Shown one piece after another: positions 1-64,000 of a stretch of DNA of 64,000 nt. The notes beneath the pieces are model-generated. The model ran no database searches. It saw only the letters and a program-made list of their open reading frames with translations, and had not been told where the DNA came from. Position 1 is the stretch's first letter. Every line of letters begins with the position of its first letter. Made by a program: the position numbers and the translations under genes. The DNA comes from Dyella lutea (GTDB taxonomy: Bacteria > Pseudomonadota > Gammaproteobacteria > Xanthomonadales > Rhodanobacteraceae), in the NCBI RefSeq assembly GCF_024158035.1, contig NZ_JAMZEK010000003.1, forward strand, positions 62,001-126,000, written 5' to 3'.

Positions 1-574
1 GGCCGATCAGCTCGCGCGGCGGCAGGTCGACCAGCACGATGTCGCGTGCGCGGTCGAGGAAGGCATCCGGCACCGTCTCGCGCACGGCGACGCCGGTGAT
101 CCGCCGCACCTGGTCGTTGCGGCTCTCCAGGTGCTGCACGTTGAGCGTGGTGTAGACGGCGATGCCGGCGTCGAGCAGCTCGGCCACATCCTGCCAGCGC
201 TTGGCGTGCCGCCCGCCGGCCAGGTTGGTATGAGCGAGCTCGTCGACCAGCAGCACGGCGGGGCGTCGGGTGAGCGCGGCGTCGAGGTCGAATTCCTCCA
301 TCGCGTGGCCGCCGCGCTGCTCGCCCGGCCGCCGTGGCAGCGTTTCCAGGCCATCCAGCAGGGCGGCGGTTTCCGCACGGCCGTGGGTTTCCACCAGTCC
401 CACCACCACGTCGACACCCTGGCGCCGCAGCTCGCGTGCGGCCGAGAGCATGGCGAAGGTCTTGCCGACGCCGGGGGCGGCGCCGAGGAAGATCTTCAAT
501 CCGGCTTCGCGCGCATCCTCCTGCACGGCCTGCAGCAGGGCGTCGGCACGGGCGTTGCGGGGGGCGTCGGTCAT
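1..574 (-). CDS. kdpD: KdpD sensor histidine kinase, N-terminal fragment (cut by window edge)
   Basis: About 191 codons of the N-terminus of KdpD, the membrane sensor kinase that with KdpE controls kdp expression in response to potassium limitation. The visible part is the cytoplasmic KdpD domain: a P-loop GAAPGVGKT at residues 31-39, followed by the characteristic VETHGR and LVDELAHTN motifs, then TTLNVQHLESRND. The transmembrane, GAF and kinase domains lie beyond base 1. The ATG is 10 bases after the kdpC stop, so it is the distal gene of the kdp operon. Assignment is firm from these motifs plus context; activity of the full protein cannot be judged from a fragment. Confidence 0.95.
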   Translation of the reverse strand, partial: MTDAPRNARADALLQAVQEDAREAGLKIFLGAAPGVGKTFAMLSAARELRRQGVDVVVGLVETHGRAETAALLDGLETLPRRPGEQRGGHAMEEFDLDAALTRRPAVLLVDELAHTNLAGGRHAKRWQDVAELLDAGIAVYTTLNVQHLESRNDQVRRITGVAVRETVPDAFLDRARDIVLVDLPPRELIG

Positions 575-584
575 GGTCGTGGGC

Positions 585-1160
585 TCAGTGCGAGGGCGCG
601 TCCAGCGCCAGGTTCAGTGCCAGTACGTTCACCCGCGGCTCGCCGAACAGGCCCAGCCAGCGGCCCTGCGTGTGCGCCGCAACCAGTTGCCGTACCCGCG
701 CTACGTCGAGGTGACGGGCCCGCGCCACACGCGCCAGCTGGTACTGAGCTGCGGCCGGGCTGATCTCCGGGTCCAGGCCGCTGGCCGACGCGGTGACCAG
801 GTCCACCGGCACCGGCTGCGTGTTGCCGGGATCGGCCGCGTGCAGCGCCGCGATGCGCTGGCGCACCGCATCGGCCAGCGCGGGGTTGGTCGGGCCGAGG
901 TTGGAGCCGGCCGACGCTGCGCCGTTGTAAGGCTGCGGCGAGGTGGCCGAAGGACGACCCCAGAAGTAGCGCGGATCGTCGAACGGCTGGCCGATCAGCC
1001 GCGAACCGACGACGTGCCCGTCGCGCAAGATCAGGCTGCCGTCGGCCTGATGCGGAAACGCCACGTGGGCCACGCCGGTGACGGCGAGGGGATAGAGCAC
1101 GCCGGTGATGACGGTCATCACCAGCAGCATGAGCAGGGAAGCGCGCAGCAGCTTGAACAT
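585..1160 (-). CDS. kdpC: Potassium-transporting ATPase subunit KdpC
   Basis: 191 aa, the usual KdpC length. A single N-terminal membrane helix ([20 protein letters not shown], about residues 9-28) is followed by a periplasmic domain with family motifs such as [20 protein letters not shown] and [10 protein letters not shown]. KdpC stabilises the KdpFABC complex and contributes to its high K+ affinity. In most bacteria kdpC follows kdpB directly; here a porin gene and a small ORF sit between them. A GGAG-like ribosome site precedes the ATG. Confidence 0.97.
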
Positions 1161-1173
1161 GGGAGACCTCCGG

Positions 1174-1977
1174 TCAGAACGTGCCCTGCAGCATCACGAA
1201 GCCGCGCGTGCCGCCCACGTTGCGGGTGTCGCTGGCGTCGAGAAAGCTGGCGGTATGGCGATAGAACGCCGCATTGGTGGCGTGGGTGATGCCGCCGCTG
1301 AGCGACCAGTGCGGATCGAGCTGGAACTTGAGCGTGGCACCGACGTCGCTGTAGCCGGGATCGCGCGCGCCGTTCGCCAGCGGCACGGCGAGTGCGGTGG
1401 TGACGTGCGTATGACCGGCGTGCAGGGCCAGGCTCCAGGCATCGGTCAACGGCAACGTGGCATCCAACTGCAGGTAGCTGGTGCCCTTGGAGTCGCCGGT
1501 ATAGCCCTGCTCGGTATCGACGCCGAAATAGTCGGTGAGCGCACGGTTGTACTTCAGCGTGAACTGCTTCCAGCCCAGCGCCGCGTTGAACTCGGCGGTA
1601 TTGAGCGAGCGCCGTGGCAGGCCGGCCTGGTCGAGGTTGGCGCCGGGGTACACGTAGCCGTACAGGCCCACGCGCCAGGACCAGTCAGGGGTGATCGCCC
1701 GGCCATAGCTGGCGTAGAGATCCAGCTCCATCGCGCCGCCGGGATAGCTGCGTTCGCTGATGCTGGAACCCCAGAAGCCGGCGGCGAAGCCGTTCGGGTT
1801 GGCGTAGTCGGCGCCGCCCTGGATGGCCGGACGGCCCCAGGTCTGGGTCAGGCCGCGGAACATGTAGTCGGAGGTCACGGCGAGGTTGCCGGTGACCGGG
1901 CTGGCCGGCGCATCGTCGGCGATGGCCGTGGTACCGGCGAGCAGGAAGGGAAGCATGGTCAGGTAGTGCGGTTTCAT
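1174..1977 (-). CDS. TorF-family putative porin inserted in the kdp operon
   Basis: 267 aa with an N-terminal signal sequence ([20 protein letters not shown] then an acidic mature start) and alternating aromatic/polar beta-strand pattern. It ends in phenylalanine (MLQGTF), as expected of an outer-membrane beta-barrel substrate of BAM. Motifs such as [11 protein letters not shown] and LDLYASYG match the conserved family usually annotated as TorF-like/Gcw_chp porin. It is co-oriented with kdpB upstream and kdpC 13 bases downstream, so it is probably co-transcribed with the K+ pump. A role in outer-membrane permeation under K+ limitation is an inference from position only. Confidence 0.8.
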
Positions 1978-2036
1978 CGATGTTGCTCCGCGTCGGGCGC
2001 TATGGCGCAGACGCTCGGGTGAGGAAGAGGCCGGTG

Positions 2037-2234
2037 TCAGATGCCGGCGTAGCCGCCAAGCACGTAGGCGTCGTCGTCCGACATGGCCGGCGGCAGGGGC
2101 GCCTCGGCCGTACGGGCGGCACGCGCCGGCAGCGCGATGACGACAGCGCAGTCGCTGTCGTCGGCCGACAGATGCAGTTGCACGTCATCGTGGGTGTGAT
2201 CGGGAAGGGAAACGGAGACTTTCAGGGTCTGCAT
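2037..2234 (-). CDS. Small hypothetical protein between kdpB and the porin
   Basis: 65 aa, start ATG preceded by a purine-rich stretch, 37 bases after the kdpB stop. It has no signal peptide or membrane helix; the N-terminal half (MQTLKVSVSLPDHTHDDVQL) looks beta-stranded and the middle is alanine/proline rich. I do not recognise a family. Support is position in a tightly packed operon and an intact frame with a plausible ribosome site. It could be a chance frame, but a 200-base gap would be unusual in this operon. Confidence 0.5.
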   Translation of the reverse strand: MQTLKVSVSLPDHTHDDVQLHLSADDSDCAVVIALPARAARTAEAPLPPAMSDDDAYVLGGYAGI

Positions 2235-2271
2235 GGTCGGTGTCCGTCGTGGGGAGATGGCGCCGGTGGCC

Positions 2272-4344
2272 TCAGGCGAGGCCCAGCGCGACGAGCAGCA
2301 GGTCGATCAGCTTGATGCCGAGGAAGGGCACGACGATGCCGCCCAGCCCGTACACCAGCAGGTTCCGCCGCAGCAGCGCGCCCGCGCCGAGCGCGCGGTA
2401 GGCCACGCCTTTCAGCGCCAGCGGAATCAGGAACACGATGATCAGCGCGTTGAAGATCACCGCCGACAGGATCGCGCTGCGCGGCGTGGCCAGGTGCATC
2501 ACGTTGAGCGCGTTGAGCGCCGGATAGGTGCTGGCGAAGGCGGCCGGGATGATCGCGAAGTACTTGGCGATGTCGTTGGCGATCGAGAACGTGGTCAGCG
2601 CGCCGCGGGTGATCAGCATCTGCTTGCCGATCGCCACGATCTCGATCAGCTTGGTCGGGTTGGAATCGAGGTCGACCATGTTGCCGGCCTCTTTCGCCGC
2701 CTGCGTGCCGCTGTTCATCGCCACCGCGACGTCGGCCTGCGCCAGCGCGGGCGCATCGTTGGTACCGTCGCCGCACATCGCAACCAGCCGGTTCTCGGAC
2801 TGGATCTCGCGGATCAGGGCGAGCTTGGCCTCCGGCGTGGCTTCGGCGAGGAAGTCGTCCACGCCCGCCTCGGCGGCGATCGCGGCGGCGGTGAGCGGGT
2901 TGTCGCCGGTGATCATCACCGTCTTGATGCCCATGGCGCGCATCTCGGCGAAGCGCTCCTTGATGCCGCCCTTGACGATGTCCTTCAGCTCGATCACACC
3001 AAGTGCGCGCGCGTTCTCGGCCACGATCAGCGGCGTGGCGCCGCGCCGGGCGATGTCTTCGGCAACGCGCTTGACCGCCGGCGGCAGGTGGCTGCCGAGG
3101 CCGTCCAGATGGCGCTCCACCGCATCGACGGCACCCTTGCGGATCGCGCGGCCGGGCAGGTCGACGCCGCTCATGCGGGTCTGCGCGGTGAACGGCACGA
3201 ACTCGCCGATGGCTTCGTCGCGCTCGGGCGCCGCCAGGCCATGGCGCTCACGCGCCAGCATCACCACGCTGCGGCCCTCGGGCGTCTCGTCGGCCAGCGA
3301 AGCCAATTGCGCCGCTTCGGCCAGTACGCGTTCGTCGATGCCCGGCGCGGGCAGGAAGGCGACCGCCTGGCGGTTGCCCAGGGTGATCGTGCCGGTCTTG
3401 TCCAGCAGCAGCACGTCGACGTCGCCGGCCGCTTCCACCGCACGGCCGGAGGTGGCGATGACGTTGGCGCGGATCATCCGGTCCATGCCGGCGATGCCGA
3501 TCGCCGACAGCAGCGCGCCGATCGTGGTCGGGATCAGGCACACCAGCAGCGCCACCAGCACGGTGAGGGTGATCGGGTTGCCGCTGCCGGCGGCCTGCAC
3601 GCTGTAGATGGAGTACGGCAGCAGGGTCGCGCAGGCGAGCAGGAAGATCAGCGTGAACTTGGCCAGCAGGATGGTCAGCGCGATCTCGTTCGGCGTCTTG
3701 CGCCGCGCGGCGCCTTCCACCATCGCGATCATGCGGTCGAGGAAGCTCTCGCCCGGGTTGCGGGTAATGCGCACCACCAGCCAGTCCGACAGCAGCTGGG
3801 TGCCGCCGGTGACCGCGCTGCGGTCGCCGCCGGCCTCGCGGATCACCGGCGCGGATTCGCCGGTGATCGCCGCCTCGTTGACGCTGGCGGCGCCGATGAT
3901 CGCCTCGCCGTCGCCCGGCAGGATGTCACCGGCTTCCACCAGCACCACGTCGCCGGCGCGCAGGTCGGCCGAGGACATCACCGTCACTGGGGCCTCGCGG
4001 CGTGCTGCGGCGAGCTTCTTCGCCGGCACCGCGCGGCGCGTGCTGCGCAGCGCGTTGGCCTGCGCCTTGCCGCGTCCTTCGGCCAGCGCCTCGGCGAAGT
4101 TGGCAAACAGCAGGGTGAACCACAGCCACAGGCTCACCCAGAAGATGAAGCCGGTCGGCGCTTCGCCGTGGCCGGTCAGTGCCTGCACCCACAGCCCGGT
4201 GGTCAGCGCGCTGCACAGGAACACCACGAACATCACCGGATTGCGGAACTGCAGCCGCGGCGACAGTTTGCGGAAGGCGTCGACGACGGCGGCGAGCACC
4301 AGCTCGCGGTCGAAACGCACGCTAGCCTGGGTATGCGAAGTCAT
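2272..4344 (-). CDS. kdpB: Potassium-transporting P-type ATPase subunit KdpB
   Basis: 690 aa, full length for KdpB, the catalytic ATPase subunit of the high-affinity K+ pump. Visible landmarks: the actuator-domain TGES (residues 161-164), the phosphorylation motif DKTGT with Asp315, the hinge/P-domain motifs [10 protein letters not shown] and [20 protein letters not shown]. The transmembrane segment [15 protein letters not shown] carries the Pro-Thr motif of KdpB helix 4. Its ATG lies 3 bases from the kdpA stop, implying translational coupling. Confidence 0.99.
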
Positions 4345-4347
4345 GGA

Positions 4348-6147
4348 TCAGTGCCCCGAAAGAGATTCGACGATCGGCCCGAGCGCGAGCGCGGGCAGGA
4401 AGGTGAGTGCGCCCACCACGATCACCACGCAGGCCAGCAGCGCGACGAACAGCGGCGTGTGGGTGGGCAGGGTGCCGGCCGACGGCGGCACGTGGCGCTT
4501 GGCGGCCAGCGAGCCGGCCATGGCGAGCATCGCCACGATCAGCGGATAGCGCGCCAGGAACATGCAGATGCCGAGCAGCACGTTCCAGAACGGCGTGTTG
4601 GCGGAGAGGCCGGCGAACGCGCTGCCGTTGTTGTTGGAGGCCGAGCTGACCGCGTAGAGGATCTCGCTGAAGCCGTGCGCGCCCGGGTTGGCCAGTCCGG
4701 CGACACCCGCCGGCGCCATCACCGCGATGGCGGTGCCGATCACCACCAGCGCGCAGGGAATCAGCACGGCGATCGAGGCCATCTTCATCTCGTGCGCCTC
4801 GATCTTCTTGCCGAGGTACTCGGGCGTGCGTCCGACCATCAGGCCGGCGATGAACACCGCGACCACGGCGAAGGCGAGCAGGCCGTACAGGCCGGAGCCG
4901 ACGCCACCGAAGATCACCTCGCCGAGCTGGATCAGCCACATCGGCACCAGGCCGCCGAGCGGGGTGAACGAGTCGTGCATCGCGTTCACCGAGCCGTTGG
5001 AGGCGGCGGTGGTGGCGGTGGCCCACACCGTCGAGTCGACGATGCCGAAGCGCGTCTCCTTGCCCTCCATGTTGCCGCCCGCCTGCAGTGCGCTGGCATG
5101 CTGGTCCACGCCCAGGTGCGCCAGCATCGGCGTGCCGGCCTGTTCGGCGGCGGTGCAGGCGATCAGCAGCGGCACGAAGATCGCCAGCATCGTCGCCAGC
5201 AACGCCCAGCCCTGACGACGGTCGCCGACCATGCGGCCGAAGGTCAGGCACAGCGCCGCCGGAATCAGCAGGATCGACAGCACCTCCAACAGGTTGCTCA
5301 GCGGCGTCGGGTTCTCGTACGGATGCGCCGAGTTGACGTTGAAGAAGCCGCCGCCGTTGGTACCCAACTGCTTGATCGCGATCTGCGAGGCGGCCGGTCC
5401 CATCGGCAGGGTCTGCGTGGTCACCGGCACGTCGCGGGTCTGGTCGTGGCCCTGGGCATCCTTCATCGGATGGCCGGCAGCGTCCTTGACCGTCTCGGTG
5501 ATGTGGCTGGGCTGGACCAGCGTGGCCTCGGCGTAGGGGTGGAAGTTCTGCACCACACCCTGCGAGACCAGCGCCAGCGCGAGCAGCAGCGACAGCGGCA
5601 ACAGCACGTACAACGTGCTGCGGGTGAGGTCGACCCAGAAGTTGCCCAGGCCCTGTGCGCTTCTGCGGACGAAGCCGCGGATCACCGCCACCAACACGGC
5701 GATGCCGGTGGCCGCGGAGAGGAAGTTCTGCACCGCCAGGCCAAGCATCTGGGTCAGGTAGCTCATCGTCGACTCGCCGCCGTAGCCCTGCCAGTTGGTG
5801 TTGGTGGCGAAGCTGATGGCGGTGTTCATCGACGAGTCGGCAGACACCGCCGGCAGGTGCGCCGGGTTGAGCGGCAGCCATGCCTGGCAGCGCTGCAGCG
5901 CGTAGACCACGAGCAGGCCGACCAGGTTGAACACGAGCATGGCCAGCGTGTAGCGCTTCCAGCCCATGTCTTCGTCGGCACGGATGCCGCACAGGCGATA
6001 GATCGCGCGCTCGATGCCACCGCCGAAGCGGGTGACGCGGTTGGGCGTGTCGGCGAACACGCGCGCCATGTAGCTGCCCAGCGGGATCGCCAGCAGCAAA
6101 AGCAGGCCCAGGAACAGACCCATCTGCAGATAGTCGTTGGCGGTCAT
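4348..6147 (-). CDS. kdpA: Potassium-transporting ATPase subunit KdpA
   Basis: 599 aa with about ten hydrophobic segments. KdpA is the channel-like K+-binding subunit related to Trk/Ktr. Selectivity-filter-like loops are visible, for example INTNW (SFATNTNWQGYGGES), IKQLGTNGGGFFNVNSAHP and SASNNNGSAFAG, with the conserved glycines. I chose the ATG at 6147 because it overlaps the kdpF stop (ATGA) and has a GGAG 8-9 bases upstream; a longer reading to 6180 would run back into kdpF. Confidence 0.98.
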   Translation of the reverse strand: MTANDYLQMGLFLGLLLLLAIPLGSYMARVFADTPNRVTRFGGGIERAIYRLCGIRADEDMGWKRYTLAMLVFNLVGLLVVYALQRCQAWLPLNPAHLPAVSADSSMNTAISFATNTNWQGYGGESTMSYLTQMLGLAVQNFLSAATGIAVLVAVIRGFVRRSAQGLGNFWVDLTRSTLYVLLPLSLLLALALVSQGVVQNFHPYAEATLVQPSHITETVKDAAGHPMKDAQGHDQTRDVPVTTQTLPMGPAASQIAIKQLGTNGGGFFNVNSAHPYENPTPLSNLLEVLSILLIPAALCLTFGRMVGDRRQGWALLATMLAIFVPLLIACTAAEQAGTPMLAHLGVDQHASALQAGGNMEGKETRFGIVDSTVWATATTAASNGSVNAMHDSFTPLGGLVPMWLIQLGEVIFGGVGSGLYGLLAFAVVAVFIAGLMVGRTPEYLGKKIEAHEMKMASIAVLIPCALVVIGTAIAVMAPAGVAGLANPGAHGFSEILYAVSSASNNNGSAFAGLSANTPFWNVLLGICMFLARYPLIVAMLAMAGSLAAKRHVPPSAGTLPTHTPLFVALLACVVIVVGALTFLPALALGPIVESLSGH

Positions 6148-6236
6148 TCGAACCACTCCGGCTTGAGCAGGGCCACGCACAGGTAGCCGGTGACGGCCAC
6201 CGCGAGCACGGCGGCGAGGATGTAGAGAACGGTCAT
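6144..6236 (-). CDS. kdpF: Potassium-transporting ATPase subunit KdpF
   Basis: 30-aa single-helix peptide (starts MTVLYILAAVLAVAVTGYL, ends LLKPEWFE). KdpF is a small membrane peptide that stabilises the KdpABC complex. It is directly upstream of kdpA, with its TGA overlapping the kdpA ATG, and has an AAGGAAC-type ribosome site. The C-terminal KPExF pattern is typical of the family. Confidence 0.92.
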   Translation of the reverse strand: MTVLYILAAVLAVAVTGYLCVALLKPEWFE

Positions 6237-6262
6237 GGCAGGTTCCTTCGGGGCGCGGCCGC

Positions 6263-6352
6263 TCAGCGGCGGCCGAGCCGGTCGCACAGGCGCACCAGGC
6301 CGCCGGTGAGGGCGGCCAGGGCGGCGATCAGCAAGAGGTAGGGGATATCCAA
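6263..6352 (-). CDS. Small hydrophobic ORF at the head of the kdp operon
   Basis: A 29-aa frame with TTG start and ACGGAG 9 bases upstream, 26 bases before kdpF. The product is one predicted membrane helix (DIPYLLLIAALAALTGGLV) followed by a positively charged tail RLCDRLGRR, so the N-terminus would be outside and the C-terminus in. From memory, similar short single-helix ORFs precede kdpF in other proteobacteria, but I cannot verify this. It may be a structural micro-subunit or a leader peptide. The non-ATG start lowers confidence. Confidence 0.55.
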   Translation of the reverse strand: MDIPYLLLIAALAALTGGLVRLCDRLGRR

Positions 6353-6408
6353 GGGAGAAGGCTCCGTCGAGGTGACGGCGCGCATTCTCGAAACCGGCGC
6401 ATAAGAAA

Positions 6409-6432
6409 GGGGTAGCGAAAAATCGCTACCCC
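6409..6432 (-). terminator. Perfect inverted repeat between murB and the kdp operon
   Basis: Ten-base perfect stem (GGGGTAGCGA / TCGCTACCCC) with a 4-base A/T loop. Read leftward, as murB is transcribed, the hairpin is followed by TTTCTTATG, a weak U-tract, so it can serve as the murB terminator. It is also about 57 bases upstream of the first kdp ORF and could be an operator or part of the kdp leader. Confidence 0.55.
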
Positions 6433-6477
6433 ATATAGATCGCGTAAAAAGTCACGCGGCCGGGCGGCCGCGCGCGC

Positions 6478-7524
6478 TCAGGCACCGATGACCAGCGGCT
6501 CGGGCTCCAGCTTCACGCCGAAGGTGGCTTCCACGCTGGCGATCACCTGGCTGGCGAGCGCCCACAGTTCGCGGCCGGTGGCCTGGCCGTGGTTGACCAG
6601 CACCAGCGCGTGGCGCGAGGAAATGCCGGCATCGCCTTCGCGATAACCCTTCAGCCCGGCCGCCTCGATCAGCCAGGCGGCGGACAGCTTGCAGCGGCCG
6701 TCGGCGGTGGGCCAGGCGACCAGCTCGGGGTGTTCGCGTTTCAGCGCCTCGCCAGTGGCGGCGTCGACGATCGGATTCTTGAAGAAGCTGCCGGCATTGC
6801 CGATCACCGCCGGGTCGGGCAGCTTGCGCGTGCGCAGGTGGATGATCGCCTCCGCCACGTGGAACGGCGCCGGCTTGTCCACGCCCATGCGTGCCAGCTC
6901 CTCGCGGATGCCGGCGTAGTCCAGGCGCAGCTCGCGGGTGCGCGGCAACGCGAAGCGCACGGCGGTGACCACGTAGCGGCCGGGCTCGCGCTTGAACAGC
7001 GAGTCGCGATAGCCGAAGGCGCAGGCGGCGTGGTCCAGCGTCACCACCTGGCGCTCGCGGGTATCCCACGCTTCCACGCTGTCGATGAACTCGGCCACTT
7101 CGGTACCGTAGGCGCCGATGTTCTGGATCGGTGCGGCGCCGACCGTGCCGGGGATCAGGATCAGGTTCTCCAGCCCGGCGATGCCCTGGCCCAGGGTCCA
7201 GCGCACGAAATCGTCCCAGCGCTCGCCGGCGGCCACCGCCAGCCGCACGATGCGGCCGTCATCCTCCACCTGCACGCCCTGGGTGGCCATCGCCAGCACG
7301 GTGCCGTCGAAGTCGCCGGCGAACAGCACATTGCTGCCTTCGCCGAGCACCAGCAGCGGACCCTGATGCACGGCGGGGAAGTCGAGTAGCTCGGGCAGCT
7401 TGCTGGCGTCGCGGATCTCCGCCAGCAGTCGTGCCTTCGCCGCCACGCGCAGCGTGTTGCGGCGGGCCAGCGGGGCGTTCTCGATCAGCGTATAGCCGCC
7501 CATGTCGATGCGCTCAGCGGCCAT
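6478..7524 (-). CDS. murB: UDP-N-acetylenolpyruvoylglucosamine reductase
   Basis: 348 aa type I MurB. It uses NADPH and FAD to reduce UDP-GlcNAc-enolpyruvate to UDP-MurNAc, the second committed step of peptidoglycan synthesis in the cytoplasm. FAD-domain motifs [11 protein letters not shown] and [21 protein letters not shown] are present, as is YRDSLFK of type I enzymes. The catalytic serine loop is [10 protein letters not shown], with a C-terminal glutamate near [12 protein letters not shown]. The ATG has GGAGG 7 bases upstream and overlaps the end of pyrD by 11 bases, implying co-expression. Confidence 0.98.
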
Positions 7525-8551
7525 CGGCGCCTCCGCGCTGGCGGCGGATCTCGTCGACGCACTCGGCGATCAGTGCCGGGCCGCGGTAGATCAGGCCGGA
7601 ATAGACCTGCAACAGCGACGCGCCGGCGTCGAGCTTGGCGACCGCGTCGCCGCCATCGAGGATGCCGCCGACGCCGACGATGCCGACCTTGCCCTGCAGC
7701 CGTTCGGCCATGCCGCGCTGCACCGCGGTGGCGCGCGCCATCAGCGGCCGGCCGGACAGGCCGCCGGTTTCCTGCCCTTGCGGGTCGGAAGCCACGGCGC
7801 TGTGGTCGATCGTGGTGTTGGTGCAGATCACGCCGTCCACGCCGCTGGCCAGCAGCACCTCGGCGATGGCGTCGAGCTCGGTTTCGGACAGGTCCGGCGC
7901 GATCTTCAGCAGCATCGGCTTGCGCGCGCCGTGCTGTGCGCCCAGCCGCTCCTGCGCCTCGCGCAGGGTGCCGATGAAGCGGCGCAGGGTCTCCTCTTCC
8001 TGCAGGTCGCGCAGGCCCTGGGTGTTGGGCGAGGAGATGTTCACCGTGACGTAGCTGGCACGCGCGTAGACGCGCTCGAGGCAGAACAGGTAGTCGTCGA
8101 CCGCCTTCTCGTTCGGCGTGTCCTTGTTCTTGCCGATGTTGATGCCGAGGACGCCGGCATACGATGACTGCTCGGCATTGCGCACCAGCGCGTCGACGCC
8201 GTCGTTGTTGAACCCGAGGCGGTTGATGATCGCCTCGTGCGCAGCCAGGCGGAACATCCGCGGCTTCGGGTTGCCCGGCTGCGGGCGCGGCGTGGTGGTA
8301 CCGACCTCGACGAAGCCGAAGCCCAGCGCGCCGAGTGCGTCCAGGTGATCGGCGTTCTTGTCCAGGCCGGCCGCCAGGCCGACCGGGTTGGGGAAGCGGA
8401 TGCCGAGGGCGTCGACCGGGAAGTCTGCCGGCGGCGTGGCGACGAAGCGCAAAAGCTCGCTGCGATGCGCGACATCGAGCCCGTACAGGGTCAGCCCGTG
8501 GGCGGTTTCGGGAGCAAGCGCGAACAGCAGGGGGCGCAGGGTTCGATACAT
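7514..8551 (-). CDS. pyrD: Dihydroorotate dehydrogenase (quinone), class 2
   Basis: 345 aa. PyrD oxidises dihydroorotate to orotate in pyrimidine synthesis, passing electrons from FMN to the membrane quinone. The class 2 N-terminal helix ([20 protein letters not shown]) is present, then FMN-barrel motifs [52 protein letters not shown] and [13 protein letters not shown]. It lies 4 bases after the methyltransferase and overlaps murB. Confidence 0.98.
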
Positions 8552-8555
8552 GCGG

Positions 8556-9323
8556 TCAGCTCAGGGTGCCCACGTAGACGCGGGTGTCGTAGGTGAAGTC
8601 AATGCGGCCGTCGACCGCGGTGGCGTCGAACAGCTTACGCAGGGCATCAAGCATCGGTGCGTGCTGACGATGGCCCGCCTGCGGCGCGTAGGAGGAGGAC
8701 ATCAGGCGGCCCTCGAGCGCGTCGAAATCCAGCTTCTGGCCGTGGTCGAAGCGCCCCGCGCTGCGGAAGCCGCTGCCGAACCACGCGCGCATGCGCGATT
8801 CGTCGGCGTAGCGCTCGGCCACGCTGGTGTAGTCGGTGCCGTAATGCTGGAGCAGCGCCTCGTAGCCTTCCAGGAACGGCGTGCCGGTGAGGCGACGCGA
8901 GTTCCACACGATCGCCGCCAGGCCGCCTGGGCGCAGGATGCGCGCGAACTCGCGACGGGCCGCCGCTTCGTCGAACCAGTGGAAGGCCTGCGCCACCACG
9001 ACCAGCGCGACGCTGCCATCGGGCAGGCCGGTGGCGTCGGCACGGCCATCCACGGCGTTGAAGCGCGGGTTGTCGCCCAGCCAACGCTCGGCTGCCATGC
9101 GCATTGGCGCGTTCGGTTCCACCGCGGTGACGTGGTGGCCTGCATCGAGGAACAGCCTTGCCGAAATGCCGGTGCCTGCGCCGATATCGGCCACGTCCCA
9201 GGACGCGTCCACGCCGTGTTCGCGACGCAACCAGTCGACCAGCGCGACCGGATAGTCGGGGCGATAGCGCACGTAGTCGGCGACGCGGTCGCTGAAGCGC
9301 TCGGTGCTGCGCAGGTCGGACAT
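8556..9323 (-). CDS. Class I SAM-dependent methyltransferase
   Basis: 255 aa. The Rossmann SAM-binding motif is [19 protein letters not shown] near residues 43-61, followed by the acidic motif [13 protein letters not shown] and [18 protein letters not shown]. This matches the UbiE/methyltransf_11 group; the AQAFHWFD motif is common in small-molecule methyltransferases of this type. The substrate cannot be read from the sequence. The ATG lies 5 bases after the SDR stop and the stop 4 bases before pyrD, so it belongs to the same leftward cluster. Confidence 0.85.
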
Positions 9324-9328
9324 GGGAT

Positions 9329-10105
9329 TCAGCCGTTGAGCATCTGGCCGCCGTCCACGGCGAGAGTCTGACCGGTGATCCATCCAGCCCAGGGGGAGGC
9401 GAGGAACAGGGCGACATGGGCCACGTCCTCGGGTGTGCCGAAACGACCGAACGGGATCTTCGCCAGCGTCGCCGCATGCAGCGCGGGCTCCTCCACGCGC
9501 CGGCGTTCCCACAGGCCATCGGGGAAGCTGATCGAGCCGGGGGCAATGGCGTTCACGCGGATGCGGTCCAGCGCGAGCGCCAGTGCCTGGGAGCCGGTGT
9601 AGTGGCTGAGCGCGGCCTTGATCGCGGCATAGGGCGCACCACCGGCACGTGGCCGCAGCGCGGCGATCGAGCTGGTGTGCAGGATGCTGGCGCGACCGCT
9701 GCGCCTGAGATGAGGCAGGGCGCAGCGCGAGGCGCGCACGGCGGCCATCAGGTCGATCTGGAAGTTGGCGGTCCAGCCCTCGTCGTCCTCGGCGAAACCG
9801 TAGCCGGTGGCGTTGTTCACCAGCACGTCGATGCCGCCCAGTGCTTCGGCTGCCGCGTCGATGTAACGCGAGATCGCCTGCGGGTCGGCGAGGTCGCAGG
9901 ACTGCACGTGCGCCTTGCCACCCTCGGCGTGGATCGTGCCGCGGACCTCCGCCAGCGCCGCTTCGCCGCGCGCACACACCGACACGGCCGCACCGGATCG
10001 CGCGAAGGCCAGCGCTATTGCGCGCCCGATGCCGCGGCTGCCGCCGGCCACCACGACGCGGTAGCCCTCCAGGTGGAACGGGGCATCGGGCGGCGATACA
10101 TTCAT
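9329..10105 (-). CDS. Short-chain dehydrogenase/reductase (SDR)
   Basis: 258 aa classical SDR. NAD(P)-binding GGSRGIGRAIA at about residues 21-31, the NNAT motif (LVNNATGYG) near 89-97, the active site with HTSSIAALR and YAAIK (YxxxK), and the C-terminal TGQTLAVDGGQMLNG. It is an oxidoreductase of unknown substrate. The start ATG overlaps the stop of the upstream DUF4190-type gene (ATGA), indicating translational coupling. Confidence 0.88.
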   Translation of the reverse strand: MNVSPPDAPFHLEGYRVVVAGGSRGIGRAIALAFARSGAAVSVCARGEAALAEVRGTIHAEGGKAHVQSCDLADPQAISRYIDAAAEALGGIDVLVNNATGYGFAEDDEGWTANFQIDLMAAVRASRCALPHLRRSGRASILHTSSIAALRPRAGGAPYAAIKAALSHYTGSQALALALDRIRVNAIAPGSISFPDGLWERRRVEEPALHAATLAKIPFGRFGTPEDVAHVALFLASPWAGWITGQTLAVDGGQMLNG

Positions 10106-10398
10106 GACCAGGCGTGCACCAGGAAGCCAAGCAGCACCGAGCCGAACACCAGCAGGGCGATAGCGGTAAGCAGGGACAGGGCAAGCTGCGCATAGCCCAG
10201 CACCAGGCCGGTCACGGCCATGCCGTCGCCGTCGAGCGGCTCGGAAATCGTCTGGCGGATATCGCGGCGCGCCATGTGACCGCAGATCACGGCGACGATG
10301 GCGCCGATGAAGGGCAGCACGGTCCAGGCCGCGATGCCGAAGCACAGGCTGACCACGGCCAGCGTACAGGTGGAGCGGGGGGCGGACGTCGTGCTCAT
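10102..10398 (-). CDS. DUF4190-type small membrane protein
   Basis: 98 aa with two strongly hydrophobic segments (about residues 12-40 and 62-95) separated by a short polar stretch containing GHMARRDIRQ. The pattern 'CGHxARxxIRxT ... G..AxxGLVLGY' is that of DUF4190 proteins. The role is unknown. It is translationally coupled to the SDR downstream. The start was chosen at the ATG in MSTTSAPRSTCTLA with a purine-rich AAGGGGA site upstream. Confidence 0.75.
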   Translation of the reverse strand: MSTTSAPRSTCTLAVVSLCFGIAAWTVLPFIGAIVAVICGHMARRDIRQTISEPLDGDGMAVTGLVLGYAQLALSLLTAIALLVFGSVLLGFLVHAWS

Positions 10399-10493
10399 CT
10401 CGGAAATCCCCTTGGAAGGCGGGCGGGAAAGCCATGTGGCCTCCCGCCCGGAGACACGCGCGGGCCGGGGCCCGTGCGTGCCGAACCGACGGC

Positions 10494-12029
10494 TTACACG
10501 TGGAACTTGATGCCCTGGGCCAGCGGCAGCGCGTCGGAGTAGTTGATGGTGTTGGTCTGGCGGCGCATGTAGACCTTCCACGCGTCCGAACCGGACTCGC
10601 GACCGCCGCCGGTTTCCTTCTCGCCACCGAAGGCGCCGCCGATCTCCGCACCGGAGGTGCCGATGTTGACGTTGGCGATGCCGCAGTCGCTGCCGGCCGC
10701 CGACAGGAACTGCTCGGCCACCTTCAGGTTCTGCGTGAAGATCGCCGAGGACAGGCCCTGCGGCACGTCGTTCTGCATCTCGATCGCCTCGTCGATGCTG
10801 TCGAACGGCATCACGTAGAGGATCGGCGCGAAGGTTTCCGACTGCACCACTTCGTCGGAGTTCTTCAGCCCGGTGACGATGGTCGGCAGCACGAAGTTGC
10901 CCTTGCGGTCGGTCAGCGCGGCGCCGCCGGTGGCGATGGTGCCGCCCGAGGCCTTGGCCCTCTCGACGGCCGCCAGGTAGGCCTGCACGCTCTCCGGGCT
11001 GTTCAGCGGGCCCATCAGGGTGGTCGACAGGGTCGGATCGCCGATCTTGCCCTCGACCTGCTTGTACGCCTTGACCAGGGTCTCCAGCACGGTGTCGTAG
11101 ATCGAGGTGTGCACGAACAGGCGGCGGGTGGTGGTGCAGCGCTGGCCGGCGGTGCCGACGGCGCCGAACACGATGCCCGGGATCGCCAGCTTCAGGTCGG
11201 CGCTCTGGTCCAGGATGATCGCGTTGTTGCCGCCCAGCTCGAGCAGCGAGCGACCCATGCGGTGCGCCACGCGCTCGCCGACCATGCGGCCGACCTTGGT
11301 CGAGCCGGTGAAGCTGATCAGCGGGATGCGCTTGTCGTCGACGAACTTCTGCGCCAGCTCGGTGCCGCCATCGTTGAACAGGAAGAACAGGTCGGGATAG
11401 CCCGCGTCCTTCAGCGCCTCGTTGCAGATCTTCATCGTGGCGATCGCCGACAGCGGCACCTTCGGCGAGGGCTTCCAGATGCAGATGTCGCCGGCAATGG
11501 CGGCCAGCATGGCGTTCCACGCCCACACCGCGACCGGGAAGTTGAATGCCGAGATGATGCCGACCAGGCCCAGCGGCTGGTACTGCTCGTACATGCGGTG
11601 GCCGGGGCGCTCCGAATGCATGGTGTAGCCGTAGAGCATGCGGCTCTGGCCCACCGCGAAATCGGCGATGTCGATCATCTCCTGCACTTCGCCGTCGCCC
11701 TCGGGCTTGATCTTGCCCATCTCCAGCGCGACCAGCGAACCCAGCGCGTCCTTGTGCTTGCGCAGCGCCTCACCGCACAGGCGCACGGCTTCGCCGCGCT
11801 GCGGCGCCGGGGTGGTGCGCCACACCTTGAACGCGGCCTGGGCGCGGGAAACGATGGTTTCGTAGTCGGCCTGGCTGGAAGCGTGCACGCGGGCGATCAC
11901 CTCGCCGGTCGCCGGGTTCACCGGCTGCAGCGTGCCCGCATCGGAGGTCGTGGACCATTCGCCCTGGCCGAGATACGTGCCGGACAGCTCGGCGGAAAGG
12001 CCAAGCGCCTTGAGGATTTCGTGGGACAT
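10494..12029 (-). CDS. ALDH7-type aldehyde dehydrogenase (alpha-aminoadipic semialdehyde / P6C dehydrogenase)
   Basis: 511 aa, NAD+-dependent aldehyde dehydrogenase. Motifs: [16 protein letters not shown], the NAD-site [10 protein letters not shown], the catalytic Glu in LELGGNNAI, and the catalytic Cys in [11 protein letters not shown]-terminal and C-terminal features ([37 protein letters not shown]) match the ALDH7A1 family, which oxidises alpha-aminoadipic semialdehyde in lysine catabolism. That substrate is a family inference. The ATG at 12029 has AAGGAG 6 bases upstream and is preferred over an upstream in-frame ATG. A 12-bp GC-rich hairpin without a T-tract follows it at 10455-10480. 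Confidence 0.92.
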
Positions 12030-12166
12030 GCGGACTCCTTCGATGGCTGACTGCGCCACCGAGATGTGGCGTAGCGGTCAAAACCGCAAGTCTAGCAGGC
12101 CGATGCCTGCGGGCCGACCCCGCCCCGTCGCCCCGGAGTGCCGATCCATGCCAAAATCCCGCCGTT

Positions 12167-12243
<77 letters not shown>

Positions 12244-12390
12244 CCCCACCTTTCTCCGGGTGCCTGCCCTGATCTGCCCTCGAACGTCCGTGACGCAGCA
12301 CGTGGCGGGATCGGCAAGGATGCGGAATTGCCGCATTTACCCGCAGTCGCCCGGGTACGCTCCGCCGAAATTCCCCACAAGCTATTTCCC

Positions 12391-12640
12391 ATGGCGAGCA
12401 TCCAGCGATCCGGTTCCAAGCGGCGGGTCCAGATCTACGAGGGTGCGGCGCGGTTCCAAGTCTCTCCGCACCAAGCAGGAGGCTTCTGCGTGGGCGCTCG
12501 AGCGCGAGGCGGAGCTCCGGGGATCCAAGTCACCCGACTGCAACTTCGCCGTGGCCATGCATCACTGCGCGCGGGACATGGCCTCCCGCCGCAAGTGCTT
12601 GCCCAGGGAACTGACCCGCCTGAAGGTGTCCGCCGGGCTC
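12391..12640 (+). pseudogene. Frameshifted N-terminal remnant of a phage-type tyrosine integrase
   Basis: An ATG-initiated frame encodes [19 protein letters not shown], which resembles the N-terminal arm-binding region of phage/island integrases (MASI-x-R-G-S-K-W-x-V-Q-I-Y). Near base 12452 the homology-like reading jumps by +1 to SKSLRTKQEASAWALEREAE, the usual continuation of that domain. The catalytic domain is absent. The frameshift plus truncation make it a pseudogene. The exact end is not definable; recognisable sequence fades at about 12640, where the opposite-strand acyltransferase gene ends. Confidence 0.72.
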
Positions 12641-12644
12641 TTTC

Positions 12645-13727
12645 CTACTGGGCCTGCCGCTGAGGCAATGATTGAGGAATCGCCATCCTTTCCAGGAGGC
12701 GGGATATCCGCGGTCGCAGCTTCATCGTCGGCCTCTCGACGAGCTTGTGACAGACCGCAGCGAAAACGATCGTGATCGTGACTGCGATAGCCAGTGCAGA
12801 CGCACTTCCCGGGTACCCGTGTGCGAACTTCATCAGCACCAGCCAGTGGAACAGGTAGATCGGGTAGCTCCAGCGTCCCACCAGGCGTAGCGGGGCAGTC
12901 TGCCAGAACCGGCTGATCAGGCCCCGCCGATCCACATTCAGCGAGACAAGGACCGTCCATGCGACCGAGATCCAGACGAATTTGTCGAAAGGCCAGTATG
13001 GGCTCGGGTCGCCTCCGTAGAGCACGCGCACCGAATTGGTGATCGCCACCATCCCGGCGAGGATCGCGGCACTCACGGACGCAGCGATCCATGAACGAGG
13101 GCGCGGCAACGACGGATAGGCCAGTGACAACGCAACACCGGCCATGAAGCATGGCACGTACCAGCCCAGGCTAGTGATCCTGGTGTAGGCAAGCGATGGC
13201 GGGAACAACGGGATGGCCAGCAGGCCGATCCCGATCGCCAAAGCCACGGCCAACCCCAAGCCCAGCCGCTGCCGGATCCAGGCGATCGGCGCGATCAGCG
13301 TCCCCAGCAAGACGTAGAACTTCATCTCGACCGGGATCGTCCACAGATGGGCATATCCGGCGCTCAGCGTCGCTGCGCGGAAAACATCACGCCACGTATG
13401 GATGCCGGTCGTTCCCAGCCACCAGTAGACGACAATGGCCAGAAGATACAGCGGCATGATCCGAAGCACTCGGCCCACTGCATAGTCGATCAGCCTGGCC
13501 CCAGTGATGCGGTCGAGCAGAAGGTGATTGGTCAGAAGGAAGGCACTCAGCACGAAAAAGAGCCAGACGCCGAAACGCCCGACACCCAGGAGTGAGTGGC
13601 CTGCCGCCGGGAAGAACATGGCGATGCCATGACCCGACAGAACGATCAGGCAGGCCAGCCCTCGAATGCCTTCGGCATTGCTGAAATGTGCGGTCCTTGC
13701 CGAGGCGACTCGTTGCTTGGCGTCCAT
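12645..13727 (-). CDS. Acyltransferase 3 family membrane protein
   Basis: 360 aa, about ten hydrophobic segments. The N-terminal motif NAEGIRGLACLIVLSGHG corresponds to the conserved 'x-x-GLRGxAAxxVxxxH' of the acyltransferase-3 (OafA/NodX-like) family, with the likely functional His in SGHG. The family O-acylates cell-surface glycans. I chose the ATG of MDAKQRVASARTAHFSN; the 33 upstream in-frame codons look non-coding. Base composition looks less GC-rich than its neighbours, and it sits next to the tRNA-Arg/integrase remnant, so horizontal acquisition is likely. It could modify O-antigen, but no LPS genes are adjacent. Confidence 0.85.
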   Translation of the reverse strand: MDAKQRVASARTAHFSNAEGIRGLACLIVLSGHGIAMFFPAAGHSLLGVGRFGVWLFFVLSAFLLTNHLLLDRITGARLIDYAVGRVLRIMPLYLLAIVVYWWLGTTGIHTWRDVFRAATLSAGYAHLWTIPVEMKFYVLLGTLIAPIAWIRQRLGLGLAVALAIGIGLLAIPLFPPSLAYTRITSLGWYVPCFMAGVALSLAYPSLPRPRSWIAASVSAAILAGMVAITNSVRVLYGGDPSPYWPFDKFVWISVAWTVLVSLNVDRRGLISRFWQTAPLRLVGRWSYPIYLFHWLVLMKFAHGYPGSASALAIAVTITIVFAAVCHKLVERPTMKLRPRISRLLERMAIPQSLPQRQAQ

Positions 13728-13916
13728 GGCTGCATTATTGCCCGATTCGCCCCTGCACGACGCCAGCCGTCGCTGGGGTTGCATCCTCTGCCGGGTGCTG
13801 GATCGGGCGCAGAGGGAACATTGCACAAGCTCGCCGAGCTGAATTCGGTCTCGAGCACTGCATGGAAATTCCCTGCACCAGAGGCCTGCCCTGCCGGCTT
13901 TTTCTTTGTGTGGTGC

Positions 13917-14831
13917 TCAAGGGCGCGGGTGCGCGGCCAGCCAGTCCACCACGATCGCGCTGGCGTCGATCTGGTGGGTCGTCAGACCGATGAAATGCTT
14001 CGGCAGGTACTGCCAGCCACCCGGCCAGGTGTGGCCACCGCCGTCGATGCGGTAGCGCACCACGGTGCCGCCGGAGCGGCAGTCGATCCAGTCCTTCCGG
14101 CTTACCTGCGTACCGTCGTCGGTGGTCGACGGCAGCGGCTGCTCCGGGCCGCTCGTGCGGCACCCGTCGACTCGGGCCCAGAACGCGGTGGTGTCATCCA
14201 CCGACATCACCACGCCGCCTTCGCCGAGCCCGCCGAAACCGGCCACGGAGCCTCCAGCGTAGGGCACGATCGGATCGTCCGTGCCGTCGAATTGCAGCAC
14301 GGCGAGCGGGCGGGCAGGGTGGCAGTCGGGCTGGTAGTCCCGTGCCAGCGTGCCGGCCACCGGGGCGATCAGGCTGAAGCGGTCGGCCAGGTCGCAGCCC
14401 AGCCGCTCGGCGAAGATGCCGCCGTTGGAGATGCCGGTGACGCCGACCCGCTGCGGGTCCACCGGCCATTCGTGTTCGACCCGGTCCAGCACGGCACGGA
14501 TGAAGGCCACATCGTCCACCTTGCGCTTGATGGTGGCGCGGCCGTCGTTCCAGTGCCGGTCCAGGCCCTGCGGATAGACCACGATCACGCTGGCCCGGTC
14601 GGCCTGGGCATCCAGCGAGGTTAGCCGGTCCATACCTTCGGCTCGACCACCGCCGCCATGCAGGGTCAGCAGCAGGGGGCGTGGCGTGCCGTCCTCGCCC
14701 GGCGGTAGGTGGACCACGAAGTGACGTGCCTGGCCGTCGATGGAGAGGGTTTCGGTGCGGTCGTGCGCCAGCAGCGGGCATGCGCCGGCGACGAGGCCAA
14801 GGCCGAGCATGAGGCGACTCACGAGATTCAT
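13917..14831 (-). CDS. Secreted PHB-depolymerase/LpqC-type esterase
   Basis: 304 aa with a signal peptide (MNLVSRLMLGLGLVAGACPL, mature from about residue 23). It has an alpha/beta hydrolase fold: oxyanion HGGGG near residue 58, nucleophile serine in GISNGG, an Asp in FDGTDDPIVPY, and a C-terminal His in GGGHTWPGG. This arrangement matches the poly(3-hydroxybutyrate) depolymerase/feruloyl-esterase (Esterase_phb, LpqC) family; the substrate could be a polyester or an ester on polysaccharide. Its ATG overlaps the sensor-kinase stop (ATGA), so it is the third gene of a two-component operon, which is unusual. Confidence 0.85.
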   Translation of the reverse strand: MNLVSRLMLGLGLVAGACPLLAHDRTETLSIDGQARHFVVHLPPGEDGTPRPLLLTLHGGGGRAEGMDRLTSLDAQADRASVIVVYPQGLDRHWNDGRATIKRKVDDVAFIRAVLDRVEHEWPVDPQRVGVTGISNGGIFAERLGCDLADRFSLIAPVAGTLARDYQPDCHPARPLAVLQFDGTDDPIVPYAGGSVAGFGGLGEGGVVMSVDDTTAFWARVDGCRTSGPEQPLPSTTDDGTQVSRKDWIDCRSGGTVVRYRIDGGGHTWPGGWQYLPKHFIGLTTHQIDASAIVVDWLAAHPRP

Positions 14832-16129
14832 GCCGAACTCCGTTCACGGACGGCCAGCGGCAGCACCAGCGTGGCGCTGAAGCCGCCGCCGCTGCGGTTG
14901 GCCAGTTGCAGGCGACCGCCGCTGATCTCGGCCGCCCGCTTGACGATGCTCAGGCCCAGGCCGGTGCCGCAGGCCCCGGTGCGTGCGGCGTTGCCGCGCA
15001 GGAAGGGCTGTCCGAGCCGTGCGAGCAGGTCTTCCGGAACACCGGGGCCGTGGTCTTCCACGCTGATCGACAGTTCGTCTCCGGCGCGTTGCAGGCGGAC
15101 GCGGAACGGTGCGGCGCCATAGTGTTCGGCGTTGTCCATCAGGTTGCCCAGCGCCCTTCGAAGCAGGCTCGGCCGTGCATGCAGGACGGTGTCGTCGTGA
15201 CCCTCGTAGTGCCAGTCGTCCGGCGCGTGGCGCAGCGCCATCAACTGGCCGAGCAGGGTGGGAACGTCGATCGCGCGCACGGCCTCGTCGCTGCCGTCGC
15301 GGACATAGGCCAGACACTGCGCCAGCGCCTTGTCCAGCTCGTCCAGGTCGTTGACCATCGCGTCGCGCCGGCCGGGGTCGTTCGCATCGCCCAGTTCCAG
15401 CGCCAGCCGCAGGCGGGCCAGTGGCGTGCGCAGGTCGTGCGAGATGCCGGCCAGCATCAGCTCACGCTCGCGGGCGCTCTGGCGCAGCTCTTCGCCGGCC
15501 GCGCCGAGGGCGTCGGCGAGGTCGCGCACTTCGCGCGGGCTACCGCGCAGGTGTTGCTGGATCGACTGCCCGCCGAGCAGCGCCGGCGCGTGTGCGGCCA
15601 GGCGCTCCAGCGGTCGCGTCAGCAGGCGCGCGGCCAGTGCCGCCACGGCCGCTGCGACCAGCCCGGCAAACAGCATCACCAGCAGCATCGAGCGGATGAC
15701 CTGGCGGCGGAAGCTCACCGCCTGCATCACGATCCAATGCCCGGGCAGGCTCTCGCTGCGCACCCAGATCTGCGCTTCGGGCCGCTGCACGACCACCACG
15801 CGGGACGGGTCGCCGAGCAGCTCGCCGGCGACGTGGCCGACTTCCTCCACCACCGGCACCACCCGCCGCAGGGTCGGTGGGGGCGGTTCGGTGGTGATGC
15901 GGATGCCGCTCTGCTGCAGTCTGGCGAGGGTAGCCCGGGCGGCCGGGTCGTCACGGCTGGCCAACGCATCGACCGAGGTGGCGGTGGCCACCACCAGCCG
16001 TCCATACGAGTCGCCCAGGGCGCGCAGACCGGCCCGGGTGGAGAGGAACCCACCCAGGGTGAGCGCCAGCACCAGCGCGGCGACCAGCAGCGCCAACACC
16101 AGCGAGAAGGTGGTCGGTCCGCGCTTCAT
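14828..16129 (-). CDS. EnvZ-like sensor histidine kinase
   Basis: 433 aa. Two membrane helices (about residues 8-28 and 147-169) flank a roughly 115-residue periplasmic domain containing a proline run. A HAMP-like segment (RLLTRPLERLAAHAPAL) follows, then a HisKA box LAGISHDLRTPLARLR with phospho-acceptor His231. The ATPase N-box is LLRRALGNLMDNAEHYG, then EDHGPGVPED (G1) and GTGLGLSIVKRAAEISGG (G2). The signal is not readable from sequence. It starts within the stop of the response regulator (ATGA overlap). Confidence 0.95.
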   Translation of the reverse strand: MKRGPTTFSLVLALLVAALVLALTLGGFLSTRAGLRALGDSYGRLVVATATSVDALASRDDPAARATLARLQQSGIRITTEPPPPTLRRVVPVVEEVGHVAGELLGDPSRVVVVQRPEAQIWVRSESLPGHWIVMQAVSFRRQVIRSMLLVMLFAGLVAAAVAALAARLLTRPLERLAAHAPALLGGQSIQQHLRGSPREVRDLADALGAAGEELRQSARERELMLAGISHDLRTPLARLRLALELGDANDPGRRDAMVNDLDELDKALAQCLAYVRDGSDEAVRAIDVPTLLGQLMALRHAPDDWHYEGHDDTVLHARPSLLRRALGNLMDNAEHYGAAPFRVRLQRAGDELSISVEDHGPGVPEDLLARLGQPFLRGNAARTGACGTGLGLSIVKRAAEISGGRLQLANRSGGGFSATLVLPLAVRERSSA

Positions 16130-16842
16130 GCGCTGTCTCCCTGCGGTACGAACACGTAGCCTTCGCCCCATACCGTCTGCAGCCAGCGCGGCTGGCGCGG
16201 GTCCTCCTCGATGCAGCGGCGCAGGCGCGAGATCATCACGTCGATGCTGCGGTCGAAGGCGTCGTGCTCGCGGCCGCGGGCCAGCGCAATCAACCGCTCG
16301 CGGCTCAGGGTCTCGAACGGATGGGCTACCAGCGCGGCCAGCACCGCAAACTCGCCACTGGTGAGCTTGAGCGGCGTGTCCTCGTCCAGCAGCTGGCGCG
16401 TGGCCGGGTCGAAGGTGAAGCGGCCGAAGCGCACGCTGGCCTGCTCGGTCTGCGGCGCGCCCACCACGGCCTTCGGCTGCCGGCGCAGCACGGCGCGGAT
16501 GCGGGCGACCAGTTCGCGCGGGTTGCAGGGTTTGCCCAGGTAGTCGTCCGCACCGATCTCCAGGCCGACGATGCGGTCCACGTCGTCGCCCTTCGCGGTG
16601 AGCATGATGATCGGTGTCTGCACGCCCTCGGCGCGCAGCTCACGGCACAGCTGCAGGCCATCGGCGTCGGGGAGCATCAGGTCGAGCACGATCAGGTCGA
16701 CGTGGTGCGCGGCCAGCTCGCGGCGCATGCCGGCGGCGTGGGCGGCGCCGCGGACGCGGAAACCCTGCTGGTCGAGGTAGCGCTCGAGCAGGTCGCGCAG
16801 GCGGAGGTCGTCGTCGACGACGAGGATGTGGGGGGTGTCCAT
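16126..16842 (-). CDS. OmpR-family response regulator
   Basis: 238 aa. The receiver domain has the acidic pocket VVDDD (residues 8-12), phospho-acceptor Asp54 (LIVLDLMLPDADG), Thr82 and Lys104 (YLGKP). The C-terminal winged helix carries FDPATRQLLDED, LTSGEFAVLAALV and the recognition-helix region DRSIDVMISRLRRCIEEDP. It resembles OmpR closely. The start is the ATG of MDTPHILVVDDD. It is first in a leftward RR-HK-esterase operon. The shared upstream region (16843-17039) contains two ACATCCG direct repeats 10 bases apart, the geometry expected of OmpR-type binding. Confidence 0.96.
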   Translation of the reverse strand: MDTPHILVVDDDLRLRDLLERYLDQQGFRVRGAAHAAGMRRELAAHHVDLIVLDLMLPDADGLQLCRELRAEGVQTPIIMLTAKGDDVDRIVGLEIGADDYLGKPCNPRELVARIRAVLRRQPKAVVGAPQTEQASVRFGRFTFDPATRQLLDEDTPLKLTSGEFAVLAALVAHPFETLSRERLIALARGREHDAFDRSIDVMISRLRRCIEEDPRQPRWLQTVWGEGYVFVPQGDSA

Positions 16843-16928
16843 GGGGCGACTATGTCGTGCGCCCGGGGGCCCCACAAGCGCCCGGCGAGGTCAATTGCAA
16901 GCAAATGTTTCGGGCCGGAGAGGCGGCA

Positions 16929-16945
16929 ACATCCGCTCACATCCG
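16929..16945. promoter_or_regulatory. Candidate OmpR-type binding site (direct repeat)
   Basis: Two identical heptamers ACATCCG at 16929-16935 and 16939-16945, exactly one helical turn (10 bases) apart, followed by CGGATTTCGGA. It lies in the 197-base divergent region between the response-regulator gene and the repeat-protein gene. Tandem half-sites at 10-base spacing are the usual arrangement for OmpR/PhoB-family dimers. Binding by the neighbouring regulator is inferred. Confidence 0.45.
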
Positions 16946-17039
16946 ACGGATTTCGGACACACCTGCGCACCGGCGTCGGCGTGAGAGTGGCCCCACCGCA
17001 GCGGCAACGCGGTCGACCTCTTCCCGACTGGAGCCTGTC

Positions 17040-17660
17040 ATGAGCATGTCCACCTCCCTCCGCATCGCTTCCCTGGCGCTGGCCTGCGCGGCGGCAGCCG
17101 CCTTCGCCTCCCCGGTCGACGCCCAGCGCACCGGCCGCTTCCTTGCCCGCGGCACCTTCGCCAACGGCCAGGGCGGCATCACCCACGTGCGCGGCACGGC
17201 GGCTTCCGGTGCCCGCGGTTCGGTGGTCCGCGGCGGCTATACCGCCACCGGCGCCGACGGCAGCGTGCAGCACCGCGCAGGTCGCGCCGTCCAGGGTGCC
17301 AACGGCGGCAGTTACACCGGCAGCAACGGATACACGCGCAATGCCGACGGCTCGGCCAGCCGCTGGCACAGCGGTTCGGGCACTACCGCCGCCGGCGGTA
17401 CGGTAAGCACCAGTGGTGCCTATTCGCGCGGCGCCGACGGCAGCGTCAGCGGCAGCTCGCAGACCAGCGCGAACGGTCCGCGCGGCAGCTACGACGCCGG
17501 CACTACCACCGCCAATGGGGTGACCCAGCACACCACCTCGGCGACCAACGCCGCGGGCGACAGCTACAACGGCCAGACCACCTACACCAAGGGGCAGGGC
17601 TTCTCGCACAGCGGCAGTTGCACCGACGCCTCCGGCAACGTGATCGCCTGCGGCCACTGA
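17040..17660 (+). CDS. Secreted Gly/Ser/Thr-rich repeat protein
   Basis: 206 aa. A signal peptide (SLRIASLALACAAAAAFASP, cleavage about residue 28) is followed by a low-complexity body with a degenerate repeat of about 28-30 residues, marked by GADGSV / NADGSA / GADGSV cores and intervening Gly, Ser, Thr and Asn. It ends in a two-cysteine tail CTDASGNVIACGH, which could form a disulphide. No catalytic motif is seen; it is likely an extracytoplasmic or surface structural protein. The ATG has GGAG 7 bases upstream. It is the first of four rightward genes divergent from the two-component operon. Confidence 0.75.
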   Translation: MSMSTSLRIASLALACAAAAAFASPVDAQRTGRFLARGTFANGQGGITHVRGTAASGARGSVVRGGYTATGADGSVQHRAGRAVQGANGGSYTGSNGYTRNADGSASRWHSGSGTTAAGGTVSTSGAYSRGADGSVSGSSQTSANGPRGSYDAGTTTANGVTQHTTSATNAAGDSYNGQTTYTKGQGFSHSGSCTDASGNVIACGH

Positions 17661-17686
17661 CCTCTGCGACAACCTGGAGTCCGATC

Positions 17687-18133
17687 ATGCGAAACCTGAT
17701 CTGCCTGTTCGTGCTGGGAACGCTGGCCATCACGGCGCCCGGCGCCCGGGCCCAGATGGGCCGTCCCGATCCCGCCCAGCGCTTTGCCGAGGCGGACACC
17801 AACCACGACGGCCAGGTCAGCCTGGCCGAGTTCCGGGCGGCTCGCGCCGCGCGCTTCGCCAGGGCCGACCGCAACGGCGACGGCGTGCTCAGCGACGACG
17901 ACCTGCCGCGCTTTGCGCGCAACAATCCGGCGATGCTGGCGAAGATCCATGCACTGCAACAGGCCGCTGACACGAACGGCGATGGCCGGGTGACCCGCGA
18001 GGAGTTCGATGCCGCTGGCAATCACCTGTTCGCGCTGGCCGATGCCAACCATGACGGTGTGGTGGATGCCAGCGAGATGAAGCAGATCGCCCAGCGCATG
18101 CAGTCGCTCGCGGCACAGCGGAGCGCGCCGTGA
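17687..18133 (+). CDS. Secreted four-EF-hand calcium-binding protein
   Basis: 148 aa with a signal peptide (MRNLICLFVLGTLAITAPGA, cleavage before QMGRP). Four EF-hand loops are visible: DTNHDGQVSLAE, DRNGDGVLSDDD, DTNGDGRVTREE and DANHDGVVDASE, each with Asp/Asn at positions 1, 3 and 5 and Gly at 6. A periplasmic Ca2+-binding or buffering role is expected. The gene starts 26 bases after the repeat-protein gene with a GGAG site, and overlaps the next start (TGATG). Confidence 0.9.
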   Translation: MRNLICLFVLGTLAITAPGARAQMGRPDPAQRFAEADTNHDGQVSLAEFRAARAARFARADRNGDGVLSDDDLPRFARNNPAMLAKIHALQQAADTNGDGRVTREEFDAAGNHLFALADANHDGVVDASEMKQIAQRMQSLAAQRSAP

Positions 18134-18948
18134 TGCGACACGCCGCCCGCTCGCCACTGCTTGCGCTGGTGATGGTGGCACTGGTGCTGGCCGAGTGGCT
18201 CTGGCGCCGTCGCTCGGCCGGTGTCGGCTACGACAGTCGGGGGGCGCTGGCGTCCCTGGCGGTCGGGGCAGGGCATCTGGTGTCCGGCGCGCTGCCGGCG
18301 CTGGTGCTCGGCGGCCTGTTCGCTTCGGCCGCGCGCTGGGCGCCGGTGCACTGGCCGCTGCGCGACTGGCGCACGTGGTTGGTCGCTTTCTTCGCGGTGG
18401 AACTGGCGTACTACGCGTTCCACCGGGTCAGCCACGAGGTGCGCTGGTTGTGGACCACCCATGCGGTGCACCACACGCCGGAGGAGATGACCCTGCTCTC
18501 GTCGATCCGCCTGGGCTGGACCAACCTGCTGTCGTTCGGCTGGGTCTGTTACCTGCCGCTGGTGCTGGCCGGCTTCGACCCGCGCATGGTATTCGCCCTG
18601 CTGGCCTTCAATCTGCACTACCAGTTCTTCCTGCACACCGAGGCGGTGGGGCGGCTGGGGCCGCTGGAGTGGGTGCTGAACACGCCATCGCACCATCGCG
18701 TTCACCACGGCTCGAACGCGGCCTACCTGGACTGCAACTACGGCGGCGTGCTGATCGTGTTCGACCGCCTGTTCGGCACGCTGCGCACCGAACGCGCCGA
18801 TGAACCCGTACGCTACGGCCTGGCTCACCCGCTGGGCACGCAGAACCCGCTCAAGCTGGTGTTCCTGCCGTGGCTGAGGCTGATGTCCGACATGCGCGCC
18901 GCCGGCAGCCTCGGCGGCGCATTGCGAGTGGCACTGGGGAGACCGTGA
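18133..18948 (+). CDS. Sterol desaturase / fatty acid hydroxylase family membrane protein
   Basis: 271 aa with several hydrophobic helices. Histidine clusters of the diiron hydroxylase family are clear: FHRVSHE (HxxxH), HAVHHTPEE (HxxHH) and HRVHHGSN (HxxHH), plus an H-bearing HYQFFLHTE. The family hydroxylates or desaturates lipids (sterols, fatty acids, carotenoids) in the membrane; the substrate here is unknown. GTG at 18130 is an alternative start three bases earlier; I chose the ATG overlapping the EF-hand stop. Confidence 0.9.
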   Translation: MRHAARSPLLALVMVALVLAEWLWRRRSAGVGYDSRGALASLAVGAGHLVSGALPALVLGGLFASAARWAPVHWPLRDWRTWLVAFFAVELAYYAFHRVSHEVRWLWTTHAVHHTPEEMTLLSSIRLGWTNLLSFGWVCYLPLVLAGFDPRMVFALLAFNLHYQFFLHTEAVGRLGPLEWVLNTPSHHRVHHGSNAAYLDCNYGGVLIVFDRLFGTLRTERADEPVRYGLAHPLGTQNPLKLVFLPWLRLMSDMRAAGSLGGALRVALGRP

Positions 18949-19847
18949 TGAACCGCAGGATCGTCATTTTGTGGCTGGGGGTATGCGTGCTGACGATGGC
19001 CGGTAGCGCGTGTGCGCAGATGCGCGGCGGGCTGCTCGAGCGCTGGCGCGAGCGCCAGGCCGACGCCACCCCCGCCGCGCCGCTGCCGGCCGGTACTCGG
19101 GTGATCCGCGACATCGCCTACGGTAGCAATCCGAACCAGCGCTTCGATGTCTATGCGCCGGCCCAGGCACACGACGCACCGGTCATCTTCATGGTGCATG
19201 GAGGCGGCTGGCGGCGCGGCGACAAGGCCATGTCGAACGTGGTGGCCAACAAGGTGGCCTACTGGGTGCCGCGCGGCGTAGTGGTGATTTCCACCAACTA
19301 CCGGATGTTGCCGGACACGCACCCACTGGAGCAGGCGCAGGATGTGGCCCGGGCGCTTGCAGTGGCGCAGCGACGCGTGTCGGACTGGGGCGGCGATCCG
19401 GACCGCTTCGTGCTGATGGGGCATTCCGCCGGTGCGCACATGGTCAGCCTGCTGACGGCGGAGCCGCAGCTGGCCCGGGAGCAGGGCGCCCGCCCTTGGC
19501 GCGGCACCGTCTCGCTCGACAGCGCCAGCCTCGACGTGGTGCAGACCATGAACGGCCGCCATTTCCGCCTCTACGACGAGGCCTTCGGCAGCAACCCGGC
19601 CGACTGGCTCGCCGCCTCGCCGCTGCAGCAGATGCATGCCGCGCCGGCGCCGTTCCTGGCGGTGTGCTCGAGTCGCCGCCAGGACTCCTGCCCGCAGGCG
19701 CACGCCTTCGTCGGCCAGGTCCGCTCGCTCGGCGGGCGTGGCGAGGTGCTGGAAGAGGATCTCTCGCACAGCGAGATCAACAAGGATCTGGGCGCACCAT
19801 CGGACTACACCACCCAGGTGGATGCGTTCCTGCGCTCGGTGTTCTGA
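18948..19847 (+). CDS. Secreted alpha/beta hydrolase (carboxylesterase-type)
   Basis: 299 aa. Signal peptide MNRRIVILWLGVCVLTMAGS, possibly ending AQ at residue 24. Oxyanion motif HGGGWRRGDKAM, nucleophile elbow GHSAG (Ser about residue 163) and a late His in LSHSEIN. The pattern is that of BD-FAE/acetyl-esterase proteins. Its start overlaps the hydroxylase stop (ATGA), so the two are co-translated. The substrate is unknown. Confidence 0.88.
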   Translation: MNRRIVILWLGVCVLTMAGSACAQMRGGLLERWRERQADATPAAPLPAGTRVIRDIAYGSNPNQRFDVYAPAQAHDAPVIFMVHGGGWRRGDKAMSNVVANKVAYWVPRGVVVISTNYRMLPDTHPLEQAQDVARALAVAQRRVSDWGGDPDRFVLMGHSAGAHMVSLLTAEPQLAREQGARPWRGTVSLDSASLDVVQTMNGRHFRLYDEAFGSNPADWLAASPLQQMHAAPAPFLAVCSSRRQDSCPQAHAFVGQVRSLGGRGEVLEEDLSHSEINKDLGAPSDYTTQVDAFLRSVF

Positions 19848-19874
19848 GCTTCGCCAGGGCATCCCTGGCGCCTG

Positions 19875-19912
19875 AAAAAGCGAAGGCCGGGACGCTTGCG
19901 TCCCGGCCTTCG
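19875..19912 (-). terminator. Rho-independent terminator of tRNA-Ala
   Basis: A 14-base perfect stem (CGAAGGCCGGGACG / CGTCCCGGCCTTCG, loop CTTG) at 19881-19912. In the leftward direction it is followed by CTTTTTC, the expected U-tract. On the rightward strand there is no T-run, so it mainly serves the tRNA, while shielding the convergent esterase gene. Confidence 0.8.
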
Positions 19913-19919
19913 TGAATCG

Positions 19920-19995
<76 letters not shown>

Positions 19996-20299
19996 ACGTG
20001 AGCTGAGCATGCTAGCAGCGGCCGGGCGGCTCGCCAATACCCGGGGCGCGCCGGCGGGCAGGCGGCCGGGGGCATCCGACGTTGCCCGCGCTTCGCGCGA
20101 AGCGATACCATCGGCCAGAGACGGGGGAGCGATCGAGCCATGCGGCATGCCGCAATGGCGCTGGTGTTTCCGGCTGGCGGAAACGCGCATTTCCTTGGTA
20201 CCCCCAGGGTGGAATCACTCCGGTCGACCCGCAGGGTCGGCGAGGCCAGCGGGTGCCCAAGGTAGTCTCGGATATGGACTGGCGTCGGTTGCAGCGCTC
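19996..20299 (+). other. Non-coding region before the MASE1 sensor gene
   Basis: About 300 bases between tRNA-Ala (leftward) and the MASE1 gene (rightward). It must hold the promoters of both. I see no RNA gene. An imperfect inverted pair CCTTGGTACCC (about 20193) and GGGTGCCCAAGG (about 20251) could form a leader hairpin. The tail includes in-frame codons of the downstream gene but no good start there. Confidence 0.5.
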
Positions 20300-21943
20300 G
20301 TGGAGCGCCTGAAGCCCATCGTGCGAAGCAGTGCCCTGTCGCGCCAGGTCGGCGTGGCGGTGGTCTATTGCGCATCGGTGGCACTGCTCGACCACCTGTC
20401 CATGTCGCACTGGATCGTGCTGACCGGCTTGCACCTGGGGGCCCTGCTGCTGGTGGACTACCGCTACTGGCCGGCGCTGTTCGCCGGCGACGTGGCATGG
20501 CTGGGTTATCTCAGCCTCACTTCCTACGCGCAGCTCGGCACGCTGTGGGCGTTGGTCAACCTGATCCCTCCCATCGCCTGGTACGCCCCGCTGGTGCTGA
20601 TGTTCCGCGAGCACTGGGGGCTCGACCCGGCCCGCGGTTCCACCCACATGCCGACGCTGATGGTCTGCGCGGTGGCCGTGTCCGGCATCGCCACACTGAT
20701 CGCGATCGGCCAGTTGCAGGTGGTGCCGCTGCCGACGGGCAGCTCGCTGCACTACGACGAGACCCTTCCGCGGCTGGTGCTCGGCAACCTTCTGGGCGTC
20801 CTCACGGTGACACCCGTGCTGCTGGTGTGGCAGCAGGGCCTGGCGGCGACCGGCTGGCGCTGGCTCAGCTGGATGCGCCAGTGCACCGAGAGCCGGCTGG
20901 CCATCGAATCGGGCTTTGCCGTGGTGCCGTTCATCGGTGCCCTGTGCTGGCTGGGAGGACGCCATGGCGAGATGCGCGACGTCATCCAGCTGGCCATGTT
21001 CGTACCGCTGGTGATCCTGGCCATGCGGCACGGTTGGCGGGGCGCCGCGATCGGGGGGATGCTGGCGACGGGCGGGGTCATGACCCTGATGCCGGTGCAC
21101 GACGACGCGACCACCCTGCATGCGGAGGCGATGATGGCCGTCGCGATGGCCGCCATGCTGGTGATCGGTGCACGCATCACCTACCTGAATGGGCGCGCCG
21201 AGCGCGAGCAGTCGCAGATGCGTGCGGTGTTGAACCAGACCCAGCGGCAGATCGTCGAGGACGAGGCGGAGCTGCGCGTCATGGCCCGTGCGCTGGAGGA
21301 GTTCCGGGAGTCGTTCCAGGGTGTGCTGCACCAGATGCTGGGGCGGGCCGGTGGCGCCGCTGACGTTCGGGCCCTGCAGCGGAGCGCGTTGCGGGACAGC
21401 CTGCCGGCAGCGCTGCCGGAGTCGACGGTCGATCCGCTGCACCCGTCCATGCTGGCGCGGTCGGGACTGCCGGGTGTACTGGGCAAGGAGGGGCTTGCCC
21501 GGCTGCTGCAGGATGCGGGAGTGGACTATGCCTGGGACCTGCGCGGCCCGGTCAGCCTGCTGCGACACGGGACCAGTCTCGCGCTCTATCGCATCGTGCT
21601 GGAAGCCCTGGCCGACGCCTGTTCGCGACGGGACGTGGCTGCCGTGCGGATCCGCCTGCGCTGTGGCGAGCAGCGGCGATCCTGGACGGTTGCGGTGATC
21701 GATATCCAATGCGACCCCGAGCGCGCCGCCCGGGTCGACTGGGGGCGGCTGGTGCCCCGGCTGCAGCTTCGCGCCAGCGGGCTCGGTCGCCGGGCGATCG
21801 AGGACCAGGCCGCCCTGTTCGAGGGAGCCGTACGCGAACGCCCGACACCCCATGGCCATCGGGTCACCGTGGGGCTGCTGCAGTCGGCTTCGCTGCTTGC
21901 CGGCGACCTCGACGACCACGCCTCAAAGCTTCGCCAGGCCTGA
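20300..21943 (+). CDS. MASE1-domain membrane sensor with degenerate kinase-like C-terminus
   Basis: About 547 aa from a GTG start (GTG at 20321 is an alternative; no strong ribosome site for either). The N-terminal ~290 residues are a MASE1 integral-membrane sensory domain with about eight helices (for example LPRLVLGNLLGVLTVTPVLL). A coiled-coil stretch follows (YLNGRAEREQSQMRAVLNQT onward). The C-terminal region has an N-box-like LYRIVLEALADACSRRD and a distal segment ASGLGRRAIEDQAALFEGAV reminiscent of UhpB/NarX-type kinases. The phospho-acceptor His box, the N-box Asn and a DxGxG motif are missing. It is probably a pseudokinase-type sensor. No partner regulator is adjacent. Confidence 0.7.
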   Translation: MERLKPIVRSSALSRQVGVAVVYCASVALLDHLSMSHWIVLTGLHLGALLLVDYRYWPALFAGDVAWLGYLSLTSYAQLGTLWALVNLIPPIAWYAPLVLMFREHWGLDPARGSTHMPTLMVCAVAVSGIATLIAIGQLQVVPLPTGSSLHYDETLPRLVLGNLLGVLTVTPVLLVWQQGLAATGWRWLSWMRQCTESRLAIESGFAVVPFIGALCWLGGRHGEMRDVIQLAMFVPLVILAMRHGWRGAAIGGMLATGGVMTLMPVHDDATTLHAEAMMAVAMAAMLVIGARITYLNGRAEREQSQMRAVLNQTQRQIVEDEAELRVMARALEEFRESFQGVLHQMLGRAGGAADVRALQRSALRDSLPAALPESTVDPLHPSMLARSGLPGVLGKEGLARLLQDAGVDYAWDLRGPVSLLRHGTSLALYRIVLEALADACSRRDVAAVRIRLRCGEQRRSWTVAVIDIQCDPERAARVDWGRLVPRLQLRASGLGRRAIEDQAALFEGAVRERPTPHGHRVTVGLLQSASLLAGDLDDHASKLRQA

Positions 21944-21960
21944 GTCGCGCCGCGGCGGTC

Positions 21961-23079
21961 TCAACCGGGAAGCAGGGCCGGCAGTGGGCCGCCCAGCAGT
22001 TCGCCGCGCCAGCCGTCGAGGAAATCCGGCCACTCGCCGGAGCTCACGTATTCCTCCAGCACCTTGCGGGGACACAGCAGGCCGCTGGGCAGATCGAGTT
22101 CGGTGGCGAGGGCATCGACGCAATCCTTCATTGCGCCGAGGGCCTTCTTCGCCTCGCCCTGAAGCGGATGAGCCACCGGTGCGGTGGCCGCGATCTCCGC
22201 CTCGTCGACGGGATCGCGCAGCAGATCGAACAGTTCCCCGCGTTGCGGGCTGCGCAGTGCACGCTGGCCGCGGCTGCGCTGGTCCAGCTCGGCCTGGGTG
22301 GATGGCGGCTGCAGCACCAGACTCATCGCCAGGGCATCTTCGAGCAGCCACGGACGGGGCTTGTCCAGTGCGCGCGCGGTGCGATCGCGCCAGCGCAGCA
22401 GGCGGCGCAGAAGAGCCTGCTTCGCGCGCGGCCAATCGGCGGCACCGCGCATGCCGCGCTGGGGCTGCGGGTCGCCCTCGGCGGCGGCAGCGCGATGCTT
22501 CAGGCGTTCGCAGTCTTCCGCATGCCAGTTCGCGCGGCCGCGCTGTTCGAGGCGGCTGGCCAACTGGTCGTGGATGCTCTCCAGGTAGACCACGTCAAGC
22601 GCCGCGTAGAGCCGCTGCGAGTCGGTCAGCGGTCGCTGCATCCAGTCCGAACGTGTCTCGCCCTTGTCCAGCTCCACCTGGCACAACTCGGCCACCAGAG
22701 CGCGATAGCTGATCCCCAGGCCCATGCCCACGAAGGCGGCGGCGATCTGGGTGTCGAACAGCGCGCGTGGTCCACCCGGCACGAACGGGGCCAGGGTCTC
22801 CAGGTCCTCGCCGGCGCTGTGCATGACAGTGACGGACTCGCTGGCATGCAGCCGCGGCTTGAGCGCATCGCCGATATCGAACGCCAGCGGATCGACCAGT
22901 GCGTAGCGGCCATTCCAGCCCAGTTGCAGCAGCGCCAGCTGCGGGTGGAAGGTGTTGCGCCGCATGAACTCCGTATCCAGTCCCACCCGCGCGTCGACGG
23001 GCAGGTCGGCGAGCCATCGGTCGAGCGCGTCGCGCCGATCGATCCAGACAGCGTCGGAGGGCAGGGCGGGCAACGGCAT
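21961..23079 (-). CDS. rnd: Ribonuclease D
   Basis: 372 aa 3'-5' exoribonuclease acting in tRNA 3' maturation. DEDDy motifs are intact: ExoI GLDTEF (Asp35, Glu37), ExoII HSAGEDLETL, ExoIII YAALDVVYL with the Tyr and Asp. HRDC-like helices follow (DWPRAKQALLRRLLRWRDRT and the C-terminal LLCPRKVLEEYV). The ATG of MPLPALPSDAVWIDRRD was chosen; 46 upstream in-frame codons overlap the divergent FGE-like gene's promoter. Confidence 0.95.
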   Translation of the reverse strand: MPLPALPSDAVWIDRRDALDRWLADLPVDARVGLDTEFMRRNTFHPQLALLQLGWNGRYALVDPLAFDIGDALKPRLHASESVTVMHSAGEDLETLAPFVPGGPRALFDTQIAAAFVGMGLGISYRALVAELCQVELDKGETRSDWMQRPLTDSQRLYAALDVVYLESIHDQLASRLEQRGRANWHAEDCERLKHRAAAAEGDPQPQRGMRGAADWPRAKQALLRRLLRWRDRTARALDKPRPWLLEDALAMSLVLQPPSTQAELDQRSRGQRALRSPQRGELFDLLRDPVDEAEIAATAPVAHPLQGEAKKALGAMKDCVDALATELDLPSGLLCPRKVLEEYVSSGEWPDFLDGWRGELLGGPLPALLPG

Positions 23080-23197
23080 GCGGAGGGATCCTCGGGTCGT
23101 GAACGGCGGCTCCTGGAGGCCGCGCAGGGGAGCGCAGGAAGGTCGATTGCCTGCGGTCGGCATGGCACGATAGCAGCCCCCACGAGGACGCCCCAAG

Positions 23198-25141
23198 ATG
23201 CCCAAAGGACCGAACATCGACCGACAGCGAGCGCTTGGTGGCGCGCTCGGCGTGGTCGTGCTGGGCTTTGCGCTGACTTACCACTTCTTTCCGAGGGTAT
23301 TCCATGTCAATCCCGAGGACGTGGTGCCGCGCCGTTCGATGTCGCTCGGCGTGGCGCAGCCGGCGCGAACGGCCAGCGCACCGATGGTGGTGGACCGCGG
23401 TGAGATCGATGCCGGCCCGCCGCTGACGCTGGCACCGGCCGCGGTGATCGCCGCGCGGACGCATCGCGCCGATGCCGCCTTGCCCGCGCAGAGGGGGGAG
23501 GACCCGCCGGAAGTGGTGGCACTGCTGGATCGCGCGGACAAGGCCCTGCATGCCGGGCAGGTGGCGGGCGCACCCGACAGTGCCGCTTCGCTCTACCAGC
23601 AAGCGCTCAAGATCACTCCGGACAGCCACCGCGCCCTGCAGGGGCTCGACGAGGCGCGTGCACGGCTGGTGGCGGCCATCGGCCAGGACATCGCACTGGG
23701 CGACGCCGACGCGGCCGGCGACCTGATCGAGTCGCTGCGCACGCTTCCGGGCAGCGAGGCCGACGTGAAGGCACTCGATACCAGCCTCGGCACCCTGTTG
23801 AAGGTGCGCCCGATGCTGGCCAAGGCCGCCGCGCTGCTTGGTGCGGGCAAGGTCGATGGCCCGGGCGAGGACAACGCGCTGGCCGGCTATCGGCAGGTAT
23901 TGGCCATCGATCCGCAGAACGCGGTGGCGCAGCAGGGGCTGCTGCAGGTGCAGCGCGCGGTGCTCGACCGGGCACTGGCGGCGGTGGCGCAGAACGACTT
24001 CGACGCGGCGGACAAGGCGCTCGGCGAGGCCCAGGCCATTCAGCCGGATTCCCCGGCCATGCGGGACGCGACTGCGCGTGTGGCCGGCATGCGCGACCAG
24101 CGCGCCAGCGGCCTGCTGGCCCAGGCCCGCACCGCGCTTGACGCGGGCAACCTCGCGCTGGCGCAGAAGTTCGCCGCACAGGCAGCCGCGGTGAAACCGG
24201 ACCTGGCCGGGCTGGACGAATTCCACGAGCGGCTGGTCAACGCGCGCCTGTACGCCAACTATCGGCCGGGTCAGGTCTTCACCGACAGCTATGTCGATCT
24301 GCCGGGCAAGGCGCCGTCGATGGTGGTGATTCCCACCGGCAGCTTCATGATGGGCGCCGCCGATGCCGAGCCGGGGCACAGCGATACCGAGACACCGCAG
24401 CACAAAGTGACCATTGCCAGCGGCGTGGCGATCGGGCGGACCGAGGTGACGGTGGGGCAGTTTCGTGAATTCGTCCGTGCCAGCGGCTACCAGCCGGATT
24501 CGGTGACCAAGGGCGGCTCCAGCATTTACGACGAGCGGGGCGGCGTGGTGCGCGACGATCCCCAGGCAACCTGGGAGGACGATTACGCCGGGCATCCCGC
24601 CGCCGACGACATGCCGGTGGTCAACGTCTCCTGGAACGATGCCAAGGCGTACGTGGGCTGGCTGGCCAAGCACACCGGCAAGTCCTACCGCCTGCCCAGC
24701 GAAGCCGAGTTCGAGTACGCACTGCGCGGCGGCACCACCACCCGTTACTGGTGGGGCGACGGCACGCCCGACAAGCGGGTGGAAAACCTCACCGGAGCGC
24801 TGGACCGATCGCGCAACGGCCGGCGCTGGAGCAATGCGTTCCGCGGTTATCGCGATGGTTACTGGGGCCCGGCGCCGGTGATGAGCTTCCTGCCGAATCC
24901 TTTCGGCCTGTATGACATCAACGGCAACGTGTCCGAGTGGGTCGCCGATTGCTGGCACGACAGTTACCTGCGTGCGCCCCGCGACGGCAGCGCCTGGATC
25001 AATCCTGGCTGCAGCGCCCACGTGGTCCGCGGCGGCTCCTGGGGCAGCGCGCCGGATCAGGACCGTTCGGCCTACCGGCAGGGCGTCGATGCCGGCGTGC
25101 GCAGTGCCCGGGTCGGGTTTCGGGTGGCCCGGGAACTCTGA
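23198..25141 (+). CDS. Membrane-anchored TPR protein with formylglycine-generating-enzyme-like domain
   Basis: 647 aa. One N-terminal membrane helix (about residues 12-31) precedes an Ala/Pro linker, then about 240 residues of TPR-like helical repeats (SLYQQALKITPDSHRALQGL, AGYRQVLAIDPQNAVAQQGL, KALGEAQAIQPDSPAMRDAT). From about residue 370 there is a C-terminal FGE-sulfatase fold: VVIPTGSFMMGA, TPQHKV, RTEVTVGQFREFV, MPVVNVSWNDAKAYVGWL, YRLPSEAEFEYALRGG, NGNVSEWVADC, VRGGSW. The two catalytic cysteines that authentic FGE carries just after GGSW are absent (GGSWGSAPDQDRSAYR). It is therefore unlikely to activate sulfatases, and none is nearby. A non-catalytic binding role or a PvdO/EgtB-like role is possible. 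It is divergent from rnd. Confidence 0.82.
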   Translation: MPKGPNIDRQRALGGALGVVVLGFALTYHFFPRVFHVNPEDVVPRRSMSLGVAQPARTASAPMVVDRGEIDAGPPLTLAPAAVIAARTHRADAALPAQRGEDPPEVVALLDRADKALHAGQVAGAPDSAASLYQQALKITPDSHRALQGLDEARARLVAAIGQDIALGDADAAGDLIESLRTLPGSEADVKALDTSLGTLLKVRPMLAKAAALLGAGKVDGPGEDNALAGYRQVLAIDPQNAVAQQGLLQVQRAVLDRALAAVAQNDFDAADKALGEAQAIQPDSPAMRDATARVAGMRDQRASGLLAQARTALDAGNLALAQKFAAQAAAVKPDLAGLDEFHERLVNARLYANYRPGQVFTDSYVDLPGKAPSMVVIPTGSFMMGAADAEPGHSDTETPQHKVTIASGVAIGRTEVTVGQFREFVRASGYQPDSVTKGGSSIYDERGGVVRDDPQATWEDDYAGHPAADDMPVVNVSWNDAKAYVGWLAKHTGKSYRLPSEAEFEYALRGGTTTRYWWGDGTPDKRVENLTGALDRSRNGRRWSNAFRGYRDGYWGPAPVMSFLPNPFGLYDINGNVSEWVADCWHDSYLRAPRDGSAWINPGCSAHVVRGGSWGSAPDQDRSAYRQGVDAGVRSARVGFRVAREL

Positions 25142-25333
25142 GCGGGTCCTGACTGCCATCGACGGATTCTTGCGCACCCCCCGGGTGATCGCGCTATCTT
25201 GACCACTGCGGCGCTGCAGCTCTCGGCAACGCCCTGCGGCAAACGCTCCGTTAGTGCTTATTTCGGGATGCCTCTGGCGCGTTGGGAGGCCCCGGGCCCT
25301 TGGCCACCTCCACCTCACGTCGAGGAGCACGCC

Positions 25334-25570
25334 ATGGAACCGCAACCGGTCCGCCTGTTTGTCCCCTACACCGACGATACCCCCTGGATCGTGCGCGGCG
25401 AGGTCGCGCGCGTCGGAACCTTTGGCAGCCGTGCCGATGCCGTGCGGGCCGCGATGGCCATGCGCGCCAAGCTCGCGCGCGCCTGGGGCGTATCGCACCC
25501 GCCGGTGCAGGTGCAGGAATGCGATGGCAGCTGGCACGACGTGGAAGACGAGGAGCCGCTGTTCGGCTGA
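25334..25570 (+). CDS. Small hypothetical protein
   Basis: 78 aa, acidic at the C-terminus, no signal or membrane helix. The N-terminal half PWIVRGEVARVGTFGSRADA and the helix AAMAMRAKLARAW suggest a small alpha/beta fold reminiscent of DUF2188-like proteins, but I cannot assign a family. GGAG lies 6 bases before the ATG and a strong terminator follows, so it is probably a monocistronic gene. A weak promoter candidate (TTGCGC, 19-base spacer, TATCTT at 25170-25200) lies upstream. Confidence 0.6.
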   Translation: MEPQPVRLFVPYTDDTPWIVRGEVARVGTFGSRADAVRAAMAMRAKLARAWGVSHPPVQVQECDGSWHDVEDEEPLFG

Positions 25571-25601
25571 GCCGGCCGTCGATGACGGACGCGCAAAAAG
25601 G

Positions 25602-25626
25602 AAAACCCCGCCGAGGCGGGGTTTTT
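25602..25626. terminator. Bidirectional rho-independent terminator
   Basis: Hairpin with AAAACCCCGC / GCGGGG arms, flanked by A-run on the left and TTTTT on the right. It can stop rightward transcription of the 78-aa gene and leftward transcription of tRNA-Leu. Confidence 0.85.
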
Positions 25627-25632
25627 CATGTC

Positions 25633-25718
25633 TGGTACCGGTGATAGGACTCGAACCTACACGACATCGCTGCCAGCGGATTTTGAGTCCGCCGCGTCTA
25701 CCATTCCGCCACACCGGC
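25633..25718 (-). tRNA. tRNA-Leu (anticodon CAA)
   Basis: 86-base type II tRNA with long variable arm and encoded CCA. Acceptor GCCGGTG pairs with CACCGGT (G1:U72 wobble). Anticodon stem GCGGA/TCCGC closes the loop CTCAAAA (anticodon CAA, reads TTG). The T-arm includes GTTCGAGTC. A bidirectional terminator follows. Confidence 0.93.
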
Positions 25719-25746
25719 TTAAGACAAGGACGCGATTATGCCGGCT

Positions 25747-26328
25747 TCAGTGCAGGGGGTCGAGTCCCAGCTGACGGTCGTGGCGCTCGTAACACTGCGC
25801 CTCGGCGGCGGGCTGGAAGACCGCGCAATGGGTCATCTGGCCCGAGTAGATGTGCAGGCTGACCGCGACCACGTCCTCGCTGGGATTGCGGATGGTGTGG
25901 TACTCGTGCGGCGGGATCAGGCTGCCGGCGGAGCCGGGCCCGGCCTGGATCGAGCCGACCGGCTGGAACCGGCATTGGCCCTGGTCGTCGGCCAGGCGCT
26001 CGTACTGGGTGACTTCCAGCTCACCGCTCCAGACGCCTTCGACGCACCACATGCCGCAGTGGTCGTGGATCGGCGTGCCCTGACCCGGGCCCCAGGTCAT
26101 CGCGACCACGCAATAGCCGTGTTCCTCGCTGCAGTAGAGCTCGCGACGGGCATAGCGCCCCTCGGCCGTCTCGTAAACGCAATCGGGGAGCTGCACTTCG
26201 CGGGCGCGGATCAGCCGGCAGAGGCTGTGCCGCAGCGAATCGGTGATGGCCTGGGTGGACGGTTGGCTGACGGCTTCATCGATGGCATCGATCAGCTGGC
26301 GACAGCCGGGAAATTCCTGGGCAAGCAT
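25747..26328 (-). CDS. Cysteine dioxygenase-type thiol dioxygenase (cupin)
   Basis: 193 aa. Cupin motif 1 GTPIHDHCGMWCVEG supplies iron ligands His88 and His90, and the third His is 141 or 144 (PPHEYHTIRN). This is the CDO_I family, which oxidises cysteine to cysteine sulfinate; some bacterial members prefer 3-mercaptopropionate, and I cannot decide between them. It starts 70 bases after the succinyltransferase stop in the same direction, which places it in a sulfur-amino-acid context. Confidence 0.85.
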   Translation of the reverse strand: MLAQEFPGCRQLIDAIDEAVSQPSTQAITDSLRHSLCRLIRAREVQLPDCVYETAEGRYARRELYCSEEHGYCVVAMTWGPGQGTPIHDHCGMWCVEGVWSGELEVTQYERLADDQGQCRFQPVGSIQAGPGSAGSLIPPHEYHTIRNPSEDVVAVSLHIYSGQMTHCAVFQPAAEAQCYERHDRQLGLDPLH

Positions 26329-26398
26329 GGCGGTCTCGGTACGGCGCGGAACTGCCCCATCTTAGCAGCGCCATCGGGTGGCGACAGCGGATGGGAGC

Positions 26399-27520
26399 TC
26401 AGAGCCGGCCCAGGAAGCCACCGATGGCGCGGCTGTAGTTCTCGATGTCGACCAGGAAGGCATCGTGGCCCTGCGGCGAATCCAGCGCCACGAACTCGAC
26501 ACTTGCGCCGGCCTCGCGCAGCCCTTCGGCGATCTGCTCCTGCTGCTCCAGCGGGAACAGGATGTCGGTGCTGACGCCGATCACCAGGGCCTGTTCGATG
26601 CAGATCCGGCGCAGGCCCTCGCGCACCGAGCCGTGGCCGTATTCGGCCACGTCGAACCAGTCGCTGGCGCGCGACAGGTAGAGGTAGCTGTTCGGGTCGA
26701 AGGTGCGCACGAAGCGCTCGGCGTGCGCCTGCAGGTAGGACTCGACCTGGAACTCGACGCCGAACGGGTGCTCCTCGCGCTGGTCAGAGTCCAGCCGGAT
26801 ACGGGCGAAGCGCCCGTTCCACTCCATTGCCGAGCGGTAGGTGATCACGCCCAGCTTGCGGGCGATGCTCATGCCGGCGTCCGGATAGGTGGTGTCGGCG
26901 CGGTCGCCCGGGTGCAGGTCGTATCCACCCCTGGCCCAGCCTGGATCGAGCCGGATCGCCTCGCGCTGCAGCGAGCGGATCGCAATGGCAAAGGGCTGGG
27001 CCTGCGGTGCCGTGTCGACGCTGATGTGGGCGCGCACTGAACCCGGGTGCAGCAGCATGTAGGCGAGCGCACTCATGCCGCCCATCGAGCAGCCTATGAG
27101 GCAGGCCAGCTGGTCGATGCCGAGCTGGCCCACCGCGGCGTGGGCGGCGTTGGCCACGTCTTCCAGCGACAGCTCGGGGAAATCCAGCCGGTACGGCTCG
27201 CCGGTGGCGGGGTTGGTGGAGGCCGGGCAGGTGGAACCCTTGTCGCTGCCCAGCGAGTTGACGCAGATGACGAACCAGCGGTCGGTGTCGATCGCCCTGC
27301 CGGGGCCGATCATCGCTTCCCACCAGCCCGGCGAGGGGTCGTCGGGGCTGGATGCGGCATGGGCGCTGGGCGACAGGCCGGTGAGGATCAGCAGCGCGTT
27401 GTCCCGCGTCGGCGCGAGCGTGCCCCAGGTTTCGTAGGCGACGCGGGCACCCACCAGAGCGCCGCCGCGCTTCATCGGGAACGGCGAGGGCAGGTCGGCG
27501 TAGCGACGCGCGTCGCTCAC
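26399..27520 (-). CDS. metX: MetX-like O-succinyltransferase, probably serine O-succinyltransferase
   Basis: 373 aa alpha/beta hydrolase-fold acyltransferase. Motifs: GPGRAIDTDRWFVICVNSLG, GSTCPASTNPATGEPYRLDF, nucleophile GCSMGGMSAL, and the distal Asp and His (TDILFP, SPQGHDAFLVD). MetX enzymes acylate homoserine; Xanthomonadales homologues with the CVNSLGSxKGST pattern are described as serine O-succinyltransferases feeding cysteine synthesis. I favour serine because of that resemblance and the adjacent cysteine dioxygenase and cytochrome c maturation genes, but this is not proven by sequence. It starts with GTG overlapping the ccmI stop (GTGA). Confidence 0.88.
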   Translation of the reverse strand: MSDARRYADLPSPFPMKRGGALVGARVAYETWGTLAPTRDNALLILTGLSPSAHAASSPDDPSPGWWEAMIGPGRAIDTDRWFVICVNSLGSDKGSTCPASTNPATGEPYRLDFPELSLEDVANAAHAAVGQLGIDQLACLIGCSMGGMSALAYMLLHPGSVRAHISVDTAPQAQPFAIAIRSLQREAIRLDPGWARGGYDLHPGDRADTTYPDAGMSIARKLGVITYRSAMEWNGRFARIRLDSDQREEHPFGVEFQVESYLQAHAERFVRTFDPNSYLYLSRASDWFDVAEYGHGSVREGLRRICIEQALVIGVSTDILFPLEQQEQIAEGLREAGASVEFVALDSPQGHDAFLVDIENYSRAIGGFLGRL

Positions 27521-28572
27521 GGATGCACCTTGTCGATCACCACGGCGATGGGCTCCTTCCGCGCCGTGGGAACCACGCCGGCACTGCCCTCCAGGTCGCC
27601 GGCCCGGCCAATCGCCTGGCCGCTGTGGCTAATGCGTGCACCGACGACCACGGACGACGCCGAGGACAGGTCCACCGACGGCGCCATCGCCATGGCGTCG
27701 GTGAGCTCCACCGTCGTCGGCAGCTTGCCGGCGTCGAGTCGGGCCACCGCCAGCGGCATCGGCGGGCCCTGCTCGGCGCGGGCATAGACGAACAGGGTGT
27801 CGCCGCGGCGCAGCTTGTCGCGCAGCGCCGGAGCCAGGCTCACCTGCACGGTCAGCTTCGGTGCGTCGGTCTTGGCCGCCGGTGCGGTGCTGCTCGCCGC
27901 GGGGGCGGGCGCACCGCCGGCGCGCGCATCGGCCACGGCGATCTGCTGGGCCACCGCCTTGGCCACGCTGGACCCCGGGGTGAGCAGCGGCTGCAGCTGG
28001 CGCCAGGTGGCGGCGGCCTCGGCGTAATGCGCGAGCTGGAAGTCGCTGATGCCGAGCAGCCACAGCGCGCGCTGGTTGTCCGGGGCGAGCTTCACCGCCT
28101 GCTGCAGCAGTTCGCGCGCGCGACCTTCGATGCGGTGGTCCGGCCGCGCCATGGAGTCGGCCTCGGCCCAGCCGACCATCGGCAGCGGGTCGTTCGGCAG
28201 CAGTCGCAGCAGCTGGCCGTAGGCGTCGCGCGCCTCGGCATTCTGGCCCAGCGTCGCGGTGGTCTGCGCCAGCAGCATCCAGCCCTGGCTGTCGTCCGGC
28301 GCTTCCTTGAGGTGGGCGCGCAGTTGGGCCAGTGCCTGGTTCACGTCCATGGCCGGGGCCTGCTTGGCCACGCCGTCGAGCGCCTGCGGCGTGCCGACCG
28401 TGAGGTACAGGCCGGCCGCGGCGAGCGGCAGGGCGAAGGCGATGCCCAGCGCGAGGACGAAGATTCCCCGCGGACGTCCCTGGGCGCGGCCGTGACGCAT
28501 CAGCGGCCAGAGCAGCAGCAGCAGGCTCGCCGCGATCATGATCGCGGCGATGATGTAGAACAGGATCTTCAC
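27517..28572 (-). CDS. ccmI: Cytochrome c maturation protein CcmI
   Basis: 351 aa. Two N-terminal membrane helices (about residues 3-24 and 36-60) bracket a short cytoplasmic loop. TPR repeats follow (SQGWMLLAQTTATLGQNAEA, QRALWLLGISDFQLAHYAEA), and a periplasmic C-terminal domain starts near KLTVQVSLAPALRDKLRRGD. CcmI chaperones apocytochrome c to the CcmFH haem ligase. It is the last ccm gene; its start overlaps ccmH. Confidence 0.95.
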   Translation of the reverse strand: MKILFYIIAAIMIAASLLLLLWPLMRHGRAQGRPRGIFVLALGIAFALPLAAAGLYLTVGTPQALDGVAKQAPAMDVNQALAQLRAHLKEAPDDSQGWMLLAQTTATLGQNAEARDAYGQLLRLLPNDPLPMVGWAEADSMARPDHRIEGRARELLQQAVKLAPDNQRALWLLGISDFQLAHYAEAAATWRQLQPLLTPGSSVAKAVAQQIAVADARAGGAPAPAASSTAPAAKTDAPKLTVQVSLAPALRDKLRRGDTLFVYARAEQGPPMPLAVARLDAGKLPTTVELTDAMAMAPSVDLSSASSVVVGARISHSGQAIGRAGDLEGSAGVVPTARKEPIAVVIDKVHP

Positions 28573-29009
28573 CAGTCGTCCCCGTGGTCGATGGCCGGCG
28601 GCGGCGCGCCGGAGCGAGAGCGTTTGCGGATGGTCACCACCACCACGGCGGCGCCGGCCAGCAGGATCAGCAGCGGCCCGAACCAGAGGACCCAGGTGGT
28701 GGGGTTCACCGGAGGGTCGTACAGCACGTAGTCGGAATAGCGGGCGACCAGATACTGCTTGATCTGGTCGTCGGTGCGGCCTGCCTGCATCAGGCGGAAC
28801 ACTTCATGCCGCAGGTCGCGGGCGATCGGCGCGTTGGAGTCGGCCAGCGTCTCGTTCTGGCACATCGGGCAGCGCAGCTGCGCGGTGAGGTGCTGGAAGC
28901 GCAGCTCCTGCGCGTGGTCCTTGAACGGCAGCGGCTCGATCGCCTGCGCGCCGGCGAGTTCGGCGAACAGCGCGAGGACGACGGCCAGGAGCACAGCCAG
29001 GCGCTTCAT
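28569..29009 (-). CDS. ccmH: Cytochrome c maturation protein CcmH
   Basis: 146 aa. Signal peptide (MKRLAVLLAVVLALFAELAG), then the thiol redox motif LRCPMCQNE with Cys47 and Cys50, and a C-terminal membrane anchor (VLWFGPLLILLAGAAVVVV). CcmH reduces the CXXCH motif of apocytochrome c ahead of haem ligation. Its start overlaps the ccmG stop (ATGA). It is the short form; CcmI is encoded separately. Confidence 0.96.
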   Translation of the reverse strand: MKRLAVLLAVVLALFAELAGAQAIEPLPFKDHAQELRFQHLTAQLRCPMCQNETLADSNAPIARDLRHEVFRLMQAGRTDDQIKQYLVARYSDYVLYDPPVNPTTWVLWFGPLLILLAGAAVVVVTIRKRSRSGAPPPAIDHGDDW

Positions 29010-29548
29010 TGCGACTCCTTCGCCAGCGCGGCGATCGCCGGCTTGAGTTCCTTCTCGATCACCTCGGGGGTGAATGGCCCGATGCGCTTGTAGCGGATCA
29101 CGCCCTTGGCATCGATGAGGAACGTCTCCGGTGCCGCATAGACGCCGAAGTCGATCGCGGTCTGCCCGGTGACGTCGGCCACCAGGACCTGGTAGGGGTT
29201 GCCGTGCCTGGCCAGCCACGCCTTGGCGTCGCCCGGCTGGTCCTTGTAGTTGTAGCCGACCAGCTTGATCCCCAGCGCCGGGATCGCGGTCTTCAGCAGC
29301 GGGTGTTCCACCGCGCACTCGATGCACCAGCTGGCGAACACGTTGAGCAGGTAGGGCTGGCCCAGCAGGTCCTTCCTGGTGACCACCTTGGCCGGGTCGT
29401 AAAGCTCGGGCAGGGCGAAATCCGGCACCGGCTTGTTGATCAGCGGGGAGGGGATCGCGGTCTGGTCGTGGTGGCTGTTCCACCAGATGCCGAAGCCGAA
29501 CAGGCCGCACAGGGCGAGGAAGGCGAAGAACGGGAGCAGACGGCTCAT
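29006..29548 (-). CDS. ccmG: Thiol:disulfide interchange protein CcmG/DsbE
   Basis: 180 aa. N-terminal membrane anchor (about residues 4-22), thioredoxin fold with active site ASWCIECAVEHP (Cys75, Cys78) and cis-Pro region YAAPETFLIDAKG. It reduces CcmH/apocytochrome thiols in the periplasm. The CIEC dipeptide differs from the common CxPC of many CcmG proteins. It starts within the ccmF stop. Confidence 0.96.
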   Translation of the reverse strand: MSRLLPFFAFLALCGLFGFGIWWNSHHDQTAIPSPLINKPVPDFALPELYDPAKVVTRKDLLGQPYLLNVFASWCIECAVEHPLLKTAIPALGIKLVGYNYKDQPGDAKAWLARHGNPYQVLVADVTGQTAIDFGVYAAPETFLIDAKGVIRYKRIGPFTPEVIEKELKPAIAALAKESQ

Positions 29549-31545
29549 GCGTGCGACTCCCGCGCCGCGGCCAGGCGTTCGCCGGCGTTGGTTGCCGCGG
29601 GCATGGTGCGCTCGCTATCGGCCACGCGGCGCGTGCGGAAGCGGCGGTCGCCCGCGGCGACGAAGCCGCCCAGCATCATGAACAGGCCGCCGGCCCACAG
29701 CCAGCGGATGAACGGCTTCACGTACAGGCGCATGGCCCACGCGCCGCCGAGGTCGTTCGGGTTCATCGGCTCGCCCAGCGCCACGTAAAGGTCGCGGGTG
29801 ACGCCAGGGTCGATCGCTGACTCGGTCTGCACCTGCTCGCGGGTGTAGGTGCGCTTCTGGGGGTGCATCACGCCGACCACCGAGCCGTCCCTGGACACGG
29901 TGATCGCGCCCTGGCTGCCCGTCCAGTTCGGACCGCTGGTCTGCTTCACGCCGTCGAAGCGGAAGCTGTAGCTGCCTATGGTCTGGGTATCGCCCGGCGC
30001 CATGCGCACGTCGCGCGTGACGCTGAGCGACTCGGACAGCAGCACGCCGGCCAGGAAGATGCCGACGCCGAAGTGCGCCAGCAGCATGCCGGCCATCTCC
30101 GCCGGATAGCGCCGGCCAGCAGGCACCTCGCGGTAGCGCTTGTAGACGTAGAGCAGGGTGCCGACCACGCACCACACGGCGGACGCCACGCCGACCAGGG
30201 CACGGGCGCGTCCGTGGACGAAGAACGCCGCCACGATCGCGCAGGCCAGCGCGGCGATGCCGGCGCGCAGCGCGATCGAGCCGATCACCCCCGGTTCGCC
30301 GCGGCCCCAGCGCAGAAACGGTCCGAACGGCAGCAGCAGCACCACCGGCGCCATCAGCAGCGGGAACAGGAAGCCGAAGTAGGGTGGGCCCACCGAGATC
30401 CTGCCCAGATTGAACGCATCGCCGATCAACGGGAACAGCGTGCCCAGCAGCACCATCGCCGCGGCCACGGTGAACATCAGGTTGCCGACCAGCACCGCCG
30501 TCTCGCGCGAGACCACAGCGAACGACTTGCCGCCTGCAACCTTCGGCGCGCGCAGGGCGTACAGCAGCAGCGAGCCGCCCACGACCACTGCCAGGAAGGC
30601 CAGGATGAACAGGCCGCGGCGCGGATCGGAAGCGAAGGCATGCACCGAGGTCAGCACGCCCGAGCGCACCAGGAAGGTGCCGAGCAGCGACAGCGAGAAC
30701 GCGAAGATCGACAGCAGGATGGTCCAGGCGCGCAGTGAACCGCGCTTTTCCGTGACCGCTTGCGCGTGGATCAGCGCGGTGCCGACCAGCCAGGGCATGA
30801 AGCTGGCGTTCTCCACCGGATCCCAGAACCACCAGCCGCCCCAGCCCAGCTCGGCGTAGGCCCACCAGCTGCCGGCCACGATGCCGGCGGTGAGGAAGGC
30901 CCAGGCCACGTTGGTCCAAGAGCGCGCCCAGCGCACCCATGCCTGTTCCATCCCGCCGCCGAGCAGGGCGGCGATGGAGAAGGCGAACGCCACCGAGAAG
31001 CCGACGTAGCCCATGTAGATCACGGGCGGGTGAAAGGTCATGCCCGGGTCCTGCAGCACCGGGTTCAGGTCACCGCCGTCGGCGGGCATCGGTAGCAGGC
31101 GGGCGAACGGGTTGGAGGTAAACAGGATGAAGGTGAGGAAGCCTACCGAGACCAGTCCGAGCACGCCCAGCACGCGCGCCACGAAATCATCCGGCAGGTT
31201 GCGGCTGAAGGCGGCGACGGCGAGCGTCCACAGGTTGAGGATCAGCACCCATAGCAGCATCGAGCCCTCGTGCGCGCCCCACACCGCGGCGATGCGGTAG
31301 TACCAGGGCAGCGCCAGGTTGGAGTTGTCCGCCACGTAGGCGACAGAGAAGTCGAAGTGCAGGAACGCCCAGACCAGCAGCGCGAAGGCGACGATCACGA
31401 ACGCCGCCTGGCCGGCGGCGGCCGGACGCGCGATGGCAATCAGCGCGCGGTTGCCGCGCCAGGCGCCGATCAGCGGGAGGATGCTTTGCGCCAGCGCCAG
31501 CAGCAGGGCGAGGATGAGGGCGAGCTGGCCGAGTTCAGGAGTCAT
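29545..31545 (-). CDS. ccmF: Cytochrome c haem lyase subunit CcmF
   Basis: 666 aa polytopic membrane protein with about 14 helices. The haem-handling WWD domain is GWGGWWFWDPVENASFMPWL, with the family-specific AAVWGAHEGSMLLWVL upstream. CcmF, with CcmH/I, attaches haem to apocytochrome c. It starts 34 bases after ccmE and overlaps ccmG (ATGA). Confidence 0.98.
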   Translation of the reverse strand: MTPELGQLALILALLLALAQSILPLIGAWRGNRALIAIARPAAAGQAAFVIVAFALLVWAFLHFDFSVAYVADNSNLALPWYYRIAAVWGAHEGSMLLWVLILNLWTLAVAAFSRNLPDDFVARVLGVLGLVSVGFLTFILFTSNPFARLLPMPADGGDLNPVLQDPGMTFHPPVIYMGYVGFSVAFAFSIAALLGGGMEQAWVRWARSWTNVAWAFLTAGIVAGSWWAYAELGWGGWWFWDPVENASFMPWLVGTALIHAQAVTEKRGSLRAWTILLSIFAFSLSLLGTFLVRSGVLTSVHAFASDPRRGLFILAFLAVVVGGSLLLYALRAPKVAGGKSFAVVSRETAVLVGNLMFTVAAAMVLLGTLFPLIGDAFNLGRISVGPPYFGFLFPLLMAPVVLLLPFGPFLRWGRGEPGVIGSIALRAGIAALACAIVAAFFVHGRARALVGVASAVWCVVGTLLYVYKRYREVPAGRRYPAEMAGMLLAHFGVGIFLAGVLLSESLSVTRDVRMAPGDTQTIGSYSFRFDGVKQTSGPNWTGSQGAITVSRDGSVVGVMHPQKRTYTREQVQTESAIDPGVTRDLYVALGEPMNPNDLGGAWAMRLYVKPFIRWLWAGGLFMMLGGFVAAGDRRFRTRRVADSERTMPAATNAGERLAAARESHA

Positions 31546-31579
31546 GGCGGGTTCCGTCGTGGCGGGCGCGTTGGGTCGC

Positions 31580-32056
31580 TCAGGGTTGGGTCGCGGCAGC
31601 GGGTTCGTCGCCGGTCTCGACGACCTTGCGACCCTTGTGCGCCTTGGCCATGGCGTCCTTGAGTTCCTTCGGCATGTAGGTTTCGTCGTGCTTGGCCAGG
31701 ACCTCGGTCGCCACGAAGTGACCGTTTTCCATGTGGCCGGTGGTGATCACCGACTGGTTGTCGCGGAACAGGTCGGGGAGGATGCCGGTGTATTCCACCG
31801 GCATGGCACCGTCGGCATCGACCACGGTGAAGGTCACCTTCAGCGAGTCGCTCGAACGTTGGATCGAGCCCTCCTTGACCATGCCACCGAGGCGGAAGGT
31901 CTTGTAGCCGCGGGCCTGGCCTTCCTGCACCTGGCTGGGAGTGAACAGGTAGTTCATGTTCTGCTGCAGGGCGAACACGGTCAGGCCGCCGGCGATCGCC
32001 GCGGCGATCAGGACCATGACGACGATGATGAGCCGGCGCTTGCGGGTGGGGTTCAT
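31580..32056 (-). CDS. ccmE: Haem chaperone CcmE
   Basis: 158 aa. N-terminal anchor ([20 protein letters not shown]), then the OB-fold domain. The covalent haem-binding His123 is in [14 protein letters not shown] with Tyr127 as likely axial ligand (the HxxxY motif). CcmE carries haem from CcmC to CcmF. It starts 18 bases after the ccmD stop. Confidence 0.98.
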
Positions 32057-32074
32057 GCGGGGATTCCGTGGCGA

Positions 32075-32269
32075 TCAGGCGTCGGTGGCGGTGTCGGCGT
32101 GGCGCTGCTGGCGCGCCGCCTGTCGCGCGAGGCGGCCGCGCAGTTCGCGCAGCACGCGGCGTCGGCGCAATACCGGCGCCAGTGCATCGGCAAGCAGCAC
32201 GACGAGGAAGATCGCGTACGCCGGCCACACATAGACGGCGTAACCGCCCATGGCGAGGAACTGGGTCAT
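32075..32269 (-). CDS. ccmD: Haem exporter protein CcmD
   Basis: 64 aa single-helix protein (AVYVWPAYAIFLVVLLADAL) with an arginine-rich cytoplasmic tail. The GGYAVYVWPAYA motif is typical of CcmD, which releases holo-CcmE from CcmABC. Its ATG overlaps the ccmC stop. Confidence 0.93.
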   Translation of the reverse strand: MTQFLAMGGYAVYVWPAYAIFLVVLLADALAPVLRRRRVLRELRGRLARQAARQQRHADTATDA

Positions 32270-33024
32270 CGGGCGGTTTCCCCCGCGGCGATCTGGCGGA
32301 CCCAGTCCTTGCCGCTTTCCAGCGCCAGCAGGTCGGCGCGCACGCGCGAGCACAGGCTGAACACGTAGTAGCACTTGGTCGCGACCATCATCGTCAGCAG
32401 CGGCCAGATCATCGAGCCACTCATGGTGGATGGGCCGAACAGGCGGATGGTCGCGCCTTGGTGCAGCGTGTTCCACCAGTTCACCGAGAAATGCACGATC
32501 GGCACATTGATGATGCCGATCAGGGCAAGGAAGGCGGCGGCACGCGCGCCCTGGCGGCGGTCTTCGAAGGCGTGATAGAGGCCGATCACGCCGAGGTACA
32601 GGAACAACAGCACCAGCTCGGAGGTGAGCCGGGCGTCCCAGGTCCACCACGTCCCCCACATGCGCACACCCCACAGCGAGCCGGTGATCAGGGTGATGAG
32701 GGTGAATGCTGCGCCGATCGGCGCGGATTCCATCGCCACTACCTCGGCCAGCTTGATCCGCCAGACCAGTGCGATGAACGCCGAGACGGCCATCACGCCG
32801 TAGATGAACAGCCCCATCCAGGCGCTGGGTACATGCACGAAGATGATGCGGTAGTCGTCACCCTGCTGGTAATCCGGCGGGGCAAGCACCAGGCCACCGT
32901 AAAGCGCGACGAGTCCCAGCACGATGGCCAGGGCGAGCATCCAGGGACGCAGCTTGCCGGCGAAGCGGTAGAAGGTCGGCGGCGAGCCGAGCTTGTGCAA
33001 CCAGAGCGGAATCCAGCTGGACAT
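32266..33024 (-). CDS. ccmC: Haem exporter/handling protein CcmC
   Basis: 252 aa with six membrane helices. The WWD motif appears as WGTWWTWDARLTSELVLLFL, flanked by haem-ligand His residues (FVHVPSAWM and HFSVNWWNTLHQ). CcmC attaches haem to CcmE. Start chosen at MSSWIPLWLHKLG; the preceding in-frame codons overlap ccmB. Confidence 0.97.
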   Translation of the reverse strand: MSSWIPLWLHKLGSPPTFYRFAGKLRPWMLALAIVLGLVALYGGLVLAPPDYQQGDDYRIIFVHVPSAWMGLFIYGVMAVSAFIALVWRIKLAEVVAMESAPIGAAFTLITLITGSLWGVRMWGTWWTWDARLTSELVLLFLYLGVIGLYHAFEDRRQGARAAAFLALIGIINVPIVHFSVNWWNTLHQGATIRLFGPSTMSGSMIWPLLTMMVATKCYYVFSLCSRVRADLLALESGKDWVRQIAAGETAR

Positions 33025-33028
33025 GGGG

Positions 33029-33715
33029 TCAGGCGTCCAAGGCAATGCGGAGGGCTGCGGCGCAGGCCAGTGGGGCCAGCACCAGGGCCAGCGCCAGGGC
33101 GGCGCCCAGCCATGCGATCGGGGCAATCCACGGCAGGCCCTGTTGGGCTGCGGCCAACGCACCAGCGGCGAAGATCACCACGGGTACGCACAGCGGCAAC
33201 AACATCAGGGCGAGCAGCATACCAGAGCGTCGCGTGCCGGCCGTCAGCGCCACCAGGACCGCGCCGAGCAGGCTCAGCATCGGGGTGGCCAAGGCCAACG
33301 CCAGCAGCATGACCGGCATCACGGCCGCCGGTAACTGCAGCATGCTGGCCAGCATCGGCGCGATCACGATCAGCGGCAGCGCGGTAGTGAGCCAGTGGGC
33401 GAGGATCTTCATGCCCAGCATCAGCGCAAGAGGTTGCGGCGCCAGCACCAGTTGCTCCAGCGAACCGTCCTCGATGTCGCTACGGAACATGCCGTCCAGC
33501 GCCAGCAGCATCGCCAGCAGCACGGTGACCAGCACGGCGCCGCCGGCGATCCGCTGCAGCAGCGCGTTTTCCGGGCCAAGTGCGAAGGGAAACAGGGTGG
33601 TGACGATCAGCGCATAGAGCACCGGCATGGCGATGTCGCCGCGGCGGCGCCAGGCGAGGGTGAGATCACGTCGGAGGACGGCGGCGCAGGCGCGTCCGAG
33701 CGGAGCCTGGTTCAT
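33029..33715 (-). CDS. ccmB: Haem exporter membrane subunit CcmB
   Basis: 228 aa, six hydrophobic segments. Family motifs are [35 protein letters not shown] and [15 protein letters not shown]. It forms the permease of the CcmAB ABC module that powers release of holo-CcmE. The ATG overlaps the ccmA stop (ATGA). Confidence 0.96.
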
Positions 33716-34341
33716 GCATGCATCCGGATGCGCTGAGGCTCGCCGCCGTGGAAACTTACGGCGCCATGGCTGGTGACCAGCGCGGCACCGCCCGCGGCGA
33801 CGTGGCCCTCGAGCAGGCGGTTGACCAGCGCGATGCCGTGGCGGTCGAGATTGGCGTAAGGCTCGTCCAATAGCCACAGCGCGGCCGGGATCATCAGCAG
33901 GCGTGCCAGCGCCGCCCGCTTCTTCTGCCCGGCGGATAGCCGCCGCACCGGCTCGTCCTCGTAGCCGGCCAGTCCGACGTCGAGCAGCGCGCGGGCCGGA
34001 TCCATGCCATCGCGTGCGCCATGAAGACCGGCGGCGATGTGCAGGTTCTCGCGCGGACTGAGGTCGCCCTTGAGCCCGAGCTGGTGGCCGAGAAAGACGA
34101 TCTCGGCAGCACAGTGATCGCGCCGCAGCGGCTCGCCGCGCCAGAACAACTCGCCCTCGCCCACGTGCAGCAGGCCGGCGAGCACGCGCAGCAGCGTGGT
34201 CTTGCCGCTGCCGTTGTCCCCTTCCACCAGCGCGAGCTGGCCGGGATGCAGCTCGAACTGCAGCGGGCCGAACACGGGCTCGTCCTGGCGGTAGAAGCTC
34301 AGGGCGGAGGCCGCGAGCAGGGGCGGGGTTGCGACGGTCAT
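33712..34341 (-). CDS. ccmA: Haem exporter ATP-binding subunit CcmA
   Basis: 209 aa ABC ATPase. Walker [15 protein letters not shown]-loop [14 protein letters not shown], signature [17 protein letters not shown] (LSAGQ), Walker [13 protein letters not shown]. It is the first gene of ccmABCDEFGHI. I chose the ATG at 34341; a TTG six codons upstream is possible. Confidence 0.96.
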
Positions 34342-34383
34342 CCCCGGGATTGTCCGCAATGCCCGCGGGGCTTGTCCATGTGG

Positions 34384-34821
34384 TCAGCTGTCGCCGTTGA
34401 CCCAGGTCAGCTGCGGCGTCCAGATCAGCCGCGCCAAGCCTTGCCCGCTGCCGGCGAGAAACGCTCGTTGGCCGAACGCCGCGGCCAGCCGCTCCAGCAC
34501 GGCGTGTGGCGTGCCGATCGCGAACAGGCTGGGTTCGCGCCAGCCATCCGCGCCCACGCCGACGGCGGCGAGGATCGTCCGGGTGGTCGGATCCGCGAGC
34601 AGCTCGGCGAGCAGCCGCCGCTGTGCCTGGCGGTTGGCGTCCCGCGGTGCGCGACGCGAGCCGGGGTGCCACGCGGTGATGAAGCCCCATGGCGAGGTGC
34701 CGACCAGTGCATGCAGTCCGGCCGGCACCGGTGCGTCGACGCGCAGACTGGCCGTACTGCCGCCCGGAAGGCGCACCCGGTAGTCGGTACGCCGGTAGGT
34801 AACGAGCAGGCGCTCATCCAT
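34384..34821 (-). CDS. DUF3293-type hypothetical protein
   Basis: 145 aa, soluble, no signal. The pattern FITAWHPGSRRAPRDANRQA (residues about 45-64) is typical of the DUF3293 family, whose function is unknown; the end PQLTWVNGDS also fits. It overlaps the kmo end by 8 bases and precedes ccmA by 42 bases, so it is probably co-transcribed with both. Confidence 0.75.
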   Translation of the reverse strand: MDERLLVTYRRTDYRVRLPGGSTASLRVDAPVPAGLHALVGTSPWGFITAWHPGSRRAPRDANRQAQRRLLAELLADPTTRTILAAVGVGADGWREPSLFAIGTPHAVLERLAAAFGQRAFLAGSGQGLARLIWTPQLTWVNGDS

Positions 34822-36193
34822 GCGGCAGGTCGGGTAGTGGCTCCAGCCGGTTGCGGAACAGGGCGACAGCTTCGTCCAGCGCCACCGCCTGCGGGTCGCC
34901 GCCGGTCGTGGCGAGCAGTTCGTCGAGCAGGGCATCCTGCGCCTTGCCGCGCTGGTACGCGAAGGCATAGGGCAGGCGGGTGAAGGTGACCATGCGGTAG
35001 CGCGCCATGAAGTGCGACGGCACGGCCTCGGCCAGTCGCAGGCCGAGCGCCCGCTTGGCCAGGTAACGCGGGTCGGCGACCGAGTCGCGCATCTCCACGT
35101 AGTTCTCCAGCGCCATCGCGGCGATCGCATCGGCGTTCGGCTTGCGCCGGCGCTGGAATTCCGTGAACACGCCGGCCGGGTCAGCCGGATCGCCCGCGAG
35201 CAGTGCAGCCAGTTCCACCGCATCCTCCAGCCCGCAGTTCATGCCCTGGCCGTGGAACGGCACCATGGCGTGCGCGGCGTCACCAAGCAGCACGGCGCGA
35301 CCGTCCAGGTGCCAGCGATCGAGATAGAGCGTGTACAGGCTCGGTGCCGGATGCGCCTGGAAATCTTCCGCGAAGCGCGGCATCAACGGCAGCAGGTCCG
35401 GGAACTGGGTATCGAAGAAATCTGCCGCGTGCTCCGCGTCCGGCAGGGTGGCGAAGCTGGGGTAGGGGCCCACACCCGGCAGGAACAAGGTGACCGTGAA
35501 GCTGCCTTCCGGATTCGGTAGCGCGATGCACATGTAACCGCCTCGCGGCCAGATGTGCAGGGCATGCGGCTCGATGGCGAAGCGTGCCTGACCGCTCCCG
35601 GGGCGGGGCGGGATCTCCAGCTCCTTGTAGGCGTGGCCCAGCGCCTCGACCCGTTCGCCGAGCGGATCCACGTGGTGCATCGCCGCTCGCACGGCCGAGC
35701 CGGCACCATCGGCGCCCAGCATCAGCTCAAAGCGATGTTCTCGCTGTACGCCAGCGGCGTCGCGCAGGTACAGCCGTCGGGCATCGAAGTCGACGCGCTC
35801 GACCATCTGGCCGAAGTGGAAGCGCACGCCGGCTGCTTCGGCCGCGTCGAGCATGAGCTTGTTCAGTTCACCCCGCGAGACCGACCAGATCACCTCGCGA
35901 TCATCGACGCCATAACGCTGCAATACCGGGGATGCCGAGCCGGCATGCACCATCCGGCCGCGCATCATCACCGCTAGCGACAGCACGCGTTCGGACAGGC
36001 CGGCGGTGCGCAGGGCATGCAGGCCGCGTTCGGCCAGCGCCAGGTTGATCGAGCGTCCGGCTTCGTAGCCGGCGGTGCGGGGGTCCGGTCGCTTTTCGAA
36101 CACGTCCACCGCGAAGCCGCGCAGGGCGAGCAGGTGCGCGAGCAGGGCGCCGACCGGACCGCCGCCGGCGAGGGTGATGTTGGGCAGGGGCAA
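34814..36193 (-). CDS. kmo: Kynurenine 3-monooxygenase
   Basis: 459 aa FAD monooxygenase, full length. FAD-binding AGGGPVGALLAHLLALRG at residues 9-26, the DG motif LGADGAGSAVR, and the second FAD motif LLGDAAHAMVPFHGQGMNCG. RSINLALAERG and ALRTAGL match Kmo specifically. It hydroxylates L-kynurenine with NADPH in tryptophan degradation or quinolinate-type NAD synthesis. The start is TTG (no in-frame ATG or GTG upstream) with GGAA nearby. A perfect 9-base inverted repeat lies just upstream at 36224-36245. No other kynurenine-pathway gene is in view. Confidence 0.92.
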   Translation of the reverse strand: MPLPNITLAGGGPVGALLAHLLALRGFAVDVFEKRPDPRTAGYEAGRSINLALAERGLHALRTAGLSERVLSLAVMMRGRMVHAGSASPVLQRYGVDDREVIWSVSRGELNKLMLDAAEAAGVRFHFGQMVERVDFDARRLYLRDAAGVQREHRFELMLGADGAGSAVRAAMHHVDPLGERVEALGHAYKELEIPPRPGSGQARFAIEPHALHIWPRGGYMCIALPNPEGSFTVTLFLPGVGPYPSFATLPDAEHAADFFDTQFPDLLPLMPRFAEDFQAHPAPSLYTLYLDRWHLDGRAVLLGDAAHAMVPFHGQGMNCGLEDAVELAALLAGDPADPAGVFTEFQRRRKPNADAIAAMALENYVEMRDSVADPRYLAKRALGLRLAEAVPSHFMARYRMVTFTRLPYAFAYQRGKAQDALLDELLATTGGDPQAVALDEAVALFRNRLEPLPDLPHG

Positions 36194-36223
36194 GGCCGGT
36201 TCCGGTGGTGCGGGATCGACGGG

Positions 36224-36245
36224 TACGCGACCGCCTGGTCGCGTA
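36224..36245. promoter_or_regulatory. Perfect inverted repeat upstream of kmo
   Basis: TACGCGACC / GGTCGCGTA separated by GCCT, between the acetoacetyl-CoA reductase stop (36254) and the kmo TTG start (36193). There is no T-tract in either direction, so it is either an operator or a rho-assisted terminator hairpin. Confidence 0.4.
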
Positions 36246-36253
36246 TGCGTCGG

Positions 36254-37000
36254 TCAGAAGCTCATGAAGTATCCGCCGTTCACCGGCAGGTTGGCACCGG
36301 TGATGTAACCGGCGTCGTCGGCTGCCAGGAATGCCACGGCGCGTGCGATGTCGGCCGGCGAGCCGAGGCGGCCCACCGGAATTCCGGCAATGATCTGCTC
36401 GCGCACCGACGGCGCCACCGCGGCCACCATCGGTGTATCGCAGTAGCCGGGGGAGACAGTGTTCACCGTCACCCCCTTGCGCGCGGTCTCGCGGGCAAGC
36501 GCCATGGTGAAGCCATGCACGCCGGCCTTGGCGGCGGAGTAGTTGGTCTGGCCGAATTGCCCGGTCTGGCCGTTGACCGAGCTGAGGTTGACGATGCGAC
36601 CGAAGCCGCGCTCGCACATGCCCTCGACGACCTGGCGGCAGGTATTGAAGACGCCGTCGAGGTTCACCCGCATCAGCTGGTGCCATTGCTCCGGCGTCAT
36701 CTTGCGCAGACTGGTGTCGCGGGTGATGCCGGCGGCATTGACCAGGACATCGACGGGGCCGTGCTCCGCTTCGATGCCTTCGATCAGTGCGCGGCAGTTG
36801 TCGAAATCGCTGACGTCGGCGGGCGTGAAGTCGATCGCGCCATCGAAGCTGGCTACCTCTCCGCGGAAGGCTTCGATGCGCTCCTGCCGAGTCGGGAGGT
36901 CGATGGCGATGACCTGACGTCCGTCACGGGCGAGGTGGCGGCAGATCTCGGTGCCGAGGCCACCGATGCCGCCGGTGACGACGGCCAGTCGCTTGTTCAT
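36254..37000 (-). CDS. phaB: Acetoacetyl-CoA reductase
   Basis: 248 aa SDR. NADP site VTGGIGGLGTEICRHLA, LVNAAGITRD, LSSVNGQTGQFGQTNYSAAK (catalytic Ser, Tyr, Lys) and TVSPGYCDTPMV match PhaB/PhbB, which reduces acetoacetyl-CoA to (R)-3-hydroxybutyryl-CoA for polyhydroxybutyrate. The gene follows phaR by 100 bases, supporting the PHA assignment; the synthase is not in this window. Confidence 0.92.
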   Translation of the reverse strand: MNKRLAVVTGGIGGLGTEICRHLARDGRQVIAIDLPTRQERIEAFRGEVASFDGAIDFTPADVSDFDNCRALIEGIEAEHGPVDVLVNAAGITRDTSLRKMTPEQWHQLMRVNLDGVFNTCRQVVEGMCERGFGRIVNLSSVNGQTGQFGQTNYSAAKAGVHGFTMALARETARKGVTVNTVSPGYCDTPMVAAVAPSVREQIIAGIPVGRLGSPADIARAVAFLAADDAGYITGANLPVNGGYFMSF

Positions 37001-37066
37001 GCGTGCTACTCATATTGCCGCACGGCAACACGTGCTGTGCTGCAGCGGCCAAAGGCTGAAAGCGAA

Positions 37067-37089
37067 CGGGGCAGCTTGAGGCTGCCCCG
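37067..37089 (-). terminator. Hairpin between phaR and phaB
   Basis: Perfect 9-base stem CGGGGCAGC / GCTGCCCCG with a TTGAG loop, just after the phaR stop. The leftward flank TTCGCTTTC is only weakly T-rich, so termination may be partial. Confidence 0.45.
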
Positions 37090-37100
37090 GGCGGGATGGG

Positions 37101-37610
37101 TCAGGACTTCTTGCCGCCGCGGCCTGTGCCGCTGGTGCCAGCGGGGCTGGCGGCGGGGCGCGACTGGGAGGCGGCGTCGAGGAAGCCTCGCTGCATGGAC
37201 TTCCAAGCGTCCATGTTGCGCTCGGTCAGCTCGTTGAGCATCGACCAGGGCGTCTGGCCCATCAGGTTGTTGAGCTGGTTGCGGAATTGCTGCTGCTGGT
37301 CCAGGAAGACCTGCAGGCTGCGCTCCAGATAAGGGCCCATGAAGCCCTGCAGCGAATCTCCGTAGAACCGGATGATCTGGCTCAGCAGCTGCGGAGAAAG
37401 CATGGGCTGCCCCTTCTCCTCGTGCTCGGAGATGATCTGCAGCAGCACCGAACGGGTGAGGTCTTCACCCGACTTGGCGTCGCGCACTTCAAAGGTTTCG
37501 CCGTCCAGCACCAGCTGACGGATCTCTTCCAGCGTGATGTAGCTGGAGATCTCCGTGTCGTAGAGCCGACGGTTCGGATACTTCTTGATGATGCGGATTG
37601 TTTGTGCCAT
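37101..37610 (-). CDS. phaR: Polyhydroxyalkanoate synthesis regulator PhaR
   Basis: 169 aa. The N-terminal PHB-accumulation regulatory domain IRIIKKYPNRRLYDTEISSY is unmistakable; LVLDGETFEVRDAKSGEDLT and the helix SPQLLSQIIRFYGDSLQGFM follow. The C-terminus is Gly/Lys-rich. PhaR binds PHB granules and represses phasin and PHA genes. Start chosen at MAQTIRIIKKYP, the conserved beginning. Confidence 0.96.
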   Translation of the reverse strand: MAQTIRIIKKYPNRRLYDTEISSYITLEEIRQLVLDGETFEVRDAKSGEDLTRSVLLQIISEHEEKGQPMLSPQLLSQIIRFYGDSLQGFMGPYLERSLQVFLDQQQQFRNQLNNLMGQTPWSMLNELTERNMDAWKSMQRGFLDAASQSRPAASPAGTSGTGRGGKKS

Positions 37611-37699
37611 GCGGCGAACGCTAACAGAAGGTATTGCGCCGCACCAGTCACCTTGCTGCACTTCGGAGTGGAGCAGAAATCTGCTAATGGGCTGGCCGA

Positions 37700-39253
37700 T
37701 CAATGGCCTACGGCACCGCCAGCGCTCCCGAATGGCGGCCTGGCCAGCCACAGCACCGGGATCAGCAGCACGAACAACACCGCGCAGGCGAGGAACACGT
37801 CATTCACCGCCAGGGTCAGCGCCTCGCGCGTGAGGATCCGGTCCACCAGTCCGAGCCCCTCGTTGTGTGCGAAACCGGCATGGGAAAGCTGCCCCAGGAA
37901 ATGCGTTGCAGCCGGATGGTCAGGCGTGATCGATTCGGTCAGCGTGGCGTGATGGAACTCCCCGCGATGCTGCCAAAGCGTCACGCTGACCGCGGTCGAC
38001 ACGCTCGAGCCCAGCGTGCGGCAGAAATTGGCCAGCCCGGAGGCACTGGCGATCTCGGAGGCGGGCAGCCCGGACAGGTAGACCTGGTTCAGCGGGATGA
38101 AGAAGCAGGGGATGGCGATGCCCATCACGAACCGGGGTAGCACCAGTTCGGAGAACGACGCCCCGCTGTCGAAGGTGGAAAACCAGTACGAGGTGGTGGC
38201 GAACATCACGAAGGCGAAGGTCACCACGGCACGCAAATCCAGCCGATGCAGGTTGCGCCCGAGGATCGGGGCGACCAGGAACGCCAGGATGCCGACCGGC
38301 GCGGTGGCCAGCCCGGCCCAGGTGGCGGTATAGCCCAGCGTGGTCTGCAGCCATAGCGGGAAGACCACGTTGATGCCGAAGAAGGCCATCATGCCGAGCG
38401 ACAGCCCGGTGACTCCGACCGTGAAATTGCGCTGGCGGAACAGCGACAGGTCCACCACCGGGTGTTTGGCATGCAGTTCCCAGACGACCAGGAAGGTCAG
38501 GCACACCAGCGCGATGATGCCGAGCGTGGTGATCATCGGCGAGGAGAACCAGTCGTGGTCGTTGCCGTTGTCGAGCATGAACTGCAACGCTCCGACGCCG
38601 ACCACCAGCAACACAAGGCCGATCACATCGATCGGCATGCTGAAGGTCTTCGTCTCCCGCCTGTGCAGCAGCGCCCAGGTGATTATCGCGGCCGCCAGAC
38701 CCACCGGCAGGTTGATGTAGAAGATCCACGGCCAGGAGAAGTTGTCGGTGAGGTATCCGCCGAGGATCGGTCCGAAGATGGGCGCCACCACCACAGTCAT
38801 GGCCCACAGCGCCAGCGCGATGCCCTGCCGTTCCTTCGGATAGCTCGACAACAGCAGTGTCATCGACAACGCCACCATCGGGCCGGAGCCTGCACCCTGC
38901 ATCAGGCGGGCGATCACCAGCATCGGCATGGAAGTCGCCAAACCGCACATCATCGAGAAAACGACGAACAGCAGCACCGAGGCGACGAAGGTGCGTACTT
39001 CGCCGAAGCGTTTTGCGAGCCATCCGGTCAGCGGCTGCATAATCGCGCTGGCCAGGGCGTACGAGCTGATCGTCCAGGTGCCTTCGCTGGGGCTCACGCC
39101 GAGACTGCCCGCGATGTGCGGTACCGCGACGTTCACGATGGTCATGTCCAGCACCTCCATGAAGGTGCTCAACGCGACGGCGGCGGTGAGAAGTACCAGT
39201 GCGCCGCCGTGCAGTGGCTTTAGCGGCGCGGCGGCGTCGGACGTAGCGGCCAT
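37700..39253 (-). CDS. emrB: EmrB-type MFS multidrug exporter (DHA2, 14 TM)
   Basis: 517 aa with about 14 helices. DHA2 motifs: EVLDMTIVNVAVPHIAGSLG (motif D1), the loop motif GWLAKRFGEVRTF, motif C-like VVVAPIFGPILGGYL, and NLPVGLAAAIITW. It is the inner-membrane pump of an EmrAB-OMF tripartite system exporting hydrophobic compounds. Start at MAATSDAAAP, 8 bases after the emrA stop. Confidence 0.93.
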   Translation of the reverse strand: MAATSDAAAPLKPLHGGALVLLTAAVALSTFMEVLDMTIVNVAVPHIAGSLGVSPSEGTWTISSYALASAIMQPLTGWLAKRFGEVRTFVASVLLFVVFSMMCGLATSMPMLVIARLMQGAGSGPMVALSMTLLLSSYPKERQGIALALWAMTVVVAPIFGPILGGYLTDNFSWPWIFYINLPVGLAAAIITWALLHRRETKTFSMPIDVIGLVLLVVGVGALQFMLDNGNDHDWFSSPMITTLGIIALVCLTFLVVWELHAKHPVVDLSLFRQRNFTVGVTGLSLGMMAFFGINVVFPLWLQTTLGYTATWAGLATAPVGILAFLVAPILGRNLHRLDLRAVVTFAFVMFATTSYWFSTFDSGASFSELVLPRFVMGIAIPCFFIPLNQVYLSGLPASEIASASGLANFCRTLGSSVSTAVSVTLWQHRGEFHHATLTESITPDHPAATHFLGQLSHAGFAHNEGLGLVDRILTREALTLAVNDVFLACAVLFVLLIPVLWLARPPFGSAGGAVGH

Positions 39254-39261
39254 GGCTCGAC

Positions 39262-40467
39262 TCAGCGGTGGACGGGGAGATTGGCCTGGATGATGCGGTC
39301 GGCCTCGGCATCGGCCTGCGCCCCCATCCGGTCGTACACATCGGTGCTTGCCACCGGTTGGGATACCGGCGCCTGGGCCAGCACCTTGCCGTGATCGTCG
39401 CTGATGTCCACGGTCACATCGGTGGAAAGACCAATGCGCAGCGGATGCTTGTCGAGTTCGGCGTTGTCCAGGCTGATCCGTACCGGTACGCGCTGCACGA
39501 CCTTGATCCAGTTGCCGGTCGCGTTCTGGGCAGGCAGCAGCGAGAACACGCTGCCGGTGCCCGCGCCGATGCCCTCGACCTTGCCGTGGTATTCGACGCT
39601 GCCGCCGTAGATGTCCGCTTCGATCTTCACCGGCTGGCCGATGCGGATATGCCGCAGCTGGCCCTCCTTGAAGTTGGCGTCGATCCATAGGTTGTGCAGC
39701 GGCACGACGGTCATCAGCTGCTGGCCGGGCTGCACGCTGTTGCCCAACTGGACGCTGCGCTGAGCCACGTAGCCGGACACAGGCGCATAGATCGCGTTGC
39801 GCTGCCGGGCGATCCAGGCGGCACGGAAATTGGCTCGCGCCTGCATGACCGCGGGGTTGTGCGCCACGTCCGTACCCTCGACGGCGGCGCGGGCGGCGGC
39901 GGCCTGGGCGTGGGCGGCATCGAGCGCGGCCTGCGCCTGTGCCACGCCGTCGCGCAGATGCTGGATGATTTCGGGGGACTCGGCCCTGGCCGCGATCAGC
40001 GGCAGGCGGCGTTTGAGGTCGGCCCGGGCCTTTTCCAGCTCAAGCTTTCTCGCCGCCACCTGGGCATCCGCACCGCTGACGCTCTCCGTCTGCTGGCGTA
40101 CCCCCCGGACAGCCTGTGCCAGCGCGGCGCGGGCCTGCTGCAGGCGGACGTCGGCGTCGGTGCTGTCCAGTTTCACCAATACCTGCCCGGCGTCGACCTT
40201 CTGCGTATCGTCGGCCATGATCGCTACCACGGTACCGGGCACCTGGGCGGAGATCGCCACCTGGTTGCCGCCGACGTAGGCGTTGTCGGTTTTCTCACGC
40301 CTGGACAGCACCAGCAGCCACAGCAGGAACCAGCCAAGCGCGGCCAGGATGAACACCGCTGCGACGATGGCGAGCGCCCGCCTGCGCTTGGCCGGGTCCT
40401 TTGCGGCCATGCCGCTTTCGTTGGCTTCTCTGGGAGTGTCGGCCGTTTGGGAGTCGTTGGCGCTCAT
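39262..40467 (-). CDS. emrA: EmrA-type HlyD-family membrane fusion protein
   Basis: 401 aa. An N-terminal membrane helix (about residues 30-54) is followed by DNAYVGGNQVAISAQVPGTV (lipoyl half-motif), a long coiled-coil hairpin (about 105-200), the second lipoyl half IYAPVSGYVAQRSVQLGNSV, and a beta-barrel domain. It bridges EmrB and the outer-membrane factor. It overlaps the OMF gene stop (ATGA). Confidence 0.94.
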   Translation of the reverse strand: MSANDSQTADTPREANESGMAAKDPAKRRRALAIVAAVFILAALGWFLLWLLVLSRREKTDNAYVGGNQVAISAQVPGTVVAIMADDTQKVDAGQVLVKLDSTDADVRLQQARAALAQAVRGVRQQTESVSGADAQVAARKLELEKARADLKRRLPLIAARAESPEIIQHLRDGVAQAQAALDAAHAQAAAARAAVEGTDVAHNPAVMQARANFRAAWIARQRNAIYAPVSGYVAQRSVQLGNSVQPGQQLMTVVPLHNLWIDANFKEGQLRHIRIGQPVKIEADIYGGSVEYHGKVEGIGAGTGSVFSLLPAQNATGNWIKVVQRVPVRISLDNAELDKHPLRIGLSTDVTVDISDDHGKVLAQAPVSQPVASTDVYDRMGAQADAEADRIIQANLPVHR

Positions 40468-41945
40468 CGTGAGTGGGCTCCGGAAGAGGCGTTGGCAGAA
40501 TTCGTGGAGGTGGTCGAAGCAGGCGCTTCGGGCATGCGATAGCCGCCACCCAGGGTTTTGATCAGGGCGAGGTCGGTGCTAACGGCCTGGGCCTGCAACT
40601 GGGCTGCTGCGTCCTGTTGCTGCAGCAGTTGGGCCTCCGCCGCCAGCGACTCGCGGGCATCGCGTACGCCCTGGTGCGCGCGGGCTTCCGCGGCGCGGAG
40701 GATCTGCCGGTCGGCCGCGATCTGCGCTTGCTGCTGCTCGCGGCGGTCGGCCAGCATCTCGGCAGTGAGCGCCTGGGTCGACACGTCGCGGGCGGCCTGC
40801 AGCACTACGCTGCGGTATTGCGCGATGGCGCCATCCAGTTGCGCCTTGCTCAGCCCGTAATTTGCCTGCAGCAGGCCGCTGTTGAAGAGCGGCAGATGCA
40901 GGGCCGGGGTCACGGCGAAGGTGCGACTGCTGGCAGAGAAGAGCTTGCCGAGATCGATGCTGGACAGCCCGGCCAGGGCGGCTAGGCTCAGGTCGGGCAG
41001 GAACTGGGCTCGCGCGACGTCGGTCTGGCGCAACGCGGCCTCGACCTGCCAGCGGCTGGCCGCGATATCCGGACGGCGCGCGATGAGGTCCAGGCCGGCA
41101 TTCGCTGGCAGGCCGCGCGACACATTCGGCAGAGGTCTCGGCTGCAGCTTGGGCAGGTCGGCCGGGGCGACACCGACCAGCGAGGCCAGGGCGGCGAGTC
41201 GGATCTGTCCAGAACGATCGATGGCGATCTTCATCTCCCGCGCCGCGGCGAGCTGGGCCTGCGCGCGCGAGGCTTCGTCCGGCAGGTCGACGCCCTGGCC
41301 GACGCGCAGTTGGGCGATCCTGGTCAGGTGCTCCTGGACCGCCAACTGCCGCCGTGCGAGTGCGAGTCGGGTCTGATCGGCCTGCCAGCCGAAATAGGTA
41401 TCGGCCACCGCGTACTGCAAGGCGAGTGCGGCGGCGCTGCGCTGCGCCTGGGCGGCGTGCGCCTGGTCGACCGCGGATTCGACCGCGGCCCGGGTCTTGC
41501 CCCACCAATCGAAGTCGTATTGCAGTTGAACCCCAAGATCGGCCTGGTTGTACCAGGTGAATCCCAGGAAGCGAGCCGGGATGAGCCCATGCTCGCTCAG
41601 TCTTTGCCGGGTGATCTGGGCGTTGCCGTTGATGCTCAGTCCGGCCTGCGCCGCAGCCGCCCGTATCGACTGTTCAGCGCTGCCCACGCGGCTCTGAGCG
41701 ATCGCAAGGTCGGGGGCCTGGTCCATGGCCATCGCAATAAGCCTGTTCAACTGGTCGTCGTGGTAGGTCTTCCACCACTCGGCCGCAGGCCAACCCGCGC
41801 GGGCGGGGACGTCCAGGCCTGCCAGCGGAACGTTGTCGCCGAGCTTGGGCGGGTCGAGGCGACGGGGGGGCAACGCGCATGCCGCCAGTGCGAGCGCTAG
41901 TGCCGACACGGCCAGCGGGCGCATGGCGCGGTAGACGTGTTTCAT
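40464..41945 (-). CDS. NodT/OprM-type outer-membrane efflux lipoprotein
   Basis: 493 aa. A lipoprotein signal ends in the lipobox LAACA (Cys about residue 23). Two OEP repeats follow with typical motifs WWKTYHDDQLNRLIAMAMDQ, YDFDWWGKTRAAVESAVDQA and LIARRPDIAASRWQVEAA. It is the outer-membrane channel of the Emr system, transcribed first after the MarR gene. The Ser/Thr-rich C-terminus is short and disordered. Confidence 0.94.
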   Translation of the reverse strand: MKHVYRAMRPLAVSALALALAACALPPRRLDPPKLGDNVPLAGLDVPARAGWPAAEWWKTYHDDQLNRLIAMAMDQAPDLAIAQSRVGSAEQSIRAAAAQAGLSINGNAQITRQRLSEHGLIPARFLGFTWYNQADLGVQLQYDFDWWGKTRAAVESAVDQAHAAQAQRSAAALALQYAVADTYFGWQADQTRLALARRQLAVQEHLTRIAQLRVGQGVDLPDEASRAQAQLAAAREMKIAIDRSGQIRLAALASLVGVAPADLPKLQPRPLPNVSRGLPANAGLDLIARRPDIAASRWQVEAALRQTDVARAQFLPDLSLAALAGLSSIDLGKLFSASSRTFAVTPALHLPLFNSGLLQANYGLSKAQLDGAIAQYRSVVLQAARDVSTQALTAEMLADRREQQQAQIAADRQILRAAEARAHQGVRDARESLAAEAQLLQQQDAAAQLQAQAVSTDLALIKTLGGGYRMPEAPASTTSTNSANASSGAHSR

Positions 41946-41971
41946 CTGGGCATCCTTATCGGGCAGGGCCT

Positions 41972-42496
41972 TCAACGGTCCATCTCCTCGTCCAGCCGGT
42001 CGAGGTTGTCCGCCAGCTTGCGCAGCAGCCTTCCGAGCTGGCGGCGGTCGTTCTCGCCGAAGCCCTCGAACATCGCGCTGAGGCGGGGAAACAGGGTTGG
42101 CAGCATCTTCTGGACAAAGCGACGCCCGCTGGGCGTGATGCCAATGCGCACGCGTCGACGATCCTGTTCGCTTGCCGCACGCACGACCAGGCCGCGTCCG
42201 ACCAGCGCATTGCCGATGCGGGTCATGTTGGTCGCGCCCTGGGATGTGTAGTCGCAAAGCTCTCCCGGCGTCGAGCTCCCGTCGGGACTGCTGTACAGGA
42301 TCATCAGCGTGAGGAATTCGCTGTGGTTGAGCCGGTACGGTTTGAGCGTGTGCTCCAGTTCTTCCTGCATGCGGCTGCCCACCATCAACATGAGCCGGCT
42401 GAGCTTGGCCTTGTCGGCCGGAAGTCCGGGCAGGGCTTCGCTAAGGCGATCGACGCCCTCGTCCATCATGCATACACAGTTGCCGAGGCTCGCCAT
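41972..42496 (-). CDS. MarR-family transcriptional regulator
   Basis: 174 aa. Winged helix with LNHSEFLTLMILYSSPDGSS, the recognition region DYTSQGATNMTRIGNALVGR and wing RAASEQDRRRVRIGITPSG (DxRxxxxxLT-like). It is the first gene of the efflux operon and likely represses it until a substrate binds. The start is the ATG at 42496, which overlaps a repeated ATTTCACTG element; an internal ATG at 42469 is possible. Confidence 0.93.
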   Translation of the reverse strand: MASLGNCVCMMDEGVDRLSEALPGLPADKAKLSRLMLMVGSRMQEELEHTLKPYRLNHSEFLTLMILYSSPDGSSTPGELCDYTSQGATNMTRIGNALVGRGLVVRAASEQDRRRVRIGITPSGRRFVQKMLPTLFPRLSAMFEGFGENDRRQLGRLLRKLADNLDRLDEEMDR

Positions 42497-42525
42497 TTCA
42501 CTGGCTCATATTTCACTGATGAATT
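42495..42525. promoter_or_regulatory. Candidate MarR operator of the efflux operon
   Basis: ATTTCACTG occurs twice as a direct repeat (42495-42503 and 42510-42518). The second copy extends into the imperfect palindrome ATTTCACTGATGAATT, a TTCA-N4-TGAA core. It lies on the start codon and the AT-rich promoter of the MarR gene, as expected for autorepression. Confidence 0.5.
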
Positions 42526-42579
42526 AAAAAGGTAGCAGCCATCCGTATCTGCCGGCAAGCATCCGCCAGCGCGCGGGTC

Positions 42580-43359
42580 TCAGCGGGCGGGGATGTCGAG
42601 GTCGAAGAGCCGCCGGGCGTTTTCGGTGGTGGCTGCGGCGAGCTGTTCGACGTGCTCACCCCGGAGGGAGGCAAGTTCCGCGAGGGTTTCGGTAATCGAC
42701 GACGGCTCGTTGCGCTGTCCGCGGTGCACGATGCCGGGCTGGTCTGGCGCGTCGCTTTCCAGCAGCAACTGCTCCACGGGGAGTTCGGCGACGACACGCC
42801 TGAGCCGCTGCGCCCTGGGATATGTCACAGGCCCACCGATGCCGACCAGAAAACCCAACTTGAATAGCTGCCCGGCCTGTTCGACGCTTCCGGAAAAGCT
42901 GTGAACGACACCCCTTGTCCCCGGATGGCGACGGATTGCGGCGATCACGGCATCGACGGCTCGGCGGGCGTGGACGATTACGGGTAGGCGGTGATTCGCC
43001 GCGACCGACAGTTGCCTGCCGAACAGGACTTGCTGCCGGTCCCGGTCGAGGCCTTCGACGAAGTAGTCCAGGCCGATTTCACCAACCGCTACCGCCCGGT
43101 GCGTATCGAGCCACTGGTCGAGCAGGTCGCAATCGGTGAGGCGGTGCCGCGGCAGGAACATCGGATGCATGCCGTATGCGGGAAAGACGTCTCCGTGCCT
43201 CGCCGCGAGGTCTGCGAGGGCCGGCCAATCAAGCGCGGCAATGGCCGGCACGATCATCGCCCCGAGGCCGGCATCTCGCGCGCGCTCCAGCACCCGATTG
43301 CGATCCACGTCGAATCGGGCGTCATCGAGGTGTACGTGGCTGTCGACGAGAGGTGTCAT
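42580..43359 (-). CDS. TatD-family metal-dependent hydrolase
   Basis: 259 aa TIM-barrel hydrolase. Metal motifs DSHVHLDD (HxH), a glutamate in VGEIGLDYF, H in VIVHARRA, VVHSFSG, and the Asp in LLLESDAPDQP. It belongs to the TatD/YjjV DNase group; several paralogues usually exist, so I give no symbol. Start at MTPLVDSHVHLD. It ends 83 bases upstream of the MarR start. Confidence 0.92.
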   Translation of the reverse strand: MTPLVDSHVHLDDARFDVDRNRVLERARDAGLGAMIVPAIAALDWPALADLAARHGDVFPAYGMHPMFLPRHRLTDCDLLDQWLDTHRAVAVGEIGLDYFVEGLDRDRQQVLFGRQLSVAANHRLPVIVHARRAVDAVIAAIRRHPGTRGVVHSFSGSVEQAGQLFKLGFLVGIGGPVTYPRAQRLRRVVAELPVEQLLLESDAPDQPGIVHRGQRNEPSSITETLAELASLRGEHVEQLAAATTENARRLFDLDIPAR

Positions 43360-43539
43360 GATGGATGGCGGCCACTTCCGATGGGGTATGCGACTCCGTT
43401 CCGTGCCTTCGGTCACGTGAAGGAAAAATGATGGGGCGGAGCTAGGTCGTATTCAGTTGTGCAGGGTTTCAATGAACAGGCGAAACGCGAGGGGCGCAGA
43501 TCGCGTTTTCTCGCGGGGAATCCAAAAAGGAGAGATCTG

Positions 43540-44109
43540 ATGAAACGGTTGATGGTCAACGTGCTTCACGTGTGTGTGGCGACTGCGCTGGCGGCCAGTG
43601 TATCGGCTTGCAATCGCGATGCGAGTGCGGATGCCGGTGTTGCGGCAGGCGCCGCAGCCAACGGTCCGAAGTACGCCAAGGTTGTGAGTGTCGATCCGGT
43701 TCGGAAGACCTCCAACACCCCGAAGGAGGTCTGCCACGACGAGGTGGTCAACACCACCACGCCACCGAAGGACCAGCACCAGATCGCAGGCACCGCGATC
43801 GGCGCCGTGGTCGGTGGCGTACTCGGTCACCAGGTGGGTGGCGGCAAGGGCAAGACGCTCGCGACGGTGGCCGGTGCGATCGGCGGTGGCTACGCGGGCA
43901 AGAAGATCGAAGAGAGCCGCCAGCACGCGAACACCACGTCCTCGGTCCAGCGTCGGTGCACCACGGTGAACGACAGCACCACCAAGATCGTCGGCTATGA
44001 CGTCCGTTACGAATACAACGGGGTCACGCGCACCGTGCGTATGGACCACGATCCCGGCGACCGCGTGCAGGTCCAGGAGGGCGTGACGGCGGTTTCCGAC
44101 GCGCGCTGA
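43540..44109 (+). CDS. Glycine-zipper 2TM-domain lipoprotein (first copy)
   Basis: 189 aa. Lipoprotein signal with cleavage before Cys in ALAASVSAC (about residue 24). The middle carries the glycine zipper GTAIGAVVGGVLGHQVGGGK then GAIGGGYAGKKIEE. A C-terminal beta domain follows (KIVGYDVRYEYNGVTRTVRM, DPGDRVQVQEG). This is the SlyB/17-kDa surface-antigen fold, an outer-membrane stress lipoprotein. AAGGAGA lies 7 bases before the ATG. A paralogue follows 29 bases downstream. Confidence 0.88.
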   Translation: MKRLMVNVLHVCVATALAASVSACNRDASADAGVAAGAAANGPKYAKVVSVDPVRKTSNTPKEVCHDEVVNTTTPPKDQHQIAGTAIGAVVGGVLGHQVGGGKGKTLATVAGAIGGGYAGKKIEESRQHANTTSSVQRRCTTVNDSTTKIVGYDVRYEYNGVTRTVRMDHDPGDRVQVQEGVTAVSDAR

Positions 44110-44138
44110 TTTTCCACCATCCAGTCGAGGAGGAGCCT

Positions 44139-44618
44139 ATGTCGCCTACTTCACGCAGGATCCCACTGCTGATCGCCGCAGCTCTGGCGAGTGTTGCACT
44201 CGCGGGTTGCGAGACAACGCCCTACAACAACGGCGGGTATAGCCGGCCCGCGCCGGTCTACGACAGCCGGCCCGCGCGATGCGACAACTGCGGCGTGGTC
44301 AAGGAGGTGCAGCAGGTTTATGTCGAGCGCAAGAGCAACGGAACGCTTGGCGCCGTGATCGGTGCCGTCGCCGGCGGTCTTCTCGGCAATACGGTGGGCA
44401 AGGGTGATGGCCGCAAGGCCGCTACCGTCGCCGGTGCGGTGGCAGGCGGCGTGGTCGGCAACAAGGTGGCCACGGCCAACGGTGCGACCGACGTGGCCTG
44501 GCGCGTGACCGTACGACTGGATGGCGGCCGTTACGTTACCGTGACCCAGCGCGAGGACCCCCAGGTGCGCGAGGGCGATTACGTCCAGGTGCAGGGCGAT
44601 CACGTCTATCCACGCTAG
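44139..44618 (+). CDS. Glycine-zipper 2TM-domain lipoprotein (second copy)
   Basis: 159 aa. Lipobox LAGC at about residues 21-24. Zipper GTLGAVIGAVAGGLLGNTVG and GAVAGGVVGNKV, then a C-terminal domain WRVTVRLDGGRYVTVTQRED ending GDYVQVQGDHVYPR. It is a shorter paralogue of the gene just upstream; the shared RV..QV..GD C-terminal pattern shows common ancestry. GAGGAGG lies before the ATG, and a strong terminator follows. Confidence 0.88.
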   Translation: MSPTSRRIPLLIAAALASVALAGCETTPYNNGGYSRPAPVYDSRPARCDNCGVVKEVQQVYVERKSNGTLGAVIGAVAGGLLGNTVGKGDGRKAATVAGAVAGGVVGNKVATANGATDVAWRVTVRLDGGRYVTVTQREDPQVREGDYVQVQGDHVYPR

Positions 44619-44647
44619 TCCACTTTGCTATTTGGACGTCCAAAAAG

Positions 44648-44680
44648 AAAAGCCCTCCGACAGGAGGGCTTTTCTTTTTT
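44648..44680. terminator. Bidirectional rho-independent terminator
   Basis: AAAAGCCCTCC / GGAGGGCTTTT hairpin (loop GACA) with TTTTTT on the right and an A-run on the left. It separates the rightward lipoprotein pair from the leftward cell-wall hydrolase gene. Confidence 0.9.
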
Positions 44681-44695
44681 CGCGATACAGGCTCG

Positions 44696-45130
44696 TCAGT
44701 TCACGGCGTAGAAACGATGCTCGCCGATCGTGCGGCCGGTGCGGTTGATCGACCAGGCTGGAGTGATCGCCACGGTAGCGAAATGGTCCGCATGCGGAAC
44801 GACCAGATGGCGTTCGGCGAGCGGCAGCTCCCAGTTCGTCATCGACTCGCCGGCGATTTTCCAGGCTTTGGCGAAGGCGACCGGGTTGGTGATGTCGAAC
44901 GAGCCAGGTGTGGTGGTGGTGGCGAACTGGTGCGGTGCGGTCACGACCTTGCACACGGTATCGCCCCACTGGCCGCGGTCGCGACGCCGTAGCGCCACTT
45001 CGGCAACCGCCAGCTGCCCCATCGTCGGTTCGCTGCGGGCTTCCAGGTAGACGGTCGTCGCCAGACAGGTCTGGTCGGCCACCGGCTGGGGCAGCAACGA
45101 GGCCATCCACAGCAATACGGAAAGTTTCAT
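44696..45130 (-). CDS. SleB/CwlJ-type cell-wall hydrolase
   Basis: 144 aa with a short hydrophobic leader (MKLSVLLWMASLLPQPVA). The Hydrolase_2 motif TVYLEARSEPTMGQLAVAEV contains the catalytic Glu, followed by DTVCKVV and APHQFA, then AWKIAG. The family cleaves peptidoglycan (lytic transglycosylase-like); here it is a compact single-domain periplasmic enzyme. Start chosen at MKLSVLLWMA; upstream in-frame sequence does not look coding. Confidence 0.85.
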   Translation of the reverse strand: MKLSVLLWMASLLPQPVADQTCLATTVYLEARSEPTMGQLAVAEVALRRRDRGQWGDTVCKVVTAPHQFATTTTPGSFDITNPVAFAKAWKIAGESMTNWELPLAERHLVVPHADHFATVAITPAWSINRTGRTIGEHRFYAVN

Positions 45131-45568
45131 AGTCTGCCTCCAACGTGCTGTACGCATGGCCGGAAGGAAACCGGTTCTCAGGCGCCATTGCGGTGGACGG
45201 GCGGGCAGGCCGTTCCACCTGGATTGATGACACCGGATCGAAACTTTGGGATCGCGGATGTCCTTGCCACGGGATTGTGGCGAGTCAGTTCGACGTCTAT
45301 GCCAGATCTGACCAGAGTCGCAGCCAGCCACCATCGAATGGTCCAGGGCCTCTGCGACATCTCCGCCTCGTATGGCGGCAATTCTCTCCGGCATTTCTGC
45401 CGGGTCGCGCCGATCCGGACTCCTCCGGTTCGTCGCGTGCTCGAGCCACTGCGGTAGGAGTGGCCGGCCAAAAATTTTCGCGGAGCCTAGTGGCGGCCTC
45501 CGGGGATGGCAAGTGCCATGGTCATGGAATTCACGCGGCACTCACTTTTGCGGCATGGCAACATGCGG
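45131..45568. other. Intergenic stretch with no recognisable gene
   Basis: 438 bases between the leftward cell-wall hydrolase gene and the 3' end of ygfZ. Composition appears less GC-rich than flanks. Short open frames exist on both strands but none has a ribosome site plus plausible protein. No tRNA, riboswitch or transposase fragment was recognised. An A/T-rich core AAAAATTTTC (about 45471) flanked by GGCC-rich arms could be a structured or promoter region. Confidence 0.5.
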
Positions 45569-46381
45569 CTATTCGCCCCATGATTCGACGATCCGTGCGC
45601 GTGCGCCGCACGTAAGCAGTGCATCATGACTGTCCTGCGAAGCGACCAGCCAGTCCTCGTGTGCAACGGCGAGTCCCGTCACGCCCGAGTCTCCACCCAC
45701 GGCATCGAGCAGATGCAGCTCTGCGCCGTCTCCCGCACGTTTCAGCCGCGTGTCCGGCGCGACCGCCTGCGACAGGATGACGCGGCAGAGCCTGCGCTTG
45801 TTTCCTCCTCGATAGTGCAATCTCGCCACGATCTCTTGGCCCGGATAGCACCCCTTGTCGAGCGCGACGGCGCCGAGGTGATGAAGGCCGAGCGACGCGG
45901 CGTTGTACTGGCCGATCGCTCCGGCGTGCAGCCATGGCCAGCCCTCGCGGATCTGCAACGCACGCGGATCGTCGCCGCGAGCCTCGGCTGCGACGACGAT
46001 CGAGTGTTCGCCGCAGCCGAGATGCGGGACTCCTTCGGCTTCTTCAGCCGCGTGAAGCGCCATCGCCGGTCCTGCGGTCAACACGCCGGCTGGCTGCGCC
46101 AGCAGTCCGACCCGGGCGCGGAAAACGAAGCGCGACAGTTCGTCCTTCAGGTCCCCGGCCCGTCCTCCACGCAGCAGCAGCAGCCAGCGTTGGTCGGCGA
46201 GCCGTGCAAGATGGAACAGCGCGCGTACACGCCCCGTCGCATCCAGCCAGGTACTGAACTGCCACGATCCCACGGGCAGCGCGAGTACCCGCGAAGTGAA
46301 CTGGCCATGCATGAACTGCGCGGCATCGGGGCCCTCGATGACGAGGGTTTCGGCGGGCAGGGTGGGGGCGGTTGCGGACAT
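45569..46381 (-). CDS. ygfZ: Folate-binding Fe-S repair protein YgfZ
   Basis: 270 aa GcvT-like protein. The signature KGCYPGQEIVARLHYRG (consensus K-G-C-Y-x-G-Q-E) contains the conserved Cys; N-terminal GPDAAQFMHGQFTSRVLALP is also typical. YgfZ/IBA57 uses folate to help assemble or repair Fe-S clusters. It is divergent from the succinate dehydrogenase genes, themselves Fe-S dependent. Start at MSATAPTLPAETL. Confidence 0.93.
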   Translation of the reverse strand: MSATAPTLPAETLVIEGPDAAQFMHGQFTSRVLALPVGSWQFSTWLDATGRVRALFHLARLADQRWLLLLRGGRAGDLKDELSRFVFRARVGLLAQPAGVLTAGPAMALHAAEEAEGVPHLGCGEHSIVVAAEARGDDPRALQIREGWPWLHAGAIGQYNAASLGLHHLGAVALDKGCYPGQEIVARLHYRGGNKRRLCRVILSQAVAPDTRLKRAGDGAELHLLDAVGGDSGVTGLAVAHEDWLVASQDSHDALLTCGARARIVESWGE

Positions 46382-46436
46382 GGTTTTCGTTACTGGGGAC
46401 GAAGGCGTTTCAGGCAAGGGGCACGGTCTCCTCAGG

Positions 46437-46465
46437 TTGTACCGGCAGGGCACAAGTATTACGCT
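46437..46465 (+). promoter_or_regulatory. Candidate sigma-70 promoter of the sdh operon
   Basis: TTGTAC, 17-base spacer, TACGCT, placing the start of transcription around 46472. It overlaps an inverted repeat CTTGTT-N5-AACAAG (46464-46480) that could be an operator. The ATG of the first gene is at 46485. Confidence 0.4.
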
Positions 46466-46484
46466 TGTTCAGCTAACAAGAACC

Positions 46485-46652
46485 ATGTCCGACACACGCT
46501 CCCCTCCCGAATCGAAGCAGCCGGCCGCTCCCGCGGCGGGGGCCGTTTTGCCGTTCGGAAACGATCGGCCAGACTCGGCAGAGGAGCGTCCTGCGCCCGA
46601 CCCCACGCGCTACGGCGACTGGGAAAAGAATGGGCGCTGCATCGACTTCTGA
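46485..46652 (+). CDS. SdhAF4-type succinate dehydrogenase assembly factor (DUF1674)
   Basis: 55 aa. The C-terminal DPTRYGDWEKNGRCIDF is the DUF1674/SdhAF4 signature; the N-terminal half is proline/alanine-rich and disordered. In eukaryotes SDHAF4/Sdh8 protects flavinylated SdhA before complex assembly; a similar role is likely because it directly precedes sdhC. Confidence 0.88.
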   Translation: MSDTRSPPESKQPAAPAAGAVLPFGNDRPDSAEERPAPDPTRYGDWEKNGRCIDF

Positions 46653-46722
46653 CGCTTCGCGCTGGCGGACGCTCGGAGTCGGCCGGCATGGGCTAAAGCG
46701 ATTCCACACCAGGATAGCCAAC

Positions 46723-47118
46723 ATGGCAGACACATCACGACCGCTCTCACCGCACCTGCAGATCTACAAGTGGCAGGTGCAGATGTTGACCTCGATCCTG
46801 CATCGCGCGACCGGCATCGTGCTTGCCATCGGCAGCCTGATCGTCCTCTGGGGGCTGCTGGCCCTGGCTGGCGGCAGCGAGGCATTCGCGCAGTTCGCCA
46901 GCTGCGTCGGCAGTCCGCTCGGCATGGTGGTCATGTTCGGCTGGACCTGGGCGTTCGCTTACCATCTGTGCAACGGTATCCGTCATCTCGTGCAGGACGC
47001 TGGCGCGGGCTATGCCATCGCGCAGTTCGTCCGCTCGAGCTGGCTGTCGATCATCGGCAGCTTCGTGATCACCCTGCTGTTCTGGGCCTTCGTGCTGACC
47101 TCCGGAGGTGCGGCATGA
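46723..47118 (+). CDS. sdhC: Succinate dehydrogenase cytochrome b556 subunit
   Basis: 131 aa, three helices. SPHLQIYKWQ, SILHRATGIVLAIG (quinone-site Ser and Arg) and the haem ligand His in YHLCNGIRHLVQD are family markers. It anchors complex II and binds haem b and ubiquinone. Start at MADTSRPLSPHLQIYK, the conserved N-terminus. The stop overlaps sdhD. Confidence 0.96.
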   Translation: MADTSRPLSPHLQIYKWQVQMLTSILHRATGIVLAIGSLIVLWGLLALAGGSEAFAQFASCVGSPLGMVVMFGWTWAFAYHLCNGIRHLVQDAGAGYAIAQFVRSSWLSIIGSFVITLLFWAFVLTSGGAA

Positions 47119-47504
47119 GCGCCAAGGATCTGCGCCATCCGATCAAGCGTGCCCGTGGCCTGGGCTCGGCCCAGTCCGGTGTCGGACACTGGTGGACCCA
47201 GCGCGTGACCGCTACCGCGCTCGTCGTACTCGGCCTGTGGTTCCTGGCGACGGTGCTGCGTCTGGTGCACGCCGATTACGCGACTGCGCACGCGGTGGTG
47301 GCCCGCCCGTGGAACGCGGTCCTGCTGATCGCTTTCGTGATCGCCATGTTCTGGCACGCCGTGCTCGGCCTGCAGGTGGTGATCGAAGATTACGTGCACA
47401 CCCGCTGGAAGGAAGTTTCCCTGCTGGTGCTGGTGAAATTCCTCGCGGTGCTGGGCGCGCTGGCAAGCGTGCTGGCTGTGCTGCGCATCGCCCTGGGAGC
47501 CTGA
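47115..47504 (+). CDS. sdhD: Succinate dehydrogenase membrane anchor subunit
   Basis: 129 aa, three helices. [20 protein letters not shown] near the N-terminus, the haem-region His in [17 protein letters not shown] and the EDY motif identify SdhD. The start overlaps sdhC (ATGA) and the stop is 1 base before sdhA. Confidence 0.95.
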
Positions 47505-47505
47505 C

Positions 47506-49293
47506 GTGGAAAGCTACAAGATCCAACAGCACAAGTACGACGTGATCGTGGTGGGCGCCGGCGGTGCCGGCCTGCGTGCCACCTTCGGCCTGGCCGAGAA
47601 GGGCCTGAAGGCCGCGTGCATCACCAAGGTGTTCCCGACCCGCTCGCATACGGTGGCCGCGCAGGGCGGCATTTCCGCCGCGCTCGGCAACATGGGCGAG
47701 GACGACTGGCGCTTCCACTTCTACGACACCATCAAGGGCTCGGACTGGCTCGGCGACCAGGACGCGATCGAGTACATGTGCCGCGAGGCGATCCCGGCGA
47801 TCATCGAGCTGGAGCACTACGGCGTGCCGTTCTCGCGCACGGCCGAGGGCAAGATCTACCAGCGTCCGTTCGGCGGCATGACCACGCACTACGGCAAGGG
47901 CACCGCCCAGCGCACCTGCGCCGCGGCCGACCGCACCGGTCACGCGATCCTGCACACGCTGTACCAGCAGGCGCTGGCGCACGATGCCTCGTTCTTCATC
48001 GAGTACTTCGCGATCGACCTGATCTTCGACGAGGAAGGTGTGTGTCGCGGCGTGCTGGCGCTGGACATGAACGAGGGAACGCTGCACCTCTTCCGTGGCC
48101 AGGCGGTGGTGCTGGCGACCGGCGGCTACGGTCGCGCCTACTTCAGCGCCACTTCGGCGCACACCTGTACGGGCGACGGCGGCGGCATGGTGCTGCGTGC
48201 CGGCCTGCCGCTGCAGGACATGGAGTTCGTGCAGTTCCATCCGACCGGCATCTACGGCGCGGGCTGCCTGATCACCGAGGGCGTGCGCGGCGAGGGTGGT
48301 TACCTCACCAACTCCGAGGGCGAGCGCTTCATGGAGCGCTATGCCCCGAACGCGAAGGACCTGGCCTCGCGCGACGTGGTCAGCCGTGCGATGACGATCG
48401 AGATCCGCGAGGGTCGCGGCGTCGGCGAGCACAAGGATCACATCCACCTGAACCTGATGCACCTCGGTGCCGAGGTGATCCACGAGCGGTTGCCGGGCAT
48501 CGCCGAGTCGGCGCGCATCTTCGCCGGCGTGGACGTGACCAAGGAGCCGATCCCGGTACTGCCGACCGTGCACTACAACATGGGCGGCATTCCGACCAAC
48601 TACCACGGCGAAGTGGTGCAGCTGAAGGACGGCAACCCGGATTCGGTGGTGCCGGGCCTGTTCGCCATCGGCGAAGCAGCCTGCGTGTCGGTGCACGGCG
48701 CCAACCGCCTGGGCTCCAACTCGCTGCTCGACCTGGTCGTGTTCGGCCGCGCGGTGGCCAACCGCTGCGCCGAAGTGGTCAAGCCGGGCGCGGCGCACAA
48801 GGATCTGCCGGCCAGCGCGCTGGACAAGGCGCTGACCCGCTTCGACGGCCTGCGCAACGCCAACGGCGGCACGCCGACGGCAAAGATCCGCGCGGAAATG
48901 CAGCGCACCATGCAGAGCGACGCGGCGGTGTTCCGCACTGGCGACACCCTCAAGGAAGGCAAGCGCAAGATCTCCGAGGTCTACGACTCGTTCAGGGACG
49001 TCAGGGTTTCCGACCGCTCGCTGGTCTGGAACTCCGACCTGATCGAGACGCTGGAGCTGTCCAACCTGCTGGCGCAGGCGGTGGCGACCATGCACTCGGC
49101 CGAGCAGCGGCCGGAGAGTCGCGGCGCGCATGCCCGCGAGGATTTCCCGGACCGCAACGACGAGCAGTGGATGAAGCATACCCTGGTCAAGGTGGACGAA
49201 GCCGGCAAGAGCAGCTTCGAGTTCCGCCCGGTGCACATGTACACGATGACCGACGAGGTCGAGGTGGTGCCGCCGAAGAAGCGCGTCTACTGA
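47506..49293 (+). CDS. sdhA: Succinate dehydrogenase flavoprotein subunit
   Basis: 595 aa. FAD site [20 protein letters not shown]; flavinylation His in [17 protein letters not shown]; substrate and catalytic motifs [20 protein letters not shown] and [14 protein letters not shown]-terminal EFRPVHMYT. It oxidises succinate to fumarate and links the TCA cycle to the quinone pool. It starts with GTG preceded by GGGAG. Confidence 0.99.
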
Positions 49294-49391
49294 TTCGGCA
49301 GGTACCGGCGATCCGTATCGCCGGTACCGCCCGCGCATCGCAGGTGGTCGGGGCCGTCAGGCCCTCCTAACGAGATTGAAGGGTTCCGCAC

Positions 49392-50174
49392 ATGGCAGAG
49401 TTCACCCTCCCGAAGAATTCGAAGATCCAGCCGGGCAAGCATTTCCCCGCCCAGGGCGCGAAAAAGCCGCGCACGTTCCGCATCTATCGCTGGTCGCCGG
49501 ATGACGGTCAGAACCCGCGCATCGACACCTACGAGGTCGACCTGGCCGCGTGCGGTCCGATGGTTCTGGACGCGCTGCTGAAGATCAAGAACGAGATCGA
49601 TCCGACGCTGACGCTGCGCCGCTCGTGCCGCGAGGGCATCTGTGGCTCGTGCGCAATGAACATCGACGGCACCAACACGCTGGCCTGCACCCGTGCCATC
49701 GAGGAGTGCGCCTCGGGCGACGTCAAGATCTACCCGCTGCCACACATGCCGGTGGTCAAGGATCTGGTCCCGGACCTCACCCACTTCTATGCGCAGTTCG
49801 CCTCGATCAAGCCCTGGCTGCGGACGCAGAGCCCGGCGCCCGACCGCGAGCGCCTGCAGTCGCCGGAAGACCGCAAGCACCTCGACGGCCTGTACGAGTG
49901 CATCCTGTGCGCCTGCTGCTCGACCAGCTGCCCGAGCTACTGGTGGAACGGTGACAAGTACCTCGGCCCGGCGATCCTGCTGCAGGCCTACCGCTGGATC
50001 GTCGATTCGCGCGACGAGGACACCGGTGCCCGCCTGGACGACCTGGAAGATCCGTTCAAGCTCTACCGCTGCCACACCATCATGAACTGCGCGCGCACCT
50101 GCCCGAAGGGGCTGAACCCGGCCAAGGCGATCGCGGAGATCAAGAAGCTGATCGTGCAGCGCCGCGCGGCCTGA
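49392..50174 (+). CDS. sdhB: Succinate dehydrogenase iron-sulfur subunit
   Basis: 260 aa. The [2Fe-2S] motif [18 protein letters not shown] with a later TLACT; [4Fe-4S] and [3Fe-4S] ligands in [16 protein letters not shown] and [17 protein letters not shown]. It passes electrons from SdhA to quinone. It starts 98 bases after sdhA; a very stable GC hairpin lies just after its stop (50200-50223). Confidence 0.99.
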
Positions 50175-50199
50175 GCGATGGGCTGACGTCGTTTTTCGT

Positions 50200-50223
50200 G
50201 CGGGCTGCCCCAGGGCAGCCCGC
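50200..50223 (+). terminator. GC-rich hairpin between sdhB and sdhE
   Basis: GCGGGCTGCCC / GGGCAGCCCGC arms almost touching, forming a very stable stem without a downstream T-tract. It probably attenuates or protects the 3' end of the sdh mRNA rather than stopping all transcription, since sdhE starts 24 bases on. Confidence 0.45.
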
Positions 50224-50246
50224 ATGCGTTGGAGGCTCGAGGAATC

Positions 50247-50495
50247 GTGGAAGAAGCCCGGATCAAACGACTGCGCTGGCGCACCCGCCGCGGCACCCGC
50301 GAGCTGGATGCGCTGTTCGGCGGCTGGCTGGACGAGCGGTTCGCCGCGGCGGACGAATCCGCGCGAATGGCTTTCGACGAGCTGCTCGACGTGCAGGACC
50401 CCGACCTGTGGGACTGGGTGATGGGGCATGCCCGCGCGCCACGCGAGGATTGGCAGGCGATCATCGATGACATCCGCGCCCGCCATCGGCTTTGA
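50247..50495 (+). CDS. sdhE: FAD assembly factor SdhE (YgfY)
   Basis: 82 aa. The conserved RRGTRELD (consensus RRGMxELD) and DPDLWDWV motifs identify SdhE, which promotes covalent attachment of FAD to SdhA. I chose GTG at 50247 (GAGGA just upstream); TTG at 50229 is an alternative. Its position after sdhB is the classic arrangement. Confidence 0.92.
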   Translation: MEEARIKRLRWRTRRGTRELDALFGGWLDERFAAADESARMAFDELLDVQDPDLWDWVMGHARAPREDWQAIIDDIRARHRL

Positions 50496-50898
50496 ATACC
50501 GGCCATCGCGGGGGCTCGCGCTCGGCCTGATCGGTATGCTGGCGCTGGCGATGCTCTCGGTTGCGCTCAGTGGGCTGCCGGGCTGGGGCAAGCTGGTGCT
50601 CGCGAGCGCGGCGATGGCCCTCGTGCTGGCGAGCCGCATGCGGCAGACCACGCCGCCGGCCTCGGTCGGCTGGAGTCCCGATGCGGGCTGGCTGCTGCTC
50701 GGACGGGATGGGGTCGAAACCCCGGCCGTGTTGGCATCCCATCGCATGCTGGCCGGCTGTCTGGTGCTGGAACTGCGCGTCGGCGAGCGCCGGCAGGTGC
50801 TCTGGCTGCTGCCGGACAACAGCGATCCCGATACCCGGCGTCGCCTGCGCATGCGGCTCGCGGCCGGGCAGGGCGTGCCGTCCCCGCCAGCCATCTGA
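50467..50898 (+). CDS. YgfX-like membrane protein
   Basis: 143 aa. Basic N-terminus FEYRPSRGL, two hydrophobic helices (about residues 17-34 and 38-54), then a soluble domain with GWSPDAGWLLLGRDG and LRRRL-like basic end. The layout and its place overlapping sdhE match E. coli ygfX (CptA), a membrane protein proposed to act with SdhE and once described as a toxin of division and cytoskeleton proteins. It overlaps sdhE by 29 bases. The family call is moderately confident. Confidence 0.7.
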   Translation: MTSAPAIGFEYRPSRGLALGLIGMLALAMLSVALSGLPGWGKLVLASAAMALVLASRMRQTTPPASVGWSPDAGWLLLGRDGVETPAVLASHRMLAGCLVLELRVGERRQVLWLLPDNSDPDTRRRLRMRLAAGQGVPSPPAI

Positions 50899-51018
50899 GC
50901 CGGTTGTACCCCGCCGGCGCATCGGGCACTCTGGCGCGCTTGCGCGGTCCCAAAGGACGACCTGAGCGATCAGGCCTCTCTGCCGGCCGCCTGGCCGGCC
51001 CCCACAGATCAGGTTGCC

Positions 51019-52263
51019 ATGTTCCGACCGCTCGAACTCTTCATCGGCCTGCGCTACTCGCGCGCCAAACGCCGCAACCAGTTCATCTCGTTCATCTCCA
51101 CCGTGTCGATCATCTGCATCACGATCAGCGTGATGGCGCTGATCACCGTGATGTCGGTGATGAACGGGTTCGACAACGAACTGCGCTCGCGCATTCTCGG
51201 TGCGGTCTCGCACGCCACCATCGCCGGCGTGGGCGAGAGCATCCACGACTGGCAGGGCACGGTGAAGCAGGCCGAGGCCAACCCGCACGTGCGCGGTGCG
51301 GCGCCCTATGTCGACCTGCAGGCGTTCCTGCAGGGCACCTACGGCTCCACCGGCACCATGGTGCGTGGCATCGAGCCATCGCTGGAGCCGAAGGCCTCGG
51401 ACATCGACAAGCACATGGTGCAGGGCCGCTGGTATTCGCTCACCCCCGGCAGCTGGAACATCATCCTGGGCAAGGAGCTGGCGATGCAGCTCGGCGTCAC
51501 CGTGGGCGACCACGTGACGATGATCGTGCCGCAGCTCAGGGCCACGCCGCTGGGTGCAGTGCCGCGGATCCGCGGCTTCCGCGTGTCCGGGGTGTTCGAG
51601 ATGGGCATGCAGCAGTACGACTCGGGCCTGGCCCTGGTCAACATGACCGATGCCGAAAAGCTCGGCGAATTGTCCGGCCCCACCGGCATCCGCCTGCGCC
51701 TAGACGACCTGTGGAACGCCGGCCCGGTGTCCCGCGAGCTGAGTCGCGACCTCGGCCAGCTCTACAGCGTGCGCACCTGGATGCAGGAGAACAGCAACTT
51801 CTTCTCGGCGATCTCGATGGAGAAGAAGGTGATGGGCATCATCCTGTCGCTGATCGTGCTGGTGGCGGTGATCAACCTGATCTCGATGCTGATGATGCTG
51901 GTGACCGACAAACAGGCGGATATCGCCATCCTGCGTACCCTCGGCATGACACCACGCAGCATCATGGCCACCTTCATGGTGCAGGGCGTGCTGGTCGGTT
52001 TCGTCGGCATCGGCCTCGGCGTCGGGCTGGGATCGCTGCTGTCGTGGCAGTTGCCGAACATCGTCGACTGGATCCAGAACGTGTTCCACGTGCAGTTCCT
52101 GTCGCCGGACGTCTATTACATCTCCAACGTGCCCAGCAAGCTGGAGGCGGTGGACGTGGGCTGGGTGTCGCTGGTCACCTTCCTCTTCTCGCTGCTGGCC
52201 ACCCTCTATCCCGCCTGGCGTGCGTCGCGCACGCAGCCGGCGCAGGCGCTTCGCTATGAGTAA
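51019..52263 (+). CDS. lolC: LolC/E-family lipoprotein-releasing permease
   Basis: 414 aa. N-terminal [20 protein letters not shown], a first helix ([19 protein letters not shown]), a large periplasmic domain, and three C-terminal helices with [20 protein letters not shown]. It is the membrane subunit of the LolCDE transporter that extracts lipoproteins from the inner membrane. Only one LolC/E gene is present beside lolD, so it may act as a homodimer (LolF-like) unless lolE lies elsewhere. Confidence 0.94.
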
Positions 52264-52993
52264 GTCGATGAATGCAGGCAACGACGTGGTGCTGCGCGCC
52301 AGCCATGTGGCGAAGAGCTACGAGGAAGGCGAGTTGCGCACCGAGGTGCTTACCGACGTGAGCTTCGAGCTGAAGCGCGGCGAGACGGCCGCGATCGTCG
52401 GTGCGTCGGGCTCTGGCAAGAGCACGCTGATGCACATCCTCGGCGGGCTGGACACGTTGACCGGCGGCGAGGTGGAGGTGGATGGCCAGTGGTTGTCCTC
52501 GTTGTCGGATGCCGACCGCGGTCGCATACGCAACCGCTCGCTCGGCTTCATCTACCAGTTCCATCATCTGCTGCCCGAGTTCACCGCGCTGGAGAACGTC
52601 TGCATGCCGCTGCTGATCCGCGGCGAATCGATCGCCAGGGCGCAGCGCGCGGCCACCGAGCTGCTGGGTCGGGTCGGCCTGTCGGCCCGGATGGAACACA
52701 AGCCGTCGGAACTGTCTGGTGGTGAGCGTCAGCGTTGCGCGGTGGCGCGCGCCCTGGTGACGCGTCCGGCCTGCGTGCTGGGCGACGAGCCGACCGGCAA
52801 CCTCGATGAGGCCAATGCGGCGCAGGTCTATGCACTGATGCTCGAGCTCAACCGCGAGATCGGAACCAGTTTCATCCTGGTCACCCACGACACCCGGCTG
52901 GCGGCGCGCATGGACCGCACCCTGGTGCTGCACAACGGCGTACTGAACGAGCAGGTACGCAACGATCCGGCCTCGCTGGTCGGCGAGATCTGA
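52256..52993 (+). CDS. lolD: Lipoprotein-releasing ABC ATPase LolD
   Basis: 245 aa. Walker [15 protein letters not shown]-loop region [18 protein letters not shown] (LolD-typical), signature [16 protein letters not shown] and Walker [12 protein letters not shown]. It powers lipoprotein sorting. It starts inside the end of lolC (8-base overlap), so the two are translated together. Confidence 0.96.
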
Positions 52994-53120
52994 TTTCCCC
53001 GTGACCTGGGGGCGGTTGCCGCGCATCGCGCGGCGGCTCTCGCCTACGCTCGTTTCGTCCTGACGATCCCGGGTCCGACGCTAGCCTTGGAGGCTGGTTC
53101 GGGCACAAGGGACATGGACG

Positions 53121-55439
53121 TTGCCGCAACGATCGCTCAGGGTCGGCGTTCCGCTGGCCGGTATCGCGCTGCTGCTCGGCGTGCTGGTCGTGCAGGTGTT
53201 TCCCGCGCTTCCGCGCGGCCTCGTGCTCTCGCTGGCCGTGACAGGGTTGGTTGCAGGAGCGACGGCCTGCTGGCTGTCTCCCCGGGCGCGGATCCTCGGT
53301 TGGATCCTGTTTGGCGTGGCATGGGCCATGTGGCGTGGTGCGGCGGCGATGGATGCACGCCTGCCGCACGCGCTGGAGGGCGAGGTTCTGCTGGTGACCG
53401 GGCAACTGCTCGACCTGCCGGATCCGCGGGCCGACGGTACGCGCTTCTCGTTCCGGGTGGACTCGGCCCGGCTCGGTGGGCGTCGCGTGGCGTGGCGTGG
53501 CCGGGTTCGGCTGGCCTGGTACGACCCGTCCCGTGTATTGCGTCCCTGCGAGCGCTGGCAGTTGCGGGTGCGCCTGAAGCGGCCGCGGGGGATGATCGAT
53601 CCGGGCGGCGCCGATACCGAGCGCACCGCATTGGAGCGCCGAATCGATGCGGTGGGCTACGTTCGCGAAGGGGGTGACAACCGGCGGCTGGGTGCATCGG
53701 CCTGTGTCGACCGCCTGCGCCAGCACCTGGCAGCGTCGATCGACGCCCGGATGACCGACCCGCACGACGCGGCGCTGCTGCGCGCGCTCGCGGTCGGCGA
53801 CACGCGTGGACTGGATCCGGACGACTGGGCCGTGGCGAGGGCTACCGGCGTCTCCCACCTGCTGGCCATTTCCGGCTTCCATGTAGGCGTGGCCGCGGCG
53901 TTCGGGGTCGGGCTGGTCTGGCCGGTCTATGCACTGTTTCCCGGGCTCGGATTGCGTTGTCCACGATCCCGGGCGCAAGCGGCTGCGGCGCTGGTCGCGG
54001 CCCTGGCCTATGGCCTGCTCGCGGGCATGGGCCTGCCGACACTGCGGACCCTGCTGATGATCGCGGTGGCGGTGGTTGCGCGCAGTCGCCGGCGGCATCT
54101 GGATGGGCGTCACGCACTGGCCATGGCGCTGCTGGCGATGCTGCTGGTGGACCCGCTGTCGGTGCTCGCGGCCGGCTTCTGGCTGTCGTTCGTCGGGGTG
54201 GCATTCCTGATGCTCTGCCTTGGCGTGCAGGGCCGCAGCTGGCGGGCGTTCGCCCGCGACCTTGCACGCGGTCAGTGGGTGATGAGCATTGCGCTGCTGC
54301 CGTTGACGCTCTGGTTCTTCGGCCAGGCCTCGCTGGTCGGGGCGCTGTCCAACCTGGTCGCGGTGCCGGTGGTCAGCCTGCTGATGGTGCCGGCCACCCT
54401 GCTGGCCGTGCTCGCGCTGCTGCTGTGTCCACCGCTGGCTGCGCCGATGCTGGCTCTGGCTGCCGCTACCGGGCATGCGCTCTGGTGGTTGCTGGCGCGC
54501 ATGGCTTCGTGGCCCGGAGCGGCGTGGTACCTGCCGGCGGTCACTCCCTGGGCTTTGGGGCTGGCGATGCTCGGCGCGATCTGGATGTTGGCGCCACGGG
54601 GGACGCCGTGCCGCTGGCTCGGAGGGCTGCTGTTCCTGCCGCTGCTGCTTCCCGCACGGCCTTCGATACCGGCGGGCGGTTTCCAGGCCTGGGTATTCGA
54701 CGTGGGGCAGGGGCTGTCGGTGCTGGTGCGGACGCATGGCCATGCCATGCTCTACGACGCCGGTGCCCGCTACCCGTCGGGTTTCGACGTGGGGGCGGCG
54801 ACCGTGGTGCCCTCGTTGCGGGCACTCGGCGTGCGCCGGCTGGATCTGCTGATGATCAGCCATGGCGACAACGATCATGCGGGCGGTGCCGGCGCCGTGC
54901 TGGAGGCGTTTCACGTCCCGCGCCGACTGGCTGGCGAGCCCTCGCGGATGCCGATGCCGATGGCGCCATGCGTGGCGGGTCAGTCCTGGCATTGGGACGG
55001 CGTGACTTTCCGTGTGCTCAATCCGCACGGGCGGCCGTCGCACGACAACGACCGTTCCTGCGTGCTGCTGGTCGAGGGTGGAGGCGATCGCCTGCTGCTT
55101 ACCGGGGACATCACCCGACGGGTGGAGGGGGACGTCGCTGCGGGCGTGCCTCCCGGCCGGCCGGTGGTGATGACGGTGCCACACCATGGCAGCGAAACCT
55201 CGTCCGGCGCGGCTTTCATCGCTGCGCTGCATCCCGCATTGGCGGTGGTTTCGGCCGGATGGCACAACCGTTTCGGCCATCCTCGTCCAGCCGTGGTAGC
55301 CCGCTACCGGGCTGCGGGCGTGCCGTTGCTCAATACGGCGGGCGAGGGTGCGCTGCGGCTGGATTTCCCGGTCGATGCCCCGATCCGTGCCCGGCCCGGT
55401 GAGCGGCTGCGGCAAAGGCGCTACTGGCGCGAGCGCTAG
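53121..55439 (+). CDS. comEC: DNA internalization/competence protein ComEC (Rec2)
   Basis: 772 aa. An N-terminal DUF4131 region with an OB-like domain, then a ComEC core of many helices (AISGFHVGVAAAFGVGLVWP, GLPTLRTLLMIAVAVVA). From about residue 520 there is a C-terminal metallo-beta-lactamase domain with MISHGDNDHAGGAG (HxDxDH-like; SHGDNDH) and VPHHGSETSSG. It is the inner-membrane channel for single-stranded DNA uptake. The start is TTG (the only in-frame option nearby; an ATG 7 bases upstream is out of frame). Confidence 0.94.
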   Translation: MPQRSLRVGVPLAGIALLLGVLVVQVFPALPRGLVLSLAVTGLVAGATACWLSPRARILGWILFGVAWAMWRGAAAMDARLPHALEGEVLLVTGQLLDLPDPRADGTRFSFRVDSARLGGRRVAWRGRVRLAWYDPSRVLRPCERWQLRVRLKRPRGMIDPGGADTERTALERRIDAVGYVREGGDNRRLGASACVDRLRQHLAASIDARMTDPHDAALLRALAVGDTRGLDPDDWAVARATGVSHLLAISGFHVGVAAAFGVGLVWPVYALFPGLGLRCPRSRAQAAAALVAALAYGLLAGMGLPTLRTLLMIAVAVVARSRRRHLDGRHALAMALLAMLLVDPLSVLAAGFWLSFVGVAFLMLCLGVQGRSWRAFARDLARGQWVMSIALLPLTLWFFGQASLVGALSNLVAVPVVSLLMVPATLLAVLALLLCPPLAAPMLALAAATGHALWWLLARMASWPGAAWYLPAVTPWALGLAMLGAIWMLAPRGTPCRWLGGLLFLPLLLPARPSIPAGGFQAWVFDVGQGLSVLVRTHGHAMLYDAGARYPSGFDVGAATVVPSLRALGVRRLDLLMISHGDNDHAGGAGAVLEAFHVPRRLAGEPSRMPMPMAPCVAGQSWHWDGVTFRVLNPHGRPSHDNDRSCVLLVEGGGDRLLLTGDITRRVEGDVAAGVPPGRPVVMTVPHHGSETSSGAAFIAALHPALAVVSAGWHNRFGHPRPAVVARYRAAGVPLLNTAGEGALRLDFPVDAPIRARPGERLRQRRYWRER

Positions 55440-55541
55440 CATCAGGAGCGGGCTTTCGGCAGCCGGACGCAGCCCACGGAACGCTCGGTTCGGACTGGTA
55501 TGATGCCGGCTTAGTTCTGCTTTGCATCCTGCGGGGGCGTT

Positions 55542-56195
55542 GTGCTGGAAATCCTGATGGCTGGCGGTTGGGCGATGGCGCCCATCCTGTTTTGTTCGGC
55601 GATCGCCCTGGCGATCGTGCTGGAGCGTTTCTGGACGCTGCGCCGTTCGTCCGTGCTCCCGCCCGGGCTGGGACAGGAAGTGCGTGACTGGGCCCGCAAG
55701 GGCCAGCTCGATCCCAAGCACCTGGAAACCCTGGCCAGCGGCTCCCCGCTGGGTGAACTGCTGGCCTCGGCCCTGGTCGTGCGCGACCGCTCGCGCGACA
55801 TCATCAAGGAGCGCCTGGAGGACACCGGCCGCCATGTGGCGCATCGGATGGAGCGCTACCTCAACACGCTTGGCACGATCGCGCTGATCGGTCCGCTGCT
55901 GGGACTGTTCGGCACGGTGATCGGCCTGATCCGCATGTTCCTCGACGTCATGCGTGGCGGCGTGGGCGACCCGATGAAGATGGCCGGCGGCATCGGCGAG
56001 GCACTGATCTGCACCGCCACGGGTCTGGTGGTGGCGATCCCGGCCTATGTGCTGCATCGCTACTTCCGCAGCAAGGTGGCCGGATACTGCGTCGACATGG
56101 AGAAGGAGGCGATCGCCCTGCTGGACGATCTCACCTTCGGCACGCCGGGTGCAACGGCGACGCCACGCCCGCGCCGCACCCCGGCGGCAGGCTGA
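55542..56195 (+). CDS. exbB: ExbB/TolQ-family proton channel subunit
   Basis: 217 aa, three helices. MAPILFCSAIALAIVLERFW and LGTIALIGPLLGLFGTVIGL plus ICTATGLVVAIPAYVLHRYF are MotA/TolQ/ExbB hallmarks. With ExbD it converts proton motive force into work on a TonB-like protein. It starts with GTG. Its place upstream of exbD-msbA-lpxK is conserved in Xanthomonadales-type genomes. Confidence 0.93.
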   Translation: MLEILMAGGWAMAPILFCSAIALAIVLERFWTLRRSSVLPPGLGQEVRDWARKGQLDPKHLETLASGSPLGELLASALVVRDRSRDIIKERLEDTGRHVAHRMERYLNTLGTIALIGPLLGLFGTVIGLIRMFLDVMRGGVGDPMKMAGGIGEALICTATGLVVAIPAYVLHRYFRSKVAGYCVDMEKEAIALLDDLTFGTPGATATPRPRRTPAAG

Positions 56196-56200
56196 AACCG

Positions 56201-56632
56201 ATGCGTATCGGTTCGGACCGTCGTCGCGACGACTTCGAGATCAACGTGATCCCGTTGATCGACGTGCTGCTGACGCTGCTGATGTTCTTCGTGCTCACCA
56301 CCACGTTCATCCAGCACTCGCGCATGCAGGTGACCCTGCCCAAGGCCAGCGCCGAGGAGCGCGACGTGCAGGCGCCGCTACTCACGGTGATGATCGACAA
56401 GGATGGCCGCTATTACGTAGGTAGCGACGAGGTGCTTGGCGAAGGCATCGAGCCGCTCAAGCAGATGCTGGAACAGAACTCCGGCGGCCGGCGCGACGGC
56501 CAGGTCGTGATCCGCGCCGACGCGATGACGCCGCACCAGTACGTGGTGACCGCGATGGATGCGCTGGGGCAACTGGGCTTCACCCGATTGTCGATCGCCA
56601 CCACGCCGGAGAAGCCGGGGGCGGAGCGGTGA
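56201..56632 (+). CDS. exbD: ExbD/TolR-family biopolymer transport protein
   Basis: 143 aa. One N-terminal helix with the functional Asp in INVIPLIDVLLTLLMFFVLT, then the periplasmic domain (VQAPLLTVMIDKDGRYYVG, VVIRADAMTPHQYVVTAMDA). Partner of the ExbB just upstream (5-base gap). It overlaps the msbA start. Confidence 0.94.
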   Translation: MRIGSDRRRDDFEINVIPLIDVLLTLLMFFVLTTTFIQHSRMQVTLPKASAEERDVQAPLLTVMIDKDGRYYVGSDEVLGEGIEPLKQMLEQNSGGRRDGQVVIRADAMTPHQYVVTAMDALGQLGFTRLSIATTPEKPGAER

Positions 56633-58404
56633 ATGCCGCTGAGCGACGAGGAGTCTGGGACGCCAAGACCTGGGAGGTCTACAAGCGCCTGTTCGGATAC
56701 ACCCGTCGGTACCGGACGGTCGGGCTGCTCGCGATTCTCGGCATGGCGATCGATGGCGGTGCGCTGGCCGTGTTCACCAACCTGCTCAGGCCGCTGTTCG
56801 ACGACCTGTTCAAGAACAAGGATCCGCATCTGATCTTCTGGATGCCGATCTGGATCATGATCATCTTTGCCGTGCGCGGCATCGGCACCTTCCTCAGCAG
56901 CTACGGTATCTCCTACATCGGCCGCCACGTCGTGCAGGCGATGCAGATGGATGTGTTCGGGTCCTACCTGAAGCTGCCGGCGACCTTCTTTGGCGCGGAG
57001 CCGTCCGGCCAGCAGATCTCGCGCATCACCTACACCAGCGAGCAGGTGGCGTCGGCGTCGACCGATGCGATCAAGATCGCGGTGACCGAAGGCGTCACCG
57101 TGGTGAGCATGCTGTACGTCATGCTGCACAACAGTGCCTACCTCACGCTGGCCCTGCTGGTGATGGTGCCGGCCGTGGCGCTGATCGCCACCGTAGTCAG
57201 CCGCCGTTACCGCAGCATCAGCCGGCGTATCCAGGGGTCGATGGGCTCGGTGACCGGCACGGTCGAGGAATCGGTGGGCGCCTACCGCGAAGTCCGCATC
57301 TACGGCGGCCAGCCCCACGAGGGCGCGCGGTTCGACGAGGTCACCCGGCGCGCGCGGCGGCTCAACCTGAAGATCGCCTTGACCAGCGCCTCGTCCAGCA
57401 CGGCGATCCAGACGGTCGCCGCGTTTGCGCTGGCCGTGCTGGTCTTTCTCGGCACGCGGGCTGACGTGATCGACCGCATCACCTCGGGCGTGTTCATCAC
57501 CGTGCTCACCGCGATGGGCGCGATGATTCCCTCGCTGAAGCGACTGACCAACGTGCAGTCGAACATCCAGCGCGGCATGTCGGCGGCGGAAGACCTGTTC
57601 GACGTCATGGACATGGCACCGGAAGGCGATCATGGCCGGATCGAGCTGGACCGCACCCGCGGCGATCTCGTGTTCGAGGGCATCCGCCTGCGCTATCCAC
57701 GCAGCGAGGCCGAGGCCCTGCGCGGGGTGGACCTGCGCTGTCCGCCCGGCACCGTCACCGCGCTGGTCGGCCGCTCGGGCAGCGGCAAAAGCACCCTGGT
57801 CAGCCTGCTGCCGCGGTTCTACGAGCCCAGCGCCGGCCGGATCGTGCTCGACGGCGAGGATTACCTCGACTACACCCTGGCCTCGCTGCGCCGGCAAATC
57901 GCCTGGGTGGGGCAGAGCGTGGTGCTGTTCGACGGCACGGTGGCCGAGAACATCGCCTACGGCGAACTGTCCGGCGCCAGCGAGGCCGAGATCGTTGCCG
58001 CGGCCGAAGCAGCCAACGCGATGGAATTCATCGCTCGCATGCCGCAGGGCCTGCACAGCCCGATCGGGCAGGGGGGCGGCATGCTCTCCGGAGGCCAGCG
58101 CCAGCGCATCGCGATTGCCCGGGCGATCCTGAAGAACGCGCCGATCCTGGTGCTGGACGAGGCCACCAGCGCGCTCGATACCGAGTCCGAGCGGTTGATC
58201 CAGAACGCGCTGCAGCGCCTGATGGAGCACCGCACGACGCTGGTGATCGCGCATCGGCTGTCGACCATCGAAGGGGCGGACCAGATCGCCGTGATGGACC
58301 ATGGCCGCATCGTCGAGCGCGGCACCCACGCCGAGCTGCTGGCGCTGCAGGGCCACTACGCTGCGCTCCACCGCATGCAGTTCCAGGCTCCGGCGGGCGA
58401 CTGA
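56629..58404 (+). CDS. msbA: Lipid A export ATP-binding/permease MsbA
   Basis: 591 aa half-ABC exporter. An N-terminal six-helix domain, then the ATPase with Walker [21 protein letters not shown], signature MLSGGQRQRIAIARAIL, Walker B ILVLDEATSALD and the H-loop VIAHRLSTIE. It flips lipid A-core across the inner membrane. It starts with GTG overlapping the exbD stop (GTGA) and is followed by lpxK after 7 bases. Confidence 0.97.
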   Translation: MNAAERRGVWDAKTWEVYKRLFGYTRRYRTVGLLAILGMAIDGGALAVFTNLLRPLFDDLFKNKDPHLIFWMPIWIMIIFAVRGIGTFLSSYGISYIGRHVVQAMQMDVFGSYLKLPATFFGAEPSGQQISRITYTSEQVASASTDAIKIAVTEGVTVVSMLYVMLHNSAYLTLALLVMVPAVALIATVVSRRYRSISRRIQGSMGSVTGTVEESVGAYREVRIYGGQPHEGARFDEVTRRARRLNLKIALTSASSSTAIQTVAAFALAVLVFLGTRADVIDRITSGVFITVLTAMGAMIPSLKRLTNVQSNIQRGMSAAEDLFDVMDMAPEGDHGRIELDRTRGDLVFEGIRLRYPRSEAEALRGVDLRCPPGTVTALVGRSGSGKSTLVSLLPRFYEPSAGRIVLDGEDYLDYTLASLRRQIAWVGQSVVLFDGTVAENIAYGELSGASEAEIVAAAEAANAMEFIARMPQGLHSPIGQGGGMLSGGQRQRIAIARAILKNAPILVLDEATSALDTESERLIQNALQRLMEHRTTLVIAHRLSTIEGADQIAVMDHGRIVERGTHAELLALQGHYAALHRMQFQAPAGD

Positions 58405-58411
58405 CCCGGCC

Positions 58412-59401
58412 ATGGCGCTGGCCGACGAGCTGCAGGAAAGCTGGTACGGCGATCGACGTCCGCCGGCCTGGACGTTCCCGCTGGCCGTGCTCTACGGCGG
58501 TCTCGCCGCCCTGCGCCGCGCGCTCTACCGCGCCGGGATCCTGCGTCGGGTCCGGCTGCCGGTGCCCGTGGTGGTGGTCGGCAACCTCACCGCCGGCGGA
58601 ACCGGCAAGACGCCGCTGACCCTGGCGCTGGTCGAGGCATTGCGCCGGCGCGGCTGGCAGCCCGGCGTGGTCAGTCGTGGCTACGGCGGCACGCAGCGCG
58701 AGCCGGCGTTGCTGGACGCTCAGCCCGACCCTGCCAGGTTCGGCGACGAGCCCTGCCTGATCCGCAGCAGCGGCACGCCGGTGGCGGTGGGGCGGAGCCG
58801 GCCCGCCGCCGCCGCGCTGCTGGTCGAGGCCGGCTGCGACGTGGTGATCGCCGACGATGGCCTGCAGCACTACCGGCTTGCCCGCGACGTGGAGATCTGC
58901 GTGGTCGACGGCGCGCGGCGTTTCGGCAACGGCCGGCTGCTGCCGGCCGGGCCGCTGCGCGAGCCGCTGTCGCGGCTGCGACGGGTCGATTTCCGCGTCG
59001 CCAACGGCGCCGCCGGGCCCGATGGGTTCCCGATGCGACTGGTCGGCGGCACCGCGGTCGCGCTGGTCGACGGCGAGGAGCGCCCACTGGCCAGCTTCGC
59101 CGGTACGCCGGTGGCCGCCGTGGCCGCGATCGGCCACCCCGACCGTTTCTTCGAGAGCCTGCGCACGCAGGGGCTGGAGGTGGACGGCCGCGCCTTTCCT
59201 GACCATCACGCGTTCAAGGCGGCGGATCTGGCGTTCGCGGGTGCGCGCCCGCTGCTGATGACCGACAAAGACGCCATCAAGTGCGTCCGCTTCGCCCGCC
59301 CGGGCTGGTGGCGGGCGCCGATCCGGGCGGAGTTGCCCGGGGCATTCCTCGATGCGCTCGACCTGCGCCTGCAGCAGGTGCGTTCCCACCGGGATCGCTG
59401 A
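58412..59401 (+). CDS. lpxK: Tetraacyldisaccharide 4'-kinase
   Basis: 329 aa. P-loop VVGNLTAGGTGKTPLTLALV, GVVSRGYGG, ADDGLQHYRLARD (catalytic Asp region) and FPDHHAF are LpxK markers. It phosphorylates the lipid A precursor at the 4' position on the inner membrane. Start at MALADELQESWYGDRRPP. kdsB, often next in related genomes, is absent here; the his operon follows instead. Confidence 0.96.
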   Translation: MALADELQESWYGDRRPPAWTFPLAVLYGGLAALRRALYRAGILRRVRLPVPVVVVGNLTAGGTGKTPLTLALVEALRRRGWQPGVVSRGYGGTQREPALLDAQPDPARFGDEPCLIRSSGTPVAVGRSRPAAAALLVEAGCDVVIADDGLQHYRLARDVEICVVDGARRFGNGRLLPAGPLREPLSRLRRVDFRVANGAAGPDGFPMRLVGGTAVALVDGEERPLASFAGTPVAAVAAIGHPDRFFESLRTQGLEVDGRAFPDHHAFKAADLAFAGARPLLMTDKDAIKCVRFARPGWWRAPIRAELPGAFLDALDLRLQQVRSHRDR

Positions 59402-59482
59402 CGTTCTCCCTGGGCGGAAGGGCCACGCTCCGCCGATCCGCACGAATGCACGCGCCCTCCGGGGCAGCCTGGGAGCGGGCGC

Positions 59483-59511
59483 TCGACAGGTAAAGGGCGG
59501 CCCGCTAGACT
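59483..59511 (+). promoter_or_regulatory. Candidate promoter of the his operon
   Basis: TCGACA, 17-base spacer, TAGACT. This would start transcription around 59518, at the left edge of the palindromic operator described next. The leader to the ATG would be only about 22 bases and has no Shine-Dalgarno sequence. Confidence 0.5.
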
Positions 59512-59518
59512 GTGCAAA

Positions 59519-59538
59519 TGTATTAACGCATTAGTACA
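59519..59538. promoter_or_regulatory. Palindromic operator, putative HisR site
   Basis: TGTATTAA-CGCA-TTAGTACA: two 8-base arms with one mismatch around a 4-base spacer, AT-rich in a GC-rich region. It spans the expected transcription start and ends 2 bases before the ATG of the TrpR-type regulator. Such placement implies autoregulation and control of the whole his operon. Confidence 0.7.
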
Positions 59539-59540
59539 TT

Positions 59541-59876
59541 ATGAAGCGCCGTTCCGTCGATCCAGAAACCCCCGCCGAGTCCGCCGAGCTGAGCCTCTGC
59601 GAGGCGTTGCTGTCGCTGAAGAATGCCGATGAGATGTCGGCGTTCCTGCACGACCTGTGCACGCCGGCGGAGCTGGAGGTGCTGGTCGATCGCTGGCGGG
59701 TTGTGCCGTACCTGCTCGAGGGCGTCTCCTACCGGGAGATCCACGAGCGGACCGCGGTCAGCATCACCACGATCGGACGGGTGGCCCGGTATCTCAACCA
59801 GGGCAGTGGCGGTTACCTGGCGGCGGCCGCGCGGGCGGCCCGGCGCCGCACGAATCAGAAAAAGGACAAGGCATGA
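59541..59876 (+). CDS. TrpR/YerC-family transcriptional regulator, likely HisR
   Basis: 111 aa. The TrpR-like helix-turn-helix spans LSLKNADEMSAFLHDLCTPA through EGVSYREIHERTAVSITTIG to RVARYLNQGSGGY, with a basic C-terminus. The YerC/YecD branch of TrpR proteins heads histidine operons and is proposed to use histidine as corepressor. The stop overlaps hisG (ATGA), and a palindrome sits on its promoter. Function is inferred from family plus context. Confidence 0.88.
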   Translation: MKRRSVDPETPAESAELSLCEALLSLKNADEMSAFLHDLCTPAELEVLVDRWRVVPYLLEGVSYREIHERTAVSITTIGRVARYLNQGSGGYLAAAARAARRRTNQKKDKA

Positions 59877-60766
59877 AGACGCGCGATCGCCTGCGCATTG
59901 CGATGCAGAAATCCGGCCGGCTCACCGAGCCGGCGCTCGACTTGCTCAAGCGCTGCGGGCTCACCTTCCGGCAGAGCCGCGACAAGCTGTTCTGCTTCGG
60001 CGAGGGCGAGCCGGTGGATCTGCTGCTGGTCCGCGACGACGACATCCCCGGGCTGATCGAGCAGGGCGTGTGCGACCTGGGCATCGTCGGCCGCAACGTG
60101 CTGGACGAGTTCTCGCTCACCGCCGGAATCGACGGCGCCCCGCTTAAGGAGTGGCGCCCGCTTGGCTTCGGCCGTTGCCGGCTGTCGGTCGCGGTGCCGC
60201 AGGAGATGACCTACGAGGGCGCGGCCAGCCTGGGCGGCCAGCGCATCGCCACCTCGTATCCCGGCCTGCTGGGCAAGTGGCTGCGCGATGCGGGCGTGCA
60301 GGCCCAGGTGGTGACGCTGGCCGGTTCGGTGGAAATCGCGCCCAAGCTCGGCACCGCCGATGCCATCTGCGATCTGGTGCAGAGCGGCGGCACGCTGGTC
60401 GCCAACCAGTTGCGCGAGGTGGACGTATTGCTGGAGAGCGAGGCGGTGCTGGCCGGCCCCGCCACGCTGCCGACCGACGAGCGCGGCGACATGCTGGAGC
60501 TGCTGTTCAAGCGGCTGGATGGCGTGATCCAGGTGAGCGAGTCGCGCCTGCTGCTGCTGCAGACCTCGCGCGGCAACCTGGAGGCGGTGACCCGGCTGCT
60601 GCCGGGCGGTCCGCAGCCGACCCTGCTGCCGGTGGCCGGGCAGCCGGACCAGCTGATGCTGCAGGCGCTGTGCGCGGGCGAGGTGAGCTGGCGCCAGCTG
60701 GAAGAGATCAAGAAGGCCGGTGCGCGCGAGATGTTCGTGCTGCCGGTGGAAAAGATGCTCGCCTGA
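59873..60766 (+). CDS. hisG: ATP phosphoribosyltransferase, long form
   Basis: 297 aa. [40 protein letters not shown] and the PRPP motif [20 protein letters not shown] mark HisG. The C-terminal ~70 residues are the regulatory HisG_C (ACT-like) domain, so this is the long, histidine-inhibited form. It catalyses the first step, ATP plus PRPP to PR-ATP. AAAGGACAAGG precedes the ATG. Confidence 0.97.
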
Positions 60767-60788
60767 GCGGGCTCGAGGACACGAGACG

Positions 60789-62096
60789 ATGAAGCGGCTG
60801 GACTGGAACGCACTCGACGAAACTGCCTGGCGCGTGGCGCTGGCCCGCCCCGCGCAAGCCCGCGCGGACGAGCTCAAGCAGGGCGTGGCGGCGATCATCG
60901 CCCAGGTGCGCGCACACGGTGACGTGGCGCTGCGCGAACTGAGCGCGAAATACGACCGCTGCGCGCTGGACGCCATCGAGGTGACGGCCGCTGAATTCGA
61001 CGCGGCCGAGGCGGCACTCGATGAGGCGCTGAAGGCGGCGATCCGCGAGGCGGCCGGGCGCATCGACACCTACCACCGCGCGTCGCAGCCCAAGCCGGTG
61101 GGCGTGGAGACGGCGCCGGGCGTGCGCGTGGAACGCATGCTGCGCCCGATCACCCGGGTCGGGCTCTACGTGCCGGCCGGCACCGCGCCGCTGCCGTCCA
61201 CCGCGCTGATGCTGGGCGTGCCGGCGGCGATCGCCGGCTGCCGCGAGGTGGTGCTGTGCTCGCCCGCGCGCGCAGACGGTCGCTGCGACGAGGCCGTGCT
61301 GTACGCAGCGCGCGTGACTGGCGTGCACCGCGTGTTCAAGCTGGGCGGCGCCCAGGCGATCGCCGCGATGGCCTACGGCACGGACAGCGTGCCCAAGTGC
61401 GAGAAGCTGTTCGGCCCGGGCAACGCCTGGGTCACCGAGGCCAAGCTGCAGGTCTCCGGCGATCCGGACGGTGCCGCCATCGACATGCCGGCCGGTCCGT
61501 CCGAGGTGCTGGTGATCGCCGACGATGGCGCCAACCCGACGTTCGTCGCGGCCGACCTGCTCTCGCAGGCCGAGCATGGGCCGGACTCGCAGGTGGTGCT
61601 GCTCAGCCCCTCAGCCGCGCTGCTCGACGCCGTGGCCGCGGAAGTGGAGCGGCAGGTCGCGACGCTGCCGCGCAGCGAGACCGCGCTCAAGGCGCTGGCG
61701 CAGAGCCGCCTGATCGCGGTGGACTCGCTGGCCCAGGCGGTCGAGGTGAGCAACCGCTACGCGCCCGAGCACCTGATCATCCAGACTGCCGAGCCGCGCG
61801 CGTTGCTCGACGGCATCGAGAGCGCGGGGTCGATCTTCCTGGGATCCTGGACGCCGGAATCGGTCGGCGACTACTGCAGCGGTTCCAACCACGTGCTGCC
61901 CACATACGGCTACGCGCGCAGCTACAGCGGCGTGTCGGTGGCCAGCTTCGTCAAGCAGATCAGTGTGCAGGAGGTGAGCGCCGACGGCCTGCGCGCGATC
62001 GGTCCGTGCACGGTCACGCTGGCCGCCGCCGAGCAGCTGGAGGCGCACCGCCGCGCGGTGTCGATGCGGCTGGACGTGCTGGAGGGTCGCGCATGA
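60789..62096 (+). CDS. hisD: Histidinol dehydrogenase
   Basis: 435 aa. [63 protein letters not shown] and YAPEHLII are the family's NAD/Zn and catalytic motifs. It oxidises histidinol to histidine in two steps. It starts 22 bases after hisG and overlaps hisC (ATGA). Confidence 0.98.
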
Positions 62097-63151
62097 GCGT
62101 GCTCGACCTGGCGCGTCCCGAGATCCGCGCGATGCAGCCGTACTCCTCGGCGCGCATGGAGGCCAGCGGCGGGCAGATCCTGCTCAACGCGAACGAGTCG
62201 GCCTGGGCGCCGTTCGGTGAGGCGGCCGCCGGCTGCAACCGCTATCCCGATCCGCAACCGGCGGCGCTGGTCGATGCTCTGGCCGCGCTCTATGGCGTGC
62301 GCCGCGAGCAGCTGCTGGTCGGCCGCGGCAGCGACGAGGCGATCGACCTGCTGGTGCGCGCGTTCTGCCGCGCCGGCGAGGACGCGATCCTGATCCAGCC
62401 GCCGACCTTCGGCATGTACGCGGTGTGCGCGCGCATCCAGAACGCGGCGGTGATCGAGGCGCCGCTGGCCGCCGACTTCACGCTGGACGTCGACGCCGTG
62501 CTGGCGGCGATGACCCCGGCGGTGAAGCTGGTGTTCGTCTGCACCCCGAACAATCCGACCGGGCAGGTGATCCCGCTGGCGGCGGTGGAACGCCTGGCGC
62601 AGACGCTCGCCGGGCGCGCGCTGCTGATCGTCGACGAGGCCTACGTCGAGTTCGCCGACGCACCGGGCTTCGTTGGCCTGATCGATCGCCACGAGCATGT
62701 CGGCATCCTGCGCACGCTCTCGAAAGCCTGGGCGCTGGCCGGTGCGCGCATCGGCACGCTGCTGGCGAACGACGCGGTGATCGCGCTGCTGCGGCGGATC
62801 ATGCCGCCGTATCCGCTGCCCTTGCCCTGCGTGGATGCGGCCTTGGCCGCGCTGTCGCCGGAGGGCCAGGCCCAGGCGCGCGGGCACATCGCCGAGATCA
62901 AGGCCGAGCGAGCGCGCATGCGCACGGCGATCGCCGCGGTGCCCGGCGTGCGCGAGGTGCTGCCGTCGCAGGCGAACTTCCTCGCTGTGCGCTTCGATGA
63001 CGCCGGTGCTATCTACCAGCGCTTGCTCGCCGCCGGCATCGTGGTGCGCGACGTGCGCCGCTATCCGAATCTGGGCGATGCGCTGCGCATCACCATCGGC
63101 ACGGCGGAGGAAAACGCCCGCGTGCTGGATGTGCTGGAGCAGACCCGATGA
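62093..63151 (+). CDS. hisC: Histidinol-phosphate aminotransferase
   Basis: 352 aa PLP class II aminotransferase. [58 protein letters not shown], and the PLP lysine in [15 protein letters not shown]. It converts imidazoleacetol phosphate to histidinol phosphate. The start overlaps the hisD stop. A REP-like repeat follows. Confidence 0.97.
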
Positions 63152-63163
63152 ATCACGCGAATC

Positions 63164-63237
63164 GTAGGAGCGCACACTGTGCGCGACTGCCAGACCGATG
63201 CCGCATCCCGCAGGTCGCGCACAAGGTGCGCTCCTAC
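63164..63237. repeat. REP-like inverted repeat between hisC and hisB
   Basis: Two facing copies of a ~24-base element, GTAGGAGCGCAC...GCGCGAC at 63164-63187 and its inverse at 63214-63237 (GTCGCGCACAAGGTGCGCTC...), separated by 26 bases. Each copy also has internal dyad symmetry (GTGCGC/GCGCAC). The GTAGGAGCGCAC core is typical of dispersed REP elements in Xanthomonadales and Pseudomonas. No second copy was noticed in this window. Confidence 0.85.
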
Positions 63238-63257
63238 ATGGGTTGGAGAGATTGTTG

Positions 63258-64000
63258 ATGAGCCGCAAGATCCTTTTCATCGACCGCGACGGTTGCCTGA
63301 TCGTCGAGCCGCCGGACGAGCAGATCGACAGCTACGAGAAGCTCGAGCTTCTCCCCGGCGTGATCGGCGCGCTGCAGCGCTGCGTCGCCGCCGGCTACGA
63401 GCTGGTGCTGGTCACCAACCAGGACGGCCTTGGTACCGCGAGCTTTCCGCAGGACAGCTTCGACGGCCCGCACCAGCTGCTGCTTCGCATCCTGACCTCG
63501 CAGGGCATCGTGTTCCGCGAACAGCTGATCGACCGCAGCTTCCCGCACGAGGGACTGGACACGCGCAAGCCGGGCATCGGCATGCTGCGTCACTACCTGG
63601 CCGACGACGGCTGGAGCCGGGCGGCTTCGGCGGTTATTGGCGACCGCGAGACCGACATGCAGCTGGCCGCCAACCTCGGCGTGCGCGGTCTGCGCGTGGG
63701 GCCGCAGGGGCTGTCGTGGGACGCCATCGCACACCGCCTGCTCGATGCGCCGCGCACCGCCACGGTCCAGCGCAACACGAAGGAAACCCGGATCAACGTG
63801 AGCGTGGACCTGGATCGGGTGGCGGAGCCGAAGATCCACACCGGGCTGGGCTTCTTCGACCACATGCTCGAGCAGATCGGCAAGCACGGCGGCTTCGCAC
63901 TGGAGCTGAACTGCGACGGCGACACCCACATCGACGAGCACCACACGATGGAGGACTGCGCGCTGGCCCTAGGCCAGGCGCTGAAGCAGGCGCTGGGCGA
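63258..64000 (+). CDS. hisB: Bifunctional histidinol-phosphatase / imidazoleglycerol-phosphate dehydratase (cut by window edge)
   Basis: At least 247 codons; the 3' end lies outside. The N-terminal HAD phosphatase has FIDRDGCLI (Asp9, Asp11), [10 protein letters not shown] and [14 protein letters not shown]. The IGPD domain begins near residue 175 with [32 protein letters not shown] and the metal motif [17 protein letters not shown]. The fused form is typical of gammaproteobacteria. It follows the REP-like element, with only a weak GGAGAG ribosome site. Confidence 0.97.

Follow-up and report, generated by a model that had tools for sequence, protein, structure and literature searches.

A predicted HisR operator at the start of the histidine operon of Dyella lutea and its conservation among relatives

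The window, a stretch of 64,000 nucleotides of Dyella lutea DNA, carries a TrpR-family gene, hisR, whose stop codon overlaps the start of hisG (Table 1). Three more open reading frames follow hisG in the same direction; judging from operon position, we take the first two to be hisD and hisC, and the last, which runs past the end of the window, is presumably the start of hisB. The first-pass annotation had placed a palindrome immediately before a YerC/TrpR-family gene overlapping hisG, and its position, the protein family and the ATGA overlap were all confirmed.

Table 1. Predicted features of the his locus in the window, and second sites in sister genera
Feature	Coordinates	Strand	Basis
Sigma70-like promoter of hisR-his operon	59483..59511	+	-35 TCGACA 59483-59488, 17 nt, -10 TAGACT 59506-59511
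Inferred transcription start (A)	59517	+	From -10 position; two bases 5' of the 20-bp core
HisR operator (predicted)	59517..59540	+	Core 20 bp TGTATTAACGCATTAGTACA 59519-59538; dyad extends to 24 bp, adjoining the ATG
hisR, TrpR-family repressor (YerC/YecD type), 111 aa	59541..59876	+	PF01371, TIGR02531
hisG, ATP phosphoribosyltransferase	59873..60766	+	PF01634, TIGR00070; start overlaps hisR stop (ATGA)
ORF after hisG	60789..62096	+	ORF list
ORF after 60789..62096	62093..63151	+	ORF list
ORF start, runs past window end	63258..64000	+	ORF list
gyrB-TPR second sites, sister genera	L062:3001-3020, L106:1001-1020, L125:1501-1520 and others		

The hisR product is the only TrpR-family protein encoded in the genome. 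It matches PF01371 with 82.7 bits (E 2e-23) and scores above the cut-off for TIGR02531 (59.8 versus 42.2 bits), but falls below that of the TrpR equivalog model TIGR01321 (31.8 versus 67.25 bits). The closest solved structures by sequence are 3frw, 3g1c and 3kor. In an alignment of 63 proteins, residues D38, E44, D50 and R51, together with T76, T77 and R80 of the helix-turn-helix, are conserved in at least 61, and 3frw and 3g1c align over the stretch that holds D38 to R51 and the helix-turn-helix residues. Judged by its sequence, the protein is a HisR, of the family described by Ashniev et al. (2022, BMC Genomics 23:558, PMC9413887). The main text of that paper reports HisR in 51 gammaproteobacterial genomes including Xanthomonadales, describes the long helix 2 as carrying six conserved acidic residues, whose positions are not numbered in the text, and cites Su et al. 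(2018) for a TrpR-like repressor acting on the his operon of Xanthomonas oryzae by an unstudied mechanism.

The core palindrome TGTATTAACGCATTAGTACA is present exactly, with eight of its ten dyad positions matching, and the ATG of hisR lies two bases downstream. At up to three mismatches only 0.05 chance matches are expected in the window. The first-pass annotation proposed that further sites be sought elsewhere in the genome, but across all 4.4 Mb this site is the sole place within three mismatches, leaving one operator in the genome. The same pattern read backwards, used as a control, gave three forward matches and one reverse match at up to three mismatches; this threshold alone is therefore not strict, and the window site itself has no mismatches. 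Histidine transporters were rejected as extra HisR targets because the genome holds no other site at this threshold.

Conservation of the site was assessed in a set of 60 genomes, the present one included, 57 of which encode a hisR protein. A palindrome lies upstream of the gene in all 57, with scores of 21.0-44.4 bits that are partly circular because the matrix was derived from those very sites. The search always returns a best match, but in other stretches of genomes from the same family the best scores are mostly below zero. An independent pattern, TGTANTAAYGCRTTANTACA, was found with up to two mismatches in 52 of the 60 genomes, versus one of 60 for the backward control; the eight genomes lacking a match comprise the three that lack hisR and five that have it. 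The distance from the first base of the palindrome to the aligned hisR start ranges from 16 to 117 nt (117 nt once, otherwise 67 nt at most), and the spacing seen in the window, in which two bases separate operator and ATG (22 nt in all), is exact in 29 of the 57.

The logo of the 57 sites has six invariant positions (T6, A7, T14, A15, A18 and C19) and flanking T residues in 47 and 55 genomes, respectively. Its centre reads YGCR; Y and R are present in every genome, and the two inner bases, G and C, in 52 and 55, respectively. Thus, the earlier description of two half-sites separated by N4 holds as regards the palindrome, but not as regards a free centre.

The site also accompanies the his genes when their order changes. 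In 56 of the 57 genomes hisG adjoins hisR on the same strand, and in the remaining one (locus L073 of G045) they are transcribed divergently, with one operator common to both (L073:1851-1870). Here, the operator-TT-ATG spacing is kept relative to the inferred hisG start codon, and since the site stands 2 nt before that ATG, the operator goes with the his genes. Of the three genomes lacking hisR, one (G029) yields no hisG match; the hisG genes of G043 and G053 are divergent (28 and 32% identity). Upstream of hisG in G043 (L071:2859-2970) there is a sub-threshold match to His_leader, at 33.9 bits versus a gathering threshold of 49, hinting at a swap of repressor and attenuator; no His_leader match was listed for G053.

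Larger samples gave a similar picture. Of 139 relatives found, the closest 80 were kept as named loci, and in every one of these the site begins 22 nt upstream of the ATG, with spacers TT (67), CT (10), TC (2) and AT (1). The core operator of Dyella ginsengisoli LA-4 is identical to that of the window. The record titles of these 80 are mostly Dyella, Rhodanobacter and Luteibacter, which we take to represent the family Rhodanobacteraceae. A scan of 233 genomes of the family at up to two mismatches detected the site in 202 and none in 31. An even draw of 143 genomes from the class yielded nine TIGR02531 matches, eight of them over the cut-off (the present protein included). Five of the seven matches outside the order stand beside a hisG, with sites of 17.2-37.9 bits, and among loci outside the order L187 has operator-TT-ATG exactly and L184 operator-CT-ATG. 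The other two of the seven, L190 (over the TIGR02531 cut-off) and L191 (below it), have no hisG match nearby and score 10.7 and 5.3, respectively.

A single sigma70-like promoter, called by consensus only, was found at the window locus versus a mean of 0.0 in shuffles, and its -10 element ends seven bases before the operator core. Promoters were also surveyed in the 57 genomes, one of which has no scorable promoter. In 38 of the remaining 56, the -10 element of the best promoter ends 5-12 nt before the operator, compared with 6.2 in shuffles, and the mean score of the best promoter is 8.1 versus 5.7 in shuffles. The operator usually lies downstream of the -10 box and upstream of the start codon. 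The hexamers TCGACA and TAGACT, seven bases from the operator, are found in all four genomes of the window's genus, whereas the commonest arrangement elsewhere pairs a TTG-type -35 with a TATGAT-like -10 that is nine bases from the operator; the promoter of the window's genus is two bases nearer.

Because the -10 box ends 7-9 nt upstream of the operator in 31 of the 56 promoters, the operator is predicted to cover the transcription start. In the window, transcription probably begins at about 59517, such that the operator would occupy +1 to +24 of the transcript and translation would start from +25 without a Shine-Dalgarno sequence. The base two positions 5' of the core is A in 49 of 57 genomes, and this A may, alternatively or additionally, be conserved as part of the operator rather than as a start. 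The position of the -10 element in the window and in relatives agrees with the first-pass placement of the palindrome at the predicted start. The leader was likewise described correctly as nearly absent and lacking a Shine-Dalgarno sequence, given that the 22 nt before the hisR ATG consist of the operator plus TT.

No attenuator was found. E. coli and other gammaproteobacteria regulate the operon through the his leader attenuator (RF00514; PMC9413887), but an Rfam search of 59000-60200 returned no match to this family even at E 10. There are no terminator-like sites in 59300-59900, and 59402-59560 holds no run of His codons, with at most two in any frame. We therefore rejected control by a terminator hairpin and a His-codon leader peptide, as the first-pass annotation had already proposed on finding no such leader.

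A site at the very beginning of a transcript might alternatively act as RNA. The first 24 nt of the message are predicted to form a 10-bp hairpin reaching up to the start codon, which could control translation or stability, and the close spacing to the ATG, only 2 nt in 29 of 57 genomes, would suit such a role. However, in other genomes as many as 67 nt (117 nt in one case) lie between the first base of the site and hisR, and the fold z-scores are only -0.61 and -1.63. Departures from symmetry offer another view, as RNA pairing would favour G.U over A.C. The 47 distinct named sites come from close relatives only; in these, G.U combinations outnumber A.C (69 versus 42), but 38 of these 69 belong to one column pair common to close relatives, and in the core ten pairs of 51 distinct sites from a wider set A.C prevails (63 versus 41). 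These counts are mixed; the RNA hairpin is disfavoured, and we consider it very improbable, with recognition of the DNA being the simpler reading.

We propose that HisR, a protein of the TrpR fold with histidine as the probable co-repressor, binds the palindrome at 59517-59540 and represses the hisR-his operon, an interpretation that we hold with considerable confidence from the sequence comparisons. A HisR dimer, probably loaded with histidine, would bind the 24-bp dyad and block RNA polymerase at the promoter by steric hindrance, such that plentiful histidine would shut down both hisR and the his genes. The earlier preference for repression over attenuation agrees with the single genomic operator at the predicted start, its presence in all 57 genomes that have the gene, the lack of an attenuator, and the HisR regulation described in PMC9413887. 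We found no point in support of HisR acting as an activator, or of a non-functional site before a constitutive operon. A site covering +1 to +24 would be in the position of a repressor, and a relic would hardly be conserved across many families; we consider either option very improbable.

The identity of the ligand is somewhat less constrained. HisR could conceivably sense tryptophan, or an intermediate or derivative of the histidine pathway, while still controlling his genes, since its operator resembles that of TrpR and no established mode of ligand recognition by HisR is given in the main text of PMC9413887. This possibility seems unlikely to us, although less so than the preceding alternatives. 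The gene sits among his genes, its product does not reach the cut-off of the TrpR equivalog model, and HisR from Ruminococcus gnavus (Firmicutes), for which histidine-dependent DNA binding was demonstrated, requires histidine to bind (PMC9413887). Histidine thus remains our preferred co-repressor for the D. lutea protein.

Repression by HisR would fit what has been described for this family. PMC9413887 gives the proteobacterial consensus TGTAnTArnnnnyTnTTACA, predicts that the site directly precedes hisR within the his operon, and describes proteobacterial HisR as almost entirely restricted to its own operon. The window operator fits 13 of the 14 specified consensus positions, the one mismatch being G for T in column 16. 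HisR/YerC proteins from Bacillus subtilis and other Firmicutes belong to the same TIGR02531 family (the B. subtilis protein matches as a control) and likewise have a his regulon, but their operator differs, with the consensus cacTTTAnnnnnnTAAAgtg (PMC9413887). TrpR of Escherichia coli shares the Pfam family and a similar palindromic operator (PMC9413887), but differs in its ligand, tryptophan, and in its regulon. Our literature search returned neither a binding test nor expression data for a proteobacterial HisR. The present case is a further example of an already described HisR with an autoregulatory operator, ordinary but well supported. What is new here is the YGCR centre, the recurrent spacing of 2 nt between operator and ATG, the G045 rearrangement and a second site beside gyrB; the YGCR centre and the G045 rearrangement, along with the 24-bp extent and the geometry of -10 box, operator and ATG, are absent from the sections of PMC9413887 on motifs, structure and validation, and the words Dyella, Rhodanobacter, TonB and gyrB do not occur in its main text.

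The second site emerged from the family scan at up to two mismatches, in which 33 of 233 genomes have more than one site (counted from the scan table). If one site in each genome is counted as the his operator, 37 remain as extras; all 37 were inspected, and 24 of them lie between gyrB and a gene for a TPR protein. The site stands behind a strong hairpin resembling a gyrB terminator, whose T run is missing in some genomes, and about 300 nt before the TPR-protein gene, which is followed by tonB in the four loci that reach that far (L062, L063, L066 and L067). An Rfam search with two gyrB-TPR loci yielded no match. Nor did we find a sigma70 promoter at constant spacing to the site (2 versus 3.9 in shuffles in the forward direction, 6 versus 4.2 in reverse).

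Conservation among these 24 sites is biased by their selection through the pattern, and sampling via the TPR protein is free of that bias. Thirty further genomes, mostly without a pattern-level second site, were examined in this manner, and the protein was found in 29. A site scoring above all 30 shuffles is present in 23 of the 24 genomes from genera g5, g13, g17, g19 and g21 (G112 being the one without), and in none of the five genomes from g10, g18, g20, g22 and g23. Among the 23 scores, seven reach the lowest his-operator score (21.0), 15 are at 7-20 and that of G119 is -0.1. The site is absent or unclear in G019 (g17, best -5.3), G009 (-18.3) and G017 (-0.9), and it is absent in all four genomes of the window's genus. 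These findings make it about an even proposition that HisR in sister genera (Dyella-type and relatives, outside the window's genus) gained a second, usually weaker operator after gyrB, as a lineage-specific target or a road-block.

The other extra sites are varied. HisR-like sites occur shortly before a gene for a dehydrogenase of the Glu/Leu/Phe/Val type, probably gdhA, in G179 (L148:1001-1020) and G180 (L149:1001-1020), these two being the only genomes with a close match to the dehydrogenase gene among the 26 of genus g18 that were searched. Similar sites precede gltB in G033 (L065:3001-3020), a gene for a PKD/PPC-domain protein in G010 (by eye, apparently the same gene in G239) and a gene for an HlyD-type membrane-fusion protein in G126 (G130 having the same on visual inspection), and several more lie inside long open reading frames. 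The dehydrogenase, gltB, PKD/PPC and HlyD-type sites each come from one or two genomes and are not claimed as targets.

If the second operator exists, HisR would couple TonB-energised uptake to the supply of histidine, or would serve as a road-block that separates gyrB from the operon after it. Our literature search, including the main text of PMC9413887, found no proteobacterial HisR target outside histidine genes, and the gyrB-side site, if bound, would be one. For the histidine operon itself, our findings support control of synthesis by a DNA-binding repressor, as opposed to the textbook attenuator, in most sampled members of the order and in scattered relatives, and the window supplies a sharply defined operator for a proteobacterial HisR.
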